Positions 1 to 64,000 of a stretch of DNA of 64,000 bases are shown piece by piece. A model generated the notes under the pieces. The model saw only the letters and a list, made by a program, of their open reading frames with translations, did no database searches and was not told the origin of the DNA. Within the stretch, counting starts at the first letter, position 1, and every line of letters begins with the position of its first letter. Where the stretch lies: positions 1 through 64,000 of the forward strand of contig PDRZ01000023.1 of NCBI GenBank assembly GCA_002747035.1. The letters run 5' to 3'. The position numbers and the translations under genes are program-made. The DNA is from Rhodobacterales bacterium (GTDB lineage Bacteria; Pseudomonadota; Alphaproteobacteria; Rhodobacterales; Rhodobacteraceae).

Positions 1-153
1 GAACTCAATCAACAAATCGCGCCGCCGGGGGCGATCCCCCAAAAGCGCCCGCACATCGTCCCATGCCTGATCCTCAAGCTGTCGCCCCTTGGGCGTGTGA
101 CGCCCCTTGCCCTTGCCCGATTTCCAAACGCCTTTGCGTTGATCCAGCGCCAT
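1..153 (-). CDS. NAD-dependent formate dehydrogenase beta subunit, N-terminal fragment
   Basis: The start codon is at 153 on the minus strand and 51 codons run off the left edge of the window without a stop. The visible peptide begins MALDQRKGVWKSGKGKG and continues through a PKGRQ...RPRRRDLLIE segment. I recognise this as the N-terminus of the fused NuoE/NuoF-like beta subunit of tungsten- or molybdenum-dependent NAD+ formate dehydrogenases (the FDH1 beta type of Methylobacterium). That subunit carries FMN and iron-sulfur clusters and passes electrons from formate oxidation to NAD+ in the cytoplasm. Only about a tenth of the expected length is present, so the catalytic domains cannot be checked. 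It is divergent from the alkB-like gene, with 238 bp between them. Confidence 0.7.
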   Translation of the reverse strand, partial: MALDQRKGVWKSGKGKGRHTPKGRQLEDQAWDDVRALLGDRPRRRDLLIEF

Positions 154-391
154 GTTGCCCCCCGTTGCCTTGTCGTGGTCGCCTTGTCGTGCCGTCCTGT
201 CGTTCCGATCACCCCGGTTTCCCGGACCCTAGCGGATTTCGAACAGGTCGCGTGAGACCAAAAGCGACAGGTTCCGCGCCGGATGCGTTCCTGGCCGCTT
301 CAATTCGTCCCAAAACTCCCCTTATCGCGCCGCTGTTTTTCGCTAAGGTAGCGTCAGGATCAAGCAGACCCCAACCAAAACGGAGCTTTCC

Positions 392-1429
392 ATGATCGGC
401 TTTGCCCTCGCCACCCTTGGAAACGTGGTGTTGTTGTTTCTGGCGCTCTGGGCCGGGGGCGTCTGGATCTGGATCGCGCTGGCCTATATCACCGCGTTCA
501 CGGCGTTGCTGGACCGTTTTGTGCCGCGCCTGTTTCCCGACATGTCCGAAGGCGAGGAGTTTCCCAGCGGCGCGGTATTGTCCATGGTTTTGGGTGTGGC
601 GCATCTGTTGCTGTTGGGCTGCGGTGTGTATGTGCTGTCGGGCGACGGGCCTGGGGTTCTGCCCTGGCTGGGGCTGGCCGTGGCGCTGGCGCTGTTCTTT
701 GGACAGGTCAGCCATCCCAACGCGCATGAGTTGATCCACCGGCGCGAAAAAGGGGCGCGGATCTTGGGCCGCGTGATTTATTCCAGCCTGTTGTTCGGCC
801 ATCACGCCAGCGCGCATGTCTTGGTGCATCACGTCCATGTGTGCAGCGATCAGGACCCCAATTCCGCCCGCCGCGGGGTTGGGTTTTACCGTTTCTTTGC
901 AAAAGCCTGGGCCGGGTCTTTTCGCGCCGGACTGCGGGCGGAAAACGCGTTACGCGCGCGGGCTTCGCGGGTGCGGAGCGTGGGGTCTCATCCCTATTTG
1001 TGGTATGTGGGAATTGCGGTGGGGCTGATCTGTGGCAGCTATGCCCTCTTTGGGCTGCGCGGGCTGGGCACGCTTTTGTTCATCGCGTTCTACGCACAGG
1101 TGCAAATCCTGTTGGCGGATTATGTCCAGCATTACGGCCTGCGCCGTCGCCTGCGGGAAAATGGCAAACCCGAACCGGTGGGGCCGGGGCATTCGTGGAA
1201 TGCGCCCCATTGGTTCAGTTCGGCCCTGATGGTGAATGCGCCACGCCATTCCGACCACCATCTGAACCCTTTACGCCCTTATCCGGGCCTGCGGCTGAAC
1301 CCCGAAACCATGCCAGTCCTGCCGCATTCCCTTCCTGTCATGGCCGCAATCGCGCTGTGGCCTCCGCTGTGGCGCAGGGTCATGGCGCGCTGCCTGAAGG
1401 GATTGCCAGTTCCCGGGGACGCGCGCTAG
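392..1429 (+). CDS. alkB: AlkB-family alkane 1-monooxygenase / fatty acid desaturase superfamily
   Basis: A 345-residue integral membrane di-iron hydroxylase. The histidine boxes of the family are visible: HELIH at residues 112-116, HVLVHH at 142-147 and HSDHH at 286-290. A DYVQHYG segment at 243-249 corresponds to the NYxEHYG signature of alkane hydroxylases. Several hydrophobic stretches (about 1-40, 64-105, 203-245) frame the boxes. The family oxidises terminal methyl groups of medium-chain alkanes using rubredoxin as electron donor. No rubredoxin or rubredoxin reductase gene is adjacent, so the donor must be encoded elsewhere. It is somewhat shorter than the roughly 400-residue GPo1 enzyme, and the substrate is uncertain. 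A GGAG ribosome binding site lies 6 bp before the ATG. Confidence 0.85.
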   Translation: MIGFALATLGNVVLLFLALWAGGVWIWIALAYITAFTALLDRFVPRLFPDMSEGEEFPSGAVLSMVLGVAHLLLLGCGVYVLSGDGPGVLPWLGLAVALALFFGQVSHPNAHELIHRREKGARILGRVIYSSLLFGHHASAHVLVHHVHVCSDQDPNSARRGVGFYRFFAKAWAGSFRAGLRAENALRARASRVRSVGSHPYLWYVGIAVGLICGSYALFGLRGLGTLLFIAFYAQVQILLADYVQHYGLRRRLRENGKPEPVGPGHSWNAPHWFSSALMVNAPRHSDHHLNPLRPYPGLRLNPETMPVLPHSLPVMAAIALWPPLWRRVMARCLKGLPVPGDAR

Positions 1430-1439
1430 GCTCAACACC

Positions 1440-1865
1440 ATGATACAATCCTTGCACATCTTCACACGGGCCATTTTCATACGGGCCTTTGCCCTCGTCC
1501 TGATATCTTTCCCGGCCCAGGCCGCCGAACGCCTTGGAGCCGAGGAGTTTGACACCCTGACCCGCAGCAAAACCTTCTATTTCGGTCGTGCGGGCAAACT
1601 GTATGGGGGTGAGCAATATCTTGAGGGGCGCGAGGTGCTCTGGTCCTTTCTGGACGGCAATTGCAAACGCGGGCGTTGGTATGAAGAAGGCGGGATGATC
1701 TGTTTCGTCTATGAAGATCGCCCCGAGCCGCAATGCTGGAGCTTTGAGGCGCGGGCCGGCGGGCTTGTGGCCCGTTACGAAAACAACCCGGAAGCCAGTG
1801 AACTCTACGAGGTCGAACAGAATCCCAAGCCGCTTTACTGTAAAGGACCTGCCGTGGGGGGCTGA
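1440..1865 (+). CDS. Small secreted protein of unknown function
   Basis: A 141-residue protein starting 10 bp after the alkB stop, so probably co-transcribed with it. The N-terminus has a basic-hydrophobic signal peptide ending near AQA at residues 26-28, which predicts export to the periplasm. The mature part holds four cysteines (near residues 75, 88, 100 and 134), which could form two disulfides, and is rich in aromatic residues. I do not recognise a named domain. It resembles the small exported hypothetical proteins common in Rhodobacterales. Nothing in the sequence ties it to alkane oxidation beyond adjacency. Confidence 0.65.
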   Translation: MIQSLHIFTRAIFIRAFALVLISFPAQAAERLGAEEFDTLTRSKTFYFGRAGKLYGGEQYLEGREVLWSFLDGNCKRGRWYEEGGMICFVYEDRPEPQCWSFEARAGGLVARYENNPEASELYEVEQNPKPLYCKGPAVGG

Positions 1866-1926
1866 GGGGGGCTGAATTCCTGACCTGATTCCCCGGCCCG
1901 ATTCCCTAGCCTGTAGGTTAACCCGC

Positions 1927-1968
1927 GCCCCTGCGGGGCACCGCGTGCCGCGGGCGGGGGGTGGTTGC
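1927..1968. repeat. GC-rich intergenic repeat, copy 1
   Basis: This stretch contains the core GGGGCACCGCGTGCCGCG followed by GGCGGGGG and GGTTGCC. The same core with small changes recurs at 11814-11861. Both copies lie just after the stop codon of a small membrane or secreted protein gene and begin with a CCCC/GGGG mini-hairpin. Function is unknown. Confidence 0.5.
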
Positions 1969-2004
1969 CGCTCTGGGCGCGCTGCGCCCAGAGCGGCAAC
2001 CACC
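1960..2004. terminator. Perfect 21-bp hairpin between convergent genes
   Basis: Positions 1960-1980 are the exact reverse complement of 1984-2004, leaving a 3-nt loop (GCT). The hairpin lies between the convergent ends of the small secreted protein gene and xseA. No T-run follows on either strand, so it is not a canonical intrinsic terminator, but it could still block read-through from both sides or stabilise 3' ends. Confidence 0.5.
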
Positions 2005-2065
2005 GGGTCAGGCCCTCACCTGTGGGGTTCCCTTCCGCACGGCATGAAGCAGCATGAAGACCGGA

Positions 2066-3589
2066 TCAGAACAGGCTGCCCTGTTCCGGCGGTGCCTTCT
2101 TTGCCTTGGCCGCTGCGGCGGGTTTTGCCTTGGATTTCGGGGCGGGTTTTACCCTTTCGACGGGCGCTCCGCCCGGATTGAAACGCCCATCGGCAAATTC
2201 GATCTCCAACGCCTGCGCGGTTTCGGCAGACGCAACCGTGGTGATGACCTGATCGCCGCTGCGGACCACGGCATATCCACGCGCCAGCGTCGCCTTGTAG
2301 CCCAGGGTTTCGCGCAACCGGTCCAACCCTTCCAGCCGGGCGCGCCAATCCGTGGTCTGTCGCGCGGCGGCATCCGCGAAACGGCGCGCAAGCATTTGCT
2401 GCGCCTCGCGTTTTTGCTTTGTCTCGCGGGTCAGCGCGTTGAGGTTCAGCCGCGCCGCCACCGCGTTCAGCCTGCGCCGGTCGCCTTCGACCAGCCGGTT
2501 CAGCAGCGAAGGCCGCAACGGCCCGCTCACTTCCTGAAGCCCCAGCCGACGTCTCTGAACCCCCGAGGTCAGGGCCGCTGGCAACCGTTCTGCCGCGCGA
2601 TCCAACCGCTGTTTCGGCCCGTCAAGCAGGCTGTCCTTGCGCGGCAGGGCCCGCGCCACATCCGCCACCCTTTGTTTGCGCCGCGCCACCCCTTGGGTCA
2701 GCGCGCCGGTCAGCCGCCCGCCCTGCCCCTCCAGCCAGGCGAGAAGCTCCAACCGCACCGGCACCGCCAACTCTGCCGCCGCCGTGGGCGTTGGCGCGCG
2801 TTTATCGGACACATAGTCAATCAATGTGGTGTCGGTTTCGTGCCCAACGGCGGAAATCAACGGAATTCGGGACTCTGCCGCCGCCCGCGCGACGATTTCT
2901 TCGTTGAACCCCCACAGGTCCTCAATCGAGCCCCCTCCCCGTGCCACAATCAACAGGTCGGGCCGCGGCATCGCCCCGCCCGGGGTCATTGCATTGAACC
3001 CGCGAATGGCCGCCGCCACCTCGGGCGCACATTTTTCACCCTGCACCGCCACGGGCCAGATCAGGACCTTGCGCGGGAACCGATCCCGCAACCGGTGCAG
3101 GATATCGCGGATCACCGCCCCGCTCGGCGAGGTCACAACCCCGATGATCTCCGGCAGATAGGGCAAGGGCCGCTTGCGTTCCGGCGCAAACAGCCCTTCT
3201 GCCGACAACATCGCCTTGCGTTTTTCCAGCATCGCCATCAAGGCCCCGGCCCCGGCAGGTTTCAGGTCCTCGATCACGATCTGATAGCGCGACTGGCCAC
3301 CAAAAGTGGTCAGCCGCCCCGTCGCGACAACTTCCATCCCCTCTTCAGGCTGGACCGGCAGGCGAGTGGCCACGCCTTTCCAGATCACCCCGTTCAGAAC
3401 GGATTTATCATCCTTGAGATCCATGTAGACATGACCGGACCGCGGGCGGCTGACCCGCCCCACTTCGCCCCGGATGCGCACATGAGAAAACTCACCTTCA
3501 ATCACCCTTTTGATCGCCCCCGAAATCTCGGACACGGTGAATTCGGGTTCGTTCATGCCCGGCAGCGGGCTATCAATCAGATCGGACAT
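2066..3589 (-). CDS. xseA: Exodeoxyribonuclease VII large subunit
   Basis: A 507-residue protein. The N-terminal OB-fold region is around residues 10-110 ([29 protein letters not shown]). The catalytic central domain follows, with the signatures [34 protein letters not shown] and [14 protein letters not shown] long basic helical region forms the rest, and the C-terminal tail is rich in Lys/Ala/Pro. With the small subunit XseB it degrades single-stranded DNA into acid-soluble oligonucleotides in the cytoplasm. No xseB is present in this window. The gene is divergent from purD, with 181 bp between the start codons. Confidence 0.95.
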
Positions 3590-3770
3590 GGCTTTGGCCT
3601 ACCCTGTCTTGAGCAACGCGGCAAGCACCCATAGGCCGTCGCCGTCCGTCCCGCCCCACCCGTCCCGAATGTCCCGCCCACCCCAAATACCGCTATGCGT
3701 TGTCGCATTGAGCTTTTGGGCCGCAATGCGTAGAACGCGCCCAAGCAAGGGCCAAGCAGGAGAGCGCGTC

Positions 3771-5033
3771 ATGAATATCCTTATCCTCGGTAGCGGCGGG
3801 CGCGAACATGCGCTGGCCTGGGCGGTGAAGCAGAACCCGAAATGCGACCGGCTGATCGTTGCGCCGGGCAATGCGGGGATCGCGGCAATTGCCGAATGCG
3901 CCACGCTGGACATCATGGATGGCGGCGCGGTCTGTACCTTTGCCGAAGAAAACGCCGTGGACTTCGTGATCGTCGGTCCAGAAGCGCCGCTGGCCGAAGG
4001 CGTGGCGGATCGCCTGCGCGAAGCGGGCGTGTCGGTGTTTGGCCCGTCTCGGGCGGCGGCCCGGCTGGAAGCCTCCAAAAGCTTCACCAAGGAAATCTGT
4101 GACGCGGCGGGAGCCCCCACGGCCGCCTATGGCCACTTTACCGATCTCGCCAGCGCCCGCGCCTATGTGGAACAACAGGGTGCGCCGATCGTGATCAAGG
4201 CCGACGGGCTGGCCGCGGGCAAAGGCGTGATCGTGGCCATGGATCTGCCCACCGCGCTTGAGGCGCTGGACGACATGTTCGGCGGGGCCTTTGGCGGGGC
4301 CGGGGCCGAGGTGGTCGTGGAAGAATTCATGGAGGGCGAAGAGGCGTCTTTCTTTGTGCTTTGTGACGGGGAAACCGCCCTGCCCGTGGGCACGGCCCAG
4401 GATCATAAACGCGTGGGCGAAGGCGACACCGGTCCCAACACGGGCGGCATGGGGGCCTATTCCCCCGCCCCGGTGATGAGCGATGCGGTAATTGCCAGGA
4501 CCATGGATGAAATCGTGCGCCCGACGCTGGCCGAAATGGCACGGCGCGGCACCCCCTACCAGGGCGTGCTGTTCGTCGGGTTGATGATCAGGGATGGCCA
4601 GCCCCGGCTGGTGGAATACAACGTGCGCTTTGGTGACCCGGAATGCCAATGCCTGATGATGCGGCTGGGGGCACAGGCCTTTGACCTGATCCAGGCCACA
4701 GCCCAGGGGCGGCTGGGCGATGTCACCGTCAACTGGGCCGATGACCATGCCATGACCGTGGTGATGGCGGCCAGGGGCTATCCCGGTACCTATGACAAAG
4801 GCAGCGTGATCAAGGGGCTTGAGAATTGCCCCGAGGATTCCATGAACATGGTATTTCACGCCGGCACGGCGGATCTGGATGGCCAGATCGTGGCCACCGG
4901 TGGCCGGGTATTGAACGTCACGGCGCGCGGGGCAACACTTGCAGACGCCGCCGAACGGGCTTACGCCATGGTGGATCGGATCGATTGGCCCGAAGGGTTC
5001 TGTCGTCGCGACATTGGCTGGCGGGCGCTTTGA
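3771..5033 (+). CDS. purD: Phosphoribosylamine--glycine ligase (GARS)
   Basis: A 420-residue ATP-grasp enzyme for the second step of de novo purine synthesis, joining glycine to phosphoribosylamine. The start is the ATG before [18 protein letters not shown], preceded by an AGGAGAG ribosome binding site; an upstream in-frame extension does not resemble the family. Signatures seen are GSGGREHAL at the N-terminus, the ATP-grasp stretch [16 protein letters not shown] around residue 140, QDHKR...[14 protein letters not shown] in the middle and [13 protein letters not shown] near residue 285. Length is normal for the family. It is divergent from xseA and 36 bp upstream of a crotonase gene. Confidence 0.96.
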
Positions 5034-5069
5034 CCCGTGAATGGTGCTTTTGGGAGAGGGCAAAAAGAC

Positions 5070-5870
5070 ATGAGCGAATTCAATACACTGGACGTGAAAA
5101 AGGATGATGACGGCGTTTGGACCGTGACGCTGAACCGGCCAGAAAAACGCAACGCGCTGAACGAAGAAACGATCGAGGAGTTGATCGAACTCTTCTCCAA
5201 AGCCCCGCGTCAGGACGCGCGGGCCATCGTGCTGACCGGGGCGGGGGATCACTTCTGTGCGGGGCTCGACCTCGTGGAGCACCACGACGAAGATCGCAGC
5301 CCGGCCGACTTCATGCATGTCTGCCTGCGCTGGCACGAGGCCTTCAACAAAATGGAATATGGCGGCGTGCCGATCATCGCCGCCCTCAGGGGCGCGGTTG
5401 TCGGCGGCGGGCTGGAACTGGCCAGCGCGGCCCATGTGCGCGTGATCGACCCCGGCACCTATTTCGCCCTGCCCGAAGGTCAGCGCGGCATTTTCACCGG
5501 CGGCGGTGCCACGATCCGTGTCTCGGACATGATCGGCAAATACCGGATGATCGACATGGTTCTGACCGGTCGGGTCTATCAGGGGCAAGAGGCCGTCGAC
5601 CTGGGTCTTGCGCAATATATCACCGACGAAGGCGACAGCTTTGACAAGGCGATGGAACTGGCCCGCAAAGTGGCCCAGAACCTGCCGCTGACCAATTTCG
5701 CCATCTGCTCGGCGGTCAGCCACATGAACAACATGTCCAACATGGATGCGGCCTATGCCGAGGCTTTCGTGGGCGGCATCGTCAACACCCAACCCGCGGC
5801 ACGCGAACGGCTGGCGGCCTTCGCCAACAAAACCGCCGCAAGGGTGCGCCCGAACACCCCGAACACATAG
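5070..5870 (+). CDS. Enoyl-CoA hydratase/isomerase (crotonase) family protein
   Basis: A 266-residue crotonase-fold protein. The start was placed at [10 protein letters not shown] because a GGGAGAGG site lies about 10 bp before it. The oxyanion-hole segments are present: HFCAGLDL at residues 61-68 and [14 protein letters not shown] at 105-118. The catalytic glutamate position (PEG, E136) is retained, while the second catalytic position is Asp (D162 in MIDMVLTG) instead of Glu. This points to an atypical hydratase or isomerase rather than a standard beta-oxidation enzyme. The acyl-CoA substrate cannot be inferred. It follows purD closely and may share its transcript. Confidence 0.85.
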
Positions 5871-5888
5871 GCCCCTCGCAGGTAAATG

Positions 5889-5919
5889 AACCGGGCAGTC
5901 CGGGGCAGTCCGGTTTTTT
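5889..5919 (+). terminator. Candidate intrinsic terminator after the crotonase gene
   Basis: AACCGG at 5889-5894 pairs with CCGGTT at 5910-5915, and a run of six T follows. It lies 19 bp after the stop codon of the crotonase gene. The stem is short, so confidence is moderate. Confidence 0.5.
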
Positions 5920-6271
5920 GATGCGCGCACCAAACAATGCGTGTGGTGCTTCTTCTTCCCGTGTTTCAGCCCCCCGCACGCGGGGCGAACTTGTTGAAAC
6001 GAGCGTATGGAATGGAGCGCGGTGATCGGACATATGATGTTTGCGCCGCGTTTTCCCAACAAATCTATTGCCTGAACGGTTGGCCTCGCCCCATCGGATG
6101 GGTGCTGGTATTTGCAGGAGCGCTCATTCTGCGTGGCCTCGCTTGCACGCGAACGGCAATACGCCCGGCAAAAGCCCCACCATGCGACCACCCACCGTTT
6201 TGACAAATCGCTCCCCATACGCCAGAACGCGGTGCAGCAAACAGACCAACAATACAATAAGAGACCGGACC
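5920..6271. other. Non-coding interval with no recognised gene
   Basis: About 350 bp between the crotonase terminator and the carbonic anhydrase start. Open frames here have no family resemblance and no good ribosome binding site. I see no tRNA, riboswitch or long repeat. It presumably contains the promoter of the gene at 6272, but I could not place convincing -35/-10 boxes. Confidence 0.5.
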
Positions 6272-6745
6272 ATGCCTGTAACCACCCAAGACCTCGCCAG
6301 CGCCCGTGCTCAATGGGGCGAGGGGCTGATCGCGATTTCCAGAGCCTTTGAAACCGGTGGCATCGACGCCGCCCGCGTCGCCGCGACCACGGTGCTGGAC
6401 GCCGCCTATGGCTATGACCTCGGCCCGGTCCTGTTCAAACCCACCCTGACCAGCGGGGAACAGACCTTCCGCCCGACCAAAGCCGGGGCGCTGGCCTATT
6501 TCGTGGGGCATGACGCCGACTATCCTCTGGATATCGGGTTCGGCATCAGAGGCTGGCGTACCATGGAAAGCGTGACAGCGGCTGAATTCATCGAAGGTGA
6601 TATCGGCATGTGGATGGGCTGGGTCATCCTGACCGAAAAAGACGGCAACGTGACCAAGGTTGACAAAAGTTTTGGCTACAAGAAGGGCGTGGATGGCGGT
6701 TTGCGCATTGTCCACCACCATTCCTCCCTGCCCTATCAACCCTGA
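6272..6745 (+). CDS. Probable iota-class carbonic anhydrase (COG4337 family)
   Basis: A 157-residue protein with the alpha+beta character of the CaMKII-association / NTF2-like fold. The C-terminal motif HHHSSLP at residues 148-154 matches the HHHSSxP signature described for iota-class carbonic anhydrases (diatom LCIP63 and bacterial COG4337 proteins), and the length matches the cyanobacterial member. Conserved-looking blocks include YGPVLFKPTL-like residues 48-60 (here YDLGPVLFKPTL) and the W-rich strand MWMGWVIL near 113-120. The enzyme would interconvert CO2 and bicarbonate. No signal peptide is visible, so it is probably cytoplasmic. The start was set at MPVTTQDLAS; longer in-frame upstream sequence looks non-coding. 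It has been annotated under unrelated names in some genomes. Confidence 0.72.
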   Translation: MPVTTQDLASARAQWGEGLIAISRAFETGGIDAARVAATTVLDAAYGYDLGPVLFKPTLTSGEQTFRPTKAGALAYFVGHDADYPLDIGFGIRGWRTMESVTAAEFIEGDIGMWMGWVILTEKDGNVTKVDKSFGYKKGVDGGLRIVHHHSSLPYQP

Positions 6746-6861
6746 TCCTCTGCGCCAGGCCTGCGCCAGGGTTGGGATCGGGGTCAGGGGTCGGAACCCG
6801 GCGCATTGTCCTGTCCCCGCGCGCCCTGCCTGCTTCCCCACCCTGACCTCACCCTCCCCTC

Positions 6862-6874
6862 TGACCTAAGGTCA
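6862..6874. promoter_or_regulatory. Perfect TGACCT-A-AGGTCA palindrome
   Basis: A 13-bp perfect inverted repeat, 60 bp upstream of the dipeptidase start, in the gap after the carbonic anhydrase gene. It could be an operator for a dimeric repressor. I cannot assign a regulator. Confidence 0.3.
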
Positions 6875-6933
6875 CAGTTGGATCGAATCACCCTTGCCCG
6901 TTTAATGGCGGACAACACGAGGGAGGGTTCATT

Positions 6934-8109
6934 ATGCGCATCATCAAACGGCTGGTTCAGCTTGTCGTGGCTCTGGCAGTTCTCGGCGTGGCCGGGTTCC
7001 TTATCTTTGGCCCGGCCATTATCGAAAAGGGCCGCAACCAGGTTGCGACCCATGACCCCTACCCGGTGTCTGACAAGGCTCAAGCGTTGCATGACCGGCT
7101 GATTGTCGGCGACTGGCATGCCGATACCATGCTGTGGAAACGCGACGCTCTGGAACGCGGTACGCGCGGACAGGTGGACCTGCCCCGGCTGATCGACGGC
7201 GGCGTGGCGGTTCAGGTGTTCACCGCCGTGACGAAAAGCCCGGCGGGCCAGAATTACGAGGGCAACTCGTCGGACGCCTTTGACAACATCACCCTTCTCG
7301 CGATTGCTCAACTCTGGCCCCTGCGCACCTGGCAATCCATCTTTGAACGCGCCATGTACCAGGCGGAAAAACTGCACGGCGTTGCCGCCCGTTCACAGGG
7401 GCGGTTGAAAGTCATCCGCACCCGCGCGGATCTTGAGGCCGTGCTTGCCGCGCGGGCCGCGGGCGAAAAGGTCGTCGGCGGCATCTTGGGTGTGGAAGGG
7501 CTGCACCCGCTTCAGGGCGACATAAACAACCTGCCCCAGCTGTTTGACGCCGGGCACCGGGTTTATGGGCTGCATCACTTCTTTGACAACGAATTGGGAG
7601 GGAGCCTGCACGGCTTCTCCAACAAGGGTCTGACCCCCTTTGGTCGCGAGGTGGTGGCCCGGCTGGCCGAGATGCCCGTGGTCATCGACGTGGCGCATTC
7701 AAGCCCCAAGGTGGCCCGCGAAGTACTTGATATGGTGGAAGTGCCGATCATCGTGTCGCACACCGGGCTGCATTCCCATTGCAAGGTCAAACGCAACTAT
7801 CCCGATGACCTGATGCGCGCCATCGCCGCCACCGGCGGCGTGATCGGCATGGGATACTGGGCCGACGTGGTCTGTGGCGATATCAGCCCGGATGGGATCG
7901 CCAAGATGATCGTTGCTGCGATTGCGGCCATTGGCGAAGATCACATTTCGCTTGGCTCCGACTTTGACGGCTCGGTGGGCACGGCTTTTGACACGTCCGA
8001 ACTGCCGGCCCTGACACACGCCCTTCTGGAACACGGACTCAGCGAAACCCAGATCGAAAAGGTTATGGGGGGCAACATGATGCGTGTCTTGCGCGCGCGT
8101 CTGGAATAA
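6934..8109 (+). CDS. Membrane-anchored dipeptidase, peptidase family M19
   Basis: A 391-residue zinc dipeptidase. One N-terminal hydrophobic segment (about residues 6-28) predicts a membrane anchor with the catalytic domain outside the cytoplasm. The M19 metal-site pattern is present: HAD at 62-64, the bridging Glu in GVEG at 188, His in SHTG at 276 and DFDG at 343-346, together with DVAH at 252-255. The family cleaves dipeptides, including D-residue-containing ones, and can hydrolyse beta-lactams. A GAGGGAGG ribosome binding site precedes the ATG. It is convergent with the DUF4389 gene downstream. Confidence 0.92.
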   Translation: MRIIKRLVQLVVALAVLGVAGFLIFGPAIIEKGRNQVATHDPYPVSDKAQALHDRLIVGDWHADTMLWKRDALERGTRGQVDLPRLIDGGVAVQVFTAVTKSPAGQNYEGNSSDAFDNITLLAIAQLWPLRTWQSIFERAMYQAEKLHGVAARSQGRLKVIRTRADLEAVLAARAAGEKVVGGILGVEGLHPLQGDINNLPQLFDAGHRVYGLHHFFDNELGGSLHGFSNKGLTPFGREVVARLAEMPVVIDVAHSSPKVAREVLDMVEVPIIVSHTGLHSHCKVKRNYPDDLMRAIAATGGVIGMGYWADVVCGDISPDGIAKMIVAAIAAIGEDHISLGSDFDGSVGTAFDTSELPALTHALLEHGLSETQIEKVMGGNMMRVLRARLE

Positions 8110-8194
8110 CCGCAAGGCCCAACGGGTCCGTTCAGTCGCCGCTTCAGGCGCGAACAGGTTGGCGGTGATCCGCGTCACCGCCATCTTGGTCATC

Positions 8195-8497
8195 TCAGTC
8201 GATGTCCGACCACGGCCAGGGCTTCACATCGCTCGCCCCGGTCATGTAGCGCACCGCCTTGGCCATCCACACCCCCAGATCGGTGCCGAACTCCGCAAGG
8301 TTTTCATTCGATTCGCCCTTGTTCAGCGCCATGATGGCCAATTGAACCAACATGATCACCCACAGGATCGTCTGGGACACGCTGAACATCAGCCACAACA
8401 GCACAAGGTAAACGATACGGATCATCAGACCGTCCCCCTGTTCCGGCTCAAACTGCTCACCGTGAAGACGGCCCTCGACCTTGTCCTCGTCGTTCAT
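8195..8497 (-). CDS. DUF4389 domain-containing membrane protein
   Basis: A 100-residue protein. The acidic N-terminus is followed by a single long hydrophobic stretch (about residues 25-55) with the DUF4389 pattern RIVYLVLLWLMFSVSQTILW, and then a cytoplasmic tail. The start is MNDEDKVEG, chosen because GGGAGACAGG lies immediately upstream. DUF4389 proteins have no established biochemical function; some are linked to lipase chaperoning by annotation only. It is located downstream of rpoH in the same orientation but beyond the rpoH terminator, so it probably has its own promoter. Confidence 0.8.
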   Translation of the reverse strand: MNDEDKVEGRLHGEQFEPEQGDGLMIRIVYLVLLWLMFSVSQTILWVIMLVQLAIMALNKGESNENLAEFGTDLGVWMAKAVRYMTGASDVKPWPWSDID

Positions 8498-8511
8498 TCC
8501 TGTCTCCCATA

Positions 8512-8541
8512 AAACAAACCCGGCACCAGTGTGACGCCGGG
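8512..8541 (-). terminator. Intrinsic terminator of rpoH
   Basis: On the minus strand CCCGGC (8541-8536) pairs with GCCGGG (8524-8519), followed by the T-rich tail TTTGTTTTATGGG. It lies 57 bp past the rpoH stop codon. Confidence 0.6.
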
Positions 8542-8597
8542 CCGGATTCATTTCAAGATGGGTCCGGTCAAGACCAATACGGTCAAGGCGGATCGCG

Positions 8598-9512
8598 TCA
8601 GGATGGTTCGGGACATCTGGCCGAAGCCAGCATGCCCTTGTCCGCCGCCAGTTCACGCATCCGTTTCTGTAGCTTCTCGAACGCGCGCACCTCGATCTGG
8701 CGGATACGCTCGCGGCTGACGTCATACTGACCGCTCAGTTGTTCCAGCGTGATCGTGGTTTCGCTCAGCCGGCGTTGGGTCAGAATGTCTTTCTCGCGGT
8801 CATTCAACACCTCCATCGCCTTGGCCAACAGCTCGCGCCGCGCCTCCAACTCGTTCCTGGCCTCGTAATCACCGGCCTGATCGGCATCTTCATCCTCAAG
8901 CCAGTCCTGCCATTGCATCGTGCCTTCGCCTTCGGAGCCGACCGTAGCATTCAGAGACGCATCCCCCCCGGACAACCGGCGGTTCATGCTGATCACCTCA
9001 TCCTCGGTCACGCCAAGGTCATTGGCGATGCGGGCCACGTTTTCGGGGCGCATGTCGCCCTCTTCCAACGCGCCGATCCGGGCCTTGGCCTTGCGCAGGT
9101 TAAAGAACAGCTTCTTCTGGGCGGAGGTGGTGCCCAGTTTCACCATGGACCACGAACGCAGCACATATTCCTGAATACTGGCGCGAATCCACCACATGGC
9201 ATAGGTTGCCAAACGGAACCCTTTTTCCGGGTCAAACCGCTTCACGGCCTGCATCAGGCCCACATTCGCCTCGGAAATCACCTCGGCCTGGGGCAACCCA
9301 TAGCCGCGGTATCCCATGGCGATTTTGGCCGCCAGCCGCAGGTGCGATGTCACCATCCTGTGCGCGGCCTCGGTGTCTTCCTTTTCAACCCAGGCCTTGG
9401 CCAGCATATATTCCTCTTCCGGTTCCAAAAGCGGGAATTTGCGGATTTCCTGCATATAGCGGTTCAATCCGCCTTCCGGTGTCGGTGCCGGGAGATTTGC
9501 GTAGTTACTCAT
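8598..9512 (-). CDS. rpoH: RNA polymerase heat-shock sigma factor RpoH
   Basis: A 304-residue sigma-32 type factor. Region 2 is intact (SHLRLAAKIAMGYRGYGLPQAEVISEANVGLMQAVKRFDPEKGFRLATYAMWWIRASI around residues 57-114, each key block recognisable). The RpoH-box equivalent AQKKLFFNLR is at 131-140, and region 4 carries the helix-turn-helix LEQLSGQYDVSRERIRQIE near the C-terminus. The protein directs polymerase to heat-shock and oxidative-stress promoters. Rhodobacterales usually carry two paralogues, and I cannot tell which one this is. A candidate RpoH-type promoter precedes it, so autoregulation is plausible. Confidence 0.95.
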   Translation of the reverse strand: MSNYANLPAPTPEGGLNRYMQEIRKFPLLEPEEEYMLAKAWVEKEDTEAAHRMVTSHLRLAAKIAMGYRGYGLPQAEVISEANVGLMQAVKRFDPEKGFRLATYAMWWIRASIQEYVLRSWSMVKLGTTSAQKKLFFNLRKAKARIGALEEGDMRPENVARIANDLGVTEDEVISMNRRLSGGDASLNATVGSEGEGTMQWQDWLEDEDADQAGDYEARNELEARRELLAKAMEVLNDREKDILTQRRLSETTITLEQLSGQYDVSRERIRQIEVRAFEKLQKRMRELAADKGMLASARCPEPS

Positions 9513-9575
9513 GTCTCTTGTCCCTCCTCTGTCAGGACCGATCTTACAGACCCAATGTTTACGGGCTTAACATTG

Positions 9576-9604
9576 AGATAGGTTGGCGCTAACGGCCTTT
9601 CAAG
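9576..9604 (-). promoter_or_regulatory. Candidate RpoH-type promoter of rpoH
   Basis: On the minus strand CTTGAA (9604-9599) is separated by exactly 17 bp from CTATCT (9581-9576), which lies 64 bp before the rpoH start codon. The boxes and spacing match the CTTGAA-N17-CYTATNT type used by alphaproteobacterial RpoH. The same arrangement precedes infA at 59005. Confidence 0.45.
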
Positions 9605-9795
9605 GGCCTTGGCATGAAAACTTTCAAACGTTTCCCGCAAACCCAAAGAATTACGGGTTACGATTTAACGCAAGGTGAACCCTGACCCGTCGGATTAAAA
9701 GGCGTGTTTCTGCGCTTTCACGCACAATTCATGTGCGGCGATCCCCCCATGACCGCGCAATCAGGGGCGCGTTCAACTCCCCTTTCTGCCCCCTT

Positions 9796-10416
9796 TCATC
9801 CCTCTGCGGGGAAAAAATCTGCCGGGGTTTTCATGGCTTTCAATGCGCGCATCCTGTCCAGCCACCCCTGTAGGGCGGGGGTGGGGTCCACCCCGGCTTC
9901 GGCAATCCACTGGGTATATCCCCAGACCGCACAATCCCCGATCCCCGGGGCCTCGCCATGAAGAAACGGGGCCTGCGACAGCAGCGTTTCAAAGTTCCGA
10001 CAATCCACCGCGTAACGGCTCCGCAGCCATTCAAGCACACCTTCGGGGAAACCTTCGCCCCTGACGCGCCGCGCTTCCTTTAACTGGGGCAGGCACATCC
10101 CGATCCGGTTCGCCTCCCACATCAACAGCTCACGACCCCGCCGAAGACCCTGTGCGCTTTCTCCTCCAAGGCATTGAAACCGCTGCGCGATTTCCAGCAA
10201 TATCGCCCCGGATTGAGTGAACGGCGCGCCGTCGATCATCAACAAAGGCACTTCCGCAAAGGGACTGGCCGCCAGAAACTCTTTCGGGCGCGACGCCGGG
10301 TCGGCCCAGATATCCACCCAGACCGTGCGATGCCCGATGCCCGCCAGCGACAACGCCAATGCGATCTTGCAGGCATGACCCGAGTCAGGGTGGCCGAACA
10401 ACACCAGATCACTCAT
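9796..10416 (-). CDS. Glutathione S-transferase family protein
   Basis: A 206-residue protein with an N-terminal thioredoxin-like domain (VLFGHPDSGHACKIALALSLAGI, then FAEVPLLMIDGAPFTQSGAILLEIAQRF, where the cis-Pro after EV and the Ser after TQ fit glutathione binding) and a helical C-terminal domain from about residue 85. The family conjugates or reduces substrates with glutathione in the cytoplasm. The substrate is unknown. It lies 30 bp downstream of nothing but its own leader on the minus strand and 30 bp upstream of the rluD stop, so its promoter must be in or near the 3' end of rluD or shared with it. Confidence 0.85.
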   Translation of the reverse strand: MSDLVLFGHPDSGHACKIALALSLAGIGHRTVWVDIWADPASRPKEFLAASPFAEVPLLMIDGAPFTQSGAILLEIAQRFQCLGGESAQGLRRGRELLMWEANRIGMCLPQLKEARRVRGEGFPEGVLEWLRSRYAVDCRNFETLLSQAPFLHGEAPGIGDCAVWGYTQWIAEAGVDPTPALQGWLDRMRALKAMKTPADFFPAEG

Positions 10417-10446
10417 TTTGATCTCCCAATCTGTTATCCTGTCGGC

Positions 10447-11484
10447 CTATAATCCCGTCGGTGCCCGCAGATTTTCAATCAAATCGGTCATGTCATCCGG
10501 CACCGGAGCCTCAAACCGCATGGTTGCCCCGCTGACCGGGTGTTCAAACCCCAACACGGCGGCATGAAGCGCCTGGCGCGGAAACTCCCGCGCAGCGATC
10601 AGGCCAGCAGGGGACAGAGCCTTGGGCGACAGCTTGCGTTTGCCCCCATAGATCGGGTCGCCGATCAACGAATGGCCCGCATGGGTCATATGCACCCGGA
10701 TCTGATGGGTGCGCCCGGTTTCAAGCCAGCATTCCACGAGGCTCGCCACTGCGGGGGTGCCGAATTCTTCGACAATCCGCGCGCGGGTGACCGCGTGGCG
10801 ACCTGCGTTGAACAGCACCGCCTGACGTTGACGGTCGTGCTTGTGACGGGCCAGCCCGGTGGTGATCTTCATGATATTGCCGGGTTCGAAATTGATCCCC
10901 TTCACGCCACGCACACGCGGGTCATTGGCGTCTGGCACCCCATAGACCACAGCAAGGTAATACCGTTCGACACTGTGCTTTTCAAATTGCGCGGCAAGCC
11001 CCTGATGGGCGGCATCGGTCTTGGCGACGACCAAAAGCCCGCTGGTATCCTTGTCGATCCGGTGTACGATGCCCGGACGCGCCACGCCGCCGACACCTGA
11101 AAGACTGTCGCCACAATGATACATCAACGCGTTGACAAGCGTGCCCGACGGCGAGCCCGGAGCCGGGTGAACCACCATCCCCGCGGGCTTGTTGATGACA
11201 ATCAGGTCGTCATCCTCGAAAACCACGTCCAACGGAATGTCCTGCGGGCCGATGTGGCTGCCCTCGGCCACAGGCACCGCGATCTCGATGCGATCGCCTT
11301 CTGTGACCCTGGCCTTGGGATTGTCCACCACCGCGCCGTTGACCCGTACGGCACCTGCGGCCAGAAGTTTGACCAATCGCGACCGCGACAGTGTCGCCTC
11401 CTCTGGCACATCCCGCGAAAGCGCCTTATCAAGGCGGGCGGGCGGATCGGTCATGATCCGGAAACTGACGATAGGTTCTGCCAT
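10447..11484 (-). CDS. rluD: RluD-type 23S rRNA pseudouridine synthase
   Basis: A 345-residue enzyme that isomerises uridines in helix 69 of 23S rRNA (family knowledge). An S4 RNA-binding domain covers about residues 15-75 (ARLDKALSRDV...SRSRLVKLLAAGAVRVNG). The catalytic motif HRIDKDTSGL is at 141-150 with the catalytic Asp at 144. A TGRTHQIRVH block follows later. The start codon was set at MAEPIVSFRI with GGGAG 8 bp upstream. Its ATG overlaps the ATG of the divergent DUF6476 gene in the four bases CATG. Confidence 0.92.
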   Translation of the reverse strand: MAEPIVSFRIMTDPPARLDKALSRDVPEEATLSRSRLVKLLAAGAVRVNGAVVDNPKARVTEGDRIEIAVPVAEGSHIGPQDIPLDVVFEDDDLIVINKPAGMVVHPAPGSPSGTLVNALMYHCGDSLSGVGGVARPGIVHRIDKDTSGLLVVAKTDAAHQGLAAQFEKHSVERYYLAVVYGVPDANDPRVRGVKGINFEPGNIMKITTGLARHKHDRQRQAVLFNAGRHAVTRARIVEEFGTPAVASLVECWLETGRTHQIRVHMTHAGHSLIGDPIYGGKRKLSPKALSPAGLIAAREFPRQALHAAVLGFEHPVSGATMRFEAPVPDDMTDLIENLRAPTGL

Positions 11485-11785
11485 GGATGACACTCCCAAC
11501 CCGGTGGATGAAAAGACGCTGAAATTCCTGCGTGTGCTTGTGACGGTGCTGACCGGCACGATGATTGTGGGGGTTTTAGTGATCATCGGCCTGCTTGTCA
11601 CCCGGATTGCAGCACCTGCGCCGATGGTGCCCGCAACGCTGACCCTTCCCAATGGCACGGTTCCCACCGCTTATACCCAGACCGCCGATTGGGTCGCGGT
11701 GGTATCCGACGACAACCGTATCCTGATCTTCAACCGCCTGACCGGTGCGTTGATCCAGGAGATTGACGTCAAAACCGCACCGTAA
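11483..11785 (+). CDS. DUF6476 family single-pass membrane protein
   Basis: A 100-residue protein. After an acidic N-terminus (MDDTPNPVDEKTLKFLR) a strongly hydrophobic helix runs from about residue 17 to 40, and the C-terminal part is a small beta-rich domain. It resembles a Rhodobacterales-specific family of unknown function. The ATG shares CATG with the rluD start codon on the other strand, so its leader lies wholly inside rluD. No strong ribosome binding site precedes it, which leaves open a longer start at MIRKLTIGSAM 33 bp upstream. Confidence 0.7.
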   Translation: MDDTPNPVDEKTLKFLRVLVTVLTGTMIVGVLVIIGLLVTRIAAPAPMVPATLTLPNGTVPTAYTQTADWVAVVSDDNRILIFNRLTGALIQEIDVKTAP

Positions 11786-11813
11786 CGCCAAGGCCTGTCA
11801 CCCCGTGACCGTG

Positions 11814-11861
11814 TGCCCCCTTTGGGGCGCACCGCGTGCCGCGAGCGGGGGCGGTTGCCCG
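11814..11861. repeat. GC-rich intergenic repeat, copy 2
   Basis: This carries GGGGCGCACCGCGTGCCGCG followed by AGCGGGGG and CGGTTGCC, closely matching the element at 1927-1968. It again begins with a C-run/G-run mini-hairpin and lies just after a small protein gene. It sits in the untranslated stretch before ttcA. Confidence 0.5.
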
Positions 11862-11992
11862 GACAGGCGCAACGCGCGAGGATCGCATTTCAATGCGACC
11901 GCAGTAGGCGGGAGGGGAGCGGGAGGGCCCAGTTCCCCAGATCTCCACCGCCCCCTCTTTCCAATTCCCGTGCGGGATGGCATAGCGGGGCC

Positions 11993-12859
11993 ATGCTGGA
12001 TCACGACGACATTCACCCCCTGTTTCACGGTGCGCCCAAAACCACCGAATTCAAGAAGCTGCGCAAACGGCTGGTTCAAAACGTGCGCGAAGCGGTGGAC
12101 CAATACGGCATGGTCGAACCCGGAGCGCGCTGGCTTGTCTGCCTGTCCGGGGGCAAGGACAGCTATACACTGCTGGCCGTCCTGCACGAATTGAAATGGC
12201 GCGGGCTTTTGCCTGTGGATCTGCTGGCCTGTAATCTGGACCAGGGGCAACCGGGCTTTCCCGCCACGGTCCTGCCCGGTTTTCTCGAAAAAATGGGTGT
12301 CGATCACCGGATCGAATATGAAGACACCTACTCCATTGTCATGGACAAGGTGCCCGCCGGGCGCACCTTCTGCGCGCTCTGTTCCCGCCTCAGGCGCGGC
12401 AACCTCTACCGGATCGCGCGGGAAGAAGGGTGTTCCGCCGTTGTGCTGGGCCATCACCGCGACGACATTCTTGAAACCTTTTTCATGAACCTCTTTCACG
12501 GCGGTCGTCTGGCGACCATGCCGCCCAAGCTGGTGAACGAAGAAGGCGACCTTTTCGTCTATCGCCCCCTCGCCCATGTCGCCGAGGCGGATTGCGAAAA
12601 GTTTGCAACCGCGATGCAATACCCGATCATCCCCTGCGATCTCTGCGGGTCCCAGGACGGGTTGCAGCGCCAACAGGTCAAACAGATTCTGGACGGCTGG
12701 GAGAAAAACAGCCCCGGTCGGCGTCAGGTTATGTTCCGGGCCTTGATGAATGCCCGGCCCAGCCATCTTCTTGACCCGAAACTCTTTGATTTTTCGGGGC
12801 TTGAGCGGAGATCGGTAAAATTTGAGGAAAATTCCGACAGCGCGCCGCGGTTGCGTTAA
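11993..12859 (+). CDS. ttcA: tRNA 2-thiocytidine(32) synthetase TtcA
   Basis: A 288-residue enzyme that thiolates cytidine 32 of tRNA. The PP-loop SGGKDS is at residues 52-57. The cysteine pairs CALC (127-130) and CDLC (215-218) would hold the catalytic iron-sulfur cluster, and the [18 protein letters not shown] block follows the PP-loop family. The start at [10 protein letters not shown] gives the normal family length; upstream in-frame sequence passes through a repeat element and is not coding. It is followed 66 bp later by the GGDEF/EAL gene. Confidence 0.93.
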
Positions 12860-12925
12860 ACCCCTGTTGAGGATGGGGCCCTAGCCTTGCTGTGTATTTG
12901 GCAAGACTGCTCAGGGGGCACCGCA

Positions 12926-14485
12926 ATGAGGCCGCAACAAAAATCTGTGTTGATCACCCTGCAAAAGGAGCTGCAGCGGATCCTGTTCGGTCCACAGGTT
13001 CTGGCGTTCCTGCCCGCTCTCGTCCTGGCCGCGTACTGGACTGCGGGTGAAGTGGCTTTGCTGGTCGTCGCCATTGGTGTCCCCTTTCTGGCCCTGCTCG
13101 CGGGCGGTTTTCAGGAACGCCTGCAAACCGACTCCGCCTCCCTAGATGCCGTCACAAATCTTCCCCTGCGCAACAGCCTGGAATCCCGGATCAATGAACG
13201 GCTTGCCAAGTCGACCACCGGAACAGATGCCAGCGCGGCCCAGGCCATTTGTTTTATCGTTGAAATAGAAGAGTTTGCACGCTTTCGCGAGCGTCACAGC
13301 CCAAGCGAGGCGGACACCATCCTCCAGCGGATTGCGGAGCGGCTTGAAACCGCTCTGCGCGATGGCGACCTGCTGACCCGCCTGGGCGCGGCACAGTTTG
13401 GAATTTGTCTGGGCACGATAAATCGGCTGGACCTTGAAACCGGGGTTCAGGTGGCCTCGCGGCTTCAGGCGGCTGTCGAAGATCCGCTTTCGATCAATGG
13501 ACAGGCGGTGTATTTCAACTGTTCCGTTGGCTTCTGCCTGGCATCACGCAGCCCGCGCAAGGTGGGCGAGGCGCTGATCGACAATGCCATTATCGCCTTG
13601 GGCGAAGCCCTGCGCAACGGCCCTTCCGCGATCCGCTCTTATTCCATCGAAATGGGGGAACAAAAGCAAAAGCGCGACACGATGCGCAGCGATTCCGTCA
13701 CCGCTCTGGAACGTGGCGAAATCATCCCGTGGTTCCAACCCCAGGTGTCAACCGATACCGGCGAAGTCACTGGGTTCGAGGCGCTGGCCCGCTGGTTCCA
13801 CCCCGAGAAAGGCATCATCCCCCCCGGCGATTTCCTGCCTGCCCTGGAAGAGGCGGGCCAAATGCAACGGCTGGGCGAAGCGATGCGCCTTCAGGCCCTG
13901 ACAGCGCTCTGCGCGTGGGATGCCGCTGGTCTGAATGTGCCCTGCGTCGCGGTGAACTTCACCGGAGAAGAGTTGCGCGATCCGCGGCTCACCGAGAAGA
14001 TTCGCTGGGATCTGGACCGTTTCGATCTGGACCCGAGCAGGTTGACCGTCGAAGTTCTCGAAACCGTCATCGCCGGGGCCCCCGAAGACACCGCAGCCCG
14101 CAATCTCGCCAAACTGTCGGAAATGGGGTGCCGTATTGATCTGGATGATTTTGGCACGGGCCATGCGTCGATCACCGCCATTCGGCAGTTCACCGTCAAC
14201 CGGCTCAAGATCGACCGCAGTTTTGTCAGCCATGTGGACACAGATGCCGAACAACAACGCATGGTGTCCGCTATCCTGACCATGGCCGAACGACTGGGGC
14301 TGGAAACGCTGGGCGAAGGTGTTGAAAACTCGGGCGAACACAACATGCTGGCACAATTGGGCTGTGGTCATGTGCAAGGGTTCGGCATCGCCCGCCCAAT
14401 GCCGTTCGATCAAACCATCGACTGGATTCGGGGGCATCGCGCCAAGGTCGGCAAACTGCCCCATATCGGGCGCAAATCCGGCTGA
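12926..14485 (+). CDS. Membrane-associated GGDEF/EAL protein, GGDEF half degenerate
   Basis: A 519-residue protein with two N-terminal hydrophobic segments (about residues 25-62). A GGDEF-like domain (70-245) follows, whose signature is replaced by GAAQF at 154-158 and is therefore not expected to make cyclic di-GMP. The EAL domain (about 255-505) keeps its key residues: EAL at 285-287, N344, DD at 407-408, K428 and E464. It is probably a cyclic di-GMP phosphodiesterase. The start MRPQQKS is preceded by CAGGGGG. It lies between ttcA and yidC in the same orientation. Confidence 0.87.
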   Translation: MRPQQKSVLITLQKELQRILFGPQVLAFLPALVLAAYWTAGEVALLVVAIGVPFLALLAGGFQERLQTDSASLDAVTNLPLRNSLESRINERLAKSTTGTDASAAQAICFIVEIEEFARFRERHSPSEADTILQRIAERLETALRDGDLLTRLGAAQFGICLGTINRLDLETGVQVASRLQAAVEDPLSINGQAVYFNCSVGFCLASRSPRKVGEALIDNAIIALGEALRNGPSAIRSYSIEMGEQKQKRDTMRSDSVTALERGEIIPWFQPQVSTDTGEVTGFEALARWFHPEKGIIPPGDFLPALEEAGQMQRLGEAMRLQALTALCAWDAAGLNVPCVAVNFTGEELRDPRLTEKIRWDLDRFDLDPSRLTVEVLETVIAGAPEDTAARNLAKLSEMGCRIDLDDFGTGHASITAIRQFTVNRLKIDRSFVSHVDTDAEQQRMVSAILTMAERLGLETLGEGVENSGEHNMLAQLGCGHVQGFGIARPMPFDQTIDWIRGHRAKVGKLPHIGRKSG

Positions 14486-14684
14486 CCCCGGGGTGATCCC
14501 GCGTCCTGCCCAACGTCGAACCCGGTGCGAATTGCTCTCCAGAAGGCCCAATTCCGCGAAACCGGGACCTTTTCCCCGGCTCAGAAACCGCGCAATCCGG
14601 GTGATTAAACCAATAACCGCTTGACCTTTGGGGCTTTGGGCTGTTGAACCGGCACCACTTTCCAACGACGATATGGGCCCTTTG

Positions 14685-16499
14685 ATGGACGATCAGAACA
14701 AGAACCTCATCCTTGCCGTTGCACTTAGCATGGTTGTTATCATCGGATGGTCACTGATGTTCCCGCCGCCCGAGGTGCCGGTTGAAACCGCCGCAGGCGA
14801 TGCGGCCCGGATGACCCCGCAGGCCACAGCGCCCGTTGCGGTTCCGGCGGCGACAGCTTCGGCCACACCCGAAACGACCGCGGCGCAAACTGCGGTCGGC
14901 ACAACGCTGGCCGACGCCCCCCGGGTATCGATCGACACGGAGTCCGTCACCGGCTCGATCTCGCTTCTGGGCGGACGCATCGATCAATTGTCGCTCAAGG
15001 GCTACAAGGAAACCCTGAAAGAGGGCAGCGATATCGTCACGTTGCTCGCTCCGGTTGGCGAGGAAAACGCCTATTACGCTCTTTACGGCTGGGCCCCCGG
15101 CGCGGGTCTGTCGCCTGAACAGGTCCCCGGCGCGAATACGCTCTGGACCCAGACCGGCGGTGACACACTGACCCCCGAAAGCCCGGTTCAGCTTAGCTGG
15201 AACAACGGCGCGGGCCTGACCTTTACCCGCACCCTTGCGGTGGATGATCAATTCATGTTCACCGTCACCCAGGGCGTGCAAAACACCGGCGCAGCCAGCG
15301 TTTCCCTGGCCCCTTACGGCATCCTGGCCCGCCATGGTGAACCACAGGACATGAAAAACTTTTTCATCCTGCACGAGGGTGCAATCGCCATGTCCGATGG
15401 CGAATTGTCCGAGGTGGATTACAGCGACATGGCCGACTATGCCGTAGATCCCGGCGAAGCGGCGCAGGCCGAAGTCACCCGGGTCGAAAAAAGCGGCTGG
15501 ATCGGCTTCACCGATCACTACTGGATGACCACCCTGATCCCCGATGCCGGGGCGTTCAAATCGGTCCTGAAATACGACGCAAAACGCAACATCTATCAAA
15601 CCGAAGCGGTCCAGGCGACCCAGACGCTTGCCCCCGGCGCTTCAATCGCCATCCAAAGCCGCCTGTTCGCAGGGGCCAAGGAATGGGAAACGATCCGCAC
15701 CTACCAGAACGACAATGGCGTGGAAAAATTCCTCGATTCCATCGACTGGGGCTGGTTCTTCTTCATCACCAAGCCGATGTTCGCGCTGTTGCACAAGCTG
15801 AACCAGCTGATCGGCAACATGGGCTGGGCGATCATTGGCCTGACCATCATCATCAAGGGCATCCTGTTCCCGCTGGCTTACAAATCCTACGCCTCCATGG
15901 CCAAGATGAAAGAGCTTCAGCCGCAGATGGAAAAGATCAAGGAGGCCGCCGGGGACGACCGCCAGAAGGTCCAGCAGGAGATGATGGCGCTTTACAAGAA
16001 GGAAAAGGTCAACCCGGCCTCCGGCTGTCTGCCCATCTTGTTGCAAATCCCGATCTTCTTCTCGCTTTACAAGGTGATCTTCGTCACGCTCGAACTGCGT
16101 CATGCGCCCTGGATCGGCTGGATCACCGACCTCTCGGCCCCGGATCCGTCCTCGATTCTGAACCTGTTTGGTCTTCTCCCCTTTACCGCCCCCGAACCAG
16201 GCAGCATCCTGGCCCTGATCAGCCTGGGCGTGCTGCCGATCATCCTCGGCATTTCCATGTGGCTGCAACAGAAACTGAACCCCGCGCCCACCGATCCGGT
16301 GCAGCAAACCATCTTTGCCTGGATGCCGTGGGTCTTCATGTTCATGCTGGGCGGGTTTGCCAGCGGTCTGGTTATCTACTGGATCGCCAACAACGTGATC
16401 ACCTTTACGCAACAGTACCTGATCATGCGCAGCCATGGCTATAAACCCGATGTATTTGGCAATATCCGGTCCAGTCTGGCTCGTAAAAAGGCGGACTGA
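14685..16499 (+). CDS. yidC: Membrane protein insertase YidC
   Basis: A 604-residue inner-membrane insertase working with or without SecYEG. The N-terminal anchor is at residues 6-26 (NLILAVALSMVVIIGWSLMF), then a Pro/Ala/Thr-rich linker, a periplasmic beta-domain (about 85-350) and the conserved C-terminal five-helix core. The core includes NMGWAIIGLTIIIKGILFPL, the coiled segment KMKELQPQMEKIKE, and NPASGCLPILLQIPIFFSLYKV. The start could be 12 bp earlier at MGPLMDD. Unlike many bacteria, rnpA and rpmH are not directly upstream. It overlaps the MOSC gene by one base (TGATG). Confidence 0.96.
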   Translation: MDDQNKNLILAVALSMVVIIGWSLMFPPPEVPVETAAGDAARMTPQATAPVAVPAATASATPETTAAQTAVGTTLADAPRVSIDTESVTGSISLLGGRIDQLSLKGYKETLKEGSDIVTLLAPVGEENAYYALYGWAPGAGLSPEQVPGANTLWTQTGGDTLTPESPVQLSWNNGAGLTFTRTLAVDDQFMFTVTQGVQNTGAASVSLAPYGILARHGEPQDMKNFFILHEGAIAMSDGELSEVDYSDMADYAVDPGEAAQAEVTRVEKSGWIGFTDHYWMTTLIPDAGAFKSVLKYDAKRNIYQTEAVQATQTLAPGASIAIQSRLFAGAKEWETIRTYQNDNGVEKFLDSIDWGWFFFITKPMFALLHKLNQLIGNMGWAIIGLTIIIKGILFPLAYKSYASMAKMKELQPQMEKIKEAAGDDRQKVQQEMMALYKKEKVNPASGCLPILLQIPIFFSLYKVIFVTLELRHAPWIGWITDLSAPDPSSILNLFGLLPFTAPEPGSILALISLGVLPIILGISMWLQQKLNPAPTDPVQQTIFAWMPWVFMFMLGGFASGLVIYWIANNVITFTQQYLIMRSHGYKPDVFGNIRSSLARKKAD

Positions 16500-17254
16500 T
16501 GGGGCGGATTGCCCAAATCTGGCGCCACCCGATCAAGGCGCATGGGCGCGAAGCAATCGTCAACGCGCGGCTCGAAAAGGGCCGCGCGTTACCGTTTGAC
16601 CGCCAGTGGGCGATTGCCCATGCGGGGGCGGTTCTGCGCAATGCGCCCGATGGCTGGCATCCCTGCACCAACTTTTCCCGTGGCGCGTCCAGCCCGTTGT
16701 TACAGGCGATCACCTCAAGCTTCGATGTGGCGACCAACACGCTCACCCTGACCCACCCGATGAAACCGGGGATCACCGTGAACCCGGATCTGGAACAGGA
16801 CCAGGCGCGGCTGATCGACTGGGTCACCGGTTTCACCCCCTCGGGCCGTCCCGCGCCCGTGTCGGTGATCAAGGCACCGAATGCCATGACCGACAGCCAG
16901 ACCGTGTCGCTCTCCCTGCTCAATCTGGCCAGCAACGACGCCGTGGCCGACCGGCTGGGACAAGAGATTTCGCCCCTGCGCTGGCGCTCGAACCTGCTGG
17001 TGGCCGGGCTGGCCCCGTGGGAAGAACGCGGCTGGGTGGGCAAGGATATCCGCATCGGCACGGCCAGGTTCCATATCCGCAAGGAAATCACCCGCTGCCG
17101 TATGACCGAAGCCAACCCCGACACCGGCATCCGTGATGCCAACACGCTGGCCGCGCTGCGCGACGGCTGGGGGATTCAGGAAATGAGCGTCCACGCCGTT
17201 GTCACCCAATCGGGCGATATCGCGGTGGATGATGAGATCGAGGTGCTGACCTGA
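16499..17254 (+). CDS. MOSC domain-containing protein
   Basis: A 251-residue protein with an N-terminal beta-barrel-like MOSC region (MGRIAQIWRHPIKAHGREAI) and the late cysteine block ITRCRMTEANPDTG, typical of MOSC proteins that bind molybdenum cofactor or act as sulfur carriers. Its ATG overlaps the yidC stop and its own stop overlaps the yihA start, so the three genes are translationally coupled. Substrate and partner are unknown. Confidence 0.88.
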   Translation: MGRIAQIWRHPIKAHGREAIVNARLEKGRALPFDRQWAIAHAGAVLRNAPDGWHPCTNFSRGASSPLLQAITSSFDVATNTLTLTHPMKPGITVNPDLEQDQARLIDWVTGFTPSGRPAPVSVIKAPNAMTDSQTVSLSLLNLASNDAVADRLGQEISPLRWRSNLLVAGLAPWEERGWVGKDIRIGTARFHIRKEITRCRMTEANPDTGIRDANTLAALRDGWGIQEMSVHAVVTQSGDIAVDDEIEVLT

Positions 17255-17904
17255 TGCAAATGCCCTTTCCTCTGGCCGAAGAGCCGGACGAGTTGATGAC
17301 CGAAAAAGGGCGCAAGCTTTTTGCCGGTGACACCGATTTCCTGAAAGGTGTTGTGGCCATGTCCGGCCTGCCACCTTCGGACCGGATCGAAGTATGCTTT
17401 GCCGGGCGCTCCAATGTCGGCAAATCCACGTTGATCAATGCGCTGACCGGACGTACCCGGCTGGCGCGGGCGTCCAACACACCCGGACGTACGCAAGAGA
17501 TCAACTTTTTCACCGTGGGGGCCGATCACTACGTGGTTGACCTGCCCGGCTATGGTTTTGCCAACGCCCCTGTGGCGGTGGTCGAAAAATGGCAGCGGTT
17601 GCTGAAACAATACCTGTCGGGCCGTCAATCCCTGCGCCGTGCCTTCGTGCTGATCGATTCGCGCCACGGGGTGAAAGCGGTGGACGAAGAAATCATGTCC
17701 CTTCTGGACAGTTCCGCCGTGACCTTTCAGGTGGTGATGACCAAGGCCGACAAGGTCAAGGAAAAGGACCGTCAAAAAGTGTTGGACCAGGTGCGTGGCA
17801 AGCTGGCCAAACACCCGGCAGCGTTTCCCGAAATGATCCTGACCTCGTCGGAAAAGGGTCTGGGCATCCCCACCCTGCGCGCTGTGATTGCCGGATTGGT
17901 TTAG
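17254..17904 (+). CDS. yihA: Ribosome biogenesis GTPase YihA/YsxC (EngB)
   Basis: A 216-residue TRAFAC GTPase needed for large ribosomal subunit assembly. The G1 motif GRSNVGKS is at residues 51-58, a G2 threonine region at 74-80 (SNTPGRT), G3 DLPGYG at 96-101 and G4 TKAD near residue 160. Length is normal. It is the last gene of the yidC operon here; argB, which often follows in Rhodobacterales, is absent, and the next gene is convergent. Confidence 0.95.
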   Translation: MQMPFPLAEEPDELMTEKGRKLFAGDTDFLKGVVAMSGLPPSDRIEVCFAGRSNVGKSTLINALTGRTRLARASNTPGRTQEINFFTVGADHYVVDLPGYGFANAPVAVVEKWQRLLKQYLSGRQSLRRAFVLIDSRHGVKAVDEEIMSLLDSSAVTFQVVMTKADKVKEKDRQKVLDQVRGKLAKHPAAFPEMILTSSEKGLGIPTLRAVIAGLV

Positions 17905-17972
17905 GTTTAGGCCCGGAACAGAGCTTCGCGACCGGGTTTGAAAGCGCGCCTCCTCCCCCGTTGCGCCCCGCC

Positions 17973-18743
17973 TCAGCCCATGCGCAGCGGCGGCGTCCTC
18001 AACCGTTCCCGCAACCCCCCAACCAGCTCCTCGTGGTCCTGATCGCCGTCAATCGCCAACCGGCGCAGGCCGAAATGCACATGGGCCATTTCCTGATAAT
18101 AGCTGGTATAAGCGTAATTCATGGCCGCCCCCGCCGCCGCGCCCAACACCGGCACAGTCTGCGCCGCCAGCTTTTGACCCAACACCACGGCAAGCCTGGG
18201 TGCCACGGTCTTGATCAGCTTCTGCACCGCCTGCCCCGTCACCGCCAGCCGAACACTGACAAAGGCCAGATCGCTGCCGTCATCTTCGTCCAGCGGCCCG
18301 GCGGCGGCAAAGACCTGAAGGCAATCAAACGCTACGCCCTCTTCCGCCGGGTCAAACCCGTACTCGGCCGCGATGCCCTGAATTACGCGTAACAGAACCG
18401 TGGTGGTGACCGGCAGCTCGGCCAGCGCCGTGGGCAAGCCGCCCATGCCGCCCGCCGCGCCCATGGCCGTTGTCAGAGCGGTGTTCAGCCACCCGGGCTG
18501 ATCCTGCACCACGCCGCGTGACCTCTGTGCCGCTTTCAAGGCGATTCGCAATGCGGCCTCGGTCTGCTCCCCCAACCGCGCACGCACAGGTCCGGGCAGG
18601 CGATCCAACACGCCTTCGGCCTGTCCGCCCACGAGGCTCAGCACCTGCATCCCCACGCCTCCGGCGCTGCGATAGCGTTGGGCAAGCCGGTCCAGCGCGT
18701 CCTCCACGTCCAGATCCGCAGGCGGGGCTTCAAGAATTTCCAT
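17973..18743 (-). CDS. EcsC family protein
   Basis: A 256-residue protein. Motifs of the EcsC family are visible, such as the Ala/Gly-rich GAAGGMGGLPTALAELPVTTTVLLRVIQGIA and GAAAGAAMNYAYTSYYQEMAHVHFGLRRL stretches. Despite the family name, its relatives outside Firmicutes are not linked to the Ecs ABC transporter, and function is unknown. The hydrophobic centre could associate with membranes. It is convergent with yihA. Confidence 0.85.
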   Translation of the reverse strand: MEILEAPPADLDVEDALDRLAQRYRSAGGVGMQVLSLVGGQAEGVLDRLPGPVRARLGEQTEAALRIALKAAQRSRGVVQDQPGWLNTALTTAMGAAGGMGGLPTALAELPVTTTVLLRVIQGIAAEYGFDPAEEGVAFDCLQVFAAAGPLDEDDGSDLAFVSVRLAVTGQAVQKLIKTVAPRLAVVLGQKLAAQTVPVLGAAAGAAMNYAYTSYYQEMAHVHFGLRRLAIDGDQDHEELVGGLRERLRTPPLRMG

Positions 18744-18795
18744 GTTTCCTCCGGGGTTGTGCTTGTCAAAGCCATAGGCCCGCGCAGGTCAGAGT

Positions 18796-19356
18796 TCAAC
18801 CCGTGCACCCCGTATCCCGGGTCACCTTTCCGGCGACGCCGTCCCATGCCCCGGGGATCAGCGACAGGCCCAGCACCCGCGCCGGGTTGGTGGGCGGCGG
18901 CATGATCACCCCTTTGCGCAAGCTGAACCCATAGCGGTTGTAATAGGGGGCATCGCCAACCAGAAGCACCCGCTCCCAACCCTGTTCCCGTGCAATTTCA
19001 AGGCTTTCCCGTATCAAAAACCCGCCCAACCCCTCGCCCTGCCGGGTCGGGTGAACCGCCACGGGGCCCAAGAGCAACGCCCGGTTCCCTCCGACCAGAA
19101 CCGGCCAATACCGGATCGCTCCGGCCAATATCCCGTTTTCGTCCCGCGCCAGCAGCGACAGATCGGCCACCCGATCCACCCCATCGCGCAAACGATAAGA
19201 AGACAACGCCTCGCGCCCCGGTGCAAAGCACAAATCATACAGGGCTTCGACCTCCCACCAGTCTTCTGGCGTTTCCCGGAACAACTGTAACACCCGTCCG
19301 CTTTCCCTTGGATTCGTGATCAGGACTGGCAACCGCCCTAACACGCAGGTAGGCAC
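18796..19356 (-). CDS. GNAT family N-acetyltransferase
   Basis: A 186-residue acetyl-CoA-dependent transferase of the YhbS (COG3153) type. The acetyl-CoA-binding motif is LLGPVAVHPTRQGEGLGGFLIRESLE, and the late GDAPYYNRYGF segment is characteristic of this subgroup. The start could be slightly internal, because the first ten residues do not look conserved. The acceptor substrate is unknown. It lies 52 bp upstream of ecsC in the same orientation. Confidence 0.85.
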   Translation of the reverse strand: MPTCVLGRLPVLITNPRESGRVLQLFRETPEDWWEVEALYDLCFAPGREALSSYRLRDGVDRVADLSLLARDENGILAGAIRYWPVLVGGNRALLLGPVAVHPTRQGEGLGGFLIRESLEIAREQGWERVLLVGDAPYYNRYGFSLRKGVIMPPPTNPARVLGLSLIPGAWDGVAGKVTRDTGCTG

Positions 19357-19395
19357 GGTTCAAACCCAAGAACGACCCAAACGAGGAATGCGCCG

Positions 19396-19983
19396 ATGTT
19401 CTATGAACCCAAAAACGGCCACGGGCTGCCCCACAACCCGTTCAACGCCATTATCACCCCGCGTCCCATTGGATGGGTTTCGACCTTATCGCCCGATGGG
19501 GTGCGCAACCTTGCCCCCTATTCGTTTTTCAATGGCGTGGCCTATGTGCCGCCCCAGGTGATGTTCGCTTCAACCGGCACCAAGGATTCCCTGAGCAATA
19601 TCAAGGCTTCAGGCGTGTTTTGCATCAACGTGGTGGAACGCGCGGCGATAGACGCGATGAACGTCACCTCGGAAGGGTTCGACCCGTCGGTGGACGAATT
19701 TGCCCGCGCGGGGCTCAAGGTCGCAGCGTGCGAAACCATCAACGCGCCCCGTGTGGCCAACGCCCCGGCGGCGCTGGAATGTGTTGTGACCGATATCCAC
19801 CGGCTGCGCGGTGAAGACAACCACATGGTCCTGGGCGAAGTCACCGGCATCCACCTGCGCGACGACTGTATCGTGGACGGCCTGTTTGACGTGACCCGCT
19901 ACACCCCGCTCGCCCGGCTTGGGTATCGCGATTACACCTCTGTGACCGAAACCTTCACCCTGTCGCGGCCGGACGGCACATGA
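19396..19983 (+). CDS. Flavin reductase family protein
   Basis: A 195-residue protein with the FMN-binding split-barrel pattern: ITPRPIGWVSTLSPDGVRNLAPYSFFNGVAYVPPQVMFAST near the N-terminus and ALECVVTDIHRL in the middle. Such proteins reduce flavins with NAD(P)H or serve as the reductase partner of two-component monooxygenases. No monooxygenase is adjacent. The stop codon overlaps the ATG of the EamA transporter (ATGA), so the two are translationally coupled. Confidence 0.88.
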   Translation: MFYEPKNGHGLPHNPFNAIITPRPIGWVSTLSPDGVRNLAPYSFFNGVAYVPPQVMFASTGTKDSLSNIKASGVFCINVVERAAIDAMNVTSEGFDPSVDEFARAGLKVAACETINAPRVANAPAALECVVTDIHRLRGEDNHMVLGEVTGIHLRDDCIVDGLFDVTRYTPLARLGYRDYTSVTETFTLSRPDGT

Positions 19984-20834
19984 CCGGGTCCGGGCTTCTT
20001 CGCCTTGGGCTGCTGATCTTTACTGCCACGTCCTTTGTGGTGCTGGGGGATACTGCGGGCAAGCTGATGACCCAGTCGGGGATCAGCCCGTTTTTCGTGG
20101 CCTTCACCCGCTTTGCCCTCGCCGCGCTGTGCCTGCTGCCGTTCAGCGGTCTGACACGGGACGAACTGCCGACTCTGCTGCATTGGCGCATCCTGCTGCG
20201 CGCCGCGCTGATTGTCGGAGGTATCTGTTCCATTCTGACCGCGTTGAAAACCGAACCTATCGCCAATGTGTTCGGCGGGTTTTATATTGGCCCGGTTGTG
20301 TCTTATGGTCTGGCGATCCTGTTTCTTGGGGAACGGACATCACCGCTGCGCACCCTGTTCCTGTTGATCGGGTTTGCCGGGGTGATGCTGGTCGTGAAGC
20401 CCGGGTTCGGGGCGACGGCCGGCATGGGGTTTGCGCTGTTGGCAGGGTGTTTCTACGGTGCCTACCTGACCACCACCCGCGCCGTGGCCGGGGCGTATCG
20501 CCCACGTTTTCTGTTGATTTCTCAACTTGTTATCGGCTCCGTCCTGCTCACCCCTGCCGGGCTATCAGCCTCTCTGCCAACAGTTGACCCCACCCTAGTG
20601 GCATTGATTATCCTCAGCGCGGGCGGCTCGGCCGTTGGCAATTTCCTGTTGGTTCAGGCCAATCGCAAGGCCGATGCCAGCCTGATTGCCCCGCTGATCT
20701 ATACCCAACTGATTTCGGCCACGCTGCTTGGGGTTCTGGTGTTTGGCGACTGGCCCGACGCGGTATCGCTTCTGGGGTTGATCGTCATTGCCTGTTCCGG
20801 GTTTGGATCTCTGTTGGTGCCCCGTCGCCTCTAA
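19980..20834 (+). CDS. EamA/DMT-type transporter
   Basis: A 284-residue protein of about ten predicted transmembrane helices made of two EamA halves (residues about 5-140 and 145-282). The drug/metabolite transporter superfamily exports small metabolites, and the substrate is unknown. The start overlaps the flavin reductase stop. The stop codon TAA is made of a genomic TA plus the first A of the 111-bp element that begins at 20834, so the present C-terminus (VPRRL) may have been set or preserved by the insertion. Confidence 0.88.
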   Translation: MTGSGLLRLGLLIFTATSFVVLGDTAGKLMTQSGISPFFVAFTRFALAALCLLPFSGLTRDELPTLLHWRILLRAALIVGGICSILTALKTEPIANVFGGFYIGPVVSYGLAILFLGERTSPLRTLFLLIGFAGVMLVVKPGFGATAGMGFALLAGCFYGAYLTTTRAVAGAYRPRFLLISQLVIGSVLLTPAGLSASLPTVDPTLVALIILSAGGSAVGNFLLVQANRKADASLIAPLIYTQLISATLLGVLVFGDWPDAVSLLGLIVIACSGFGSLLVPRRL

Positions 20835-20944
20835 ACCGTTCGCCCTTTAACCTGAAACCGGGAAAAGAGCGAAGGCAGCGCAACACTTATGTGTTTCGCG
20901 CGTCCTGCCAAAATCCCGTGAGTCAGGTTTTTGGCAGGACGCTT
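20834..20944 (-). mobile_element. 111-bp hairpin element, family 1, copy A
   Basis: Non-coding element of exactly 111 bp. Read on the minus strand it starts AAGCGTCCTGCC at 20944 and ends AACGGTT at 20834. It contains the family 1 terminal hairpin (GCGTCCTGCCAAAA pairing with TTTTGGCAGGACGC) and differs from copy C at about 12 positions. The flank at 20832-20833 is TA; the other side reads GA, so the target duplication is not intact. It forms the stop codon of the EamA gene and lies in the leader region of the sulfide:quinone oxidoreductase gene. Confidence 0.75.
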
Positions 20945-21092
20945 GAGGCCCTTTTCCCGGCGCGACAAATATTCACATGTCAGAATGTTTGATGCGTTCA
21001 GGTTTTCGAATATACTATCCCAAGCTTTCGCCACTCCAGCTTTTCGCCAATCCAAAACCATACGCGCATGTATCGTGCAGAAGGGGTCTTTT

Positions 21093-22409
21093 ATGACAAT
21101 CAAATTTGAACCCTCGCGGCGCGGGTTCCTGGGCCTTGCCGCCGGGCTGGGTGCCATCGCCGCCACCGGCACCGGCACCAAGAAGGCCAGCGCCCAACCC
21201 GTGGCCACCAAGGCCAAAATCGTCATCCTCGGGGCCGGGGCCGCGGGCACCGCACTGGCCAACCGGCTTGTGGACCGGCTGGACGGGGCCGAAATCATCC
21301 TCGTCGATGGTCGCAAGGAACACTGGTATCAACCGGGCTTTTCGTTGATTGCCGCCGGGTTGAAAAAAGCCAGCTACGCTGTCTCGCAGACCGCCGACTG
21401 GCTGCGCAACGGCATTACCCTGAAACGGGACATGGCCGCCAATATCGACCCTGATGCCAAAAAAGTGGCGCTGCAATCGGGCGAGGTGCTGGACTATGAC
21501 TATCTCGTTGTCGCCACCGGTCTTTCGCTGAACTATGACGCGATTGACGGGTTCGATATGGGGATGATCGGTCAGAACGGGCTGGGGTCGCTCTATGCCG
21601 GGCCGGATTATGCCGCAAAGACATGGACCGCGGCCGGACGCTATGCCGACGAAGGCGGCGTGGGCATTTTCACCCGCCCGGCCACCGAAATGAAATGCGC
21701 GGGCGCGCCGATCAAACACACCTTCCTGATTGACGACATCGCGCGCAAGAACGGCACGAAAAACCTTGATATCAACTATATGGCGCATTCCCAGTCGCTG
21801 TTCGGGGTGCCAATCATCGCCGAAAAACTGCGGATGCTGTACAAGCAACGGCAGATCACGGCCCATTACGAACATGTGCTGAAATCCGTGGATGCAGGCG
21901 CGAAAAAGGCAACCTTTGCCACGCCGGGGGGCGATGTGGAGATGGGCTATGACTATCTCCATATCGTGCCGCCACAACAGGCACCCGAGGTGGTGCGCAC
22001 CTCTCCCCTGACCAATCCGGGAAGCTGGGATGGCCGTGGCTGGGTTACGGTGGATAAATTCACCCTGCGCCACACCTTCTTTGACACTGTGTTCGCCGTG
22101 GGCGACGTGGCCGGGGTGCCCAAAGGCAAAACCGCCGCCAGCGCCAAATGGCAGGTGCCCGTGGTCGAAGAACATATCGTCGCGCAGATCGCGGGCGATA
22201 CCACGGATGCGGCTTATAACGGCTATACCTCCTGCCCGTTGATCACCCGCGTGGGCCGCGCCATGCTGATCGAGTTTGATTACAACAACGACCTCGTGCC
22301 CTCGTTCCCCGGTGTGATCGCGCCGTTGGAAGAGCTGTGGATCAGCTGGTTGATGAAAGAGGTGGCGTTGAAGGCCACCTATAACGCCATGATCCGTGGC
22401 GACGCGTAA
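21093..22409 (+). CDS. Tat-exported sulfide:quinone oxidoreductase-like flavoprotein
   Basis: A 438-residue FAD protein. The N-terminal Tat signal is SRRGFLGLAAG (residues 8-18), ending near AQP at 34-36, so it is exported folded. The FAD-binding GAGAAG is at 47-52, a second dinucleotide region spans about 130-160, and a late FAVGDVAGVPKGK contacts FAD. Cysteines at C202 (KCAGAPIKH) and in TSCPLITR fit the redox cysteines of SQR or flavocytochrome c flavoprotein subunits. It would oxidise sulfide at the periplasmic face and feed electrons to quinone. The start MTIKFEPSRR is preceded by AAGGGG. The downstream DUF5368 gene is probably in the same operon. Confidence 0.88.
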   Translation: MTIKFEPSRRGFLGLAAGLGAIAATGTGTKKASAQPVATKAKIVILGAGAAGTALANRLVDRLDGAEIILVDGRKEHWYQPGFSLIAAGLKKASYAVSQTADWLRNGITLKRDMAANIDPDAKKVALQSGEVLDYDYLVVATGLSLNYDAIDGFDMGMIGQNGLGSLYAGPDYAAKTWTAAGRYADEGGVGIFTRPATEMKCAGAPIKHTFLIDDIARKNGTKNLDINYMAHSQSLFGVPIIAEKLRMLYKQRQITAHYEHVLKSVDAGAKKATFATPGGDVEMGYDYLHIVPPQQAPEVVRTSPLTNPGSWDGRGWVTVDKFTLRHTFFDTVFAVGDVAGVPKGKTAASAKWQVPVVEEHIVAQIAGDTTDAAYNGYTSCPLITRVGRAMLIEFDYNNDLVPSFPGVIAPLEELWISWLMKEVALKATYNAMIRGDA

Positions 22410-22427
22410 GAAAAGGAGCAAGGACAG

Positions 22428-22790
22428 ATGAAAGAGCTTACCCTTCAAACCCTTCTGGCCGTGTTCGAAGAGATTTTCGGCGCGGGCCTTTTCTGGACCA
22501 TGGTGGTCGTGGCGGCGGGTGTCACGCTGGCCTATCTTTTTGTGCTGATCCGCGACCGGGCCGTCAGCTGGCGCAAATTCCTGTGGGCACAACTGTCGAT
22601 GCCGTTCGGCGCGCTGGCCGCGGTGGTGTTCGTACAGAAGATGACCCACTCCTCCTTTGCCGATATCGGCGGGCCGGTGGATGTGATCCTGCTGCTTGGC
22701 ATCGCCGTGGCCGGGGCGATTGGGCTGGCCATTCTGGTCTACACGGTCGAAGCGTTGCTGAGGCCGCACAAACACCGGCAGGAAGACTGA
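22428..22790 (+). CDS. DUF5368 family membrane protein
   Basis: A 120-residue protein with three hydrophobic helices (about 20-42, 55-70, 85-108) and charged ends. It starts 18 bp after the SQR stop with an AAGGAGCAAGGA ribosome binding site. I recognise it as the DUF5368 family found beside SQR-like genes in Rhodobacterales. Its position suggests a membrane partner or quinone-side docking protein for the oxidoreductase, but that is inference from context only. Confidence 0.75.
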   Translation: MKELTLQTLLAVFEEIFGAGLFWTMVVVAAGVTLAYLFVLIRDRAVSWRKFLWAQLSMPFGALAAVVFVQKMTHSSFADIGGPVDVILLLGIAVAGAIGLAILVYTVEALLRPHKHRQED

Positions 22791-22813
22791 CAAAACCGCG
22801 TGTTGAAAATCAG

Positions 22814-22846
22814 GAACCGCCGGAGGGCCACTTCGGCGGTTCTTTC
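22814..22846 (+). terminator. Intrinsic terminator of the SQR-DUF5368 operon
   Basis: GAACCGCCG at 22814-22822 pairs perfectly with CGGCGGTTC at 22834-22842, with an 11-nt loop, followed by TTTCC. It lies 24 bp after the DUF5368 stop. Confidence 0.65.
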
Positions 22847-22877
22847 CTGCAATAAGCCGCGCCAATGGACAAGCCCC

Positions 22878-23568
22878 TCAGAACACCGCCTCCGCGACGG
22901 CGATCCAGATCGACAGGCTGACCGCTGACAACAACGTGGTCTGCGCCACCAAGGTCGCCGCCAATGCGCGATCCGCGTCAAACCCTGCCACCAGCACATG
23001 CGCCGCCGACGCCATGGGCAGCGCAGCAAAGATGACCAGCACCACCACCAGGGGTCCCGACACCCCAAGCGCCAAAGCGGTGGCCGCGACCGCGCCCGGC
23101 AACAGGATCAATTTGACGGCGGCGATATGCCCGGTGAACCGGCTCAACCGGGCCAACGCGCTCCAATTCATCGTCGCGCCGACCGAAATCAATGCCACCG
23201 GAATCGCTGCTTGCGCCAGCATCCGCAAGGGCACCATGATCGGTGCCGGGATAGTGATCCCGGACAGGCCCACCAAAGCGTCCTGCCAAAAACCCGTGAT
23301 TCAGGTTTTTGGCAGGACGCGCAAAACACATAAATGTCGCGCTGCCTTCGCCCTTTTCCCTGTCTCAGATTAAAGGACGAACGCTTCAGAACGCCGGAAA
23401 GCGACGCCAGCAGAAACGGGTTCAACGCCACTTTCTTTGCCGTGCCCCAGATCCCAAGGTGACCCCCCGCGACAGGACAGAGACAGCAAACACATTGGCC
23501 ACAGGCACCGCCAAGCCCAGCCAAAAGGACCGAGGGCAAAAAAGGATGGACCAGAACGCCCTGACGGA
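22878..23568 (-). pseudogene. AEC family transporter, truncated, frameshifted and interrupted by a 111-bp element
   Basis: The remains of an auxin-efflux-carrier-family permease. The C-terminal part (from VGLSGITIPAPIMVP to VAEAVF, 22878-23273) is intact. Just upstream the 111-bp element occupies 23276-23386. Beyond it lie VALNPFLLASLSGVL and, split over two reading frames, PFLPSVLL and LAVPVANVFAVSVLSRG. This implies a 1-nt insertion near 23525 and a 1-nt loss in the C-run at 23463-23468. The N-terminal half of the expected roughly 310 residues is missing, since the SulP stop codon is at 23569. The gene cannot make a working transporter. Confidence 0.82.
23276..23386 (+). mobile_element. 111-bp hairpin element, family 1, copy B, inserted in the AEC gene
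   Basis: Exactly 111 bp, starting AAGCGTCCTGCC and ending GACGAACGCTT, flanked on both sides by CA (23274-23275 and 23387-23388; TG on the coding strand of the transporter). Removing the element and one CA joins GGC GTT CTG to GTG GGC CTG in frame, giving SGVLVGLSG as expected for AEC proteins. The loop of its terminal hairpin is inverted relative to copies A and C. Confidence 0.88.
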
Positions 23569-25194
23569 TCAGTGCCCGCCCAGAATCCCCGTCCGCACGG
23601 TGTAATCCACCGCCAGCGCGTAATCCGGGTCATCATCGCTATCCACCATCAGGTGTCCGGCACGGGTCAGCAACTGATGACAATCCCGGCTGAGATGACG
23701 GAGCTGCAACGTCTTGCCCGCATCGGAATATTTACCCGCCACGGCCTCGATCGCCTGAAGCGCGGATTGGTCCACCACCCGGCTGTCGACAAAATCCACC
23801 ACCACCGTGTCGGGGTCTCCGGCCACGTCGAACAGTTCGGCAAAACCATCGGCCGACCCAAAGAACAACGGCCCCTGGACGCGATACACCTTGGTTCCGT
23901 TTTCCTCGGTCTCAACCGCGTGAATGCGCCGCGCGTTGTTCCACGCATAAGAAAGAGCCGACACAATCACGCCCACCACCACGGCGATGGCAAGGTCATA
24001 GGCCACGGTCACGATGGTAACCAGGATGGTCACAAACGCATCGTTCAACGGAACCCGGCGCAGGATGGTCAGCGAATGCCAGGCAAATGTGCCGATCACC
24101 ACCATGAACATCACCCCAACCAGCGCGGCCAGCGGGATCTGTTCGATCAACGGGCTGGCCACAAGGATGAACAACAACAGGAACAGCGCCGCCGCGATGC
24201 CTGCGATACGGGTGCGCCCGCCCGATTTCACGTTGATCATGGATTGGCCGATCATCGCGCAGCCCCCCATACCGCCGAAAAAGCCGGTGATGATATTGGC
24301 CCCGCCCTGGGCAATACACTCCTGCGACGCCCCGCCGCGCTTGCCGGTGATATCGCCCACAAGGTTCAGGGTCAGAAGGCTCTCAATCAACCCAATCGCC
24401 GCCAGAATCACCGCATAGGGCAGAATGATCTCAAGAGTTTCCCAATTCAGCGGCACCACCGGAATATGGAACGGCGGCAACCCACCCGAAATCGACGCAA
24501 GGTCCCCCACGGTGGGCACATCCAGCCCCAGCGCAATCACCACAAGCGCCACGGCCCCAATCCCGGCCAGCGGCGCGGGCACCGCACGGGTAAACCGCGG
24601 CACAACCCAGATAATCGCCATCGTCGCGGTAACCAGCGCCAACATGGTGAACAGCGGCCCACCGGAAAGCCATTCCCCCCCGCTCATCCCATGGCCGGTA
24701 TTGACCATGGACCCGGGCACCTTGAATTGCCCCATCTGGGCCAGAAAAATCACGATGGCAAGCCCGTTCACAAACCCCAGCATCACCGGGTGCGGGACAA
24801 GTCGGATGAATTTGCCCCACTGCATGATCCCGGCAATGACCTGCAAAATCCCCATCAACACCACGGTGGCAAACAGATACTCCACCCCGTGTTCCGCCAC
24901 CAGCGCCACCATAACCACGGCCAACGCCCCCGTTGCGCCCGAAATCATCCCCGGACGCCCGCCGAACACGGCCGTGACCAGCCCGACGATAAAGGCGGCG
25001 TAAAGCCCGACCAGAGGCTCGACCCCGGCCACAAAGGCAAAGGCCACCGCCTCGGGCACAAGCGCCAGCGCAACGGTCAGCCCGGACAGCAATTCGATGC
25101 GGACACGCCCCACGCTCCAGGGTTCATCGGGCATCAGCCGCAGATCGGGCATGGCAAGGCGGCGGGAAATGGCCTGGGTCAGGTTGGTTTTCAC
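23569..25194 (-). CDS. SulP family inorganic anion transporter with STAS domain
   Basis: A protein of 541 residues from the GTG at 25194. A SulP membrane domain of 10-14 helices runs from ELLSGLTVALALVPEAVAFAFVAGVEPLVGLYAAF through GITGFFGGMGGCAMIGQSMINVKSGGRTR-like blocks, and a cytoplasmic STAS domain occupies the last 100 residues. The family takes up sulfate, bicarbonate or other anions. The GTG start is preferred because AGGA lies about 10 bp upstream; an ATG at 25245 would add 17 residues without a ribosome binding site. The stop lies directly at the edge of the AEC remnant, suggesting that a deletion fused the two regions. Confidence 0.85.
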   Translation of the reverse strand: MKTNLTQAISRRLAMPDLRLMPDEPWSVGRVRIELLSGLTVALALVPEAVAFAFVAGVEPLVGLYAAFIVGLVTAVFGGRPGMISGATGALAVVMVALVAEHGVEYLFATVVLMGILQVIAGIMQWGKFIRLVPHPVMLGFVNGLAIVIFLAQMGQFKVPGSMVNTGHGMSGGEWLSGGPLFTMLALVTATMAIIWVVPRFTRAVPAPLAGIGAVALVVIALGLDVPTVGDLASISGGLPPFHIPVVPLNWETLEIILPYAVILAAIGLIESLLTLNLVGDITGKRGGASQECIAQGGANIITGFFGGMGGCAMIGQSMINVKSGGRTRIAGIAAALFLLLFILVASPLIEQIPLAALVGVMFMVVIGTFAWHSLTILRRVPLNDAFVTILVTIVTVAYDLAIAVVVGVIVSALSYAWNNARRIHAVETEENGTKVYRVQGPLFFGSADGFAELFDVAGDPDTVVVDFVDSRVVDQSALQAIEAVAGKYSDAGKTLQLRHLSRDCHQLLTRAGHLMVDSDDDPDYALAVDYTVRTGILGGH

Positions 25195-25649
25195 GGGTTC
25201 AAATCCTGTCTGGCTGTCTGGGGTCCGGGTGCAGTGCGGGTTCATGAGCGCACATGGGCGCATGGGAGGGCGCATGAGGTCTGCGCATAACAAACCCGGC
25301 GCATAGCGAAATTGCGGCCCCGGCACAAGTCCCGGCACCACGTGCAGACCGCATCTGCCCTCCCACCCGTGGCGCAAGGCTCACAGTTTCATCGCGCCAA
25401 ACGGATCGCCCCCGTCATTCTGCGGCGTTGCGCAATTTCACCGATCAACGCGCGTTGCGCGGTTTGGCGGGCAAAGGTTAACGGGTCCGACCCCCTCGGG
25501 GCGGTGCCGCGCGGATGCGCAAAAGTCACCCCCCCCCCGAAGGCCGGGCCTCACTCTTTCGTTAACGGCACGGCCCCCGGTGGACATTCCGTCCCCCACC
25601 CCTCAAAGTCCCGAAAACTCGTGACAGGGACAACACCGGGAAAACACTC
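25195..25649. other. Intergenic region with shared upstream motif
   Basis: A 455-bp gap between the divergent SulP and mtnP genes. I see no credible gene. It contains two GTTAAC sites (25477-25482, 25561-25566) bracketing the conserved block at 25503-25540, and a set of GCGCATGRG-like near-repeats around 25240-25290. It must hold the promoters of both genes. Confidence 0.5.
25503..25540 (+). promoter_or_regulatory. Shared upstream block, mtnP copy
   Basis: GGTGCCGC, then GGATGCGCAAAAGTCACC and a run of ten C in all, ending about 110 bp before the mtnP start. The same block, with GCGCAAAAATCACCCCCCCG, precedes the nitrilase-family gene at 58014-58049. Both copies are followed by GTTAAC closer to the gene. 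It could be a binding site for a shared regulator or a structured leader. Confidence 0.45.
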
Positions 25650-26528
25650 ATGACCGACACAATGATTGCCGTGATTGGCGGTTCAGGCCTCTATGACATC
25701 GACGGGCTGGAAGGGGCGGAATGGATCACCGTGGACACCCCGTGGGGGACCCCTTCGGACCAGATCCTGACGGGCCGGCTCGACGGCGTCAAAATGGCCT
25801 TCCTGCCCCGTCACGGGCGCGGCCATGTGCATTCCCCGACCACCGTGCCCTATCGCGCCAATATCGACGCGCTGAAACGAATCGGGGCCACGGATGTGAT
25901 CAGCGTCTCGGCCTGCGGCAGCTTTCGCGAAGAAATGGCTCCGGGCGATTTTGTCGTTGTAGATCAATTCATTGACCGAACCTTTGCACGTGAAAAATCC
26001 TTCTTTGGCACGGGGTGCGTGGCCCATGTGTCGGTGGCGCATCCCACCTGTCCGCGACTCAGCGCGGCCTGCCGTGAGGCAGGACAAGCCGCCGGGATCA
26101 CCATACATGACGGCGGCACCTACCTGGCCATGGAAGGCCCGCAATTCTCCACCCTGGCGGAATCGAAAATGTACCGGGAAAGCTGGGGCGCGGATGTGAT
26201 TGGCATGACCAATATGCCCGAAGCGAAATTGGCGCGCGAGGCCGAACTCTGCTATGCCAGCGTGGCCATGATCACCGATTACGACAGCTGGCACCCGGAA
26301 CATGGCGAAGTGGATGTCTCTGAAATCATTGCCACTTTGATGGGAAACGCCGACAAGGGCCGCGCGCTGGTCGCGCGCCTCCCCGCCCTTCTGGGGGCCG
26401 CGCGGCAGGACTGCCTCCATGGCTGCAACAAAACGCTGGACTTCGCGATCCTGACCACCCCCGAGGCCCGCGACCCCGCCCTTATGGCCAAACTGGACGC
26501 CGTGGCCGGGCGCGTATTGACAGGCTGA
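25650..26528 (+). CDS. mtnP: S-methyl-5'-thioadenosine phosphorylase
   Basis: A 292-residue phosphorylase that splits methylthioadenosine, a polyamine and homoserine-lactone by-product, into adenine and methylthioribose 1-phosphate. Seen are IGGSGLYDIDGL at residues 9-20, the phosphate-binding RHGRGHVHSPTTVPYRANI, and the late GMTNMPEAKLAREAELCYASVAMITDYDSWH. The purine-site Asp in DYDSW supports adenine-nucleoside specificity. The apt gene downstream would recycle the adenine. A GGGAAAA stretch precedes the ATG. Confidence 0.94.
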   Translation: MTDTMIAVIGGSGLYDIDGLEGAEWITVDTPWGTPSDQILTGRLDGVKMAFLPRHGRGHVHSPTTVPYRANIDALKRIGATDVISVSACGSFREEMAPGDFVVVDQFIDRTFAREKSFFGTGCVAHVSVAHPTCPRLSAACREAGQAAGITIHDGGTYLAMEGPQFSTLAESKMYRESWGADVIGMTNMPEAKLAREAELCYASVAMITDYDSWHPEHGEVDVSEIIATLMGNADKGRALVARLPALLGAARQDCLHGCNKTLDFAILTTPEARDPALMAKLDAVAGRVLTG

Positions 26529-26769
26529 GCCCTGATGCCGCTCGTTTCCTTGCTGCCTTTGTCGGCATGGACGTCATGACCGCTGTGCTGTGCCGGGCCG
26601 GGTGACCCCGAGGTGAACGGGCGGTTAATCCCCGTTTTACCCTTTTGCGCGATACTGCATGGCGAAACATCATATCCCGAATATCCCGGCGCAAATGACG
26701 CGCGTCGCACTTGCATGACGCCCTCCGATCGGCCAAACCCGTCACGGTTCATTTCCACGGAGACCCGTC

Positions 26770-27321
26770 ATGCCCACACCCAAATCGCCCCGCAAAACGG
26801 TCAAGGATTATATCCGCACCATCGTTGATTTCCCCCATGAAGGGATCATGTTCCGCGATGTCACCACCCTGTTCGCCGACCCGCGCGGGTTTCGCATGGC
26901 GGTGGACCAGATGCTGCACCCCTATGCCGGTCAACAGATTGACAAGGTTGTCGGGCTTGAGGCGCGCGGCTTCATCCTCGGCGGGGCAATCGCGCACCAG
27001 CTCAGCCTGGGCTTTGTTCCGATCCGCAAAAAGGGCAAGCTGCCCGGTGCAGTGATTTCCGAAGAATACACGCTGGAATACGGCGAAGCTGTGATGGAAA
27101 TCCATGACGATGCCATCCTGCCCGGTGAAAAGGTGTTGGTGGTTGATGACCTGCTGGCCACCGGAGGCACCGCGGAAGCGGGAATCAAGCTGATCGAACG
27201 GCTGGGCGGTGAAATCATCGGCTGCAACTTCATTATCGACCTGCCCGAACTGGGCGGGCGCGCCCGCCTGGAGGCCCTAGGCATGAACGTCGACGTTTTG
27301 TGTGAATTCGAGGGTTTGTAA
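26770..27321 (+). CDS. apt: Adenine phosphoribosyltransferase
   Basis: A 183-residue type I phosphoribosyltransferase making AMP from adenine and PRPP. The PRPP-binding motif [17 protein letters not shown] lies around residues 120-136, and [23 protein letters not shown] at the N-terminus is characteristic of Apt. Length is normal. It stands 241 bp after mtnP in the same orientation, completing methylthioadenosine salvage to AMP. Confidence 0.95.
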
Positions 27322-27499
27322 GGGGTTTTTTAACCTTGTGATAGGATAACGCCCCTGCCGACTGGGACCCGGCTTTGCTTGCACCTGACCGGAACGGTCA
27401 TTCACGCCTCGCCCTAAAACGGGGCGGGGCGCATTTGCTTTGCGCCACAGTCCGTTTGCGCCGTAGTCCAGACGGGGCCTCGGCGGCTGTCGCCGCCTG

Positions 27500-28927
27500 T
27501 CACCCTCCGGCGGCAGAGCCGCCTACGGTAAGCCCCCCAATCATCACGGTGGGTTGGCCGACACCAACCGGCACCCACTGTCCGGCCTTGCCACAATTGC
27601 CCATGCCCGGGTCCAACGCCATATCATTGCCCAACGCGCGGATGTTGTTCAACGCGGTCGCTCCGTCTCCGATCAACGTGGCCCCCCTGACCGGCGCGCC
27701 TATGACACCGTTTTCAACACGATAGGCTTCGGTACAGGAAAACACGAACTTGCCGTTGGTGATATCCACCTGCCCGCCGCCGAAACCCACCGCATATATC
27801 CCGTCTTTCAGATCGGCAACGATATCCCCGGGAGCCACATCACCACCCGGCATATACGTGTTTGTCATCCGTGGCATGGGCGCATGGGCAAAGCTTTCCC
27901 GCCGCCCATTGCCGGTCGGCTCAACCCCCATCAACCGGGCATTCTGGCGATCCTGCATATACCCGACAAGAATACCGTCTTCGATCAGCGTGGTCTTCGA
28001 GCTGGGCGTGCCTTCATCATCAAAGGAAATCGAACCGCGCCGGTCGGGAATCGTCCCGTCATCCAACACGGTAACACCCGGCGCGGCGATCCGATCACCG
28101 ATTCGCCCAGCAAAAGCCGAACTGCCCTTGCGGTTGAAATCTCCCTCCAACCCATGACCAATCGCTTCGTGCAACAGAATGCCGGGCCAGCCGGGGCCCA
28201 ACACCACGTCCATTTCCCCGGCAGGCGCGGGCACCGCATCAAGATTGACCAGCGCCACCCGCAACGCCTCGCGGGCCTTGGCCTGCCAGTCAGCAGGGTC
28301 CAGAAGACCAGACAGCGCCACCCGTCCGCCGCCCCCCGCAGTTCCGGCTTCTCGGCGGCCATTCTGTTCCACGATCACGCTGACATTCACCTGCGTCATG
28401 GGGCGCACATCCCGCAGGTGTTGCCCATCCGGGCGCAGGATTTCCACCTCCTGGCAAGACGCGTCGATGGTCGCCGACACCTGCACCACCCGCGAATCAA
28501 GGTCACGCAGAAAGCTGTCGATTTCCTTCAATGTCTCAATTTTCACGGGAAATTCCGCCTCGGCAATCGGGTCCAGGTCGGCGTAAAGGCGGCGATTGGT
28601 CGGCGCGGGTGGCTCGGCCAGGGTGCCACCACCCTGCCCCACAGCCAACCGGGTCGTCGCCACGGCACGGTCAATCGCCGCCTGTGAAATTTCGGTCGAA
28701 TGGGCATATCCGGCCACATCCCCCATCACGGCACGCAGCCCGAATCCCTCGCTCGCATCGTGGCTGGCGGTTTTCACCCGCCCGTCATCGAAAACCAAAG
28801 CTTCGGATCGGCGACGTTCAAGGAACAGTTCGCCATCTTCGGCCCCCGCCGTCGCGCGGCGCAGCGCCCCCAGAGCTTGATTCAGGTCAAGCGCCTGATC
28901 AAAGGGGCGAAAAGAGGTATCTGTCAT
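27500..28927 (-). CDS. tldD: Metalloprotease TldD
   Basis: A 475-residue subunit of the TldD/TldE protease. The metal motif HEAIGHGLEGDFNRKGSSAF contains HExxxH, and the third ligand is expected in the late FSCTEAYRVENG block. The pair processes small peptides such as microcins and pyrroloquinoline-type precursors and degrades unfolded peptides. The TldE partner is not in the window. The start was set at MTDTSFRPFD; an ATG 30 bp earlier is less likely. Divergent from ctaC with an FNR-type box in between. Confidence 0.94.
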   Translation of the reverse strand: MTDTSFRPFDQALDLNQALGALRRATAGAEDGELFLERRRSEALVFDDGRVKTASHDASEGFGLRAVMGDVAGYAHSTEISQAAIDRAVATTRLAVGQGGGTLAEPPAPTNRRLYADLDPIAEAEFPVKIETLKEIDSFLRDLDSRVVQVSATIDASCQEVEILRPDGQHLRDVRPMTQVNVSVIVEQNGRREAGTAGGGGRVALSGLLDPADWQAKAREALRVALVNLDAVPAPAGEMDVVLGPGWPGILLHEAIGHGLEGDFNRKGSSAFAGRIGDRIAAPGVTVLDDGTIPDRRGSISFDDEGTPSSKTTLIEDGILVGYMQDRQNARLMGVEPTGNGRRESFAHAPMPRMTNTYMPGGDVAPGDIVADLKDGIYAVGFGGGQVDITNGKFVFSCTEAYRVENGVIGAPVRGATLIGDGATALNNIRALGNDMALDPGMGNCGKAGQWVPVGVGQPTVMIGGLTVGGSAAGG

Positions 28928-28961
28928 ATGTCTATGTTCCTGTCTTCCATGACGCAAAAAT

Positions 28962-28975
28962 TTGATCTATGTCAA
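28962..28975. promoter_or_regulatory. FNR/FnrL-type binding site
   Basis: TTGATCTATGTCAA matches TTGAT-N4-ATCAA at nine of ten fixed positions. It is 35 bp before the tldD start and 151 bp before ctaC. Oxygen-dependent control of the aa3 oxidase subunit genes by FnrL is known in Rhodobacter relatives, so control of ctaC is the likely role. Confidence 0.6.
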
Positions 28976-29125
28976 AAAAAGCGTCCGTTTGCCGCAAGTG
29001 GGCTTCTTGTCTCAACCTCAAGAATATGGTTTTTACGGCAGAGAAAACAACGGGGTTGTCGCGCGAGGGTGCGAAGCTTCGGGACAACATGAAGAAGACA
29101 CACACCAAACCGATCAGGGTGACCC

Positions 29126-29968
29126 ATGCGAATTATCTCTAGCTTTCTGACCCTTCTGGCCACCTTTTCCGCGCAATCCGCGCTGGCCCAGGATGGGCTG
29201 GAAACCATTGGCAAGCCGGTTGACGGCGCTCTGGGCTTTCAGCCCGCCGCTACCGAACTGGCCCGCGACCTGCAATGGCTTGATGGAATGCTCCTGTTGA
29301 TCATCACCATCATCAGCCTGTTCGTGATTGCGCTCGTCGCCATCATCATCCTGCGCTACAACCGCCGCGCCAACCCGACCCCGGCGTCGTTCACCCACAA
29401 CACCCCGATCGAAGTGGCCTGGACGCTGCTCCCGATCCTGATCCTAGTTTTCATCGGGGCGTTTTCGCTTCCGGTTCTGTTCAAGCAACAGGAAATCCCG
29501 GAAGGTGACGTCTATATCAAGGTGATCGGGAACCAGTGGAACTGGACCTACGAATACACCGATCACGATTTCGAATTCACCTCCTTCATGCTGGCACGTG
29601 ATGAGCTGGAGGAATACGGCTATGCACAGGATGAATACCTGCTGGCCACCGACACCGCCGTGGTGATCCCGGTGGGCAAGACCATCGTCATGAACGTGAC
29701 CGGGGCCGACGTGATCCATTCCTGGACCATCCCCGCCTTTGGCGTGAAACAGGACGCCGTGCCGGGCCGAATCGCCCAGCTGTGGTTCAAGGCCGAAAAG
29801 GAAGGCATCTATTTCGGCCAGTGTTCCGAACTGTGCGGCAAGGACCACGCTTATATGCCGATCACCGTCAAAGTGGTCAGCGAAGCGGCCTATGAGGAAT
29901 GGCTGAAAGGCGCGATCGAGGAATATGCAGGCAAACCTGCCCCCCTCACCGTGGCCGCCGCCAATTGA
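29126..29968 (+). CDS. ctaC: Cytochrome c oxidase subunit II (aa3 type)
   Basis: A 280-residue protein. A signal peptide ends near ALAQ (residues 19-22), two transmembrane helices span about 54-78 and 98-120, and a periplasmic cupredoxin domain holds the binuclear CuA site. The CuA ligands are in [11 protein letters not shown] and [13 protein letters not shown]. It accepts electrons from cytochrome c. Subunit I (ctaD) is not in this window, as is usual in Rhodobacterales. It heads the ctaC-ctaB-orf-ctaG-ctaE cluster. Confidence 0.96.
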
Positions 29969-29975
29969 TTTCCCG

Positions 29976-30001
29976 GCAGGGGCGAACCCCTTCGCCCCTG
30001 C
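29976..30001 (+). terminator. Hairpin between ctaC and ctaB
   Basis: GCAGGGGCGAA at 29976-29986 pairs perfectly with TTCGCCCCTGC at 29991-30001 around a CCCC loop. No T-run follows, so it may attenuate or protect the ctaC message rather than end it fully. Confidence 0.5.
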
Positions 30002-30103
30002 TGTGCCGCCTGATAACGGTCTGAAGTCAGAGCGTTTTCCGACGGCACATGCCACTTCCGCCCAGGATAGACTTGTGGACGGATCAGCCCGACAGGAGCC
30101 GAG

Positions 30104-31042
30104 ATGAGCGACACTTCGATCAACACCCAGGCCCAGCATGGCGAAGCCGAATTCGGCGATTACTTCGCGCTGCTCAAGCCCCGCGTGATGTCTTTGGTCG
30201 TGTTCACAGCGCTTGTGGGACTGCTGGCCGCGCCGGTGCCGGTGCATCCGCTGGTGGCTTTCGCCTCGATCCTGTTCATTGCCCTTGGCGGCGGCGCATC
30301 CGGCGCGCTGAACATGTGGTGGGATGCGGATATCGACCGGGTGATGAAACGCACCCGGTCGCGCCCGATCCCCGCTGGCAAGATTACCGAAGGTGAAGCG
30401 ATGACCTTTGGCGGGTTCCTTGCCGGGTTTTCGGTTATCATGCTGGGCCTGGCCGCCAACTGGCTGGCCGCTGGCATTCTGGCTTTCACCATCTTCTTCT
30501 ATGTGGTGATCTACACCATATGGCTCAAACGCTGGACGCCCCAGAACATCGTTATTGGCGGTGCCGCCGGTGCCTTCCCGCCCATGATCGGCTGGGCTGC
30601 GGCAACCGGTGGGATCAGCGTCGAAAGCATTCTGATGTTCACCCTGATCTTCATGTGGACGCCCCCCCATTTCTGGGCGCTGGCCCTGTTCATGAAATCC
30701 GATTATCGCGACGCTGGCGTGCCCATGCTGACCGTGACCCACGGGCGCAGGGCGACCCGGACGCATATCCTCGTCTACACCATCCTGTTGGCCCCCGTGG
30801 CCATTGGCACCGGTTTCACCGCGATTGGCGGCATGGTCTACCTGATCACCTCGCTGATCCTGAACGCGCTGTTCCTGAAAGGCGCGGTCGACATCTGGCG
30901 CCGGAACGAAGTGCAGGCCGAAGCCGACAATTATCGTACCGAGAAAAAGGTGTTCGCCCTGTCGCTGCTCTATCTCTTTGGCCATTTCGTGGCGATCCTG
31001 GTGGAATCGACTCTGCGCGCCTATGGCATGGGAGGCTGGTAA
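30104..31042 (+). CDS. ctaB: Protoheme IX farnesyltransferase (heme O synthase)
   Basis: A 312-residue polytopic UbiA-family prenyltransferase that adds a farnesyl group to heme B, giving heme O for the oxidase. The aspartate-rich motif [20 protein letters not shown] lies around residues 67-86, with a second [28 protein letters not shown] block. About eight to nine transmembrane helices are predicted. The start follows GGAGCCGAG. Its 3' end carries the GGAGG ribosome binding site of the next small gene. Confidence 0.96.
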
Positions 31043-31043
31043 G

Positions 31044-31226
31044 ATGACGGGTTCTTCGGACATCAAGGTCGAACACGAACTGCACCACCGCCGCCTTGGC
31101 CGTAACATCGGCCTCGGTCTTGTGCTGGTCGGCTTTGTTGCGCTGGTCTTTGGCCTGACCGTGGTCAAGGTCACCCGCGGCGATTTCGAACCGCCCCGCG
31201 GCACCGCCACGGAGGCCAGCCAGTAA
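31044..31226 (+). CDS. Small single-pass membrane protein of the cta operon (CoxF-like)
   Basis: A 60-residue protein with one transmembrane helix (about residues 21-42), a His/Arg-rich N-terminal segment ([11 protein letters not shown]) and a short tail. It starts 1 bp after the ctaB stop and its own stop overlaps the ctaG start (TAATG), so it is tightly coupled to oxidase assembly genes. Similar short ORFs lie at this position in Rhodobacter and Paracoccus oxidase operons. The biochemical role is unknown; a part in oxidase assembly is inferred from position. Confidence 0.75.
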
Positions 31227-31801
31227 TGGCGCTGCAAGGCAAACATAAGACCCTGGCCCAAACCGTAGGCGTCGTGGTGCTGATGGGCAGTCTCGCCTGG
31301 GCATCGGTGCCGTTTTACGACTGGTTCTGCCGGGTCACCGGCTTTGGCGGCGTGACCACCACAGCGGAAAAAGCCAGCGACGTGATTCTGGACCAGACCA
31401 TCAAGATCCGGTTCGACGCCTCCAAATCACGGGATTTCCCGTGGACCTTCAAACCGATGCAAACCGAAATGGAAGTGCGCATCGGCGAAACCGGGCTGGC
31501 CTTTTACGAGGCGTCCAACCCCACCGACAAACCGGTGGCGGGTCAGGCGTCTTACAATGTCGCCCCCTATCAGGCGGGCAACTTCTTTACCAAGATCGAC
31601 TGTTTCTGTTTCACTGAACAGGTGTTGCAGCCGGGGGAAACCGTACAGATGCCGGTGACCTTCTATATCGACCCCGACATCGTTACCGACCGCGAAGGCA
31701 AGTATATCCACACCATCACGCTGGGCTACACCTTCTATGAAATCGACTTGCCCAAAGCCCAGGCGGCCTTGACGCAAGACACCCAAACAACCCTAAACTA
31801 A
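31226..31801 (+). CDS. ctaG: Cytochrome c oxidase assembly protein CtaG (Cox11)
   Basis: A 191-residue protein that delivers copper to the CuB site of subunit I. One N-terminal transmembrane helix (about 10-30) is followed by a periplasmic immunoglobulin-like domain. The copper-binding motif CFCFTEQ is present (in [16 protein letters not shown]), as is the [15 protein letters not shown] block. Length is normal for alphaproteobacterial Cox11. Its ATG overlaps the preceding stop. Confidence 0.95.
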
Positions 31802-31832
31802 CTCACCAAGAAGCCTCCAGCGAGGGACAAAC

Positions 31833-32633
31833 ATGGCGCACGAGAAAAACCACGACTATCACATCCTGCCCCCGTCAGCCTGGCCTTTGCTGGGCGCGCT
31901 GGCGGCCTTCACCCTGCTTTTCGGCTCGGTGCTGTATTTCCATGACGTGACCGCATGGGTCATGATCATCGGATTCCTGTTCACTTTCTATGTCATGTAT
32001 GGATGGTGGGCCGAAGTTGTTCACGAAGGCCAGATCGGCGACCACACGCCGGTGGTGAAAATTGGCCTGCGTTATGGCGTGGTGCTGTTTATCGTCTCCG
32101 AGGTGATGTTCTTCTCGGCCTGGTTCTGGACCTTCTTCAAACACGCCATGTACCCCATGAGCCCGGAAAGCCCGGCGGTTGACGGCGTTTGGCCCCCCGC
32201 TGGCATCGAAACCTTCGATCCGTGGCACCTGCCGCTGATCAACACGCTGATCCTTCTGTGCTCGGGCATGGCCTGCACCTGGGCCCACCATGCGCTGGCC
32301 CACGAAAACAACCGCCAGGACATGCGCTCGGGCCTGATCCTCGCCGTTGCTCTGGGTGTGCTGTTCACCTTCTTCCAGGCCTATGAATACAGCCACGCAG
32401 CCTTTGGCTTCGCCGGCAACATCTATGGTGCCACCTTCTTCATGGCCACGGGGTTCCACGGGTTCCACGTTCTGGTCGGCACCATCTTCCTGCTGATCTG
32501 TCTGCTGCGCCTTCAGGCCGGGCATTTCACTCAGGAAAGCCACGTCGGTTTCGAAGCCGCCGCCTGGTACTGGCACTTCGTTGACGTTGTATGGCTGTTC
32601 CTCTTTGCCGCTGTCTATATCTGGGGCGGCTAA
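31833..32633 (+). CDS. ctaE: Cytochrome c oxidase subunit III
   Basis: A 266-residue seven-helix membrane subunit of the aa3 oxidase. The family pattern is clear: [16 protein letters not shown] at the N-terminus, [17 protein letters not shown]-type helix [15 protein letters not shown], and the C-terminal [30 protein letters not shown]. It stabilises the proton-uptake side of subunit I. It is followed by three hairpins, the last with a T-rich tail, ending the transcript. Confidence 0.96.
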
Positions 32634-32644
32634 CAGGGGATCGA

Positions 32645-32665
32645 CGGTCAAGCTTGCCTTGACCG
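32645..32665 (+). terminator. Hairpin 1 after ctaE
   Basis: CGGTCAAG (32645-32652) pairs perfectly with CTTGACCG (32658-32665). It is the first of three hairpins in a row downstream of ctaE and has no T-run. Confidence 0.4.
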
Positions 32666-32670
32666 CCCCC

Positions 32671-32694
32671 ATTTGCGGTTGAAAAACCGCAAAT
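32671..32694 (+). terminator. Hairpin 2 after ctaE, GNRA loop
   Basis: ATTTGCGGTT (32671-32680) pairs perfectly with AACCGCAAAT (32685-32694) around a GAAA tetraloop, a very stable fold. It has no T-run and may protect the 3' end of the message. Confidence 0.45.
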
Positions 32695-32710
32695 GTATCG
32701 CATAAAGCAA

Positions 32711-32741
32711 AGCGCGCCCCTCCGGGTGCGCTTTTCCTTTT
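32711..32741 (+). terminator. Intrinsic terminator after ctaE
   Basis: AGCGCGCCC (32711-32719) pairs with GGGTGCGCT (32724-32732) with one G-T pair, followed by TTTCCTTTT. It ends 14 bp before the SURF1 start, so SURF1 expression needs read-through or a new promoter. Confidence 0.6.
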
Positions 32742-32755
32742 GATAAGAGGCTCCC

Positions 32756-34825
32756 TTGCTGCGTAACCTGCTCCTGTTGATCTTCTCGGCCCTCGTGCTG
32801 GCGATCCTGATTTCGCTGGGCAACTGGCAGATGCGCCGCCTTACGTGGAAAACTGACATCCTTGCCGATATCGACGCGCGGATCGCAGCCCCCCCCGTCG
32901 CCCTGCCCGACACCCCCGACCCGGTAGCTGACAGGTTTCTGCCCGTCACTGTCACTGGCCAATTGACAGGGCCCGAGGTCCACGTGCTGGTCTCAACCCG
33001 CAGCCACGGCGCGCGGTATCGCATTGTTCAGGCGTTCGACACGGGAACCCGCCGCCTCCTCGTGGATCGCGGCATTATCCCGATCACGGCCAAGGACACC
33101 CCGCGTCCGACCCCCCGGATGACGCTCACCGGCAATCTCCATTGGCCAGATGAGATCGACAGCTACACGCCTCAAAACGACCTTGCCGCCAATATCTGGT
33201 TCTCCCGCGATGTCCCCACCCTTGCGGACCACCTCGGCACCGAACCCATCCTGCTGATCGTGCGGCAAAGCGACGAAACCGACCCAACCGTGACACCTTT
33301 GCCCATAGACAGCAGCGGCATTCCAAACGATCACCTGGAATACGTCGTCACCTGGTATGGCCTCGCGCTCACCTGGGTGGTAATGACCTTCTACTTCCTG
33401 CGCCGCAAACGGGCGCCAAGACAACGGATCCACGCGATGAAATACATCTCGACCCGAGGCACCGCGCCGGTACTCAACTTCGAAGAGGCGATGTTGACCG
33501 GGCTGGCCCGCGATGGCGGCCTCTATCTGCCCGAAACCATCCCGACCCTGTCGAAGGATGAGATTGCCGCACTGTCGGGCCTGTCATACGAAGAGACCGC
33601 CTTTCGCATCATGCGCCCGTTCATCGGCGACACATTCACCGACGCGGAATTCAAAGACATCATTACCCGGGCCTATGCAAATTTCGGCCATGCCGCCCGC
33701 GCGCCTCTGGTACAGCTCGCCCCAAACCACTTCCTGCTGGAACTGTTCCACGGCCCCACCCTGGCCTTCAAGGATTTCGCGATGCAGCTGATCGGTCAGC
33801 TGTTCCAGGCGGCCCTGTCGCGCAACGGCAAGCGGGTCACCATCGTCGGTGCCACCTCGGGCGACACCGGCTCGGCGGCGATCGAAGCCTTCCGCGGCCT
33901 CGACAATGTCGACGTTTTTATCCTCTTCCCCCATGGCCGGGTCAGCGATGTGCAACGCCGCCAGATGACCACCCCATCGGAAAGCAACGTCCATGCGCTC
34001 GCCATCGACGGCGATTTCGACGATTGTCAGGCGCGGGTGAAGGACATGTTCAACCATTTCGAGTTCCGCGATTCCGTGGGGCTGGCCGGGGTGAACTCGA
34101 TCAACTGGGCGCGGGTGCTGGCCCAGGTGGTCTATTATTTCTCCTCCGCCGTATCCCTTGGCGCACCGGATCGGAAGGTGTCGTTCACCGTGCCCACGGG
34201 CAATTTCGGCGACATCTTTGCCGGCTATATCGCCAAACGTATGGGCCTGCCCATTGACCGGCTCGTGGTCGCCACAAACCAGAACGACATCCTGCACCGC
34301 TGCCTGTCCACCTCGGACTACACACCCGATGGCGTGATCCCGTCGATCAGCCCGTCGATGGATATCCAGGTCAGCTCGAATTTCGAACGCGCCCTGTTCA
34401 TGGCCTATGACCATGACGGCGCGGCAGTGGCCCAGTTGATGGACGAGCTGAAACAAGGCGGCTTCTCGGTGTCCCAGGGTGCCCTGCAGGCGTTGCGCGA
34501 AACCTATGACTCGGGACGCTGTTCCGAAGAAGAAACCAGCGCGACAATCGCGAGACTGTCGGAAACGACAGGCGAGCAGCTTTGCCCCCACACCGCCGTC
34601 GGTGTCAAAGTGGCCGAAGAACAGCGCGTCGCGACAACCCCGATGATCACGCTCGCCACGGCCCACCCGGCGAAATTCCCCGATGCGGTGCAATCGGCCA
34701 CCGGCCTCCACCCCGACCTGCCCCCGCGCATGGCCGACCTGTTTGACCGGGGCGAACGGGTGACCCGCCTGCCAAATGACCTTGCCGCCATCGAGGCCCT
34801 GATCCAGGAGCGCCGCGCCCGTTGA
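32756..34825 (+). CDS. SURF1-threonine synthase in-frame fused ORF
   Basis: A single 689-codon frame with no internal stop. Residues 1-227 are a SURF1 protein, with an N-terminal helix (4-22), GNWQMRRLTWK, periplasmic core, and a second helix near 205-220 (YVVTWYGLALTWVVMTFYFL). Residues 228-689 are a full threonine synthase. The start is TTG: in-frame TGA and TAA lie only 9-15 bp upstream, and the next ATG would delete the first helix. AAGAGG serves as the ribosome binding site. Both SURF1 ends should face the cytoplasm, so a membrane-tethered ThrC is topologically possible. SURF1 assists heme insertion into oxidase subunit I, and ThrC makes threonine from phosphohomoserine. Whether one or two proteins are made cannot be told from sequence. 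Confidence 0.75.
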   Translation: MLRNLLLLIFSALVLAILISLGNWQMRRLTWKTDILADIDARIAAPPVALPDTPDPVADRFLPVTVTGQLTGPEVHVLVSTRSHGARYRIVQAFDTGTRRLLVDRGIIPITAKDTPRPTPRMTLTGNLHWPDEIDSYTPQNDLAANIWFSRDVPTLADHLGTEPILLIVRQSDETDPTVTPLPIDSSGIPNDHLEYVVTWYGLALTWVVMTFYFLRRKRAPRQRIHAMKYISTRGTAPVLNFEEAMLTGLARDGGLYLPETIPTLSKDEIAALSGLSYEETAFRIMRPFIGDTFTDAEFKDIITRAYANFGHAARAPLVQLAPNHFLLELFHGPTLAFKDFAMQLIGQLFQAALSRNGKRVTIVGATSGDTGSAAIEAFRGLDNVDVFILFPHGRVSDVQRRQMTTPSESNVHALAIDGDFDDCQARVKDMFNHFEFRDSVGLAGVNSINWARVLAQVVYYFSSAVSLGAPDRKVSFTVPTGNFGDIFAGYIAKRMGLPIDRLVVATNQNDILHRCLSTSDYTPDGVIPSISPSMDIQVSSNFERALFMAYDHDGAAVAQLMDELKQGGFSVSQGALQALRETYDSGRCSEEETSATIARLSETTGEQLCPHTAVGVKVAEEQRVATTPMITLATAHPAKFPDAVQSATGLHPDLPPRMADLFDRGERVTRLPNDLAAIEALIQERRAR
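33437..34825 (+). CDS. thrC: Threonine synthase (alternative separate start inside the fused ORF)
   Basis: From ATG at 33437 the frame gives a 462-residue PLP enzyme of normal length, beginning MKYISTRGTAPVLNFEEAMLTG, the usual ThrC N-terminus. The PLP lysine is in LAFKDFAMQL, the phosphate-binding region is GATSGDTGSAAIEAFRG, and VPTGNFGDIFAGYIAKRMG follows. It converts O-phosphohomoserine to threonine. Only a weak GGATC precedes this ATG, so independent initiation is uncertain. The stop overlaps the TTG start of the M16 protease (TTGA). Confidence 0.8.
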   Translation: MKYISTRGTAPVLNFEEAMLTGLARDGGLYLPETIPTLSKDEIAALSGLSYEETAFRIMRPFIGDTFTDAEFKDIITRAYANFGHAARAPLVQLAPNHFLLELFHGPTLAFKDFAMQLIGQLFQAALSRNGKRVTIVGATSGDTGSAAIEAFRGLDNVDVFILFPHGRVSDVQRRQMTTPSESNVHALAIDGDFDDCQARVKDMFNHFEFRDSVGLAGVNSINWARVLAQVVYYFSSAVSLGAPDRKVSFTVPTGNFGDIFAGYIAKRMGLPIDRLVVATNQNDILHRCLSTSDYTPDGVIPSISPSMDIQVSSNFERALFMAYDHDGAAVAQLMDELKQGGFSVSQGALQALRETYDSGRCSEEETSATIARLSETTGEQLCPHTAVGVKVAEEQRVATTPMITLATAHPAKFPDAVQSATGLHPDLPPRMADLFDRGERVTRLPNDLAAIEALIQERRAR

Positions 34826-36084
34826 CTGTTCAATCCCACACCCTGCCCAACGGGCTGCGTATCGTTACCGAACACATGCCCGGCCTGCAATCGGCCAGCG
34901 TGGGCATCTGGGTTACCGCCGGGGGGCGCGATGAGCGCCCTGAACAAAACGGCATTGCCCATTTCCTCGAACATATGGCGTTCAAAGGCACACAGCGGCG
35001 CAGCGCCCTTCAGATTGCCGAGGCGATCGAGGATGTGGGCGGTTACATCAACGCCTATACCAGCCGCGAAACCACCGCCTATTACGCCCGGGTCCTGGGC
35101 GAAGACGTGGCGCTTGCCGTGGATGTCATCGCCGATATCCTGCTCAACCCCGTCTTCGATCAGAATGAAATCGAAGTCGAGCGGGGCGTGATCCTGCAAG
35201 AGATCGGCCAGGCGCTGGATACACCCGACGACGTGATATTTGACTGGCTACAGGAAAAAGCCTACCCGGATCAGGCGATTGGCCGCACCATCCTTGGCCC
35301 AGCTGAAAGGATACGCAGCTTTACCCGCGCCGATCTGGCCGGGTTCGTGGCCGATCACTATGGCCCGGATCAAATGATCCTCGCCGCCGCGGGGGCCGTG
35401 GATCACGACGCCATTGTCAAACAGGCCGAAATCCTTTTTGGCCCTCTGGCCGCGCGCGGCGGGCACCGCCCGGAAAGCGCACGATTCTCGGGCGGGGAAA
35501 CCCGCCATGTCAAAGACCTGGAGCAGGCCCATTTCGCACTGGCCTTCGAAGGCCCGGATTACCGCGATCCGGCGATTTATACCGCGCAAATCTACGCTTC
35601 GGCGCTTGGCGGCGGCATGTCCTCGCGCCTGTTTCAGGAGATTCGCGAACACCGTGGCCTGTGCTACACGATCTTTTCCCAGGCCGGGGCCTATTCCGAT
35701 ACCGGCATGATGACCGTCTATGCGGGCACATCCGGCGAACAGCTTGGCGAACTGGCAACCATCACGATAGACGAAATGAAACGCGCCGCCGAGGATATGA
35801 GCGACGCCGAAGTCGCCCGTGCCCGCGCCCAGATGAAAGCCGGGATGCTGATGGGACTGGAGAGCCCGTCCAACCGCGCCGAGCGGCTGGCCCGCATGAC
35901 CCAGATCTGGAACCGCGTGCCCGATCTGTCCGAGATTGTCCAGCGGATCGACGCGGTGGACACCGCCGCCGTGCGTGGCTTTGCCGAATCCACCGTGCTG
36001 CAGGCGCCAACCGCGCTGGCACTTTATGGCCCTGTTCAGGACGCCCCGACGCTGGACAGCCTGAATACCCGGCGCGCGGCCTGA
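34822..36084 (+). CDS. M16 family zinc peptidase (processing-peptidase-like)
   Basis: A 420-residue protein of the mitochondrial processing peptidase beta/PqqL type. The inverted zinc motif HFLEH is at residues 47-51, with the third ligand expected at E127 in RGVILQEIGQ. Two M16 lobes are present; the second contains ARLFQEIREHRGLCYTI-like sequence (SSRLFQEIREHRGLCYTIFSQ). The TTG start overlaps the thrC stop and has CAGGAG 10 bp upstream, and the reading frame matches the family from THTLPNGLR-like residues (SHTLPNGLRIVTE). It probably degrades peptides. Confidence 0.93.
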   Translation: MTVQSHTLPNGLRIVTEHMPGLQSASVGIWVTAGGRDERPEQNGIAHFLEHMAFKGTQRRSALQIAEAIEDVGGYINAYTSRETTAYYARVLGEDVALAVDVIADILLNPVFDQNEIEVERGVILQEIGQALDTPDDVIFDWLQEKAYPDQAIGRTILGPAERIRSFTRADLAGFVADHYGPDQMILAAAGAVDHDAIVKQAEILFGPLAARGGHRPESARFSGGETRHVKDLEQAHFALAFEGPDYRDPAIYTAQIYASALGGGMSSRLFQEIREHRGLCYTIFSQAGAYSDTGMMTVYAGTSGEQLGELATITIDEMKRAAEDMSDAEVARARAQMKAGMLMGLESPSNRAERLARMTQIWNRVPDLSEIVQRIDAVDTAAVRGFAESTVLQAPTALALYGPVQDAPTLDSLNTRRAA

Positions 36085-36671
36085 TGTTTCCCCGCGCCGC
36101 CCGCAAGCTTAGGATCGAGACCGAGCGTCTCACCCTGCGCGCGCCGGTGCATGGTGACTTTCTGGCCTGGACGGGCCTGCGGACCCAAAGTGAACCGTTT
36201 TTGACCCCGTGGGAACCGGCCTGGTCCGCCGATCACCTCACTCGCCGCGCCTTTACCAACCGCGTGTATTGGGCGCAAAGGTCCATCAACACCGGTACCG
36301 CCATGCCGCTGTTCCTGTTTCGGCGCGAGGATAACTGCCTGCTTGGCGCGATCACCCTGGACAATATCCGCCGTGGTCCCTCGCAATCGGGCACGCTCGG
36401 CTATTGGATCGGAGAACCCCATGCCCGTCAGGGATATATGTGCGAAGCCATCCTCGCCACGGTACATCACGCCTTTACCCGACTGGATCTCAGTCGGCTG
36501 GAGGCTGCCTGCCTTCCCGAAAACACACCCTCGCGCGGGGTTCTGGAAAAGACCGGCTTCAAATATGAAGGCGTGGCGCAAAGCTATCTGCAAATCGCCG
36601 GGCGCTGGCGCACCCATGTGCTTTATGCCGCTTTGCGGATGGACCGGCGCGGGCGCACGGATATAGGTTAG
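36084..36671 (+). CDS. RimJ/RimL-type GNAT acetyltransferase
   Basis: A 195-residue acetyltransferase. ETERLTLRAPVHGDF at the N-terminus, the acetyl-CoA loop region LGYWIGEPHARQGYMCEAILATVHHAF and ENTPSRGVLEKTGFKYEG near the end are typical of ribosomal-protein alanine acetyltransferases. Its ATG overlaps the M16 stop by one base (TGATG), so it is translationally coupled. The acceptor protein is not identified. Confidence 0.9.
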   Translation: MFPRAARKLRIETERLTLRAPVHGDFLAWTGLRTQSEPFLTPWEPAWSADHLTRRAFTNRVYWAQRSINTGTAMPLFLFRREDNCLLGAITLDNIRRGPSQSGTLGYWIGEPHARQGYMCEAILATVHHAFTRLDLSRLEAACLPENTPSRGVLEKTGFKYEGVAQSYLQIAGRWRTHVLYAALRMDRRGRTDIG

Positions 36672-36674
36672 GGT

Positions 36675-38099
36675 ATGACCCTGTCACCTGCTGATACCCC
36701 CCAATTCACCGAAACCCTGCGCGGGGTGTTGCCCGCACGCACCTTTCGCCCTGTGACCCCCGCCTATCTGGAAGAGCCACGCGGCAAATGGATGGGGCAG
36801 GCCGCGCTGATCCTCGCGCCCGAAACCACCGAACAGGTGGCCATCGCCCTGCGCGCCGCCAATGCCGCGCGGGTGCCCGTGGTGCCCTATGGGGGTGGCA
36901 CCGGGCTTGTGGGCGGTCAAACCCTGCCCGACGGCCCCGCGCCGCTGTTGATTTCGCTCGAGCGCATGTCTGCCATCCTCGGGGTCTACCCGGACGAAAA
37001 CGTGCTGGTGGCTCAGGCTGGCGCGCGGCTCGAAGACCTCCATACGGCCGCCGCCTCCCATGATCGGTTGTTTCCCCTTTCCATCGCGTCCAAGGGCACC
37101 GCCCAGATCGGCGGCAACCTAGCCACCAACGCGGGCGGGGTGAATGTGCTGCGCTACGGCAATGCCCGCGACCTCTGCCTTGGGATCGAGGCGGTCCTGC
37201 CCGACGGGCAAATCCACCACGGGCTGACGCGGCTGCGCAAGGATAATACCGGCTATGACCTGCGCAACCTGTTGATCGGGTCCGAAGGGACGCTGGGCAT
37301 CATCACCGCCGCCGCGCTGAAACTCGTCCCCGTTCCTGCCGCGTCGGGGACGGCTTTGATGACCGTGACCTCGCCCGGAGCCGCGCTGACCCTGCTATCC
37401 ATGGCGCGGGACCGGGTTGGCGACGCCGTATCGGCGTTTGAGCTGATCCATGGTCAGGGGCTGGCATTCCTGTCCGAAACCCTGCCTGATCTGCGCCAAC
37501 CCTTTGATACAGCCCCGGATTGGAGCGTTCTGATCGAACTGGGGCTCCCCGGCGGGCTTGATCCGCAAGAGGTATTGGAAGAGCTGTTCAGCGCAGCACT
37601 TGAGGCCGGTCTGGTCGGTGACGGGCTGATCGCCCAATCCCAATCGCAACGCGCCGATTTCTGGAACATGCGCGAACAAATCCCCGAGGCGAACCGCCGC
37701 ATCGGGTCGATTTCAAGCCATGACATTTCCCTGCCGCTCAGCGAAATTGAACCATTCATCACCCGTGCCGGGGCCGAACTTGCCGGATTGGACGAGTTTC
37801 GGATCAACTGTTTCGGCCATCTTGGCGACGGCAACCTGCATTACAATGTGTTTCCCGCGCGGGGGCGCAGCCGGACAGATTATCCAGACATGGCGGCGCG
37901 GGTGCAGGCGCTTGTTCATGATCTTGTGCTGGACATGGGCGGTTCCTTCAGCGCCGAACACGGGGTTGGCCGATTAAAGGCCGGGGACCTGGAAAAATAC
38001 GGCGACTCGGCCAAATTGTCAGCGATGCGGGCGATCAAGGCGGCGCTGGACCCAGAGGGAATCATGAATCCCGGCGCAGTTTTTCGAAAAAACGGCTAG
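36675..38099 (+). CDS. FAD-linked oxidase, GlcD / D-2-hydroxyacid dehydrogenase type
   Basis: A 474-residue flavoprotein. The PCMH-type FAD domain is in residues about 40-220 with VPYGGGTGLVGGQ, GTAQIGGNLATNAGGVNVLRYG and GSEGTLGIITAAALKL. The C-terminal FAD-oxidase domain contains INCFGHLGDGNLHYNVFP and FSAEHGVGRLK, including the metal-site histidines. It oxidises a D-2-hydroxyacid such as D-lactate, glycolate or D-2-hydroxyglutarate. No GlcE/GlcF subunits are adjacent, which favours a stand-alone D-2-hydroxyglutarate or D-lactate dehydrogenase. It starts 3 bp after the GNAT stop. Confidence 0.9.
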   Translation: MTLSPADTPQFTETLRGVLPARTFRPVTPAYLEEPRGKWMGQAALILAPETTEQVAIALRAANAARVPVVPYGGGTGLVGGQTLPDGPAPLLISLERMSAILGVYPDENVLVAQAGARLEDLHTAAASHDRLFPLSIASKGTAQIGGNLATNAGGVNVLRYGNARDLCLGIEAVLPDGQIHHGLTRLRKDNTGYDLRNLLIGSEGTLGIITAAALKLVPVPAASGTALMTVTSPGAALTLLSMARDRVGDAVSAFELIHGQGLAFLSETLPDLRQPFDTAPDWSVLIELGLPGGLDPQEVLEELFSAALEAGLVGDGLIAQSQSQRADFWNMREQIPEANRRIGSISSHDISLPLSEIEPFITRAGAELAGLDEFRINCFGHLGDGNLHYNVFPARGRSRTDYPDMAARVQALVHDLVLDMGGSFSAEHGVGRLKAGDLEKYGDSAKLSAMRAIKAALDPEGIMNPGAVFRKNG

Positions 38100-38190
38100 A
38101 AATCAAAAGATCACAAAAAAGCCATCTTTGGTTTACCGCCCATTAACCATCAGAGGGCTACACATGGTTCTGCAAGCAGGCGGAGCCACG

Positions 38191-39360
38191 ATGACCGAAG
38201 GTTTTCATCCTTCCACTCACCCCCCACTCCCACCCACCACGGAAGATGATCGGGTGTCGTGGCTCCGCTTATTGCGTTCCCGCCGGGTCGGGATTTCCAC
38301 CTTCTATCGCATGTTGAACGAACACGGGTCCGCCACCGCCGCGCTGGCCGCGCTGCCCGATGTGGCCGGACAGGCCGGGATCAACAACTATGCCCCCTGC
38401 CCCGAAGGCGTGGCGATTGCCGAACTGCGCGATGGACGGCGCGCCGGGGCCCGGATGATCTGTGTGGGCGATGCGGACTATCCCCGCGACCTGCTGGACC
38501 TTAACGACGCCCCGCCCATCCTGTGGGTGCGGGGCGATCTTTCGCTTCTTTCCCGGCCACGGATTTCACTGGTCGGGGCGCGCAATGCCTCGTCCCTTGG
38601 CGGACGCATGGCCCGGGCGCTGGCCAGGGAACTCGCGCAACACGGGTTTGTCACCGTGTCCGGCCTTGCCCGTGGCATTGATACTGCGGTGCATCATGCC
38701 ACAGTGGACACCGGCACGATTGCCGTGATGGCCGGTGGGGTTGATGTGGTTTATCCCGCTGAAAACGCCCAACTGGCCGATGACATTGCCAAAAAGGGGC
38801 TGATGGTGTCCGAACAACCCATAGGCACCCAGCCTCAGGCGCGCCATTTCCCGCGCCGCAACCGGTTGATCTCGGGGCTGGGCAAAGCGGTGATATTGAT
38901 TGAGGCGGCCGCGAAGTCGGGGAGCCTGATCACCGCACGCAACGCGCTTGATCAGGGGCGCGAGGTGCTGGCCGTGCCCGGGCACCCCTTTGACGCACGG
39001 GCCTCGGGCTGTAACATGTTGATCCGCGATGGCGCGACCCTGGTGCGCAATGCCGAAGACGTGATCGAGGCGCTTGGCCCCATCGCCACCCCCGCGACAC
39101 AGGTGGAAATGGGGCTTACCCCGCCCGAAATCCCCGCCCCACCGCCCCAGAAACGCACCTGGCGCGATGCGGCGCAGCTTCACCGGCTGATTCTTGATCG
39201 GCTGGGGCCAAGCCCGATGGCCGAAGATCAATTGATCCGCGACCTTGGCGCCCCAGCCAATTCGGTTGCCCCTGTTCTGGTCGATATGGAACTGGACGGC
39301 AAGATTCAACGACAGGCCGGCGGGCTGTTGTCACGCCACACTGACAGCAAGTCAAATTGA
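38191..39360 (+). CDS. dprA: DNA-processing protein DprA
   Basis: A 389-residue protein. An N-terminal SAM-like region is at 25-100, then the Rossmann-like DprA domain with RISLVGARNASSLGGRMAR, VSGLARGIDTAVHHA, GGVDVVYPAEN and AAKSGSLITARNALDQGREVLAVPGHPFD, and a C-terminal winged-helix DML1-like domain (about 325-385). It loads RecA on incoming single-stranded DNA during transformation and also acts in recombination. The start MTEGFHPS has GCGGAG upstream. Confidence 0.94.
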   Translation: MTEGFHPSTHPPLPPTTEDDRVSWLRLLRSRRVGISTFYRMLNEHGSATAALAALPDVAGQAGINNYAPCPEGVAIAELRDGRRAGARMICVGDADYPRDLLDLNDAPPILWVRGDLSLLSRPRISLVGARNASSLGGRMARALARELAQHGFVTVSGLARGIDTAVHHATVDTGTIAVMAGGVDVVYPAENAQLADDIAKKGLMVSEQPIGTQPQARHFPRRNRLISGLGKAVILIEAAAKSGSLITARNALDQGREVLAVPGHPFDARASGCNMLIRDGATLVRNAEDVIEALGPIATPATQVEMGLTPPEIPAPPPQKRTWRDAAQLHRLILDRLGPSPMAEDQLIRDLGAPANSVAPVLVDMELDGKIQRQAGGLLSRHTDSKSN

Positions 39361-39383
39361 CCCGCAGCCCGGGACAGACCCCG

Positions 39384-39815
39384 CTAGCAAACCTCGGGAA
39401 TAACCGCCGCATAGTCCACACAAAGCGCCGGATCGGCATACCACACATCCGTTGCGCCAATCGCCCAATGGACCGCCACCCACGTGGCCCCCACCTTGCG
39501 ATACAACGCCTGAAGCGACGTGCCGTCCATGAACTCCGGGTCGAGATACCCGCGCCGTGCCCCCGGCGTGCGCGCAATGTCGATCTCCTTCCCCCCGGGC
39601 CGCTGGGCATGGACGGCGGCAAACCCGACCGACCCGGACACCCGCAGGTCATGCACCACAAATTCCACCGGCGCTCCAAGCTGCCATTCCGCATGGGGCC
39701 GCAGAGCGTCCATCAAGCCCTTGCGTGTTGCACTGCCCCGCTTTGGCGTGGCCCAGTCCGCCACCGCCGCCGTTGCCATGCAACAAACCATGGCACCCAT
39801 CACCCAGTTTTTCAT
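39384..39815 (-). CDS. Exported protein of unknown function
   Basis: A 143-residue protein with a signal peptide (MKNWVMGAMVCCMATAAVA) and a compact mature domain rich in Trp, Val and Ala (QLGAPVEFVVHDLRVSGSVGFAAVHAQRPGG). It resembles small exported hypothetical proteins of Rhodobacterales. No catalytic motif is visible. It is convergent with dprA and divergent from topA. GGAGAGAG precedes the ATG on the minus strand. Confidence 0.65.
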   Translation of the reverse strand: MKNWVMGAMVCCMATAAVADWATPKRGSATRKGLMDALRPHAEWQLGAPVEFVVHDLRVSGSVGFAAVHAQRPGGKEIDIARTPGARRGYLDPEFMDGTSLQALYRKVGATWVAVHWAIGATDVWYADPALCVDYAAVIPEVC

Positions 39816-39973
39816 ATTGCTCTCTCCTTCCGATCAAATCGCTTGTAAATCCCGCCCAGATTGCCCAAATCCAGCCCCAGGCGAAAGAGGACGACTACAC
39901 CGCATTGACAATGCCCCCCTTCCCGAACCATCTTCCGCCGCCATATACGGTCGTCCGAGTCGAAAGGAATTTC

Positions 39974-42601
39974 ATGCCAGTTGTCGTCGTCGAATCTCCG
40001 GCCAAAGCCAAGACTATCAACAAATATCTCGGCCCGGATTACACGGTTCTGGCATCCTATGGCCATGTCCGCGACCTGCCGCCAAAGGATGGCAGCGTCG
40101 ATACCGAAAACGATTTCGAAATGACGTGGGAGGTCGGATATGACAGCCGTAAACACGTCAAGGCCATCGCCGACGCGCTGAAAGCCGACAACGCGCTGAT
40201 CCTCGCCACCGACCCTGATCGCGAGGGCGAAGCGATTTCCTGGCATCTGGAAGAGGCGTTGCGCAAACGTCGCGCGATCAAGAAGGACACCCCCGTGTCC
40301 CGCGTCGTGTTCAACGCCATCACCAAGGCGGCGGTGACCGAAGCGATGAAGAACCCGCGCCAGGTGGACCAGCCGCTGGTCGATGCCTATCTTGCCCGCC
40401 GGGCGCTGGATTACCTTGTTGGGTTCAATCTGTCCCCCGTCCTGTGGCGCAAACTGCCCGGCGCGCGCAGCGCGGGCCGGGTGCAATCCGTCTGCCTGCG
40501 CCTGATCGTTGAGCGCGAGATGGAGATCGAAGCCTTCGATCCCCGCGAATACTGGACGGTGAAGGCGATCCTGACCACGCCGCGTGGCCAGGAATACGAG
40601 GCGCGGCTGACCACCCTGGCCGGGGAAAAGCTCGATAAATTCGACATCCCCAATGCCACCGCCGCCGAACTGGCCCAACGCGCGATCGAAAGCCGCGACC
40701 TGACCGTGTCTTCGGTCCAGGCGAAACCGGCCAGCCGCAACCCCTCGGCCCCGTTCATGACCTCGACCCTGCAACAAGAGGCCAGCCGCAAATTCGGCAT
40801 GGGTGCGCGGCAAACCATGAGCGCGGCTCAGCGGCTTTATGAGGCCGGGCATATCACCTATATGCGAACCGACGGCATCGACATGGCCCCCGAAGCGGTG
40901 AGCGCCGCGCGCGACGCGATTGCCTCGCGCTATGGCTCCGAATACGTGCCCGAAAAACCGCGCATCTACAAGAACAAGGCCAAGAACGCCCAGGAAGCCC
41001 ACGAATGTATCCGCCCCACGAACATGGAAAAGGATGCGGTCTCCCTGAAAATCTCGGACGATGATCAACGCAAGCTTTATGACCTGATCTGGAAACGCAC
41101 GCTGGCCTGTCAGATGGCCGGTGCCCGGATGGAGCGCACCACCGTCGAAGTGGGCAGCGCCGATGGGCAGGTTGCCCTGCGTGCCACCGGTCAGGTGATG
41201 CTGTTTGACGGGTTCATGCGGGTTTACGAAGAGGGCCGCGACGATCAGGTTGTGGATGACGATGACAAACGCCTGCCTTCGATCATGCAGGGCGAAGCGG
41301 CGGGCAAGAAATCCGTAACCCCGGAACAGCATTTCACCCAGCCCCCGCCCCGCTATACCGAGGCAACGCTGGTCAAGCGCATGGAAGAGCTGGGTATCGG
41401 TCGCCCCTCGACCTATGCCTCGGTGATCACCACGATCCAGGACCGCGAATATGTCCGAAAGGAAAAGAACCGCCTGTTCCCCGAGGACAAGGGCCGGATC
41501 GTAACCATCTTCCTGCTGAACTTCTTCCGCAAATATGTCGGCTATGAATTCACCGCCAACCTGGAAGAAGAGCTGGACGATGTCTCGGCAGGGGATCGCG
41601 ATTACAAGGACGTGCTGGACCGCTTCTGGCGCGATTTCCATGCGGCGATTGCCGAAACCTCGGACCTGCGGATTTCCGAAGTTCTGGATGTGCTGGACGA
41701 CGCGCTCGCGCCCCAGCTTTATCCACCGCGCGAAGACGGCACCGATCCGCGCATCTGTCCCAAATGCGGCAAGGGGCAACTGCACCTGAAAACCTCGCGC
41801 ACCGGCGGGTTCGTGGGCTGTGGCAACTATCCCGAATGCACCTACACCCGGCCCATCGCGGGCGAAGGGGCCGAGGGCGAAGAGAAGCTGCTGGGCGAAG
41901 ACGCGGGCGATGAAATCTGGCTCAAGGACGGGCGTTATGGCCCCTATGTCCAACGGGGCGAAGCAACGCCGGAAAACAAGCGCCCCAAGCGCAGTTCCCT
42001 GCCCCAACCCCGCCACGGCGGTTGGCCCAAGGAAGAAACCACGCTGGAACGGGCGCTGAAACTGCTGTCGCTGCCGCGCCATGTGGGGGATCACCCCGAA
42101 GGCGGCCGGATCAGCGCCAACCTGGGCCGATTCGGCCCCTATATCATGCACAAACTGCCCGACGCCGAAAAACCGACCTATGTGAACATGAAAACATGGG
42201 AAGAGATGTTCGAGATCGGCATGAACCATGCGGTGGAACTGTTGGCGGAAAAACGTGCCAACCCGGGGCGCGGGCGTGGGCGTGCAGCGGCCAAACCCTT
42301 GAAAGAACTGGGTGAACACCCGGAAAGCGGTGGCCCAGTGAATGTGTTCGAAGGGCGCTATGGCCCCTACGTCAAATGGGACAAGATCAACGCGACGATC
42401 CCGAAAGAGATCGAAGCGGCGGATGTGACCCTGGAACAGGCGGTTGAGTGGATCAACGAAAAAGCCGCGAAAAAGGGCGGGCGCAAGAAGGCCCCGGCGA
42501 AAAAGACCGCAACAAAAAAAACCACGGCAAAAAAGACCGAAACGAAAACAACCGCGGCCAAGAAAAAAGCCCCCGCGAAAAAGGCATCCGCCAGGAAATG
42601 A
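39974..42601 (+). CDS. topA: DNA topoisomerase I
   Basis: An 875-residue type IA topoisomerase that relaxes negative supercoils. The Toprim domain is at the N-terminus (VVVVESPAKAKTINKYLG and ATDPDREGEAISWHL). The catalytic tyrosine is Y296 in YMRTDG. One zinc-finger module (CPKCGKGQLH...GCGNYPEC) is near 595-625, followed by further C-terminal repeats (LKDGRYGPYVQ and FGPYIMH type). A Lys/Ala-rich tail of about 40 residues, histone-H1-like in composition, ends the protein and probably binds DNA. The start has GAAAGGAA upstream. Confidence 0.96.
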   Translation: MPVVVVESPAKAKTINKYLGPDYTVLASYGHVRDLPPKDGSVDTENDFEMTWEVGYDSRKHVKAIADALKADNALILATDPDREGEAISWHLEEALRKRRAIKKDTPVSRVVFNAITKAAVTEAMKNPRQVDQPLVDAYLARRALDYLVGFNLSPVLWRKLPGARSAGRVQSVCLRLIVEREMEIEAFDPREYWTVKAILTTPRGQEYEARLTTLAGEKLDKFDIPNATAAELAQRAIESRDLTVSSVQAKPASRNPSAPFMTSTLQQEASRKFGMGARQTMSAAQRLYEAGHITYMRTDGIDMAPEAVSAARDAIASRYGSEYVPEKPRIYKNKAKNAQEAHECIRPTNMEKDAVSLKISDDDQRKLYDLIWKRTLACQMAGARMERTTVEVGSADGQVALRATGQVMLFDGFMRVYEEGRDDQVVDDDDKRLPSIMQGEAAGKKSVTPEQHFTQPPPRYTEATLVKRMEELGIGRPSTYASVITTIQDREYVRKEKNRLFPEDKGRIVTIFLLNFFRKYVGYEFTANLEEELDDVSAGDRDYKDVLDRFWRDFHAAIAETSDLRISEVLDVLDDALAPQLYPPREDGTDPRICPKCGKGQLHLKTSRTGGFVGCGNYPECTYTRPIAGEGAEGEEKLLGEDAGDEIWLKDGRYGPYVQRGEATPENKRPKRSSLPQPRHGGWPKEETTLERALKLLSLPRHVGDHPEGGRISANLGRFGPYIMHKLPDAEKPTYVNMKTWEEMFEIGMNHAVELLAEKRANPGRGRGRAAAKPLKELGEHPESGGPVNVFEGRYGPYVKWDKINATIPKEIEAADVTLEQAVEWINEKAAKKGGRKKAPAKKTATKKTTAKKTETKTTAAKKKAPAKKASARK

Positions 42602-42606
42602 CTCCA

Positions 42607-42637
42607 CACCCCGGCCCCATCGGCCGGGGTGTTTCGT
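42607..42637 (+). terminator. Intrinsic terminator of topA
   Basis: CACCCCGGCC (42607-42616) pairs perfectly with GGCCGGGGTG (42622-42631), followed by TTTCGTTCT. It begins 6 bp after the stop codon. Confidence 0.75.
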
Positions 42638-42786
42638 TCTACGGACCGTGGGGGCATGTGGTGCCAAGGCAGCAAAGGCCACCATCAGTCATACGTAAAA
42701 CTACGCAGGCCCTGCATCGCTCAGTTGACTCCGGCGCGACCCCACGTCACATACGTATCCAACACCTCGTTCCAAGGGAGATTTCC

Positions 42787-43503
42787 ATGAAAAAAGTCTA
42801 TCCCAATGCCGCGGCCGCCCTGGATGGGCTGTTGCATGACGGCATGTTCATCGCCTCGGGCGGATTTGGCCTTTGCGGCATCCCCGAACTGTTGCTACAG
42901 GCGATCAAGGACGCCGGGACCAAGGATCTGACCTTTGCCTCCAACAATGCGGGCGTGGATGATTTCGGGATCGGCATCCTGCTTCAGACCAGGCAGGTCA
43001 AGAAAATGATCAGCTCGTATGTCGGTGAAAACGCGGAATTCATGCGCCAATACCTGTCGGGCGAACTTGAGCTTGAATTCAACCCGCAGGGCACGCTGGC
43101 CGAACGGATGCGTTCGGGCGGCTGCGGCATTCCCGGTTTTTACACCCGCACCGGCGTGGGCACGGTGATTGCCGAAGGCAAAGAGCACAAGGAATTCCCC
43201 ACCGGCCCCGGTGGCGCAGCCGAAACCTATATCATGGAAGAAGGGATCTTTGCGGATCTGTCGATCGTCAAAGCCTGGAAGGCGGATGAAACCGGCAACC
43301 TCGTGTTCCGCAAAACCGCCCGCAACTTCAACCCGCCGGCGGCCATGTGCGGTAAAACCTGCGTGGTCGAGGTCGAGGAAATCGTGCCCACCGGCTCGCT
43401 GGACCCCGACAACATCCACTTGCCCGGCATCTATGTCCATCGCATTATCCAGGGCGAGCATGAAAAGCGGATCGAACAGCGCACCACGCGCCCTGCCGCG
43501 TAA
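42787..43503 (+). CDS. scoA: 3-oxoacid CoA-transferase subunit A
   Basis: A 238-residue alpha subunit. The family pattern is SGGFGLCGIPELLLQAI at the N-terminus and CGIPGFYTRTGVGTVIAEGKE in the middle. With subunit B it moves CoA from succinyl-CoA to acetoacetate or a related 3-oxoacid, which activates ketone bodies or feeds polyhydroxyalkanoate turnover. AAGGGAG lies upstream of the ATG. A small ORF separates it from subunit B. Confidence 0.94.
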   Translation: MKKVYPNAAAALDGLLHDGMFIASGGFGLCGIPELLLQAIKDAGTKDLTFASNNAGVDDFGIGILLQTRQVKKMISSYVGENAEFMRQYLSGELELEFNPQGTLAERMRSGGCGIPGFYTRTGVGTVIAEGKEHKEFPTGPGGAAETYIMEEGIFADLSIVKAWKADETGNLVFRKTARNFNPPAAMCGKTCVVEVEEIVPTGSLDPDNIHLPGIYVHRIIQGEHEKRIEQRTTRPAA

Positions 43504-43518
43504 CGTTTGGAGGCCAGT

Positions 43519-43752
43519 ATGGACCGTGAAGAAGCATTGAAACGCCGCGCCGATCTGATCGAAAACCGAGCCGGGGACTACGTCCACCGGGCCAAACGCA
43601 TGGTGCTGGACGTGTTCGGTGTCGAAGCCTCCAAGGAGCAATCCACGCTGACCGTCCAACTGGCCACCGCCATGATCCAACTCGAAGCAGCCGAGCTGAA
43701 CGCCGCCTCGCTTCGCAGAATTGCCAAATCCATTGACGAGAAAGGGGCGTAA
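43519..43752 (+). CDS. Small helical protein between scoA and scoB
   Basis: A 77-residue, highly charged, probably all-helical protein ([19 protein letters not shown]...) with no membrane segment. TTTGGAGG lies 6 bp before the ATG, a strong ribosome binding site. It starts 15 bp after scoA and ends 4 bp before scoB, so translation is likely. I do not recognise a named domain. A chaperone-like or regulatory role for the transferase is only a guess from position. Confidence 0.7.
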
Positions 43753-43756
43753 GCAC

Positions 43757-44383
43757 ATGCCTTGGGACCGCAACCAAATGGCCGCTCGGGCCGCACAGGA
43801 ACTTGAAGACGGCTGGTACGTGAACCTCGGGATTGGTATCCCGACGCTGGTCAGCAACTATATCCCGGAAGGGATCGAAGTAACCCTGCAATCCGAAAAC
43901 GGGATGCTGGGCATGGGGCCATTCCCGGTTGAGGGGGAGGAGGATGCCGACCTGATCAACGCGGGCAAGCAGACGATCACCGAATTGCCGCAAACCGCCT
44001 ATTTCGATAGCGCGCAAAGCTTTGGAATGATCCGTGGCGGCAAAATCGCCATGGCAATTCTGGGCGCGATGGAAGTGGCACAGAACGGCGACCTGGCCAA
44101 CTGGATGATCCCCGGCAAGCTGGTCAAGGGCATGGGCGGTGCCATGGACCTTGTTGCAGGCGTGGGCCGGGTTGTGGTGGTCATGGACCATTGCAACAAG
44201 AAGGGCGAAACCAAGGTGTTGAAGGAATGCACCCTGCCGTTGACCGGCAAAGGCGTTGTGGACCGCATCATCACCGACCTTGGCGTGCTGGACGTGACCC
44301 ACAAGGGGCTGCACATCGCCGAACTGGCACCCGGTGTGACCCGCGAAGAAATGATCGCCAAGACGGATGCCGAAATCGTCTGA
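43757..44383 (+). CDS. scoB: 3-oxoacid CoA-transferase subunit B
   Basis: A 208-residue beta subunit. The active-site glutamate that forms the CoA thioester is E47 in [20 protein letters not shown] and the late [19 protein letters not shown] fit the family. It completes the transferase with scoA. A strong hairpin terminator lies directly after it. Start codon chosen at MPWDRNQMA, with AGAAAGGGGCG upstream. Confidence 0.94.
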
Positions 44384-44404
44384 GCACGTTCATGTGACGG
44401 AATG

Positions 44405-44441
44405 AAAAACGGCCCGCCTGAAAATCAGGCGGGCCGTTTTT
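44405..44441. terminator. Strong bidirectional intrinsic terminator
   Basis: A 16-bp perfect stem (44405-44420 with 44426-44441) of the form A-run, CGGCCCGCCTG, loop AAAAT, CAGGCGGGCCG, T-run. It ends scoB on the plus strand and could act in the other direction for parC. Confidence 0.9.
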
Positions 44442-44469
44442 CATATCGCGGACCCACGCTTTTTATCTA

Positions 44470-44580
44470 AAGCGTCCTGCCAAAAACCTGACTCACGGGA
44501 TTTTGGCAGGACGCGCGAAACACACAAATGTCGCGCTGCGTTCGCCCTTTTCCTTGACTCAGGTGAAAGGTCGAACGCTT
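44470..44580 (+). mobile_element. 111-bp hairpin element, family 1, copy C, with TA duplication
   Basis: Exactly 111 bp, from AAGCGTCCTGCC to GTCGAACGCTT, with TA on both sides (44468-44469 and 44581-44582). The terminal hairpin pairs GCGTCCTGCCAAAA with TTTTGGCAGGACGC; the second hairpin pairs GCGTTCG with CGAACGC near the other end. No ORF of note. It lies between the scoB terminator and the parC stop. Confidence 0.85.
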
Positions 44581-44612
44581 TAAAAACGTATCCCGGTCTT
44601 GATGAGAGGCAA

Positions 44613-46964
44613 TCAGGTAAACCGATTGTTGCGTGGGAACCCATAGGGCGGGCGTTTGCCCACTCCCGCGCGTTTGCCCAGCCATTCGGACATATCCGGC
44701 TCGTGACGGGTTTTACCGCCGCCCATTTCCCAGCTCAGCCCCTCATCCCAGTTGAACGTGGTGATATCGGACAGCCCGCCATCCAGCTCCAACGCGCCCT
44801 GACGCCCCCGCGCCATGTTGTATTTCTGAAGCCGCACACCCTTGCCCCGTCCCATCTCGGGCAGTTCGGACAGCGGGAAGACCAGCAACTTGGCATTCTG
44901 GCTCACAATCGCCACGTGGTCGCCCGCCACCGGCAAACAAATCTGTGCTTTGATATCATCCTTGACGTTCAGCACCTGCTTGCCGCTCTTGGTCTGGGCC
45001 AGCACGTCATCTTCGCCCACCACGAATCCATTGCCCTCGGTCGAGGCGACCAGCAATTTCCGCCCGGGCTGGTGAAGGAACAGGTCCACGATCTCGGCCT
45101 CGTTGGGCAAATCAACCATCAACCGTACCGGCTCGCCCATCCCCCGTCCGCCCGGCAGGTTGGCCGCCGACAGCGTATAAAACCGTCCGTTCGATCCCAT
45201 CAGCAACAACCGGTCCGTGGTTTCGGCATGGAAGATGAAACGCGGCCCGTCGCCATCCTTGAATTTCAATTCGCGGGTCAGGTCAATATGCCCCGACATG
45301 GCGCGGATCCACCCCATTTTCGAACAGACAACCGTGATGGGTTCCTTTTCGATCATGGCTTCCAGCGGCACCTCTTCGGCCTCAACCGCTTCGGCAAATT
45401 GCGTGCGGCGCTCGCCGCCTTCGAAGGATCGGCCAAAGGTTTTGCGCGCCTCTTTCAACTGATCGCCGATACGGTCCCATTGCAGGCCCTCATCCTCCAG
45501 AAGATCCTCAAGATCGGCCCGTTCCATCATCAGTTCATCGCGCTCACGGACCAGCTCCATTTCCTCAAGCCGACGCAATGACCGCAAGCGCATGTTCAGG
45601 ATCGCATCCGCCTGAACCTCGGTCAGCCCGTCTTCTCCCCCCCCCGCAGGCGACAGGTAATCCGCCTCGGACGTGGCGCGCACGAAATCGCGCCCCCAGT
45701 CTTCACGCATCAACGCGGCCTTGGGATCATCGTCATACCGGATGATGTCGATCACCCGATCCAGGTTCAGGAAGGCCACGATAAACCCTTCCAGCACCTC
45801 CAACCGGTGGTCGATCTTTTCCATCCGGTGGCGGGACCGGCGGATCAAAACATCACGGCGGAAATCAAGGAAAGCGCGCAGCACCTCCTTCATCGAACAC
45901 ACCTTGGGCGTGACCCCGTCGATCAACACGTTCATGTTAAGCGAGAACCGCGTTTCGAAATCCGAGTTACGGAACAGGAGGTTCATCAAAACATCCGGGT
46001 CCACATTCTTGGATTTCGGCTCCAGGATCACCCGAATATCTTCAGCGCTTTCATCACGAATATCAGCCAGGATCGGGACCTTCTTGGTCTGGATCAGCTC
46101 GGCCACCTTTTCGATCAGCTTGGATTTCTGCACCTGATACGGAATTTCGGTGACAACAATCTGCCACTGGCCGCGACCAAGGTCCTCAACCTCCCATTTC
46201 GCACGCAACCGGAACGATCCCCGCCCCGTGCGATAGGCGTTGGCGATACTGTCGCGCGGCTCGACGATGACGCCGCCAGTTGGAAAATCGGGGCCTGGCA
46301 CATAGTTCAACAGCGTGTCGTCGCGCGCATCCGGGGTCTTGATCAGATGCAGGCAGGCGTTGATCAGCTCTTCGATATTATGGGGCGGAATATTGGTGGC
46401 CATCCCCACCGCGATCCCACTGGACCCATTGGCCAGCAGGTTGGGAAAGGTCGCGGGCAATACGGCCGGTTCTTCCAGCCGCCCGTCATAGTTGGGCCGG
46501 TAATCCACCGCGTTTTCGTTCAACCCGTCCAGCATGGCCTCGGCCACGATGGTCATCCGCGCCTCGGTATACCGGCTGGCCGCCGGGTTATCGCCGTCGA
46601 TATTGCCGAAATTGCCCTGGCCATCGACCAGAGGGTAGCGCACGTTGAAATCCTGGGCCAAACGCGCCATCGCGTCATAGATCGCCGCATCGCCGTGAGG
46701 GTGGAAATCCCCCATCGTGTCACCGCTGATCTTGGCGGATTTCAAAAACCCCCCCGAAGCGGAGAGCCGCAGCCGGTTCATGGCATAGAGAATGCGCCGA
46801 TGCACCGGCTTCAACCCGTCCCGCGCATCAGGAAGCGCGCGGTGCATGATGGTGCTTAGCGCATAGGTCAGATACCTTTCACCAATCGCTCGGCGCAAAG
46901 GTTCGGCAAGCTCAGTGCCGCCATCATCTTGGGGTGTCTCGGGATCATCCAGCAAATCGCTCAT
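44613..46964 (-). CDS. parC: DNA topoisomerase IV subunit A
   Basis: A 783-residue type IIA topoisomerase subunit that decatenates daughter chromosomes. The breakage-reunion domain starts with RRAIGERYLTYALSTIMHRALPDARDGLKPVHRRILYAM, and the catalytic tyrosine is Y132 in AASRYTEARMT. The C-terminal beta-pinwheel has ParC-like rather than GyrA-like blades and lacks a GyrA box. The start was set at MSDLLDDPE; a start 21 bp further upstream (MMIKPRN) is possible since neither has a strong ribosome binding site. It is divergent from the SH3 gene. Confidence 0.94.
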   Translation of the reverse strand: MSDLLDDPETPQDDGGTELAEPLRRAIGERYLTYALSTIMHRALPDARDGLKPVHRRILYAMNRLRLSASGGFLKSAKISGDTMGDFHPHGDAAIYDAMARLAQDFNVRYPLVDGQGNFGNIDGDNPAASRYTEARMTIVAEAMLDGLNENAVDYRPNYDGRLEEPAVLPATFPNLLANGSSGIAVGMATNIPPHNIEELINACLHLIKTPDARDDTLLNYVPGPDFPTGGVIVEPRDSIANAYRTGRGSFRLRAKWEVEDLGRGQWQIVVTEIPYQVQKSKLIEKVAELIQTKKVPILADIRDESAEDIRVILEPKSKNVDPDVLMNLLFRNSDFETRFSLNMNVLIDGVTPKVCSMKEVLRAFLDFRRDVLIRRSRHRMEKIDHRLEVLEGFIVAFLNLDRVIDIIRYDDDPKAALMREDWGRDFVRATSEADYLSPAGGGEDGLTEVQADAILNMRLRSLRRLEEMELVRERDELMMERADLEDLLEDEGLQWDRIGDQLKEARKTFGRSFEGGERRTQFAEAVEAEEVPLEAMIEKEPITVVCSKMGWIRAMSGHIDLTRELKFKDGDGPRFIFHAETTDRLLLMGSNGRFYTLSAANLPGGRGMGEPVRLMVDLPNEAEIVDLFLHQPGRKLLVASTEGNGFVVGEDDVLAQTKSGKQVLNVKDDIKAQICLPVAGDHVAIVSQNAKLLVFPLSELPEMGRGKGVRLQKYNMARGRQGALELDGGLSDITTFNWDEGLSWEMGGGKTRHEPDMSEWLGKRAGVGKRPPYGFPRNNRFT

Positions 46965-47147
46965 GTTGCGTGGTTTAATCATCACGCTGGCGCAGGTAAA
47001 GCGTCGCGCTCCATTGATGCGTTAATTTTTACAACTTTCCCCCCGGGACTTTTTCCGAGAATCGGATATAGAGGGCAGGTGAGACAACTGATTAGATATT
47101 TGCCGTGTGTTTCTGGGTAACCGGTGCGGTAATTAGGAGATTTGCGC

Positions 47148-47864
47148 ATGTGGCGCCTGATTGTGGTGACCTTCGGGTTTCTTGGATTTGCATTTTATCA
47201 AATGAGCGGCGGGGCCGAATATGTCCCTGCCCCCGGATCGCTACAGGCTGCGGCCATCGCCAAAAAGGACAGGGCTGAATTCGAAGCCGCGTTGCAGGCC
47301 GATCTTGAAAAACGGCTGGCCGCCGAACGTGCCGAACGTCAGGCGCGTATCACACTCGCCTCGCACGCCCCCGCAGCGGCCCCCACCGTCAACACCGTCA
47401 ACACCGCCACGGTGACCAGAGCGAGCCTCACCGAAACGGTCCCGGCCTCGATCAAGGATACGGCCAAACGCGCAACCCTGACCTTTGTGGCCGGGTCCGC
47501 CGACCCGTTGACCGGAGACACAGCAGACACAGCCGCACCCGTGCCGACCAAGTCTGAGCTGCCGATCGTGTCGATCGACAACGCCAAGGTTCAGGACCTG
47601 ATCGCCGCCTCCATGTCCAGCCACAAGACCAGAGAAAACGCCAAAAGGCTGACCGCAGCCGGGGAAGATTTTCGCAAGGTCATTAAAGGCCGTGTGAACC
47701 TGCGCCAGGGTCCGGGCACCACGTATAACGTGGTCAGCAAACTGACCCAAGGGACCGAGGTCGTGATCCTGCACAATGACGGCGGTGGCTGGGTCAAACT
47801 GCGCACCCTCGACGAGGGGCGCGTGGGGTGGATGGCGGATTACCTTCTGACGGCGGCAAAATAA
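47148..47864 (+). CDS. SH3 domain-containing exported or membrane-anchored protein
   Basis: A 238-residue protein. One N-terminal hydrophobic helix (about 4-18) serves as signal or anchor, then an Ala/Glu/Arg-rich probable coiled coil (35-70), a Thr/Ala-rich linker, and a bacterial SH3 domain at about 174-236 (GRVNLRQGPGTTYNVVSKLTQGTEVVILHNDGGGWVKLR). Such proteins usually bind cell-wall peptides. AGGAGA lies 7 bp before the ATG. No catalytic domain is seen. Confidence 0.8.
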   Translation: MWRLIVVTFGFLGFAFYQMSGGAEYVPAPGSLQAAAIAKKDRAEFEAALQADLEKRLAAERAERQARITLASHAPAAAPTVNTVNTATVTRASLTETVPASIKDTAKRATLTFVAGSADPLTGDTADTAAPVPTKSELPIVSIDNAKVQDLIAASMSSHKTRENAKRLTAAGEDFRKVIKGRVNLRQGPGTTYNVVSKLTQGTEVVILHNDGGGWVKLRTLDEGRVGWMADYLLTAAK

Positions 47865-47979
47865 TTCCACTGCCCCCTTTCTTATAAAGGATCCTTTGCG
47901 TACTCCCTTGGGGAACAGGTCGGCCCACACCGGGACCCGCCGACACTCAAACCGACACTCAACCGGGGGGGCGCGAAAA

Positions 47980-48810
47980 ATGAACGGCAAATCCATTCTG
48001 ATCACCGGGTGTTCTTCGGGTATCGGCTATGACGCGGCACATGGGCTTCGCGCACGGGGCTGGCGGGTTTTCGCGGCCTGTCGCAAGGAAGAGGATTGCG
48101 CCCGCCTTGCCGGAGAAGGGTTAGAGACCGTTCACATGGACATGACGGATGCGCAAAGCATCCGCATCGCGCTGGACGAGGTTCTGCACGCCACCGGGGG
48201 TACGCTGGACGCCCTGTATAACAATGCCGCTTTCGCCCTGCCCGGCGCGGTCGAAGATCTGCCCACCGATGGGCTGCGCGCGGTATTCGAAGCCAATGTC
48301 TTTGGTCTGCATGAATTGACCCGCGCCGTAATCCCGGTGATGCGGGCACAGGGGCATGGGCGGATCATCAACTGTTCTTCGGTGCTTGGCATGGTGGTAT
48401 TGGGGGGACGCGGGGCCTATGCGGCGACGAAATTCGCGCTGGAGGGGCTGACCGACACGCTGCGTATCGAAATGCGCGATACGCCGATCCACGTGATCAC
48501 CCTGGCCCCCGGCCCGATCACATCCAAAATCCGCGAAAACTCGATCCCCCATTTCGAACGATGGATTGACTGGAAAAACAGCCCCCGGCGCGCGCAATAC
48601 GAAGAAAAGCTCCTTGCGCGTCTTTATGAGGATCGCGATCAGGACCGGTTCGAACTTCCGGCCTCAGCCGTCACCGCGAAACTGATCCACGCGCTGGAAA
48701 GCCCACGCCCCCGGCCCCGGTATCATGTGACCACACCCACCTACCTGATGGATGTGTTGCGCAGGGTCTTGCCAACCCGGACGCTGGATTGGCTGGTTTC
48801 CAAGGGGTAA
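47980..48810 (+). CDS. Short-chain dehydrogenase/reductase
   Basis: A 276-residue NAD(P)-dependent oxidoreductase. The cofactor motif TGCSSGIG is at residues 8-15, NNAA around 77-80, the catalytic Ser in NCSSVLGM and YAATK around 147-151. The C-terminal extension of some 40 residues past the standard 235 fits the classical SDR group with retinol-dehydrogenase-like members. The substrate is unknown. A run of seven G lies before the start. A direct repeat CCGACACTCAA occurs twice just upstream. Confidence 0.88.
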
Positions 48811-48824
48811 GGGTGCATCTCCCC

Positions 48825-48855
48825 TTGACCTTCCCGTGACTGGAACCCCTATGTC
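48825..48855 (+). promoter_or_regulatory. CueR-type promoter of copA
   Basis: TTGACC (48825-48830) and TATGTC (48850-48855) are separated by 19 bp, the long spacer of MerR-family promoters. The spacer has the CueR-like dyad CCTTCCCGTGACTGGAAC. This predicts copper-induced expression. Transcription would begin after 48860, which rules out the ATG at 48851 as start codon and supports 48887. Confidence 0.6.
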
Positions 48856-48886
48856 AAAGGTGACCGCCGCAGGAAAGATCCCCGCC

Positions 48887-51403
48887 ATGACCACCACCGT
48901 CACCCCAGACACCACAGGCAACGAAATCTCCTTTACCCTGGACGGACTAAGCTGTGCCGGATGCGTGGGCCGCGCCGAAAAGGCCCTGCGTGCGGTTAAG
49001 GGGGTGACAAGCGCCGACATCAACCTTGCCAGTGAAAAGGCAACGGTACGCATGACCGCCCCGGCAGAGGCGGGCGGTCTGGCCAAGGCGCTCTCCGACG
49101 CCGGATACCCCGCCCGCATTGCAACGGTATCGTTAGACGTGGACGGGCTCAACTGCGCCGGATGCGCCGGGCGATCTTCGCGGGCGATGGCGGCACTGCC
49201 GGGCGTGATCGAGGCCCAGGTGAACCTGGCCACAGAACGCGCCACGGTCACCTGCCTGGACCAGTCGCTTGCGCCTGTCGATCTGGCCCGCGCCTCCTCT
49301 GAGGCGGGCTATCCGGCGCGGGTTCAACCCGCCGAGGCACCCCGAGAGGTCGAAGACCGAAGGGAAGACGAGGCGGCGCAGCTCTTGCGCGCAGCCCTTC
49401 TGGCCGCGTTCCTCGCCCTGCCCGTCGTGGTCCTTGAAATGGGCGGGCACATGGTGCCCCGTTTCCACCATTGGGTCATGCACATGATCGGCACCCAAAC
49501 CAGCTGGAGTCTGCAATGCGCCCTGACAACGGCCGTCCTTTTCGGTCCCGGGCGGCGCTTCTTTGCCCTCGGCCTGCCCGCCCTGCGCCGCCGCGCGCCG
49601 GATATGAACAGCCTCGTTGCCATAGGCACCGGCGCGGCCTACGGGTTTTCCCTGCTGGCCACTTTTGCGCCCTCACTGCTGCCCTCGGGAAGCGTCAATG
49701 TCTATTACGAAGCGGCTGCGGTGATTGTCGTCCTGATCCTGGTGGGTCGCTACCTGGAGGCCCGCGCCAAGGGCAAAACCGGCGCGGCAATCCGCTCCTT
49801 GCTCAAGCTCCATGTGAAAAACGCCACGGTGCTGCGCAAGGGGGCCGAAGTTGCCCTGCCCACCGAACAGATTGCGCTTGGTGATATCGTGCTGGTCCGC
49901 CCCGGAGAACGACTGCCCGTGGATGGCGAAGTGACCAGGGGCCAATCTCACGTGGATGAAGCCATGATCACCGGGGAACCAGTCCCCGTCGCCAAAACCA
50001 CCGGGGACAGGGTCACCGGCGGGACCGTAAACACCACCGGCGCACTGGAATTTCGCGCCACGCGGATCGGGGCGGATACGACACTGGCCCAGATCCTGCG
50101 CATGGTGGAACAGGCACAGGCCGCCAAGCTGCCAATCCAGGGCCTGGTGGACCGCATCACCCTGTGGTTCGTGCCTGCGGTCATGGGTATTGCCGGGTTG
50201 ACCGTGGTGATCTGGCTGCTGTTTGGACCCTCTCCGGTGCTGGGTCACGCACTTGTTGCCGGGGTTTCGGTGCTGATCATCGCCTGCCCCTGTGCCATGG
50301 GGCTGGCCACGCCCACGTCGATCATGGTGGGCACCGGGCGCGCGGCCCAACTGGGTGTGCTGTTCCGCAAAGGCGACGCGCTGCAATCGCTTCAGGGGGT
50401 CAAAACCGTGGCCTTTGACAAAACCGGCACGCTGACCCTTGGCCAGCCGACGCTGACCGACTTTCTCCCGGTTGAGGGGCAGGACCGCGCTTACCTCCTC
50501 CGTCTCGCCGGAGCGGTTGAGGCCCTGTCGGAACATCCCGTCGCCCGGGCCATCACCAGCGCCGCACAAGCCGCACAAAAGGCCGGGGATTTGCCCAAGG
50601 CCACCGCGTTCCGGTCCCATACCGGGCTTGGCGCTTCGGCTCAGATCGAAGGCCACGCGGTCCTGATCGGCTCGTCCCGGCTGATGGCGCAGAATGGGAT
50701 CGACACCTCCGCCCTGTCACAAGCCGCACAGGCGCTGGCTGCAAACGGAAAAACCCCGCTCTGGATGGCCGTGGACGGGGCGCTTGCCGCCGCCATCGCC
50801 GTATCGGACCCGTTGAAACCCTCCTCTCGCATGGCATTGGAATCCCTGCACAATATGGGAATCAAAACCGCGATGATCACCGGCGATGCGCCCGAAACAG
50901 CCCACGCCATCGCCGCGCAGGCCGGGATAGACCACGTCGTCGCCGGGGTGATGCCCGAAGGCAAGGTCGCGGCCCTGGACGGCCTCTCGGGGCCGGTGGC
51001 CTTTGTCGGCGATGGCATCAACGACGCCCCGGCCCTGGCCCATGCGGATGTGGGCATCGCGATTGGAACCGGCACCGATGTTGCCATCCAGGCGGCAGAC
51101 GTGGTGTTGATCGGGGGCGACCTCGCGCGCGTCGTGGATGCCTTCACCCTGTCCCGCGCAACCCTGCGCAATATCCGCCAGAACCTGTTCTGGGCCTTTG
51201 TCTATAACATTGCGCTGATCCCTGTGGCCGCGGGTCTGCTCTACCCTCTGTTCGGGCTTCAGTTTTCACCGGTCTTTGGGGCTGCGGCCATGGCGCTGTC
51301 CTCGGTCTTCGTTCTGACCAACGCCCTGCGCCTGCGCTTTGTCGCCACAACAAACCCCGCTCCCGACCTTGCCACAGCGCAGCCAAACCCCGCGAAACCG
51401 TGA
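48887..51403 (+). CDS. copA: Copper-exporting P-type ATPase
   Basis: An 838-residue P1B-ATPase that pumps Cu(I) out of the cytoplasm. Two N-terminal metal-binding domains carry CAGC motifs at C23-C26 and C90-C93. The ion-path motif CPC is in [13 protein letters not shown], the phosphorylated Asp is in DKTGTLT, and the nucleotide domain holds SEHPVARAI and [11 protein letters not shown]. Eight transmembrane helices are expected. The start MTTTVTPD has AGGAAAG 10 bp upstream. No cueR or copper chaperone gene is next to it. Confidence 0.95.
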
Positions 51404-51452
51404 CATGAACATCAAGCACGTCTCCATCCAAACCGGCCTGCGCGCCAGACCC

Positions 51453-51558
51453 ATCCGGTATTACGTTGAACCAGCGTGATGTGGAAACGCTGCGCAATAC
51501 AGTAGGGATGTAGGTGTTTCCGGCTATTGCTGTGATCCAACAATAACCGGAAACGCTT
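51453..51558 (-). mobile_element. Hairpin element, family 2, copy D (106 bp)
   Basis: Read on the minus strand it starts AAGCGTTTCCGG at 51558 and ends CCGGAT at 51453. It matches copy E at about 86% of the first 100 positions and is shorter by a 5-nt deletion near the end, giving 106 bp. TA is present at the 51559-51560 side only. The first A of the element plus that TA form the TAA stop of the dctM gene. It lies between the convergent copA and dctM genes. Confidence 0.72.
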
Positions 51559-53006
51559 TAATTCCCATAGGCCACCGCAGGCAACCACGTGGTCAGTTCG
51601 GGAAAGAAGAACACGATCGCCAACCCGGTCAGCTGTAGCAACACGAACGGGATCACACCGCGATAGATATGGCCCAGCGTGATTGACGGCGGGCACACCC
51701 CTTTCAGGTAGAACAGCGCGAACCCGACAGGTGGCGTCAGGAACGACGTCTGTAACGTCACCGCCACAAGGATCGCGAACCACACCACCGACGGATTATC
51801 CACGATACCATACCCGTCCACCGGCAACTCAAGCCCAAGGATCACCGGCAACATCAGCGGCATGATGATCAAGGTGATCTCGATCCAGTCCAGCAGGAAC
51901 CCGAGCAGGAAGATAATGAACAGGATGAACAACACCACCACGTAAGGGTTGTCAAAGCTGCCCAGCACAAGGTTTTCAATAATCTCATCCCCGCCAAACC
52001 GGCGCAGAACGAAAGCAAAGAAATTGGCGGCGATGAAAATCCCCACGATATACCCGGCCGTGTTCAGCGTCTGGCGCATCACATCCTTGAACACGGTAAA
52101 GTTCAGGTTGCGCGACGCCAGCGCCAACCCGGTCGCGCCCAGCGCACCCAGACCCGAGGCCTCGGTCGGGGTGGCGATGCCGAAAAAGATCGACCCCAGC
52201 ACCAGAAGAACCAGCAACATGGGCGGCACCACGGATTTCAGAACCTCAAGAATGATGGCAAAGCTCACCGGTTCGCGGTCTTCGGGCACCGGCATCGCTT
52301 CGGGTTTGATCAGGCCATAGATGATGATGAACACGATATATAGCGTGCCCAGCAACAGCCCCGGGAACAGCGCCCCCATGAACAGATCGCCCAGCGAAAT
52401 CGCCAACTGGTCCGACATGATCACCAACATGATCGACGGCGGGATCAGAATACCCAACGTCCCCGACGCGGCAATCGTGCCCGTGGCAATCGGCTTGGCA
52501 TAATTCTGCGCCATCATCGTCGGAATGCCCATAACGCCCAGCAACACGACCGACGCCCCGATCACCCCCGTGGACGCGGCCAGAATGATCCCGATCACCA
52601 TGACAGTCAGTGCCAGACCGCCCTTGAGCGCACCAAACAGGACCTGCATGGACTTCATCATGCGCTGCGCAACACCGGATTGATCCAGCATCAGCCCCAT
52701 GAAGATAAACATCGGCAGCGCAACCAGAACCGGGTTCTTGATGATCCCACCAAAGAACCGCCCCGAATTGACAAACATCTTCTTGTAGGTGATGCCGGTG
52801 CGGTCAAACTCGATATATTCCCCGATCAGCTTGCGATAGGGGTCCAGCATATGTTCGCCAATCAGCGAAAAGATCAGCGACACCCCAACCAGCGCAAACA
52901 CCACCGGGATCCCGCGAAACAACATCACGATGAACACGATGAACATGGCCAGAACCATCCATTGGTTCAAATCCATGACCGCCCCCATAACAGACAGAAT
53001 TCCCAT
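51558..53006 (-). CDS. dctM: TRAP transporter large permease (DctM)
   Basis: A 482-residue membrane protein with at least twelve hydrophobic helices, the ion-coupled channel subunit of a tripartite carboxylate transporter. GIPVVFALVGVSL, GASVVLLGVMGIPTMM and TPTEASGLGALG are typical DctM segments. GGAGGAG lies 6 bp before the ATG, and it starts 3 bp after dctQ. The last base of its stop codon is the first base of element D. Confidence 0.92.
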   Translation of the reverse strand: MGILSVMGAVMDLNQWMVLAMFIVFIVMLFRGIPVVFALVGVSLIFSLIGEHMLDPYRKLIGEYIEFDRTGITYKKMFVNSGRFFGGIIKNPVLVALPMFIFMGLMLDQSGVAQRMMKSMQVLFGALKGGLALTVMVIGIILAASTGVIGASVVLLGVMGIPTMMAQNYAKPIATGTIAASGTLGILIPPSIMLVIMSDQLAISLGDLFMGALFPGLLLGTLYIVFIIIYGLIKPEAMPVPEDREPVSFAIILEVLKSVVPPMLLVLLVLGSIFFGIATPTEASGLGALGATGLALASRNLNFTVFKDVMRQTLNTAGYIVGIFIAANFFAFVLRRFGGDEIIENLVLGSFDNPYVVVLFILFIIFLLGFLLDWIEITLIIMPLMLPVILGLELPVDGYGIVDNPSVVWFAILVAVTLQTSFLTPPVGFALFYLKGVCPPSITLGHIYRGVIPFVLLQLTGLAIVFFFPELTTWLPAVAYGN

Positions 53007-53009
53007 GAC

Positions 53010-53795
53010 TTACTCCTCCGCCCCCTTGCGGCGGGCCATGAGCCAGCCAAGCAGGATCAGGGTCAGCACCACAGCGGCCCCCATCCACGTGGTCCATTCA
53101 AAAATCGGTTCTTTGCTGATCCGCTTGGGCTTGATCCCGGCATTGGTCAGCCGGACGCCCCACCAGAGGACATAGTAAATCGTGCGTTCTGCGGCAAAGA
53201 TCGCGCCGGGCAACATGGCCACCAACAGGGTCCACAACCGCACCGGGGCAAGTTGCACAAGGTGGCGCATCAGGATCGAAACCGTGGCCAGAATGGCCAA
53301 CCCGAACAACAGGGGCAATGACGCCTTGAGAATATAAAGCCCGTGCAACCCGTTGGGGCTGTCCGATCCCTCCCGCGCCAACACGCTGGACCACGCATAG
53401 TGGAACAACACATCGGTCATCATGATCAGAAAGGGCAGAAGAAGCCAGCCCAGCCCGAAACACTCGATCCTCGCCTTGCGCGCGGGGCTGTAATTGGCGT
53501 GAAAAATGTCCACCCGCACGTGGCTGTTGGTGGTGATGGCATAGGCAAAACCGGTGACCATGGCAAAGCCATAAATCCACCATTGCGCATCGTCCAGCCA
53601 CGCCTGGTTGAACCCCGCCTTGCGCAGGATCACCTGGGACACGATGGCCAGCATCAGGATCGGAAAGGCCCAGGCCACAAGGTTACCAAAAGCGATGACG
53701 ATCCGGTCACCCTTCAGATGGCTCTGGCGGTCGCGCTCTCCGGGATCGGAAATGGCGATCACGTCGCCGCTGATCTCTGGAATTTCGCCTGACAT
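53010..53795 (-). CDS. dctQ: TRAP transporter small permease (DctQ)
   Basis: A 261-residue protein, longer than the usual 160-200, with hydrophobic segments near residues 33-55, 65-85, 115-135, 155-180, 190-205 and 235-252. It resembles the extended DctQ subunits found with keto-acid-type systems. It links the binding protein to the large permease. A GGGAGGGG ribosome binding site precedes the ATG. Confidence 0.88.
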   Translation of the reverse strand: MSGEIPEISGDVIAISDPGERDRQSHLKGDRIVIAFGNLVAWAFPILMLAIVSQVILRKAGFNQAWLDDAQWWIYGFAMVTGFAYAITTNSHVRVDIFHANYSPARKARIECFGLGWLLLPFLIMMTDVLFHYAWSSVLAREGSDSPNGLHGLYILKASLPLLFGLAILATVSILMRHLVQLAPVRLWTLLVAMLPGAIFAAERTIYYVLWWGVRLTNAGIKPKRISKEPIFEWTTWMGAAVVLTLILLGWLMARRKGAEE

Positions 53796-53882
53796 GGGCT
53801 TGCCCCTCCCCAGTTGTCGTCATGAATGCGAAAACGGCGGCCCCAAACCTGCGTGGGACCGCCGTATGTTACGGATTATGCC

Positions 53883-54923
53883 CTAGCGGTTACGCGGCAT
53901 GTAGATGGTCGACCACACCTTGTACCCGGCGCGGTATTCCTGAAGATCGTTCCACACCAGCTGGAAGAACTCGTCACCTTCCGACAGCTCCTCCACCACT
54001 TGGTTCCAGGCACCTTCAAAGGCGTCCAGCATCTCGGGGCTCCACTGTTTGATGATCACACCGTTCTTTTCCTGGTTCTCGATCATGGCAGCAAAGTTGG
54101 TGGCTTCACCTTCGGCCAGATTGGTGGTGATGTTGGCAAGACAGGCAACCTCGATCTGGGTCTGACCGGTTTCGTCCAGATCATCCCAGACGTCCTTGTT
54201 GATCAACAGTTCGAACAGGGTCGAAGGCTGGTGCCAACCGGGAAAATAGTTGTATTTCACCAACTTGTGGAAACCCAGACGCGCGTCGATACGAGGCATC
54301 GAGAATTCGGTGGCGTCAATCGCCCCGCGCTCCAGCGCCGGGAAGATGTCACCCCCGGCAAGCAGCGACGTGGACACGCCCAGCTTCTGCATCGCCTTGG
54401 CACCAAGACCAAAGAAGCGCATGTTCAACCCCTTCAGGTCATCCACGCTGTTGATTTCCTTGCTGAACCACCCCGAGGTTTCCGGCGCGATCAACCCACA
54501 GGGAATGGCGCGCACGTCATAGCCGTTGTCGTCATACATCTGCTGCCAATACTTGGCACCATCGTCATAAAGAATCCAACCCAGGAACTCGCCCGCTTCC
54601 GGCCCGAACGGTACGGCGGCGAAAAGCGATGCGGCACTGATCTTGCCCTGCCAGTACCCTGTGGTGGCGAATGCGGCGTCAACCGACCCGTTGGATACAG
54701 CATCCAGCGCCTCAAGCGTCGGAACCAGCTTGCCGGGATCGTAATGTTTGAACTCGACCTCTTCGGAAATGCCGTTGATCTTGGCAACAAAATCGGTTGC
54801 CGCGGTGCCCAGGATCGGCAGGTTTTTCCCGAAGGCCGACGTCATCTCGATGGTGGTCTCGGCACTGGCCGCGCCGCCCATCATCGCAACGCCGGCGATG
54901 GCGGAAATCAGTGTTTTGGTCAT
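53883..54923 (-). CDS. dctP: TRAP transporter substrate-binding protein (DctP)
   Basis: A 346-residue periplasmic binding protein with a signal peptide ending near ASA (residues 20-23). The DctP pattern includes GLNMRFFGLGAKAMQKLGVSTSLLAGGDIFPALERGAIDATEFSMPR-type blocks, with the carboxylate-binding Arg expected in MRFFGLG. The GGDIFPAL...DATEF region resembles binding proteins for 2-oxo acids and aromatic acids. The start MTKTLISAI follows GGGAGGAAC. It is the first gene of the dctP-dctQ-dctM operon. Confidence 0.9.
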   Translation of the reverse strand: MTKTLISAIAGVAMMGGAASAETTIEMTSAFGKNLPILGTAATDFVAKINGISEEVEFKHYDPGKLVPTLEALDAVSNGSVDAAFATTGYWQGKISAASLFAAVPFGPEAGEFLGWILYDDGAKYWQQMYDDNGYDVRAIPCGLIAPETSGWFSKEINSVDDLKGLNMRFFGLGAKAMQKLGVSTSLLAGGDIFPALERGAIDATEFSMPRIDARLGFHKLVKYNYFPGWHQPSTLFELLINKDVWDDLDETGQTQIEVACLANITTNLAEGEATNFAAMIENQEKNGVIIKQWSPEMLDAFEGAWNQVVEELSEGDEFFQLVWNDLQEYRAGYKVWSTIYMPRNR

Positions 54924-54985
54924 GTAGTTCCTCCCAGTTGGATTGCCCCCGGATTTTTTCACGCAGGGGGTCAGAAATTCAAGGA

Positions 54986-55006
54986 TTGGTAAAATCTTGT
55001 TACCAA
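54986..55006. promoter_or_regulatory. Candidate operator upstream of the TRAP operon
   Basis: TTGGTAA (54986-54992) and TTACCAA (55000-55006) form a perfect inverted repeat with a 7-nt spacer, 63 bp before the dctP start. Half-sites of the TGGT/ACCA type are bound by GntR-family repressors that often control such transporters. No regulator gene is adjacent. Confidence 0.45.
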
Positions 55007-55154
55007 ATTAGCGTCTGTCTTGAATGATTTATCCGACAAAGTCCAGTTTTTTGTCATAATCGCTCAAAAACCTGCGAAAATGTGGACCCGCAAAACCCTC
55101 ATCTGAAATCGACCTTACCGGCCTGATACGGACCCCACATTGATTCGCCCCGCA

Positions 55155-55685
55155 TTACCCGTTCCGAAGACGATGAAACCACCCTTTCTTCTTGCCGTCA
55201 TGCCCGGCCTGGGCCGCCTCTGCCTCTGCCTCTGCCTCATCATCCGGGCCTTCCACCGCGTCCTGGAACCGGGTGAAAAACTGGTCCGTCATCTTCTTGG
55301 CAAACCCGTTGATGATGCGGCTGCCAAGCTGGGCCAGCTTGCCGCCCACCTTTGCCTCAACCTCGTAAGACAACGCCGTGCCGCCCTCGATATCGGCCAA
55401 CGCGACCCGCGCCCCCCCCTTGGCAAATCCGGCGGCACCCCCCTTGCCCTCTCCGGTCAGGGTCAGGCTCTCGCCCGCAACCATGTCCGACAGGATCACG
55501 CTGCCCTTGAACCGGGCCTTGACCGGGCCAACCTTCTGAACCACCAGCGCCTCGAACCCTTCTTCGGGGCTGCCGGTCATCTCCTGGCAACCGGGCACAC
55601 ATTCGGCCAGCACCTCGGCGGATAAAAGCGCCGCCCATACCTCGTCACGTGGTGCGGCAATCTCGCGGGTTTCCTTCATTTCCAT
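55155..55685 (-). CDS. CoxG-like SRPBCC family protein (carbon monoxide dehydrogenase subunit G)
   Basis: A 176-residue protein. The START/SRPBCC domain is in residues about 1-145: EIAAPRDEVWAALLSAEVLAECVPGCQEM is the typical opening, and GGKLAQLGSRIINGFAKKMTDQFFTRF the typical end. The tail is acidic, then basic. CoxG homologues assist recruitment or maturation of molybdenum hydroxylases. No coxSML genes are present here, so its partner is unknown. The start is MEMKETRE, with GGGAGAGG 7 bp upstream. Confidence 0.87.
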   Translation of the reverse strand: MEMKETREIAAPRDEVWAALLSAEVLAECVPGCQEMTGSPEEGFEALVVQKVGPVKARFKGSVILSDMVAGESLTLTGEGKGGAAGFAKGGARVALADIEGGTALSYEVEAKVGGKLAQLGSRIINGFAKKMTDQFFTRFQDAVEGPDDEAEAEAEAAQAGHDGKKKGWFHRLRNG

Positions 55686-55871
55686 GGCGCGCGCCTCTCC
55701 CTGTTTCTTCCCACTCAATTCCATCAACACCGAGCGGCCAAACACCCGCTCCCGATCTGGATACCGCGACACCCCCCATCACCCTAAGGCGTTTATGCGC
55801 CACAAGGAAAGACAAAAACCTGGGCCCCCTTTGACGCTCTCGCGCCACTTCCGCGATCCCGCGCGCACCAC

Positions 55872-55899
55872 AAAAAACCCCGCCAGAACGCTGGCGGGG
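55872..55899 (-). terminator. Intrinsic terminator of the acyl-CoA synthetase gene
   Basis: On the minus strand CCCCGCCAG pairs with CTGGCGGGG around a 4-nt loop and is followed by TTTTTT. It lies about 30 bp after the stop codon at 55929. Confidence 0.85.
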
Positions 55900-55928
55900 T
55901 CTTCACTACTCTACAGTTGGAGAGAGCC

Positions 55929-57812
55929 TTACTCCTCCGCCCACTCCCAAGGCCGGGTAAAGTTCCCCAGAATGCTGCCCACGGCGGCCTCGTCGCTGCC
56001 ATTGGGCGTGACCTGCGCCACCATCCCGCGTTTCTTGTCGTCCACCACGGCCACAACCCGCGCCGCAACCTCGCCCTTGGCCAGCGCCGCGTTGTAAATC
56101 CGCATAATCGCCGATTTGCGCAGGTCCGGCTTGAAAATCTTGCCCACCGCCGTTTTCGGAAGCTCGTCCAGGATCTCGACATGTTTCGGGATCGCCGCAC
56201 GTTCGTGGATGTGGACCTTGGCATGTTCGGCCAGCTCTTTCTCTGTCACCGTCGCGCCTTCGACCAGTTCGACATAGACACACGGCACCTCGCCCGCATG
56301 GGAATCAGGCTGCCCGATCGCCCCGGCAAAGGCCACGTCATGGTGGGCCAGCAACGCGTCCTCAATCTCGGCCGGGTCGATATTGTGCCCGCCGCGAATG
56401 ATAAGATCCTTGGCCCTGCCCGTGATCCAAAGATAGCCGTCCGCATCAATCCGCCCAAGGTCCCCGGTGCGCAGATACTCCCCGTGGTGATAAAGGTCAC
56501 GGTTCTTGGCGGCTTCGGTATAGGTGTTGGGAACGTTCACGCCCGGGTTGCTCACGCAAATCTCACCCACCTCATCGGTGGCACATTCCACCGGACCCTC
56601 GTCGCCATCGTGGAAAATCCGCACGTCGGTATAGGGCAGCGGCACGCCCACCGACCCCACTTTCTTTTCCCCGTCCACAGGGTTGCACGACACCAGAACA
56701 GTGGCTTCGGTCAACCCATACCCCTCAATGATCTGAATCCCCGTGGCGCTGGTAAACCGGTTGAACAATTCCAGCGGCATCGGCGCCGACCCCGAAAACG
56801 CGTTCTTTACCGTCGAGACATCCGCATCGACCGGTTTCTGCATCAACGCCGACACAGCGGTGGGCACAGTGATGATAAAGGTGGTCTTCCACCGCTCACA
56901 CAGCTTCCAGAAATTGTCGAACACCCCATCCCCGCGATACCCCTGCGGGGTCGGGAACACCACGTGGGCACCCGATTTGATCCCCGCGATCATGATCACG
57001 TGACAGGCAAACACGTGGAACATCGGCAGCGGACACATGATGCTGTCATCTTCGGTATAAAGCAGCGTGTCGCCGATCCATCCCTGATAGATGATGCCGG
57101 AATTCGTGTGCTGGGCCACCTTGGGCATCCCCGTGGTGCCACCGGTGTGGAAATAGGCCGCGACCCGGTCCACCCTGCGATCCTCAAACGACAGCGTCTT
57201 GGGATATTTCGCCATCGTCTTGTTGAAATCCTTGACGTCGGCATGGTGATTGCCCGGGTTCTTGGGACGGATCAACGGCACGATCCAGCTTTTGGGCGGG
57301 GTCAGATACCGGTTCAGATCAACCTCCAGAACCGTATGCACCGCCGGCGCGTGGCGCACGGCTTCGGCGGTTTTCTGGGCCACGTCGGTTTTCGGGAACG
57401 CCTTCAGCGTCACCACCACCTTGGCCTTGGTCTCGCGCAGGATCGCGCCGATCTGTTCAGGTTCCAAAAGCGGGTTGATCGGGTTCACGATCCCCGCAAC
57501 CATCCCCGCAATCGTCGCCACAACCGTTTCATTACAGTTGGGCATAACCAATGCGACCACATCGCCCTCACCCACCTTCAGATCACGGAACATGTTGGCC
57601 GCCTGGCACACCTTGTCGTGAAACTGGGTCCAGCTCAACGTCTCCGCCTTGTCGCCCGGACCAGACAGCAATTGATAGCTGACCGCCGAACTGCTCCCCA
57701 CCCGTTTCGCGGTTGCCGCCAGCATCTCATAGATGGTGGTGGGCAGCTCGCGCTCCTCATAGGGCATTTCATTGGTCAGATTGATACTGTCCTGTAATGT
57801 GGCAAATTGCAT
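55929..57812 (-). CDS. AMP-forming acyl-CoA synthetase
   Basis: A 627-residue member of the adenylate-forming superfamily. The P-loop-like motif HTGGTTGMPK, the A5-type EGYGLTEAT, the A7-type YLRTGDLG and the C-terminal PKTAVGKIFKPDLRK with its catalytic lysine are all present. The enzyme activates a carboxylic acid through an acyl-AMP to its CoA ester. The extended N-terminus (about 50 residues before the core) is shared with a group of alphaproteobacterial long- or branched-chain synthetases. The substrate is unknown. It is divergent from the nitrilase-family gene. Confidence 0.9.
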   Translation of the reverse strand: MQFATLQDSINLTNEMPYEERELPTTIYEMLAATAKRVGSSSAVSYQLLSGPGDKAETLSWTQFHDKVCQAANMFRDLKVGEGDVVALVMPNCNETVVATIAGMVAGIVNPINPLLEPEQIGAILRETKAKVVVTLKAFPKTDVAQKTAEAVRHAPAVHTVLEVDLNRYLTPPKSWIVPLIRPKNPGNHHADVKDFNKTMAKYPKTLSFEDRRVDRVAAYFHTGGTTGMPKVAQHTNSGIIYQGWIGDTLLYTEDDSIMCPLPMFHVFACHVIMIAGIKSGAHVVFPTPQGYRGDGVFDNFWKLCERWKTTFIITVPTAVSALMQKPVDADVSTVKNAFSGSAPMPLELFNRFTSATGIQIIEGYGLTEATVLVSCNPVDGEKKVGSVGVPLPYTDVRIFHDGDEGPVECATDEVGEICVSNPGVNVPNTYTEAAKNRDLYHHGEYLRTGDLGRIDADGYLWITGRAKDLIIRGGHNIDPAEIEDALLAHHDVAFAGAIGQPDSHAGEVPCVYVELVEGATVTEKELAEHAKVHIHERAAIPKHVEILDELPKTAVGKIFKPDLRKSAIMRIYNAALAKGEVAARVVAVVDDKKRGMVAQVTPNGSDEAAVGSILGNFTRPWEWAEE

Positions 57813-57989
57813 GTTTGGTTCTCCCCGTGCCCGGCGTCACACCCCGGATCTCATTCCTTGCGCGATATAGTGGGCACCTTTGCCGCGCGGCGCAAGGGCG
57901 CATGGCCCGGTTGGCGTGACGTTAACGGTCGCTCTTGCCTTGTGAGGACGTTACGTTAACACTTGGGATCAATCGAAACCGGCACATTT

Positions 57990-58013
57990 CCGGTGCCGGG
58001 TCCGGTGCCGGGT
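57990..58013. repeat. 12-bp tandem duplication
   Basis: CCGGTGCCGGGT occurs twice in direct succession, in the region upstream of the nitrilase-family gene. It immediately precedes the shared block at 58014-58049. Confidence 0.6.
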
Positions 58014-58049
58014 GTGTGCCGCTCCGGTGCGCAAAAATCACCCCCCCGA
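58014..58049 (+). promoter_or_regulatory. Shared upstream block, nitrilase-family gene copy
   Basis: GTGTGCCGCTCCGGTGCG followed by CAAAAATCACCCCCCCG, ending 53 bp before the gene at 58103. It matches the block at 25503-25540 before mtnP. GTTAAC sites lie at 57921, 57955 and 58081. Confidence 0.45.
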
Positions 58050-58102
58050 TATGGGGCCGATACGCGCAAGTCACGCGAAAGTTAACGCAAAAGGACCGCA
58101 GG

Positions 58103-58996
58103 ATGAAAATTGCAACCGCCGCCTATCCCCTTGAATGGTTTGATCGCTGGCCGGACTATTCCGCAAAGATTCATTCATGGGTGTCGAATGCAGTTGATCA
58201 AGGGGCCGAACTGCTGGTGTTTCCCGAATATGGCGCCATGGAACTGGCCGCCCTGTCGGGGGCGGCGATGGCGGCGAATGAACAGGGGTCCATCGACGCG
58301 GTAAACACCCACCTTGAGAGCGCAAACACCTTGTTTTCCGAGCTTTCGGTAAAGCATGGCGTCCATATCCTTGGCCCCTCGGCCCCGGTGCGCAGCGGCG
58401 ACATCACCGTCAATCGCGCGCATTTCCTGACCCCCACGGGCGGCATGGACCATCAGGACAAACAGATCATGACGCGGTTCGAACGCAGCCCCTGGGGCAT
58501 TGCCGGGGCAATCGACGGGGCCGGGCCGCTCAAACTCTTTGACACCTCCCTTGGCAAGATCGGCGTCCTGATCTGTTATGACAGCGAATTCCCTTTGCTG
58601 GGCAAGGCGTTAAGCGATGCAGGCGCGGACATCATCCTTGTCCCGTCCTGCACCGAAACAACCGAAGGCTATTGGCGTGTGCGCATCGGGGCCATGGCGC
58701 GGGCGCTGGAACAGCAATGCGTGACCGTGATGTCGTCGCTCACCGGTGCCGCGCCGGCCTTCTATGCGGTCGAACAGACCATCGGCGCAGGCGGCGTATT
58801 TTCCCCTATGGATCAAGGGTTTCCCCACGATGGGGTGATCGCGCTCGGGGGGCTCGGCACCCCGGGCTGGACCGTGGCCGACATCTCGCTTGACGCCATC
58901 GCCAATGTGCGCGCCGATGGCAATGTGCTGAACCGCGCCCATTGGGCCGAACAACCGCCTGCTGTTGCTGCAATTGCACAAACGCGACTGCGCTGA
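58103..58996 (+). CDS. Carbon-nitrogen hydrolase (nitrilase superfamily)
   Basis: A 297-residue amidase-type hydrolase. The Glu-Lys-Cys triad is visible: Glu in LLVFPEYGAMEL, Lys in HQDKQIMTRFE and Cys in IGVLICYDSEFPLLG. It hydrolyses an amide or nitrile bond, and the substrate is unknown. The start MKIATAAYPLEW has AAGGACCGCAGG upstream; an upstream in-frame extension is not family-like. Confidence 0.9.
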   Translation: MKIATAAYPLEWFDRWPDYSAKIHSWVSNAVDQGAELLVFPEYGAMELAALSGAAMAANEQGSIDAVNTHLESANTLFSELSVKHGVHILGPSAPVRSGDITVNRAHFLTPTGGMDHQDKQIMTRFERSPWGIAGAIDGAGPLKLFDTSLGKIGVLICYDSEFPLLGKALSDAGADIILVPSCTETTEGYWRVRIGAMARALEQQCVTVMSSLTGAAPAFYAVEQTIGAGGVFSPMDQGFPHDGVIALGGLGTPGWTVADISLDAIANVRADGNVLNRAHWAEQPPAVAAIAQTRLR

Positions 58997-59004
58997 CGAA
59001 TCCC

Positions 59005-59033
59005 CTTGAAAATCAGACGGAAAAAGCCCATCT
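59005..59033 (+). promoter_or_regulatory. Candidate RpoH-type promoter of infA
   Basis: CTTGAA (59005-59010), 17 bp, then CCATCT (59028-59033), 44 bp before the infA start. It has the same layout as the candidate promoter of rpoH (CTTGAA-N17-CTATCT). Confidence 0.4.
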
Positions 59034-59077
59034 AGGGCGCGCCCGTGACTGAGCGGGCGTGAAACCAAGGAGAGACC

Positions 59078-59296
59078 ATGGCCAAGGAAGAACTGCTCGA
59101 ATTCCCCGGTGTCGTGAAGGAACTCCTGCCGAATGCGACATTTCTGGTCGAGCTGGAAAACGGCCATAAGATCATCGCTCACACGGCAGGCAAGATGCGC
59201 AAAAACCGCATCCGCGTTCTGGCTGGCGACAAGGTGCAAGTCGAAATGACCCCCTATGATCTGACCAAAGGTCGGATCAACTATCGCTTCAAGTAA
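59078..59296 (+). CDS. infA: Translation initiation factor IF-1
   Basis: A 72-residue OB-fold protein that binds the 30S A site during initiation. The sequence [19 protein letters not shown] through GRINYRFK is typical of alphaproteobacterial IF-1. A CAAGGAGAG ribosome binding site precedes the ATG. It is followed 11 bp later by maf. Confidence 0.97.
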
Positions 59297-59307
59297 TTGA
59301 AATCGCG

Positions 59308-59883
59308 ATGAAACTGATCCTGGGATCAGGAAGCCCGCGTCGGCGTGAATTGTTGGCGCAGATCGGGGTGGTGGCGGATGACATCCGCCCGCCCGACATT
59401 GACGAAGCCCCTTTGAAATCCGAACTGCCCCGCCCCTATTGCGCGCGTATGGCCCGGGAAAAGGTGGGCGCGGTTGTGGCCGATGCCGACGATATCGTGC
59501 TATGCGCCGATACCACCGTGGCGCTTGGTCGTCGCATTCTTGGCAAACCTGTTGATGCGGGCGAAGCGGCCCGGTTTCTGCTGGCCATGTCCGGGCGGCG
59601 GCACCGGGTGATCACGGCGGTGGCCGTGCGCCGGGGCGACCGCGTGTGGGAAAAGGACGTTGTCACCAGCGTCAAGATGAAAAACATATCAGATCAGGAA
59701 CTTAACGCCTATCTCGCCACCGGCGACTGGGACGGAAAGGCCGGTGGCTATGGGATTCAGGGGCCTGCGGGCGCGTTGATCCCGTGGATTTCCGGGTCTT
59801 TCACCGCCGTTGTGGGCCTGCCTTTGGTCGAAACCGCCGGGTTGCTACAGGCCGCCGGGTATCCGATGTGGAGCGTATCATGA
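59308..59883 (+). CDS. maf: Maf-family nucleoside triphosphate pyrophosphatase
   Basis: A 191-residue pyrophosphatase that hydrolyses non-canonical or modified nucleotides (dTTP/UTP or m7GTP subfamilies). The N-terminal [15 protein letters not shown] and the central [15 protein letters not shown] are family signatures, and [28 protein letters not shown] follows near the end. Its stop overlaps the next ATG (ATGA). Confidence 0.94.
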
Positions 59884-60893
59884 AGGGTCGTCAGATCATT
59901 TTGGACCATCTTGGCGACCGCGAAGCGGCGGCGTTGATGGTGGATGGGCGGCTCGAGGATCTGTTGATCGACTCGGACCAGCCCCGGCCGGGCACGATCT
60001 ATCGTGCGGTGGCCTTGAAACCGGTTAAAGGTCAGGGCGGTATGTTCCTTGAAACCCCGGACGGAACCGCGTTTCTGCGTCAGGTACGAGGCATTTCGCC
60101 GGGCGAGCGGTTGTTGGTCCAGGTGACGGGCTATGCCGAACCGGGCAAGGCCATTCCGGTGACGCTGAAATGTTTATTCAAGAGCCGATTTGCAATCGTG
60201 ACCCCCGATTCGCCCGGTTTGAACATTTCCCGCCAGATTCGCGACGACGATCTGCGGGATTCGCTGCTTGCCATCGCCCATGACGTGATGGGCGGGGCGG
60301 ACATGGGGCTGATCCTGCGCTCGTCCTGTGCCACGGCGGATGAGGGCGAGATTGCCGAAGACATCCGCGCCATGGCGGATCTGGCCGCGGCGGTGATGGG
60401 CGACCGGAATGGGGCGGCCGAGGTGTTAACCGAAGGCGATGCGCCGCATCTTCTGGCTTGGCGCGAATGGAGCGCCCCGGCCGAGGTGATGACCGAAAAG
60501 CAAGGCTTTGAAAAAGCTGGCGTTATGGACGCTATTGAAGAACTGTTAACGCCCCGTGCGGCCCTGCCCGGCGGGGCGAGCCTGTTTATCGAACCCACCC
60601 GGGCGCTGGTGGCCGTGGACGTGAATACAGGTTCTGACGCGTCGCTTGCTGCGGGGCTGAAAGCCAACCTCGCCTGTGCGCGTGAACTGCCCCGTCAGCT
60701 TAGGCTGCGGGGGTTGGGCGGTCAGATCACGCTGGACCTTGCCCCCATGCCAAAGAAAGAGCGGCGCAGTTTCGAAACCGCCCTGCGTGCGGCCCTGAAA
60801 GCGGACGGAACCGACACGGTCATGGCGGGCTGGACGCCGCTGGGACATTACGAACTGCAACGCAAGCGCGAGAGGCTGCCGTTGAAACTCTGA
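59880..60893 (+). CDS. Ribonuclease E/G family protein, short form
   Basis: A 337-residue RNase E/G-type protein. An S1-like region lies at the N-terminus ([28 protein letters not shown]-like residues 36-62). The metal-binding core shows [12 protein letters not shown] and [15 protein letters not shown] near the end; the Asp pair that binds magnesium is in these two blocks. It lacks the zinc-link and C-terminal scaffold of RNase E. Its ATG overlaps the maf stop, giving an infA-maf-rng operon. yacG, which often follows, is absent. Confidence 0.88.
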
Positions 60894-60955
60894 CAACGCG
60901 CGCTGAATACCCGGTCATCTCCGCGCTCCGCCCACCGGGGTGTGCCCACCGGGGC

Positions 60956-61384
60956 TTACCCTATCGAAACAAGCTCGATATCAAAGGTCAGATCCTTGCC
61001 CGCCAACGGGTGATTGGCATCCAGAACCACCTCGGCGTCACGCACTTCGGTAATGGTCAGAACCATGGTCTGGCCCTGCTCATTGCGCGCCTGTACCTGC
61101 ACCCCGATTTCCAATGGCATATCCGCGGGCAGTTCGCTTTTGGGAACGGCCTGCCGCGCTTCTTCATGGACAGGGCCATAGGCTTCGTCTGGCGGGATTT
61201 CCACGACTTTCTTGTCGCCCACGGCCATGCCCGGCAGCGCCTTGTCGAGCCCGGGAATGATCATCCCGCTGCCGACTTCGAATTCCAGCGGCTCGCGACC
61301 GGCGCTGCTGTCGAAGGTGCTGCCGTCCGACAGGGTTCCGGTATAGTGAATGCTGACTTTGTCGCCGCTCTTGACCTGGCTCAT
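60956..61384 (-). CDS. FKBP-type peptidyl-prolyl cis-trans isomerase, SlyD-like
   Basis: A 142-residue protein. The FKBP half is residues 1-70 (GDKVSIHYTGTLSDGSTFDSS) with an insert-in-flap domain (about 70-120), and the ending VLDANHPLAGKDLTFDIELVSIG is typical of SlyD-like proteins. It lacks the His-rich metal-binding tail of E. coli SlyD. It catalyses proline isomerisation and acts as a folding helper. Convergent with the RNase gene. Confidence 0.93.
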   Translation of the reverse strand: MSQVKSGDKVSIHYTGTLSDGSTFDSSAGREPLEFEVGSGMIIPGLDKALPGMAVGDKKVVEIPPDEAYGPVHEEARQAVPKSELPADMPLEIGVQVQARNEQGQTMVLTITEVRDAEVVLDANHPLAGKDLTFDIELVSIG

Positions 61385-61445
61385 GGTATCTCCTGCCCGT
61401 TGATCGGGCGCGGCCTATCCGCCCCCTTCGAAAGCCGGGACCCTA

Positions 61446-61556
61446 AAGCGTTTCCAGTTCCTGTTGAATCACAGCAAGAACTGGAAACGCCCACATCCCT
61501 GCTGTGTTGCGCAGCGTTTCCACATCACGCTGGGTCAACGTCATGCGGAAACGGAT
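61446..61556 (+). mobile_element. 111-bp hairpin element, family 2, copy E, with TA duplication
   Basis: Exactly 111 bp, from AAGCGTTTCCAG to GGAAACGGAT, with TA on both sides (61444-61445 and 61557-61558). The terminal hairpin pairs GCGTTTCCAGTTC with GAACTGGAAACGC; a second hairpin pairs CGTTTCCACATCACG with CGTCATGCGGAAACG (13 of 15). It lies between the divergent FKBP and HAD genes. Confidence 0.85.
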
Positions 61557-61650
61557 TAGCAGGTGGCGGAGATGAATGCAAACACGCCCCGCTTTGGGCT
61601 TTTCTCCATGCCCGCCCCGTGCCAACGTGGCGCGGATGAGGAGACGCGCC

Positions 61651-62343
61651 ATGACCATCACCACTGCTGTTTTCGACGCCTATGGCACGCTGTTTGACGT
61701 CACCGCCGCCGCGCGCGAAGCGGCGGGCGATCCCGGTTTTGCTGAAGCTGAACTTGCCGACACGTGGCTCAAGCTGGCGACGGACTGGCGCGCCAAACAG
61801 CTGGAATACACCTGGTTGCGCGCCGTCACAGGCGATCACACCGATTTCTGGACCGTCACCCAAAACGCTCTGGACTGGGCATTGGAGGCGTCGGCGCTTG
61901 ACGGCAACCCGGCCTTGCGCGACCGCTTGCTCCAGCTTTATTGGGCGCTTTCGGCCTTTGACGAAGTCCCGGCCATGCTCTTTGCCCTGAAATCCATGGG
62001 GCTGAACACCGCGATCCTGTCCAATGGCTCTCCGGATATGCTGTCGGGCGCTGTGACCTCTGCCGGGATCGGTGATGTGCTGGACGATGTGCTCTCGGTC
62101 GAATCCGTGGGTGTCTTCAAACCGGATGCCCGGGTCTATGACCTTGTCGGGCAACGGTTTGGCTGTGCGCCTCCCGAAATTCTGTTCGTCTCCTCCAACG
62201 GCTGGGACGCGGGCTGTGCGGCGGCCTACGGGTTCCGCACGGTCTGGGTTAACCGCACGGGTCTGCCCATGGATCGACTGCACGGCACCCCGGATACCGT
62301 CTTGTCCGACCTCACCTCTGTCCCCGCACTTTGCCACGAGTGA
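61651..62343 (+). CDS. Haloacid dehalogenase, type II
   Basis: A 230-residue HAD-superfamily hydrolase. The nucleophile Asp is in VFDAYGTLFDV, the Ser motif in AILSNGSPDML, the Lys in VGVFKPDARVY and the acidic pair region in FVSSNGWDAGCAAAYGF. The layout matches L-2-haloacid dehalogenases, which convert 2-haloacids to D-2-hydroxyacids. The start MTITTAVFDAYG has GAGGAGA upstream. It heads a run of three tightly packed genes. Confidence 0.93.
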   Translation: MTITTAVFDAYGTLFDVTAAAREAAGDPGFAEAELADTWLKLATDWRAKQLEYTWLRAVTGDHTDFWTVTQNALDWALEASALDGNPALRDRLLQLYWALSAFDEVPAMLFALKSMGLNTAILSNGSPDMLSGAVTSAGIGDVLDDVLSVESVGVFKPDARVYDLVGQRFGCAPPEILFVSSNGWDAGCAAAYGFRTVWVNRTGLPMDRLHGTPDTVLSDLTSVPALCHE

Positions 62344-62347
62344 TTTC

Positions 62348-63166
62348 ATGCCCACATTCACCACCTCCGACAACATCACCTTGCATTACACCGACGAAGG
62401 GGCGGGCCTCCCCCTGCTCTGTCTTGCCGGTTTGACCCGGGACGGGCGCGATTTTGATTTCGTCGCTCCGCATTTGACAGGCATCCGCCTGATCCGGCTT
62501 GACTACCGGGGGCGCGGGCAATCCCAATGGGCTGACTGGTCCACCTATACACTGCCCGTTGAAACCCGGGACGTGATTGAATTGCTTGATCATCTCGGTC
62601 TGGACAAGGTCGCGATCCTTGGCACGTCTCGCGGCGGGCTGATCGCCATGGGGCTGGCTGCGGCAATCCATGATCGCCTGCTGGGCGTCGCGCTCAACGA
62701 TGTGGGACCTGAAATCGCCCCCGAAGGGTTGGAAGGGATCTATACCTATATCGGCCGCAACCCCTCTTACAAAACGCTAGAGGCTCTGCTGGAGGTCTGG
62801 CCCGACGCCATATCGGGCTTTGCCAATGTCCCAACCAGCCGTTATCGCGCTGAAATTTCCCGGCTTTACAACGAAACCGACGCAGGGCTGGAGATCACAT
62901 ACGATCCGGCCTTGCGCGATGCGGTGCTGGCCACGCGGGATCAACCATTGCCCGATCTCTGGCCCTTTTTTGACGCGCTGGCCGGGTTGCCGCTGGCCGT
63001 CATCCGGGGGGAAAACTCCAATCTCCTGCTGCAATCGACCTTCCAGGAAATGCAGCGCCGCCGCCCCGACATGATTGCCGCAACCGTACCGGACCGGGGC
63101 CACATTCCCTATCTGGATGAACCCGAATCCCTTACCGCCCTTCACGCATGGATCAATAACCTATGA
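62348..63166 (+). CDS. Alpha/beta hydrolase
   Basis: A 272-residue alpha/beta-fold hydrolase. The nucleophile Ser is in GTSRGG, the oxyanion region precedes it at LCLAGLTRDGRDF, and the late GHIPYLDEPES carries the catalytic His. Substrate unknown. It starts 4 bp after the HAD stop, and its stop overlaps the next ATG (ATGA), so all three genes are coupled. Confidence 0.9.
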   Translation: MPTFTTSDNITLHYTDEGAGLPLLCLAGLTRDGRDFDFVAPHLTGIRLIRLDYRGRGQSQWADWSTYTLPVETRDVIELLDHLGLDKVAILGTSRGGLIAMGLAAAIHDRLLGVALNDVGPEIAPEGLEGIYTYIGRNPSYKTLEALLEVWPDAISGFANVPTSRYRAEISRLYNETDAGLEITYDPALRDAVLATRDQPLPDLWPFFDALAGLPLAVIRGENSNLLLQSTFQEMQRRRPDMIAATVPDRGHIPYLDEPESLTALHAWINNL

Positions 63167-64000
63167 ATATCGACATGATACGCGCTGCCGCCGACCGGCT
63201 TGACGGCCATGTCCGGCACACGCCGCTTTTGTCTTCCCCCTTTCTGGATGACATCGCGGGGCGGCGCATTCTGGTCAAAGCAGAATGCCTTCAGCATACC
63301 GGCAGCTTCAAGTTTCGCGGCGGCTGGTCCACCCTCTCGGCCCTGGACCCGGATATCCGCGCGCGCGGTGTCATCGCGTTTTCAAGCGGCAACCACGCCC
63401 AGGGCGTTGCCCATGCGGCCACCCAACACGGGGTGCCTTGCGTGATCGTCATGCCCAAAGACGCTCCTCGGCTCAAAATTGACAACACCCGCGCGCTTGG
63501 GGCCGAGGTGGTCCTTTACGACCGCGCCGGCAATGAAAGCCGCGAAGAGCTGGGGGCCCATCTCGCCCAGACCCGTGGGCTTTACCTTATTCACCCCTAT
63601 AACGACCCGCTGGTGATCGCCGGGCAAGGCACCTGTGGGTTGGAAATCGCGCATCAGGCAGCAGAGCAAGGCATCACACAGGCCGAAGTTCTGGTCAACT
63701 GCGGAGGCGGCGGGCTCACCTCAGGCGTGGCTCTCGCGCTGGAAACAGACGCCCCGAACATGCGCGTCCGCCCGGTGGAGCCGGAAGGATTTGACGACGT
63801 CACCCGCTCGCTTGTCAGCGGTGCGCGCGAACAGAACGCCACCCAATCCGGCGGGCTGGCCGATGCGATCCTGACGCCCAGCCCGGGGGAAAACACCTTT
63901 CCCATCATGCACCGCCTGTGTGGGCCGGGGGTGGTGGTTGACGACAATGACATCCTGCGCGCCATGGCGCTGGCTTTCCTGCGCCTTAAAATCGTGCTGG
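63163..64000 (+). CDS. Threonine/serine dehydratase (PLP-dependent), C-terminus cut by window edge
   Basis: At least 279 codons run to the right edge with no stop. The PLP lysine is in TGSFKFRGG around residue 49, the substrate loop is SSGNHAQGVA, and the phosphate-binding glycine loop is NCGGGGLTSG. The enzyme removes ammonia from threonine or serine to give a 2-oxoacid. The family is usually about 320 residues, so roughly 40 are missing. Its ATG overlaps the preceding stop. Confidence 0.92.
   Translation, partial: MNIDMIRAAADRLDGHVRHTPLLSSPFLDDIAGRRILVKAECLQHTGSFKFRGGWSTLSALDPDIRARGVIAFSSGNHAQGVAHAATQHGVPCVIVMPKDAPRLKIDNTRALGAEVVLYDRAGNESREELGAHLAQTRGLYLIHPYNDPLVIAGQGTCGLEIAHQAAEQGITQAEVLVNCGGGGLTSGVALALETDAPNMRVRPVEPEGFDDVTRSLVSGAREQNATQSGGLADAILTPSPGENTFPIMHRLCGPGVVVDDNDILRAMALAFLRLKIVL

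Follow-up and report, generated by a model that had tools for sequence, protein, structure and literature searches.

Among the repeats of alphaproteobacteria, the Caulobacter CcrM-associated intergenic repeats CIR1-4 were reportedly described by Chen and Shapiro in 2003. According to the available part of a 2007 review (PMC2229807), CIR occur in alphaproteobacteria, are about 110 bp long, consist of two long inverted-repeat arms and a linker, and have TA termini and a GANTC in the loop of one of the arms. The same text lists them without a terminal inverted repeat, with the target duplication unknown and as not found in genes, and says of their movement that more information is needed (PMC2229807), while a 2024 review, in the excerpt available, calls them strictly intergenic (PMC10969869). 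The pneumococcal RUP is 107 bp long, is present in 108 copies, has IS630-like ends and TA as its target and is found inside IS genes; its description in the available part of the 2007 review mentions no two-arm structure with a linker (PMC2229807). ERIC, Correia/NEMIS and other TA-ended bacterial MITEs are also short, hairpin-forming and repeated, and are described in that part of the review without arms or linker, the stem being formed by pairing of the 5' end with the 3' end (PMC2229807). For ISY100, a member of the IS630 family, the excerpt of the original report states that the transposase alone excises and inserts in vitro, that 30 bp of each end suffice (the ends being 24 bp) and that insertion occurs almost only at TA, with 34 of 39 products normal and 2 at AA/TT (PMC2170065).

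The window analysed here (64,000 nucleotides of contig PDRZ01000023.1 of a Rhodobacterales bacterium) contains an element which resembles these systems in different respects, all of them compared by description as far as the sources give it. It shares with CIR the alphaproteobacterial host, TA at its ends, a length of about 110 bp and the plan of two arms and a linker, and we consider CIR the closest known system in architecture. In contrast to the CIR of the reviews, its ends are IS630 ends, a target duplication can be demonstrated and it is not strictly intergenic, one copy (copy B) lying in the remnant of an AEC transporter gene and another (L029) in the remnant of an IS630 transposase gene. 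Because of this position within genes we file it as an IS630 MITE and not as a CIR, which we know by description only. The closest precedent for the mechanism is the pair RUP/IS630-Spn1: our element is likewise short, with IS630 ends and a TA target, and the L029 copy in a transposase remnant recalls the RUP found inside IS genes, whereas the two arms with a linker and the host set it apart from the RUP described. Shortness, hairpins, TA termini and repetition are shared with ERIC and Correia/NEMIS, from which the element differs in its two arms and linker and in its hosts. A description of this element was not found in the literature searched, the coverage of which leaves out most subscription papers.

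We put at about nine in ten the probability that the element is a non-autonomous MITE belonging to the IS630 family (Tc1/mariner-type) and mobilised by an IS630 transposase acting in trans. It is short, carries no transposase and occurs in many dispersed copies with fixed ends, these ends match the ends of IS630 insertion sequences, and it inserts at TA with duplication of the TA, in a minority of cases at CA, TG or GA. The features around copy B are as follows.

22878..23273, minus strand: AEC transporter gene interrupted by copy B, C-terminal part (PF03547 positions 216-343)
23274..23275, plus strand: left CA of the target duplication flanking copy B
23276..23386, plus strand: element copy B, 111 bp, non-coding, two hairpins, very probably a MITE
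23278..23320, plus strand: arm 1 of copy B, a 17-bp perfect stem with GATTC (GANTC) in the loop
23321..23342, plus strand: linker of copy B, folding in B into a weak hairpin without support across relatives
23344..23384, plus strand: arm 2 of copy B, an imperfect hairpin built on the right end of the IS
23387..23388, plus strand: right CA of the target duplication flanking copy B
23389..23568, minus strand: remaining upstream AEC pieces, frameshifted, up to the SulP stop

The initial annotation had described a non-coding element of 111 bp flanked by a CA duplication, and both the exact length (23276-23386) and the two CA dinucleotides (23274-23275 and 23387-23388) are borne out; the span 23274..23388 which it had assigned to the element takes in both dinucleotides, the element itself being 23276-23386. 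It had also claimed that the empty site can be reconstructed within the AEC gene. The AEC part downstream of the insert matches PF03547 positions 216-343 (Pfam, E 8e-11), and an AEC homologue is present in 25 of the 40 other genomes searched. Ten of these homologues, all from other genera, were taken into an alignment of the junction, and all ten cross the rejoined junction without a gap. Insert-free homologues thus exist, though only from other genera, as the searches turned up no second species of this genus, and the opposite outcome, which the annotation had named as one that would count against it, was not seen. Deletion of the insert together with one CA does join SGVL to VGLSG in one frame; what needs correcting is the state of the gene. 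The open frames of the AEC homologues comprise 305-357 codons with 164-207 residues ahead of the aligned part, whereas the window locus has room for only about 60 codons there, up to the stop of the SulP gene, and the AEC-like pieces are spread over at least two frames, the 5' part being missing or frameshifted. Therefore the AEC gene is today a remnant, and excision of the insert restores the frame locally but not the gene; the decay may have preceded or followed the arrival of copy B.

Two further near-full copies with the same boundaries are present in the window.

20834..20944, minus strand: element copy A, 111 bp, flanks TC/TA (not identical)
44470..44580, plus strand: element copy C, 111 bp, flanks TA/TA

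Copy A starts at the stop codon (20832-20834) of gene 19980-20834, which we take to be EamA-like, and the flanking TA together with the first A of the copy makes up the TAA stop of this gene. Insertion into the TA of a TAA or TAG stop would preserve the stop.

We searched the whole genome to which the window belongs (an assembly of 2.5 Mb, 77.7% complete) with a covariance model built from 31 element copies, which gave at least 135 matches at E 0.01 (150 scored of 1,458 candidates). Since arm 1 is palindromic, many of the 135 are second matches on the opposite strand. We restricted the count to the 59 highest-scoring places (79.5 bits and above) and set aside the weaker ones, some of which are further copies, shorter or more diverged; two of the 59 strong matches, C6:101867 and C26:100, which lie at contig ends and have the same flanks, are probably one locus. 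The annotation had proposed a search for more copies with this boundary, and such copies were found: with the two dinucleotides included, 42 of the 59 measure exactly 115 bp. Variable boundaries, which it had listed as evidence against a unit, were not seen, 55 of the 59 copies falling within 113-117 bp.

The flanking dinucleotides are TA on both sides in 37 of the 59 copies, identical and other than TA in five (CA/CA twice, one of them copy B, TG/TG twice and GA/GA once) and different between the two sides in 17. Both dinucleotides are non-TA in six copies, and in five of these six the pair is identical. When the right sides were shuffled among the 55 copies of 113-117 bp (10,000 shuffles), the five identical non-TA pairs stood against 0.43 expected (p ~0.0001), and the 40 identical pairs of any kind against 33.2 (p ~0.0004). 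The usual target, as judged from these flanks, is TA, with the CA of copy B in the minority. In 58 of the 59 copies a C or T precedes the left dinucleotide and in 48 an A or G follows the right one, an asymmetry of the target with a Fisher p of 0.004.

Empty sites are also found where the element has entered other repeats. The copy at C40:221599 is inserted within a repeat of another family, and its flanks, rejoined with one TA and compared by eye with the window repeat copy at 51460, give an uninterrupted repeat. The copy at C37:100776 rejoins likewise, except that other members of the host repeat family read CA against its TA. The reverse order occurs at C3 (~13911-14124), where a repeat with TAAAGCG ends is nested inside a copy of the 111-bp element. 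As far as sequence comparison can establish movement, copy B is shown to have moved as one unit with a 2-bp target duplication, as the initial annotation had proposed: the matching non-TA pairs at five copies, B included, and the empty site of the nested copy agree in this.

Open frames of at least 120 codons run across the rejoined site in 21 of the 59 copies, which in GC-rich DNA is weak evidence for gene interruption. Seven of these 21 frames were scanned with Pfam, and only at L029 does a domain, DDE_3, cross the junction; in two the domain ends before it (TP_methylase, Peptidase_S9) and four, among them the acyltransferase-looking L023, gave no Pfam match. Copy B belongs to the 14 frames outside that scan, its downstream part having been scanned separately. 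Taking Pfam and the AEC alignment together, the interruptions supported by homology are B and L029, the latter an insertion into the remnant of an IS630 transposase gene.

The element is not confined to this genome. A search of genome contigs with the pattern of the left end returned 65 stretches, 58 of them with alphaproteobacterial titles, which on reading comprise 31 two-ended elements, 21 IS-type ends (10 of these from one Pseudooceanicola assembly) and 6 stretches with one recognisable end; the seven stretches from other phyla (L155, L170, L172, L175, L178, L195, L203) look like chance matches. We aligned 33 elements, namely 28 of the 31 two-ended ones, two of genome G009 and three of the window genome, leaving out L165, L198 and L200 as three further copies of one assembly. 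The 28 aligned relatives come from 13 named Rhodobacteraceae-type assemblies: ETNP7_MAG_63, three of Celeribacter, Vannielia, Aliiroseovarius, Maritimibacter, Rhodophyticola, Pseudopelagicola, Ruegeria, two of Roseovarius and Rhodobacteraceae 63075. A sequence-only model found the element in at least 8 of the 295 genomes searched from the bacterial family and in at least 1 of the 289 searched from the class; both tallies include the window genome, and 12 candidates per genome were scored, so that these numbers are lower bounds. The distribution among the genomes searched is patchy.

Where does the transposase come from? At the end of contig C2 of the window genome the C-terminus of a transposase adjoins TTAAAGCGTTTCGGCTTTAACCTG, and the 102-bp stretch at this contig end has matches, many of them short, in 36 of the 295 family genomes, counting the window genome. 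In 5 of the 15 loci examined (L114, L120, L121, L124 and L205) the insertion sequence is complete, measuring about 1.05 kb and having the transposase motif as well as both ends. The frame of L121 is DDE_3 (Pfam, E 5e-31), and a plasmid of Octadecabacter sp. SW4 carries a frame with 100% identity to it over 227 aa; among the matches listed, 27 of 30 plasmid relatives are annotated as "IS630 family transposase". A search of plasmid DNA with copy B itself gave no match at E 1e-3.

Over about 28 bp each, the two ends of the element match their counterparts among the two non-identical ends of the IS630. Its left end agrees with the left end of the L121 IS at 24 of 28 positions and with the right end at 19. 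For its right end, compared with the right ends of 12 of 13 loci (L116 was left out), the agreement is 18-24 of 28 and in all 12 exceeds the comparison with the left end; the control of 500 shuffles of one end has a mean of 15.2 and a maximum of 20, and four of the 12 scores (18, 19, 19 and 20) are at or below the best shuffle. In two (L114 and L124) of four complete IS the left end is slightly closer to the right end of the element. The best match to IS630 of the same bacterial family is 24 of 28 at each end of the element, and the right end retains GTC TCA GGT TAA, the last codons of the transposase with its stop. In the window genome four DDE_3 matches were found, all partial or broken, and no intact IS630 copy was seen in the 77.7%-complete assembly, which holds remnants and the contig-end fragment only. 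The 99%-complete genome G009 (L031-L034) has at least 12 element matches yet no DDE_3 match at E 0.01, and its copies would be orphan MITEs.

In the fold of copy B each end of the element is followed by its own inverted copy, which produces two arms and a linker, and the fold has z-scores of -6.0 and -9.3 on the two strands. One could argue that such a structure serves the host: the hairpins could act as RNA (a terminator, an mRNA stability element or a small RNA), with spread being secondary, or the GANTC loop could be a CcrM-linked regulatory site. Folding supports this to some extent, as both arms form hairpins in all 33 aligned elements, with changes on both sides of pairs (for example arm-1 positions 4 and 6, C-G/T-A, and arm-2 position 6, C-G/G-C). 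Compared with base shuffles, arm 1 has a mean z of -5.9 and beats all 100 shuffles in 28 of 33 elements, arm 2 has a mean z of -4.0 and does so in 21 of 33, and these counts ignore the relatedness of the elements and could arise by arm-to-arm copying without selection. The linker shows no excess stability (mean z -0.9, 1 of 33 beating all shuffles), RNAalifold found little covariation in a cross-genus alignment that is one base out of register in arm 1, a scan for terminator- or promoter-like sites at copy B found none, and Rfam gave 0 matches in the window at the gathering score. Because MAFFT puts arm 1 of different subfamilies out of register by one base, each end was folded separately in the counts above.

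The GANTC motif, described for the loop of one CIR arm, is present in the arm-1 loop of 48 of the 59 window-genome copies and absent in 11, and it is also absent in several Celeribacter copies. Against a regulatory site stands also the fact that GANTC is already part of the IS630 left end, as TGAATCG in the consensus of the 21 IS-type ends (10 from one assembly). We regard a host role as an improbable explanation, and a host function is not needed to explain the element. The arm-1 loop is inverted in 5 of the 59 window-genome copies, B among them, while 8 fit neither form; the inverted loops fit arm-to-arm copying or inversion between the arms.

Other repeat families of the window genome are built on the same plan, and two members of one of them, F2, lie in the window.

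51460..51561, minus strand: F2 repeat, right end TTAAAGCGTTTCC, left end degenerate
61444..61558, plus strand: second F2 copy, ends CTAAAGCGTTTCC / GGAAACGGATTAG

F2 has the ends TAAAGCGTTTCC, and shorter versions with a single hairpin (about 51 bp) are found at other places in the window genome. The exact motif YTAAAGCGTTTC has 120 sites in this genome against 2 for the reversed control and, among the matches listed over 289 genomes of the class, at most 6 in other genomes; it thus marks repeat families of the window genome. Of 100 sites listed, facing pairs are found at 51-53 bp at least 10 times (single hairpins) and at 116-118 bp at least 9 times. L109 (C22:13532-16669) is the remnant of an IS630 with an internal deletion, and its right end agrees with F2 and with the single hairpins; near it lies the L029 copy, inserted in another IS630 transposase remnant. 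At L107 (C6:68852-72166) an IS630-type transposase frame with an internal stop has an F2-type repeat (~1288-1402) in or beside it.

A second alternative is mobilisation by another transposase with a TA/YTAR target (for example of the IS5 family) or by a REP/RAYT-type system. A C-terminal fragment which we presume to be IS5-like does adjoin CTAAAGCGTTTC at the end of contig C1, where (L077, C1:6122-6233) the transposase C-terminus lies a few bases past the TAAAGCGTTTC end. The best other matches to the C1 stretch start 8-16 bases inside, past most or all of the motif, from which it follows that the IS5-like unit sits beside the motif; we rejected it as the mobiliser for this reason, and it is probably inserted in or beside one of these repeats. 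The end-by-end match of the element is to IS630, and a TA duplication is a poor fit to REP elements. This alternative appears to us very improbable, even more so than a host role.

Under the preferred reading as an IS630 MITE, we infer that an IS630 transposase supplied in trans would bind both ends of the element, cut it out and paste it into TA, occasionally into CA, TG or GA. The element has the two ends and the TA targets which the mechanism described for ISY100 needs, and its minority of CA, TG and GA duplications would fit the small target relaxation reported there. As each end carries an inverted copy just inside, the element becomes two hairpins joined by a short linker, and these hairpins may be maintained because one arm is copied from the other when the DNA replicates, in line with the flipped arm-1 loop of copy B, or because selection acts on the structure.

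What follows from this for CIR is more tentative. It is possible, though we think it rather doubtful, that the alphaproteobacterial CIR-type two-arm repeats, whose GANTC has been regarded as regulatory, are IS630 MITEs; otherwise our element is an ordinary, if heavily amplified, MITE. Dam times the transposition of other elements to DNA replication. If CIR-type repeats are IS630 MITEs, GANTC would be part of the end of the transposase's element, and methylation by CcrM could in the same way time transposition to DNA replication. Irrespective of CIR, the element ties a two-hairpin alphaproteobacterial repeat to a parent transposon that can be named, and its duplication and empty sites are resolved to single bases. 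The IS end is thereby a concrete candidate source for the GANTC motif in such repeats, and the movement of CIR-like repeats becomes a directly testable question.
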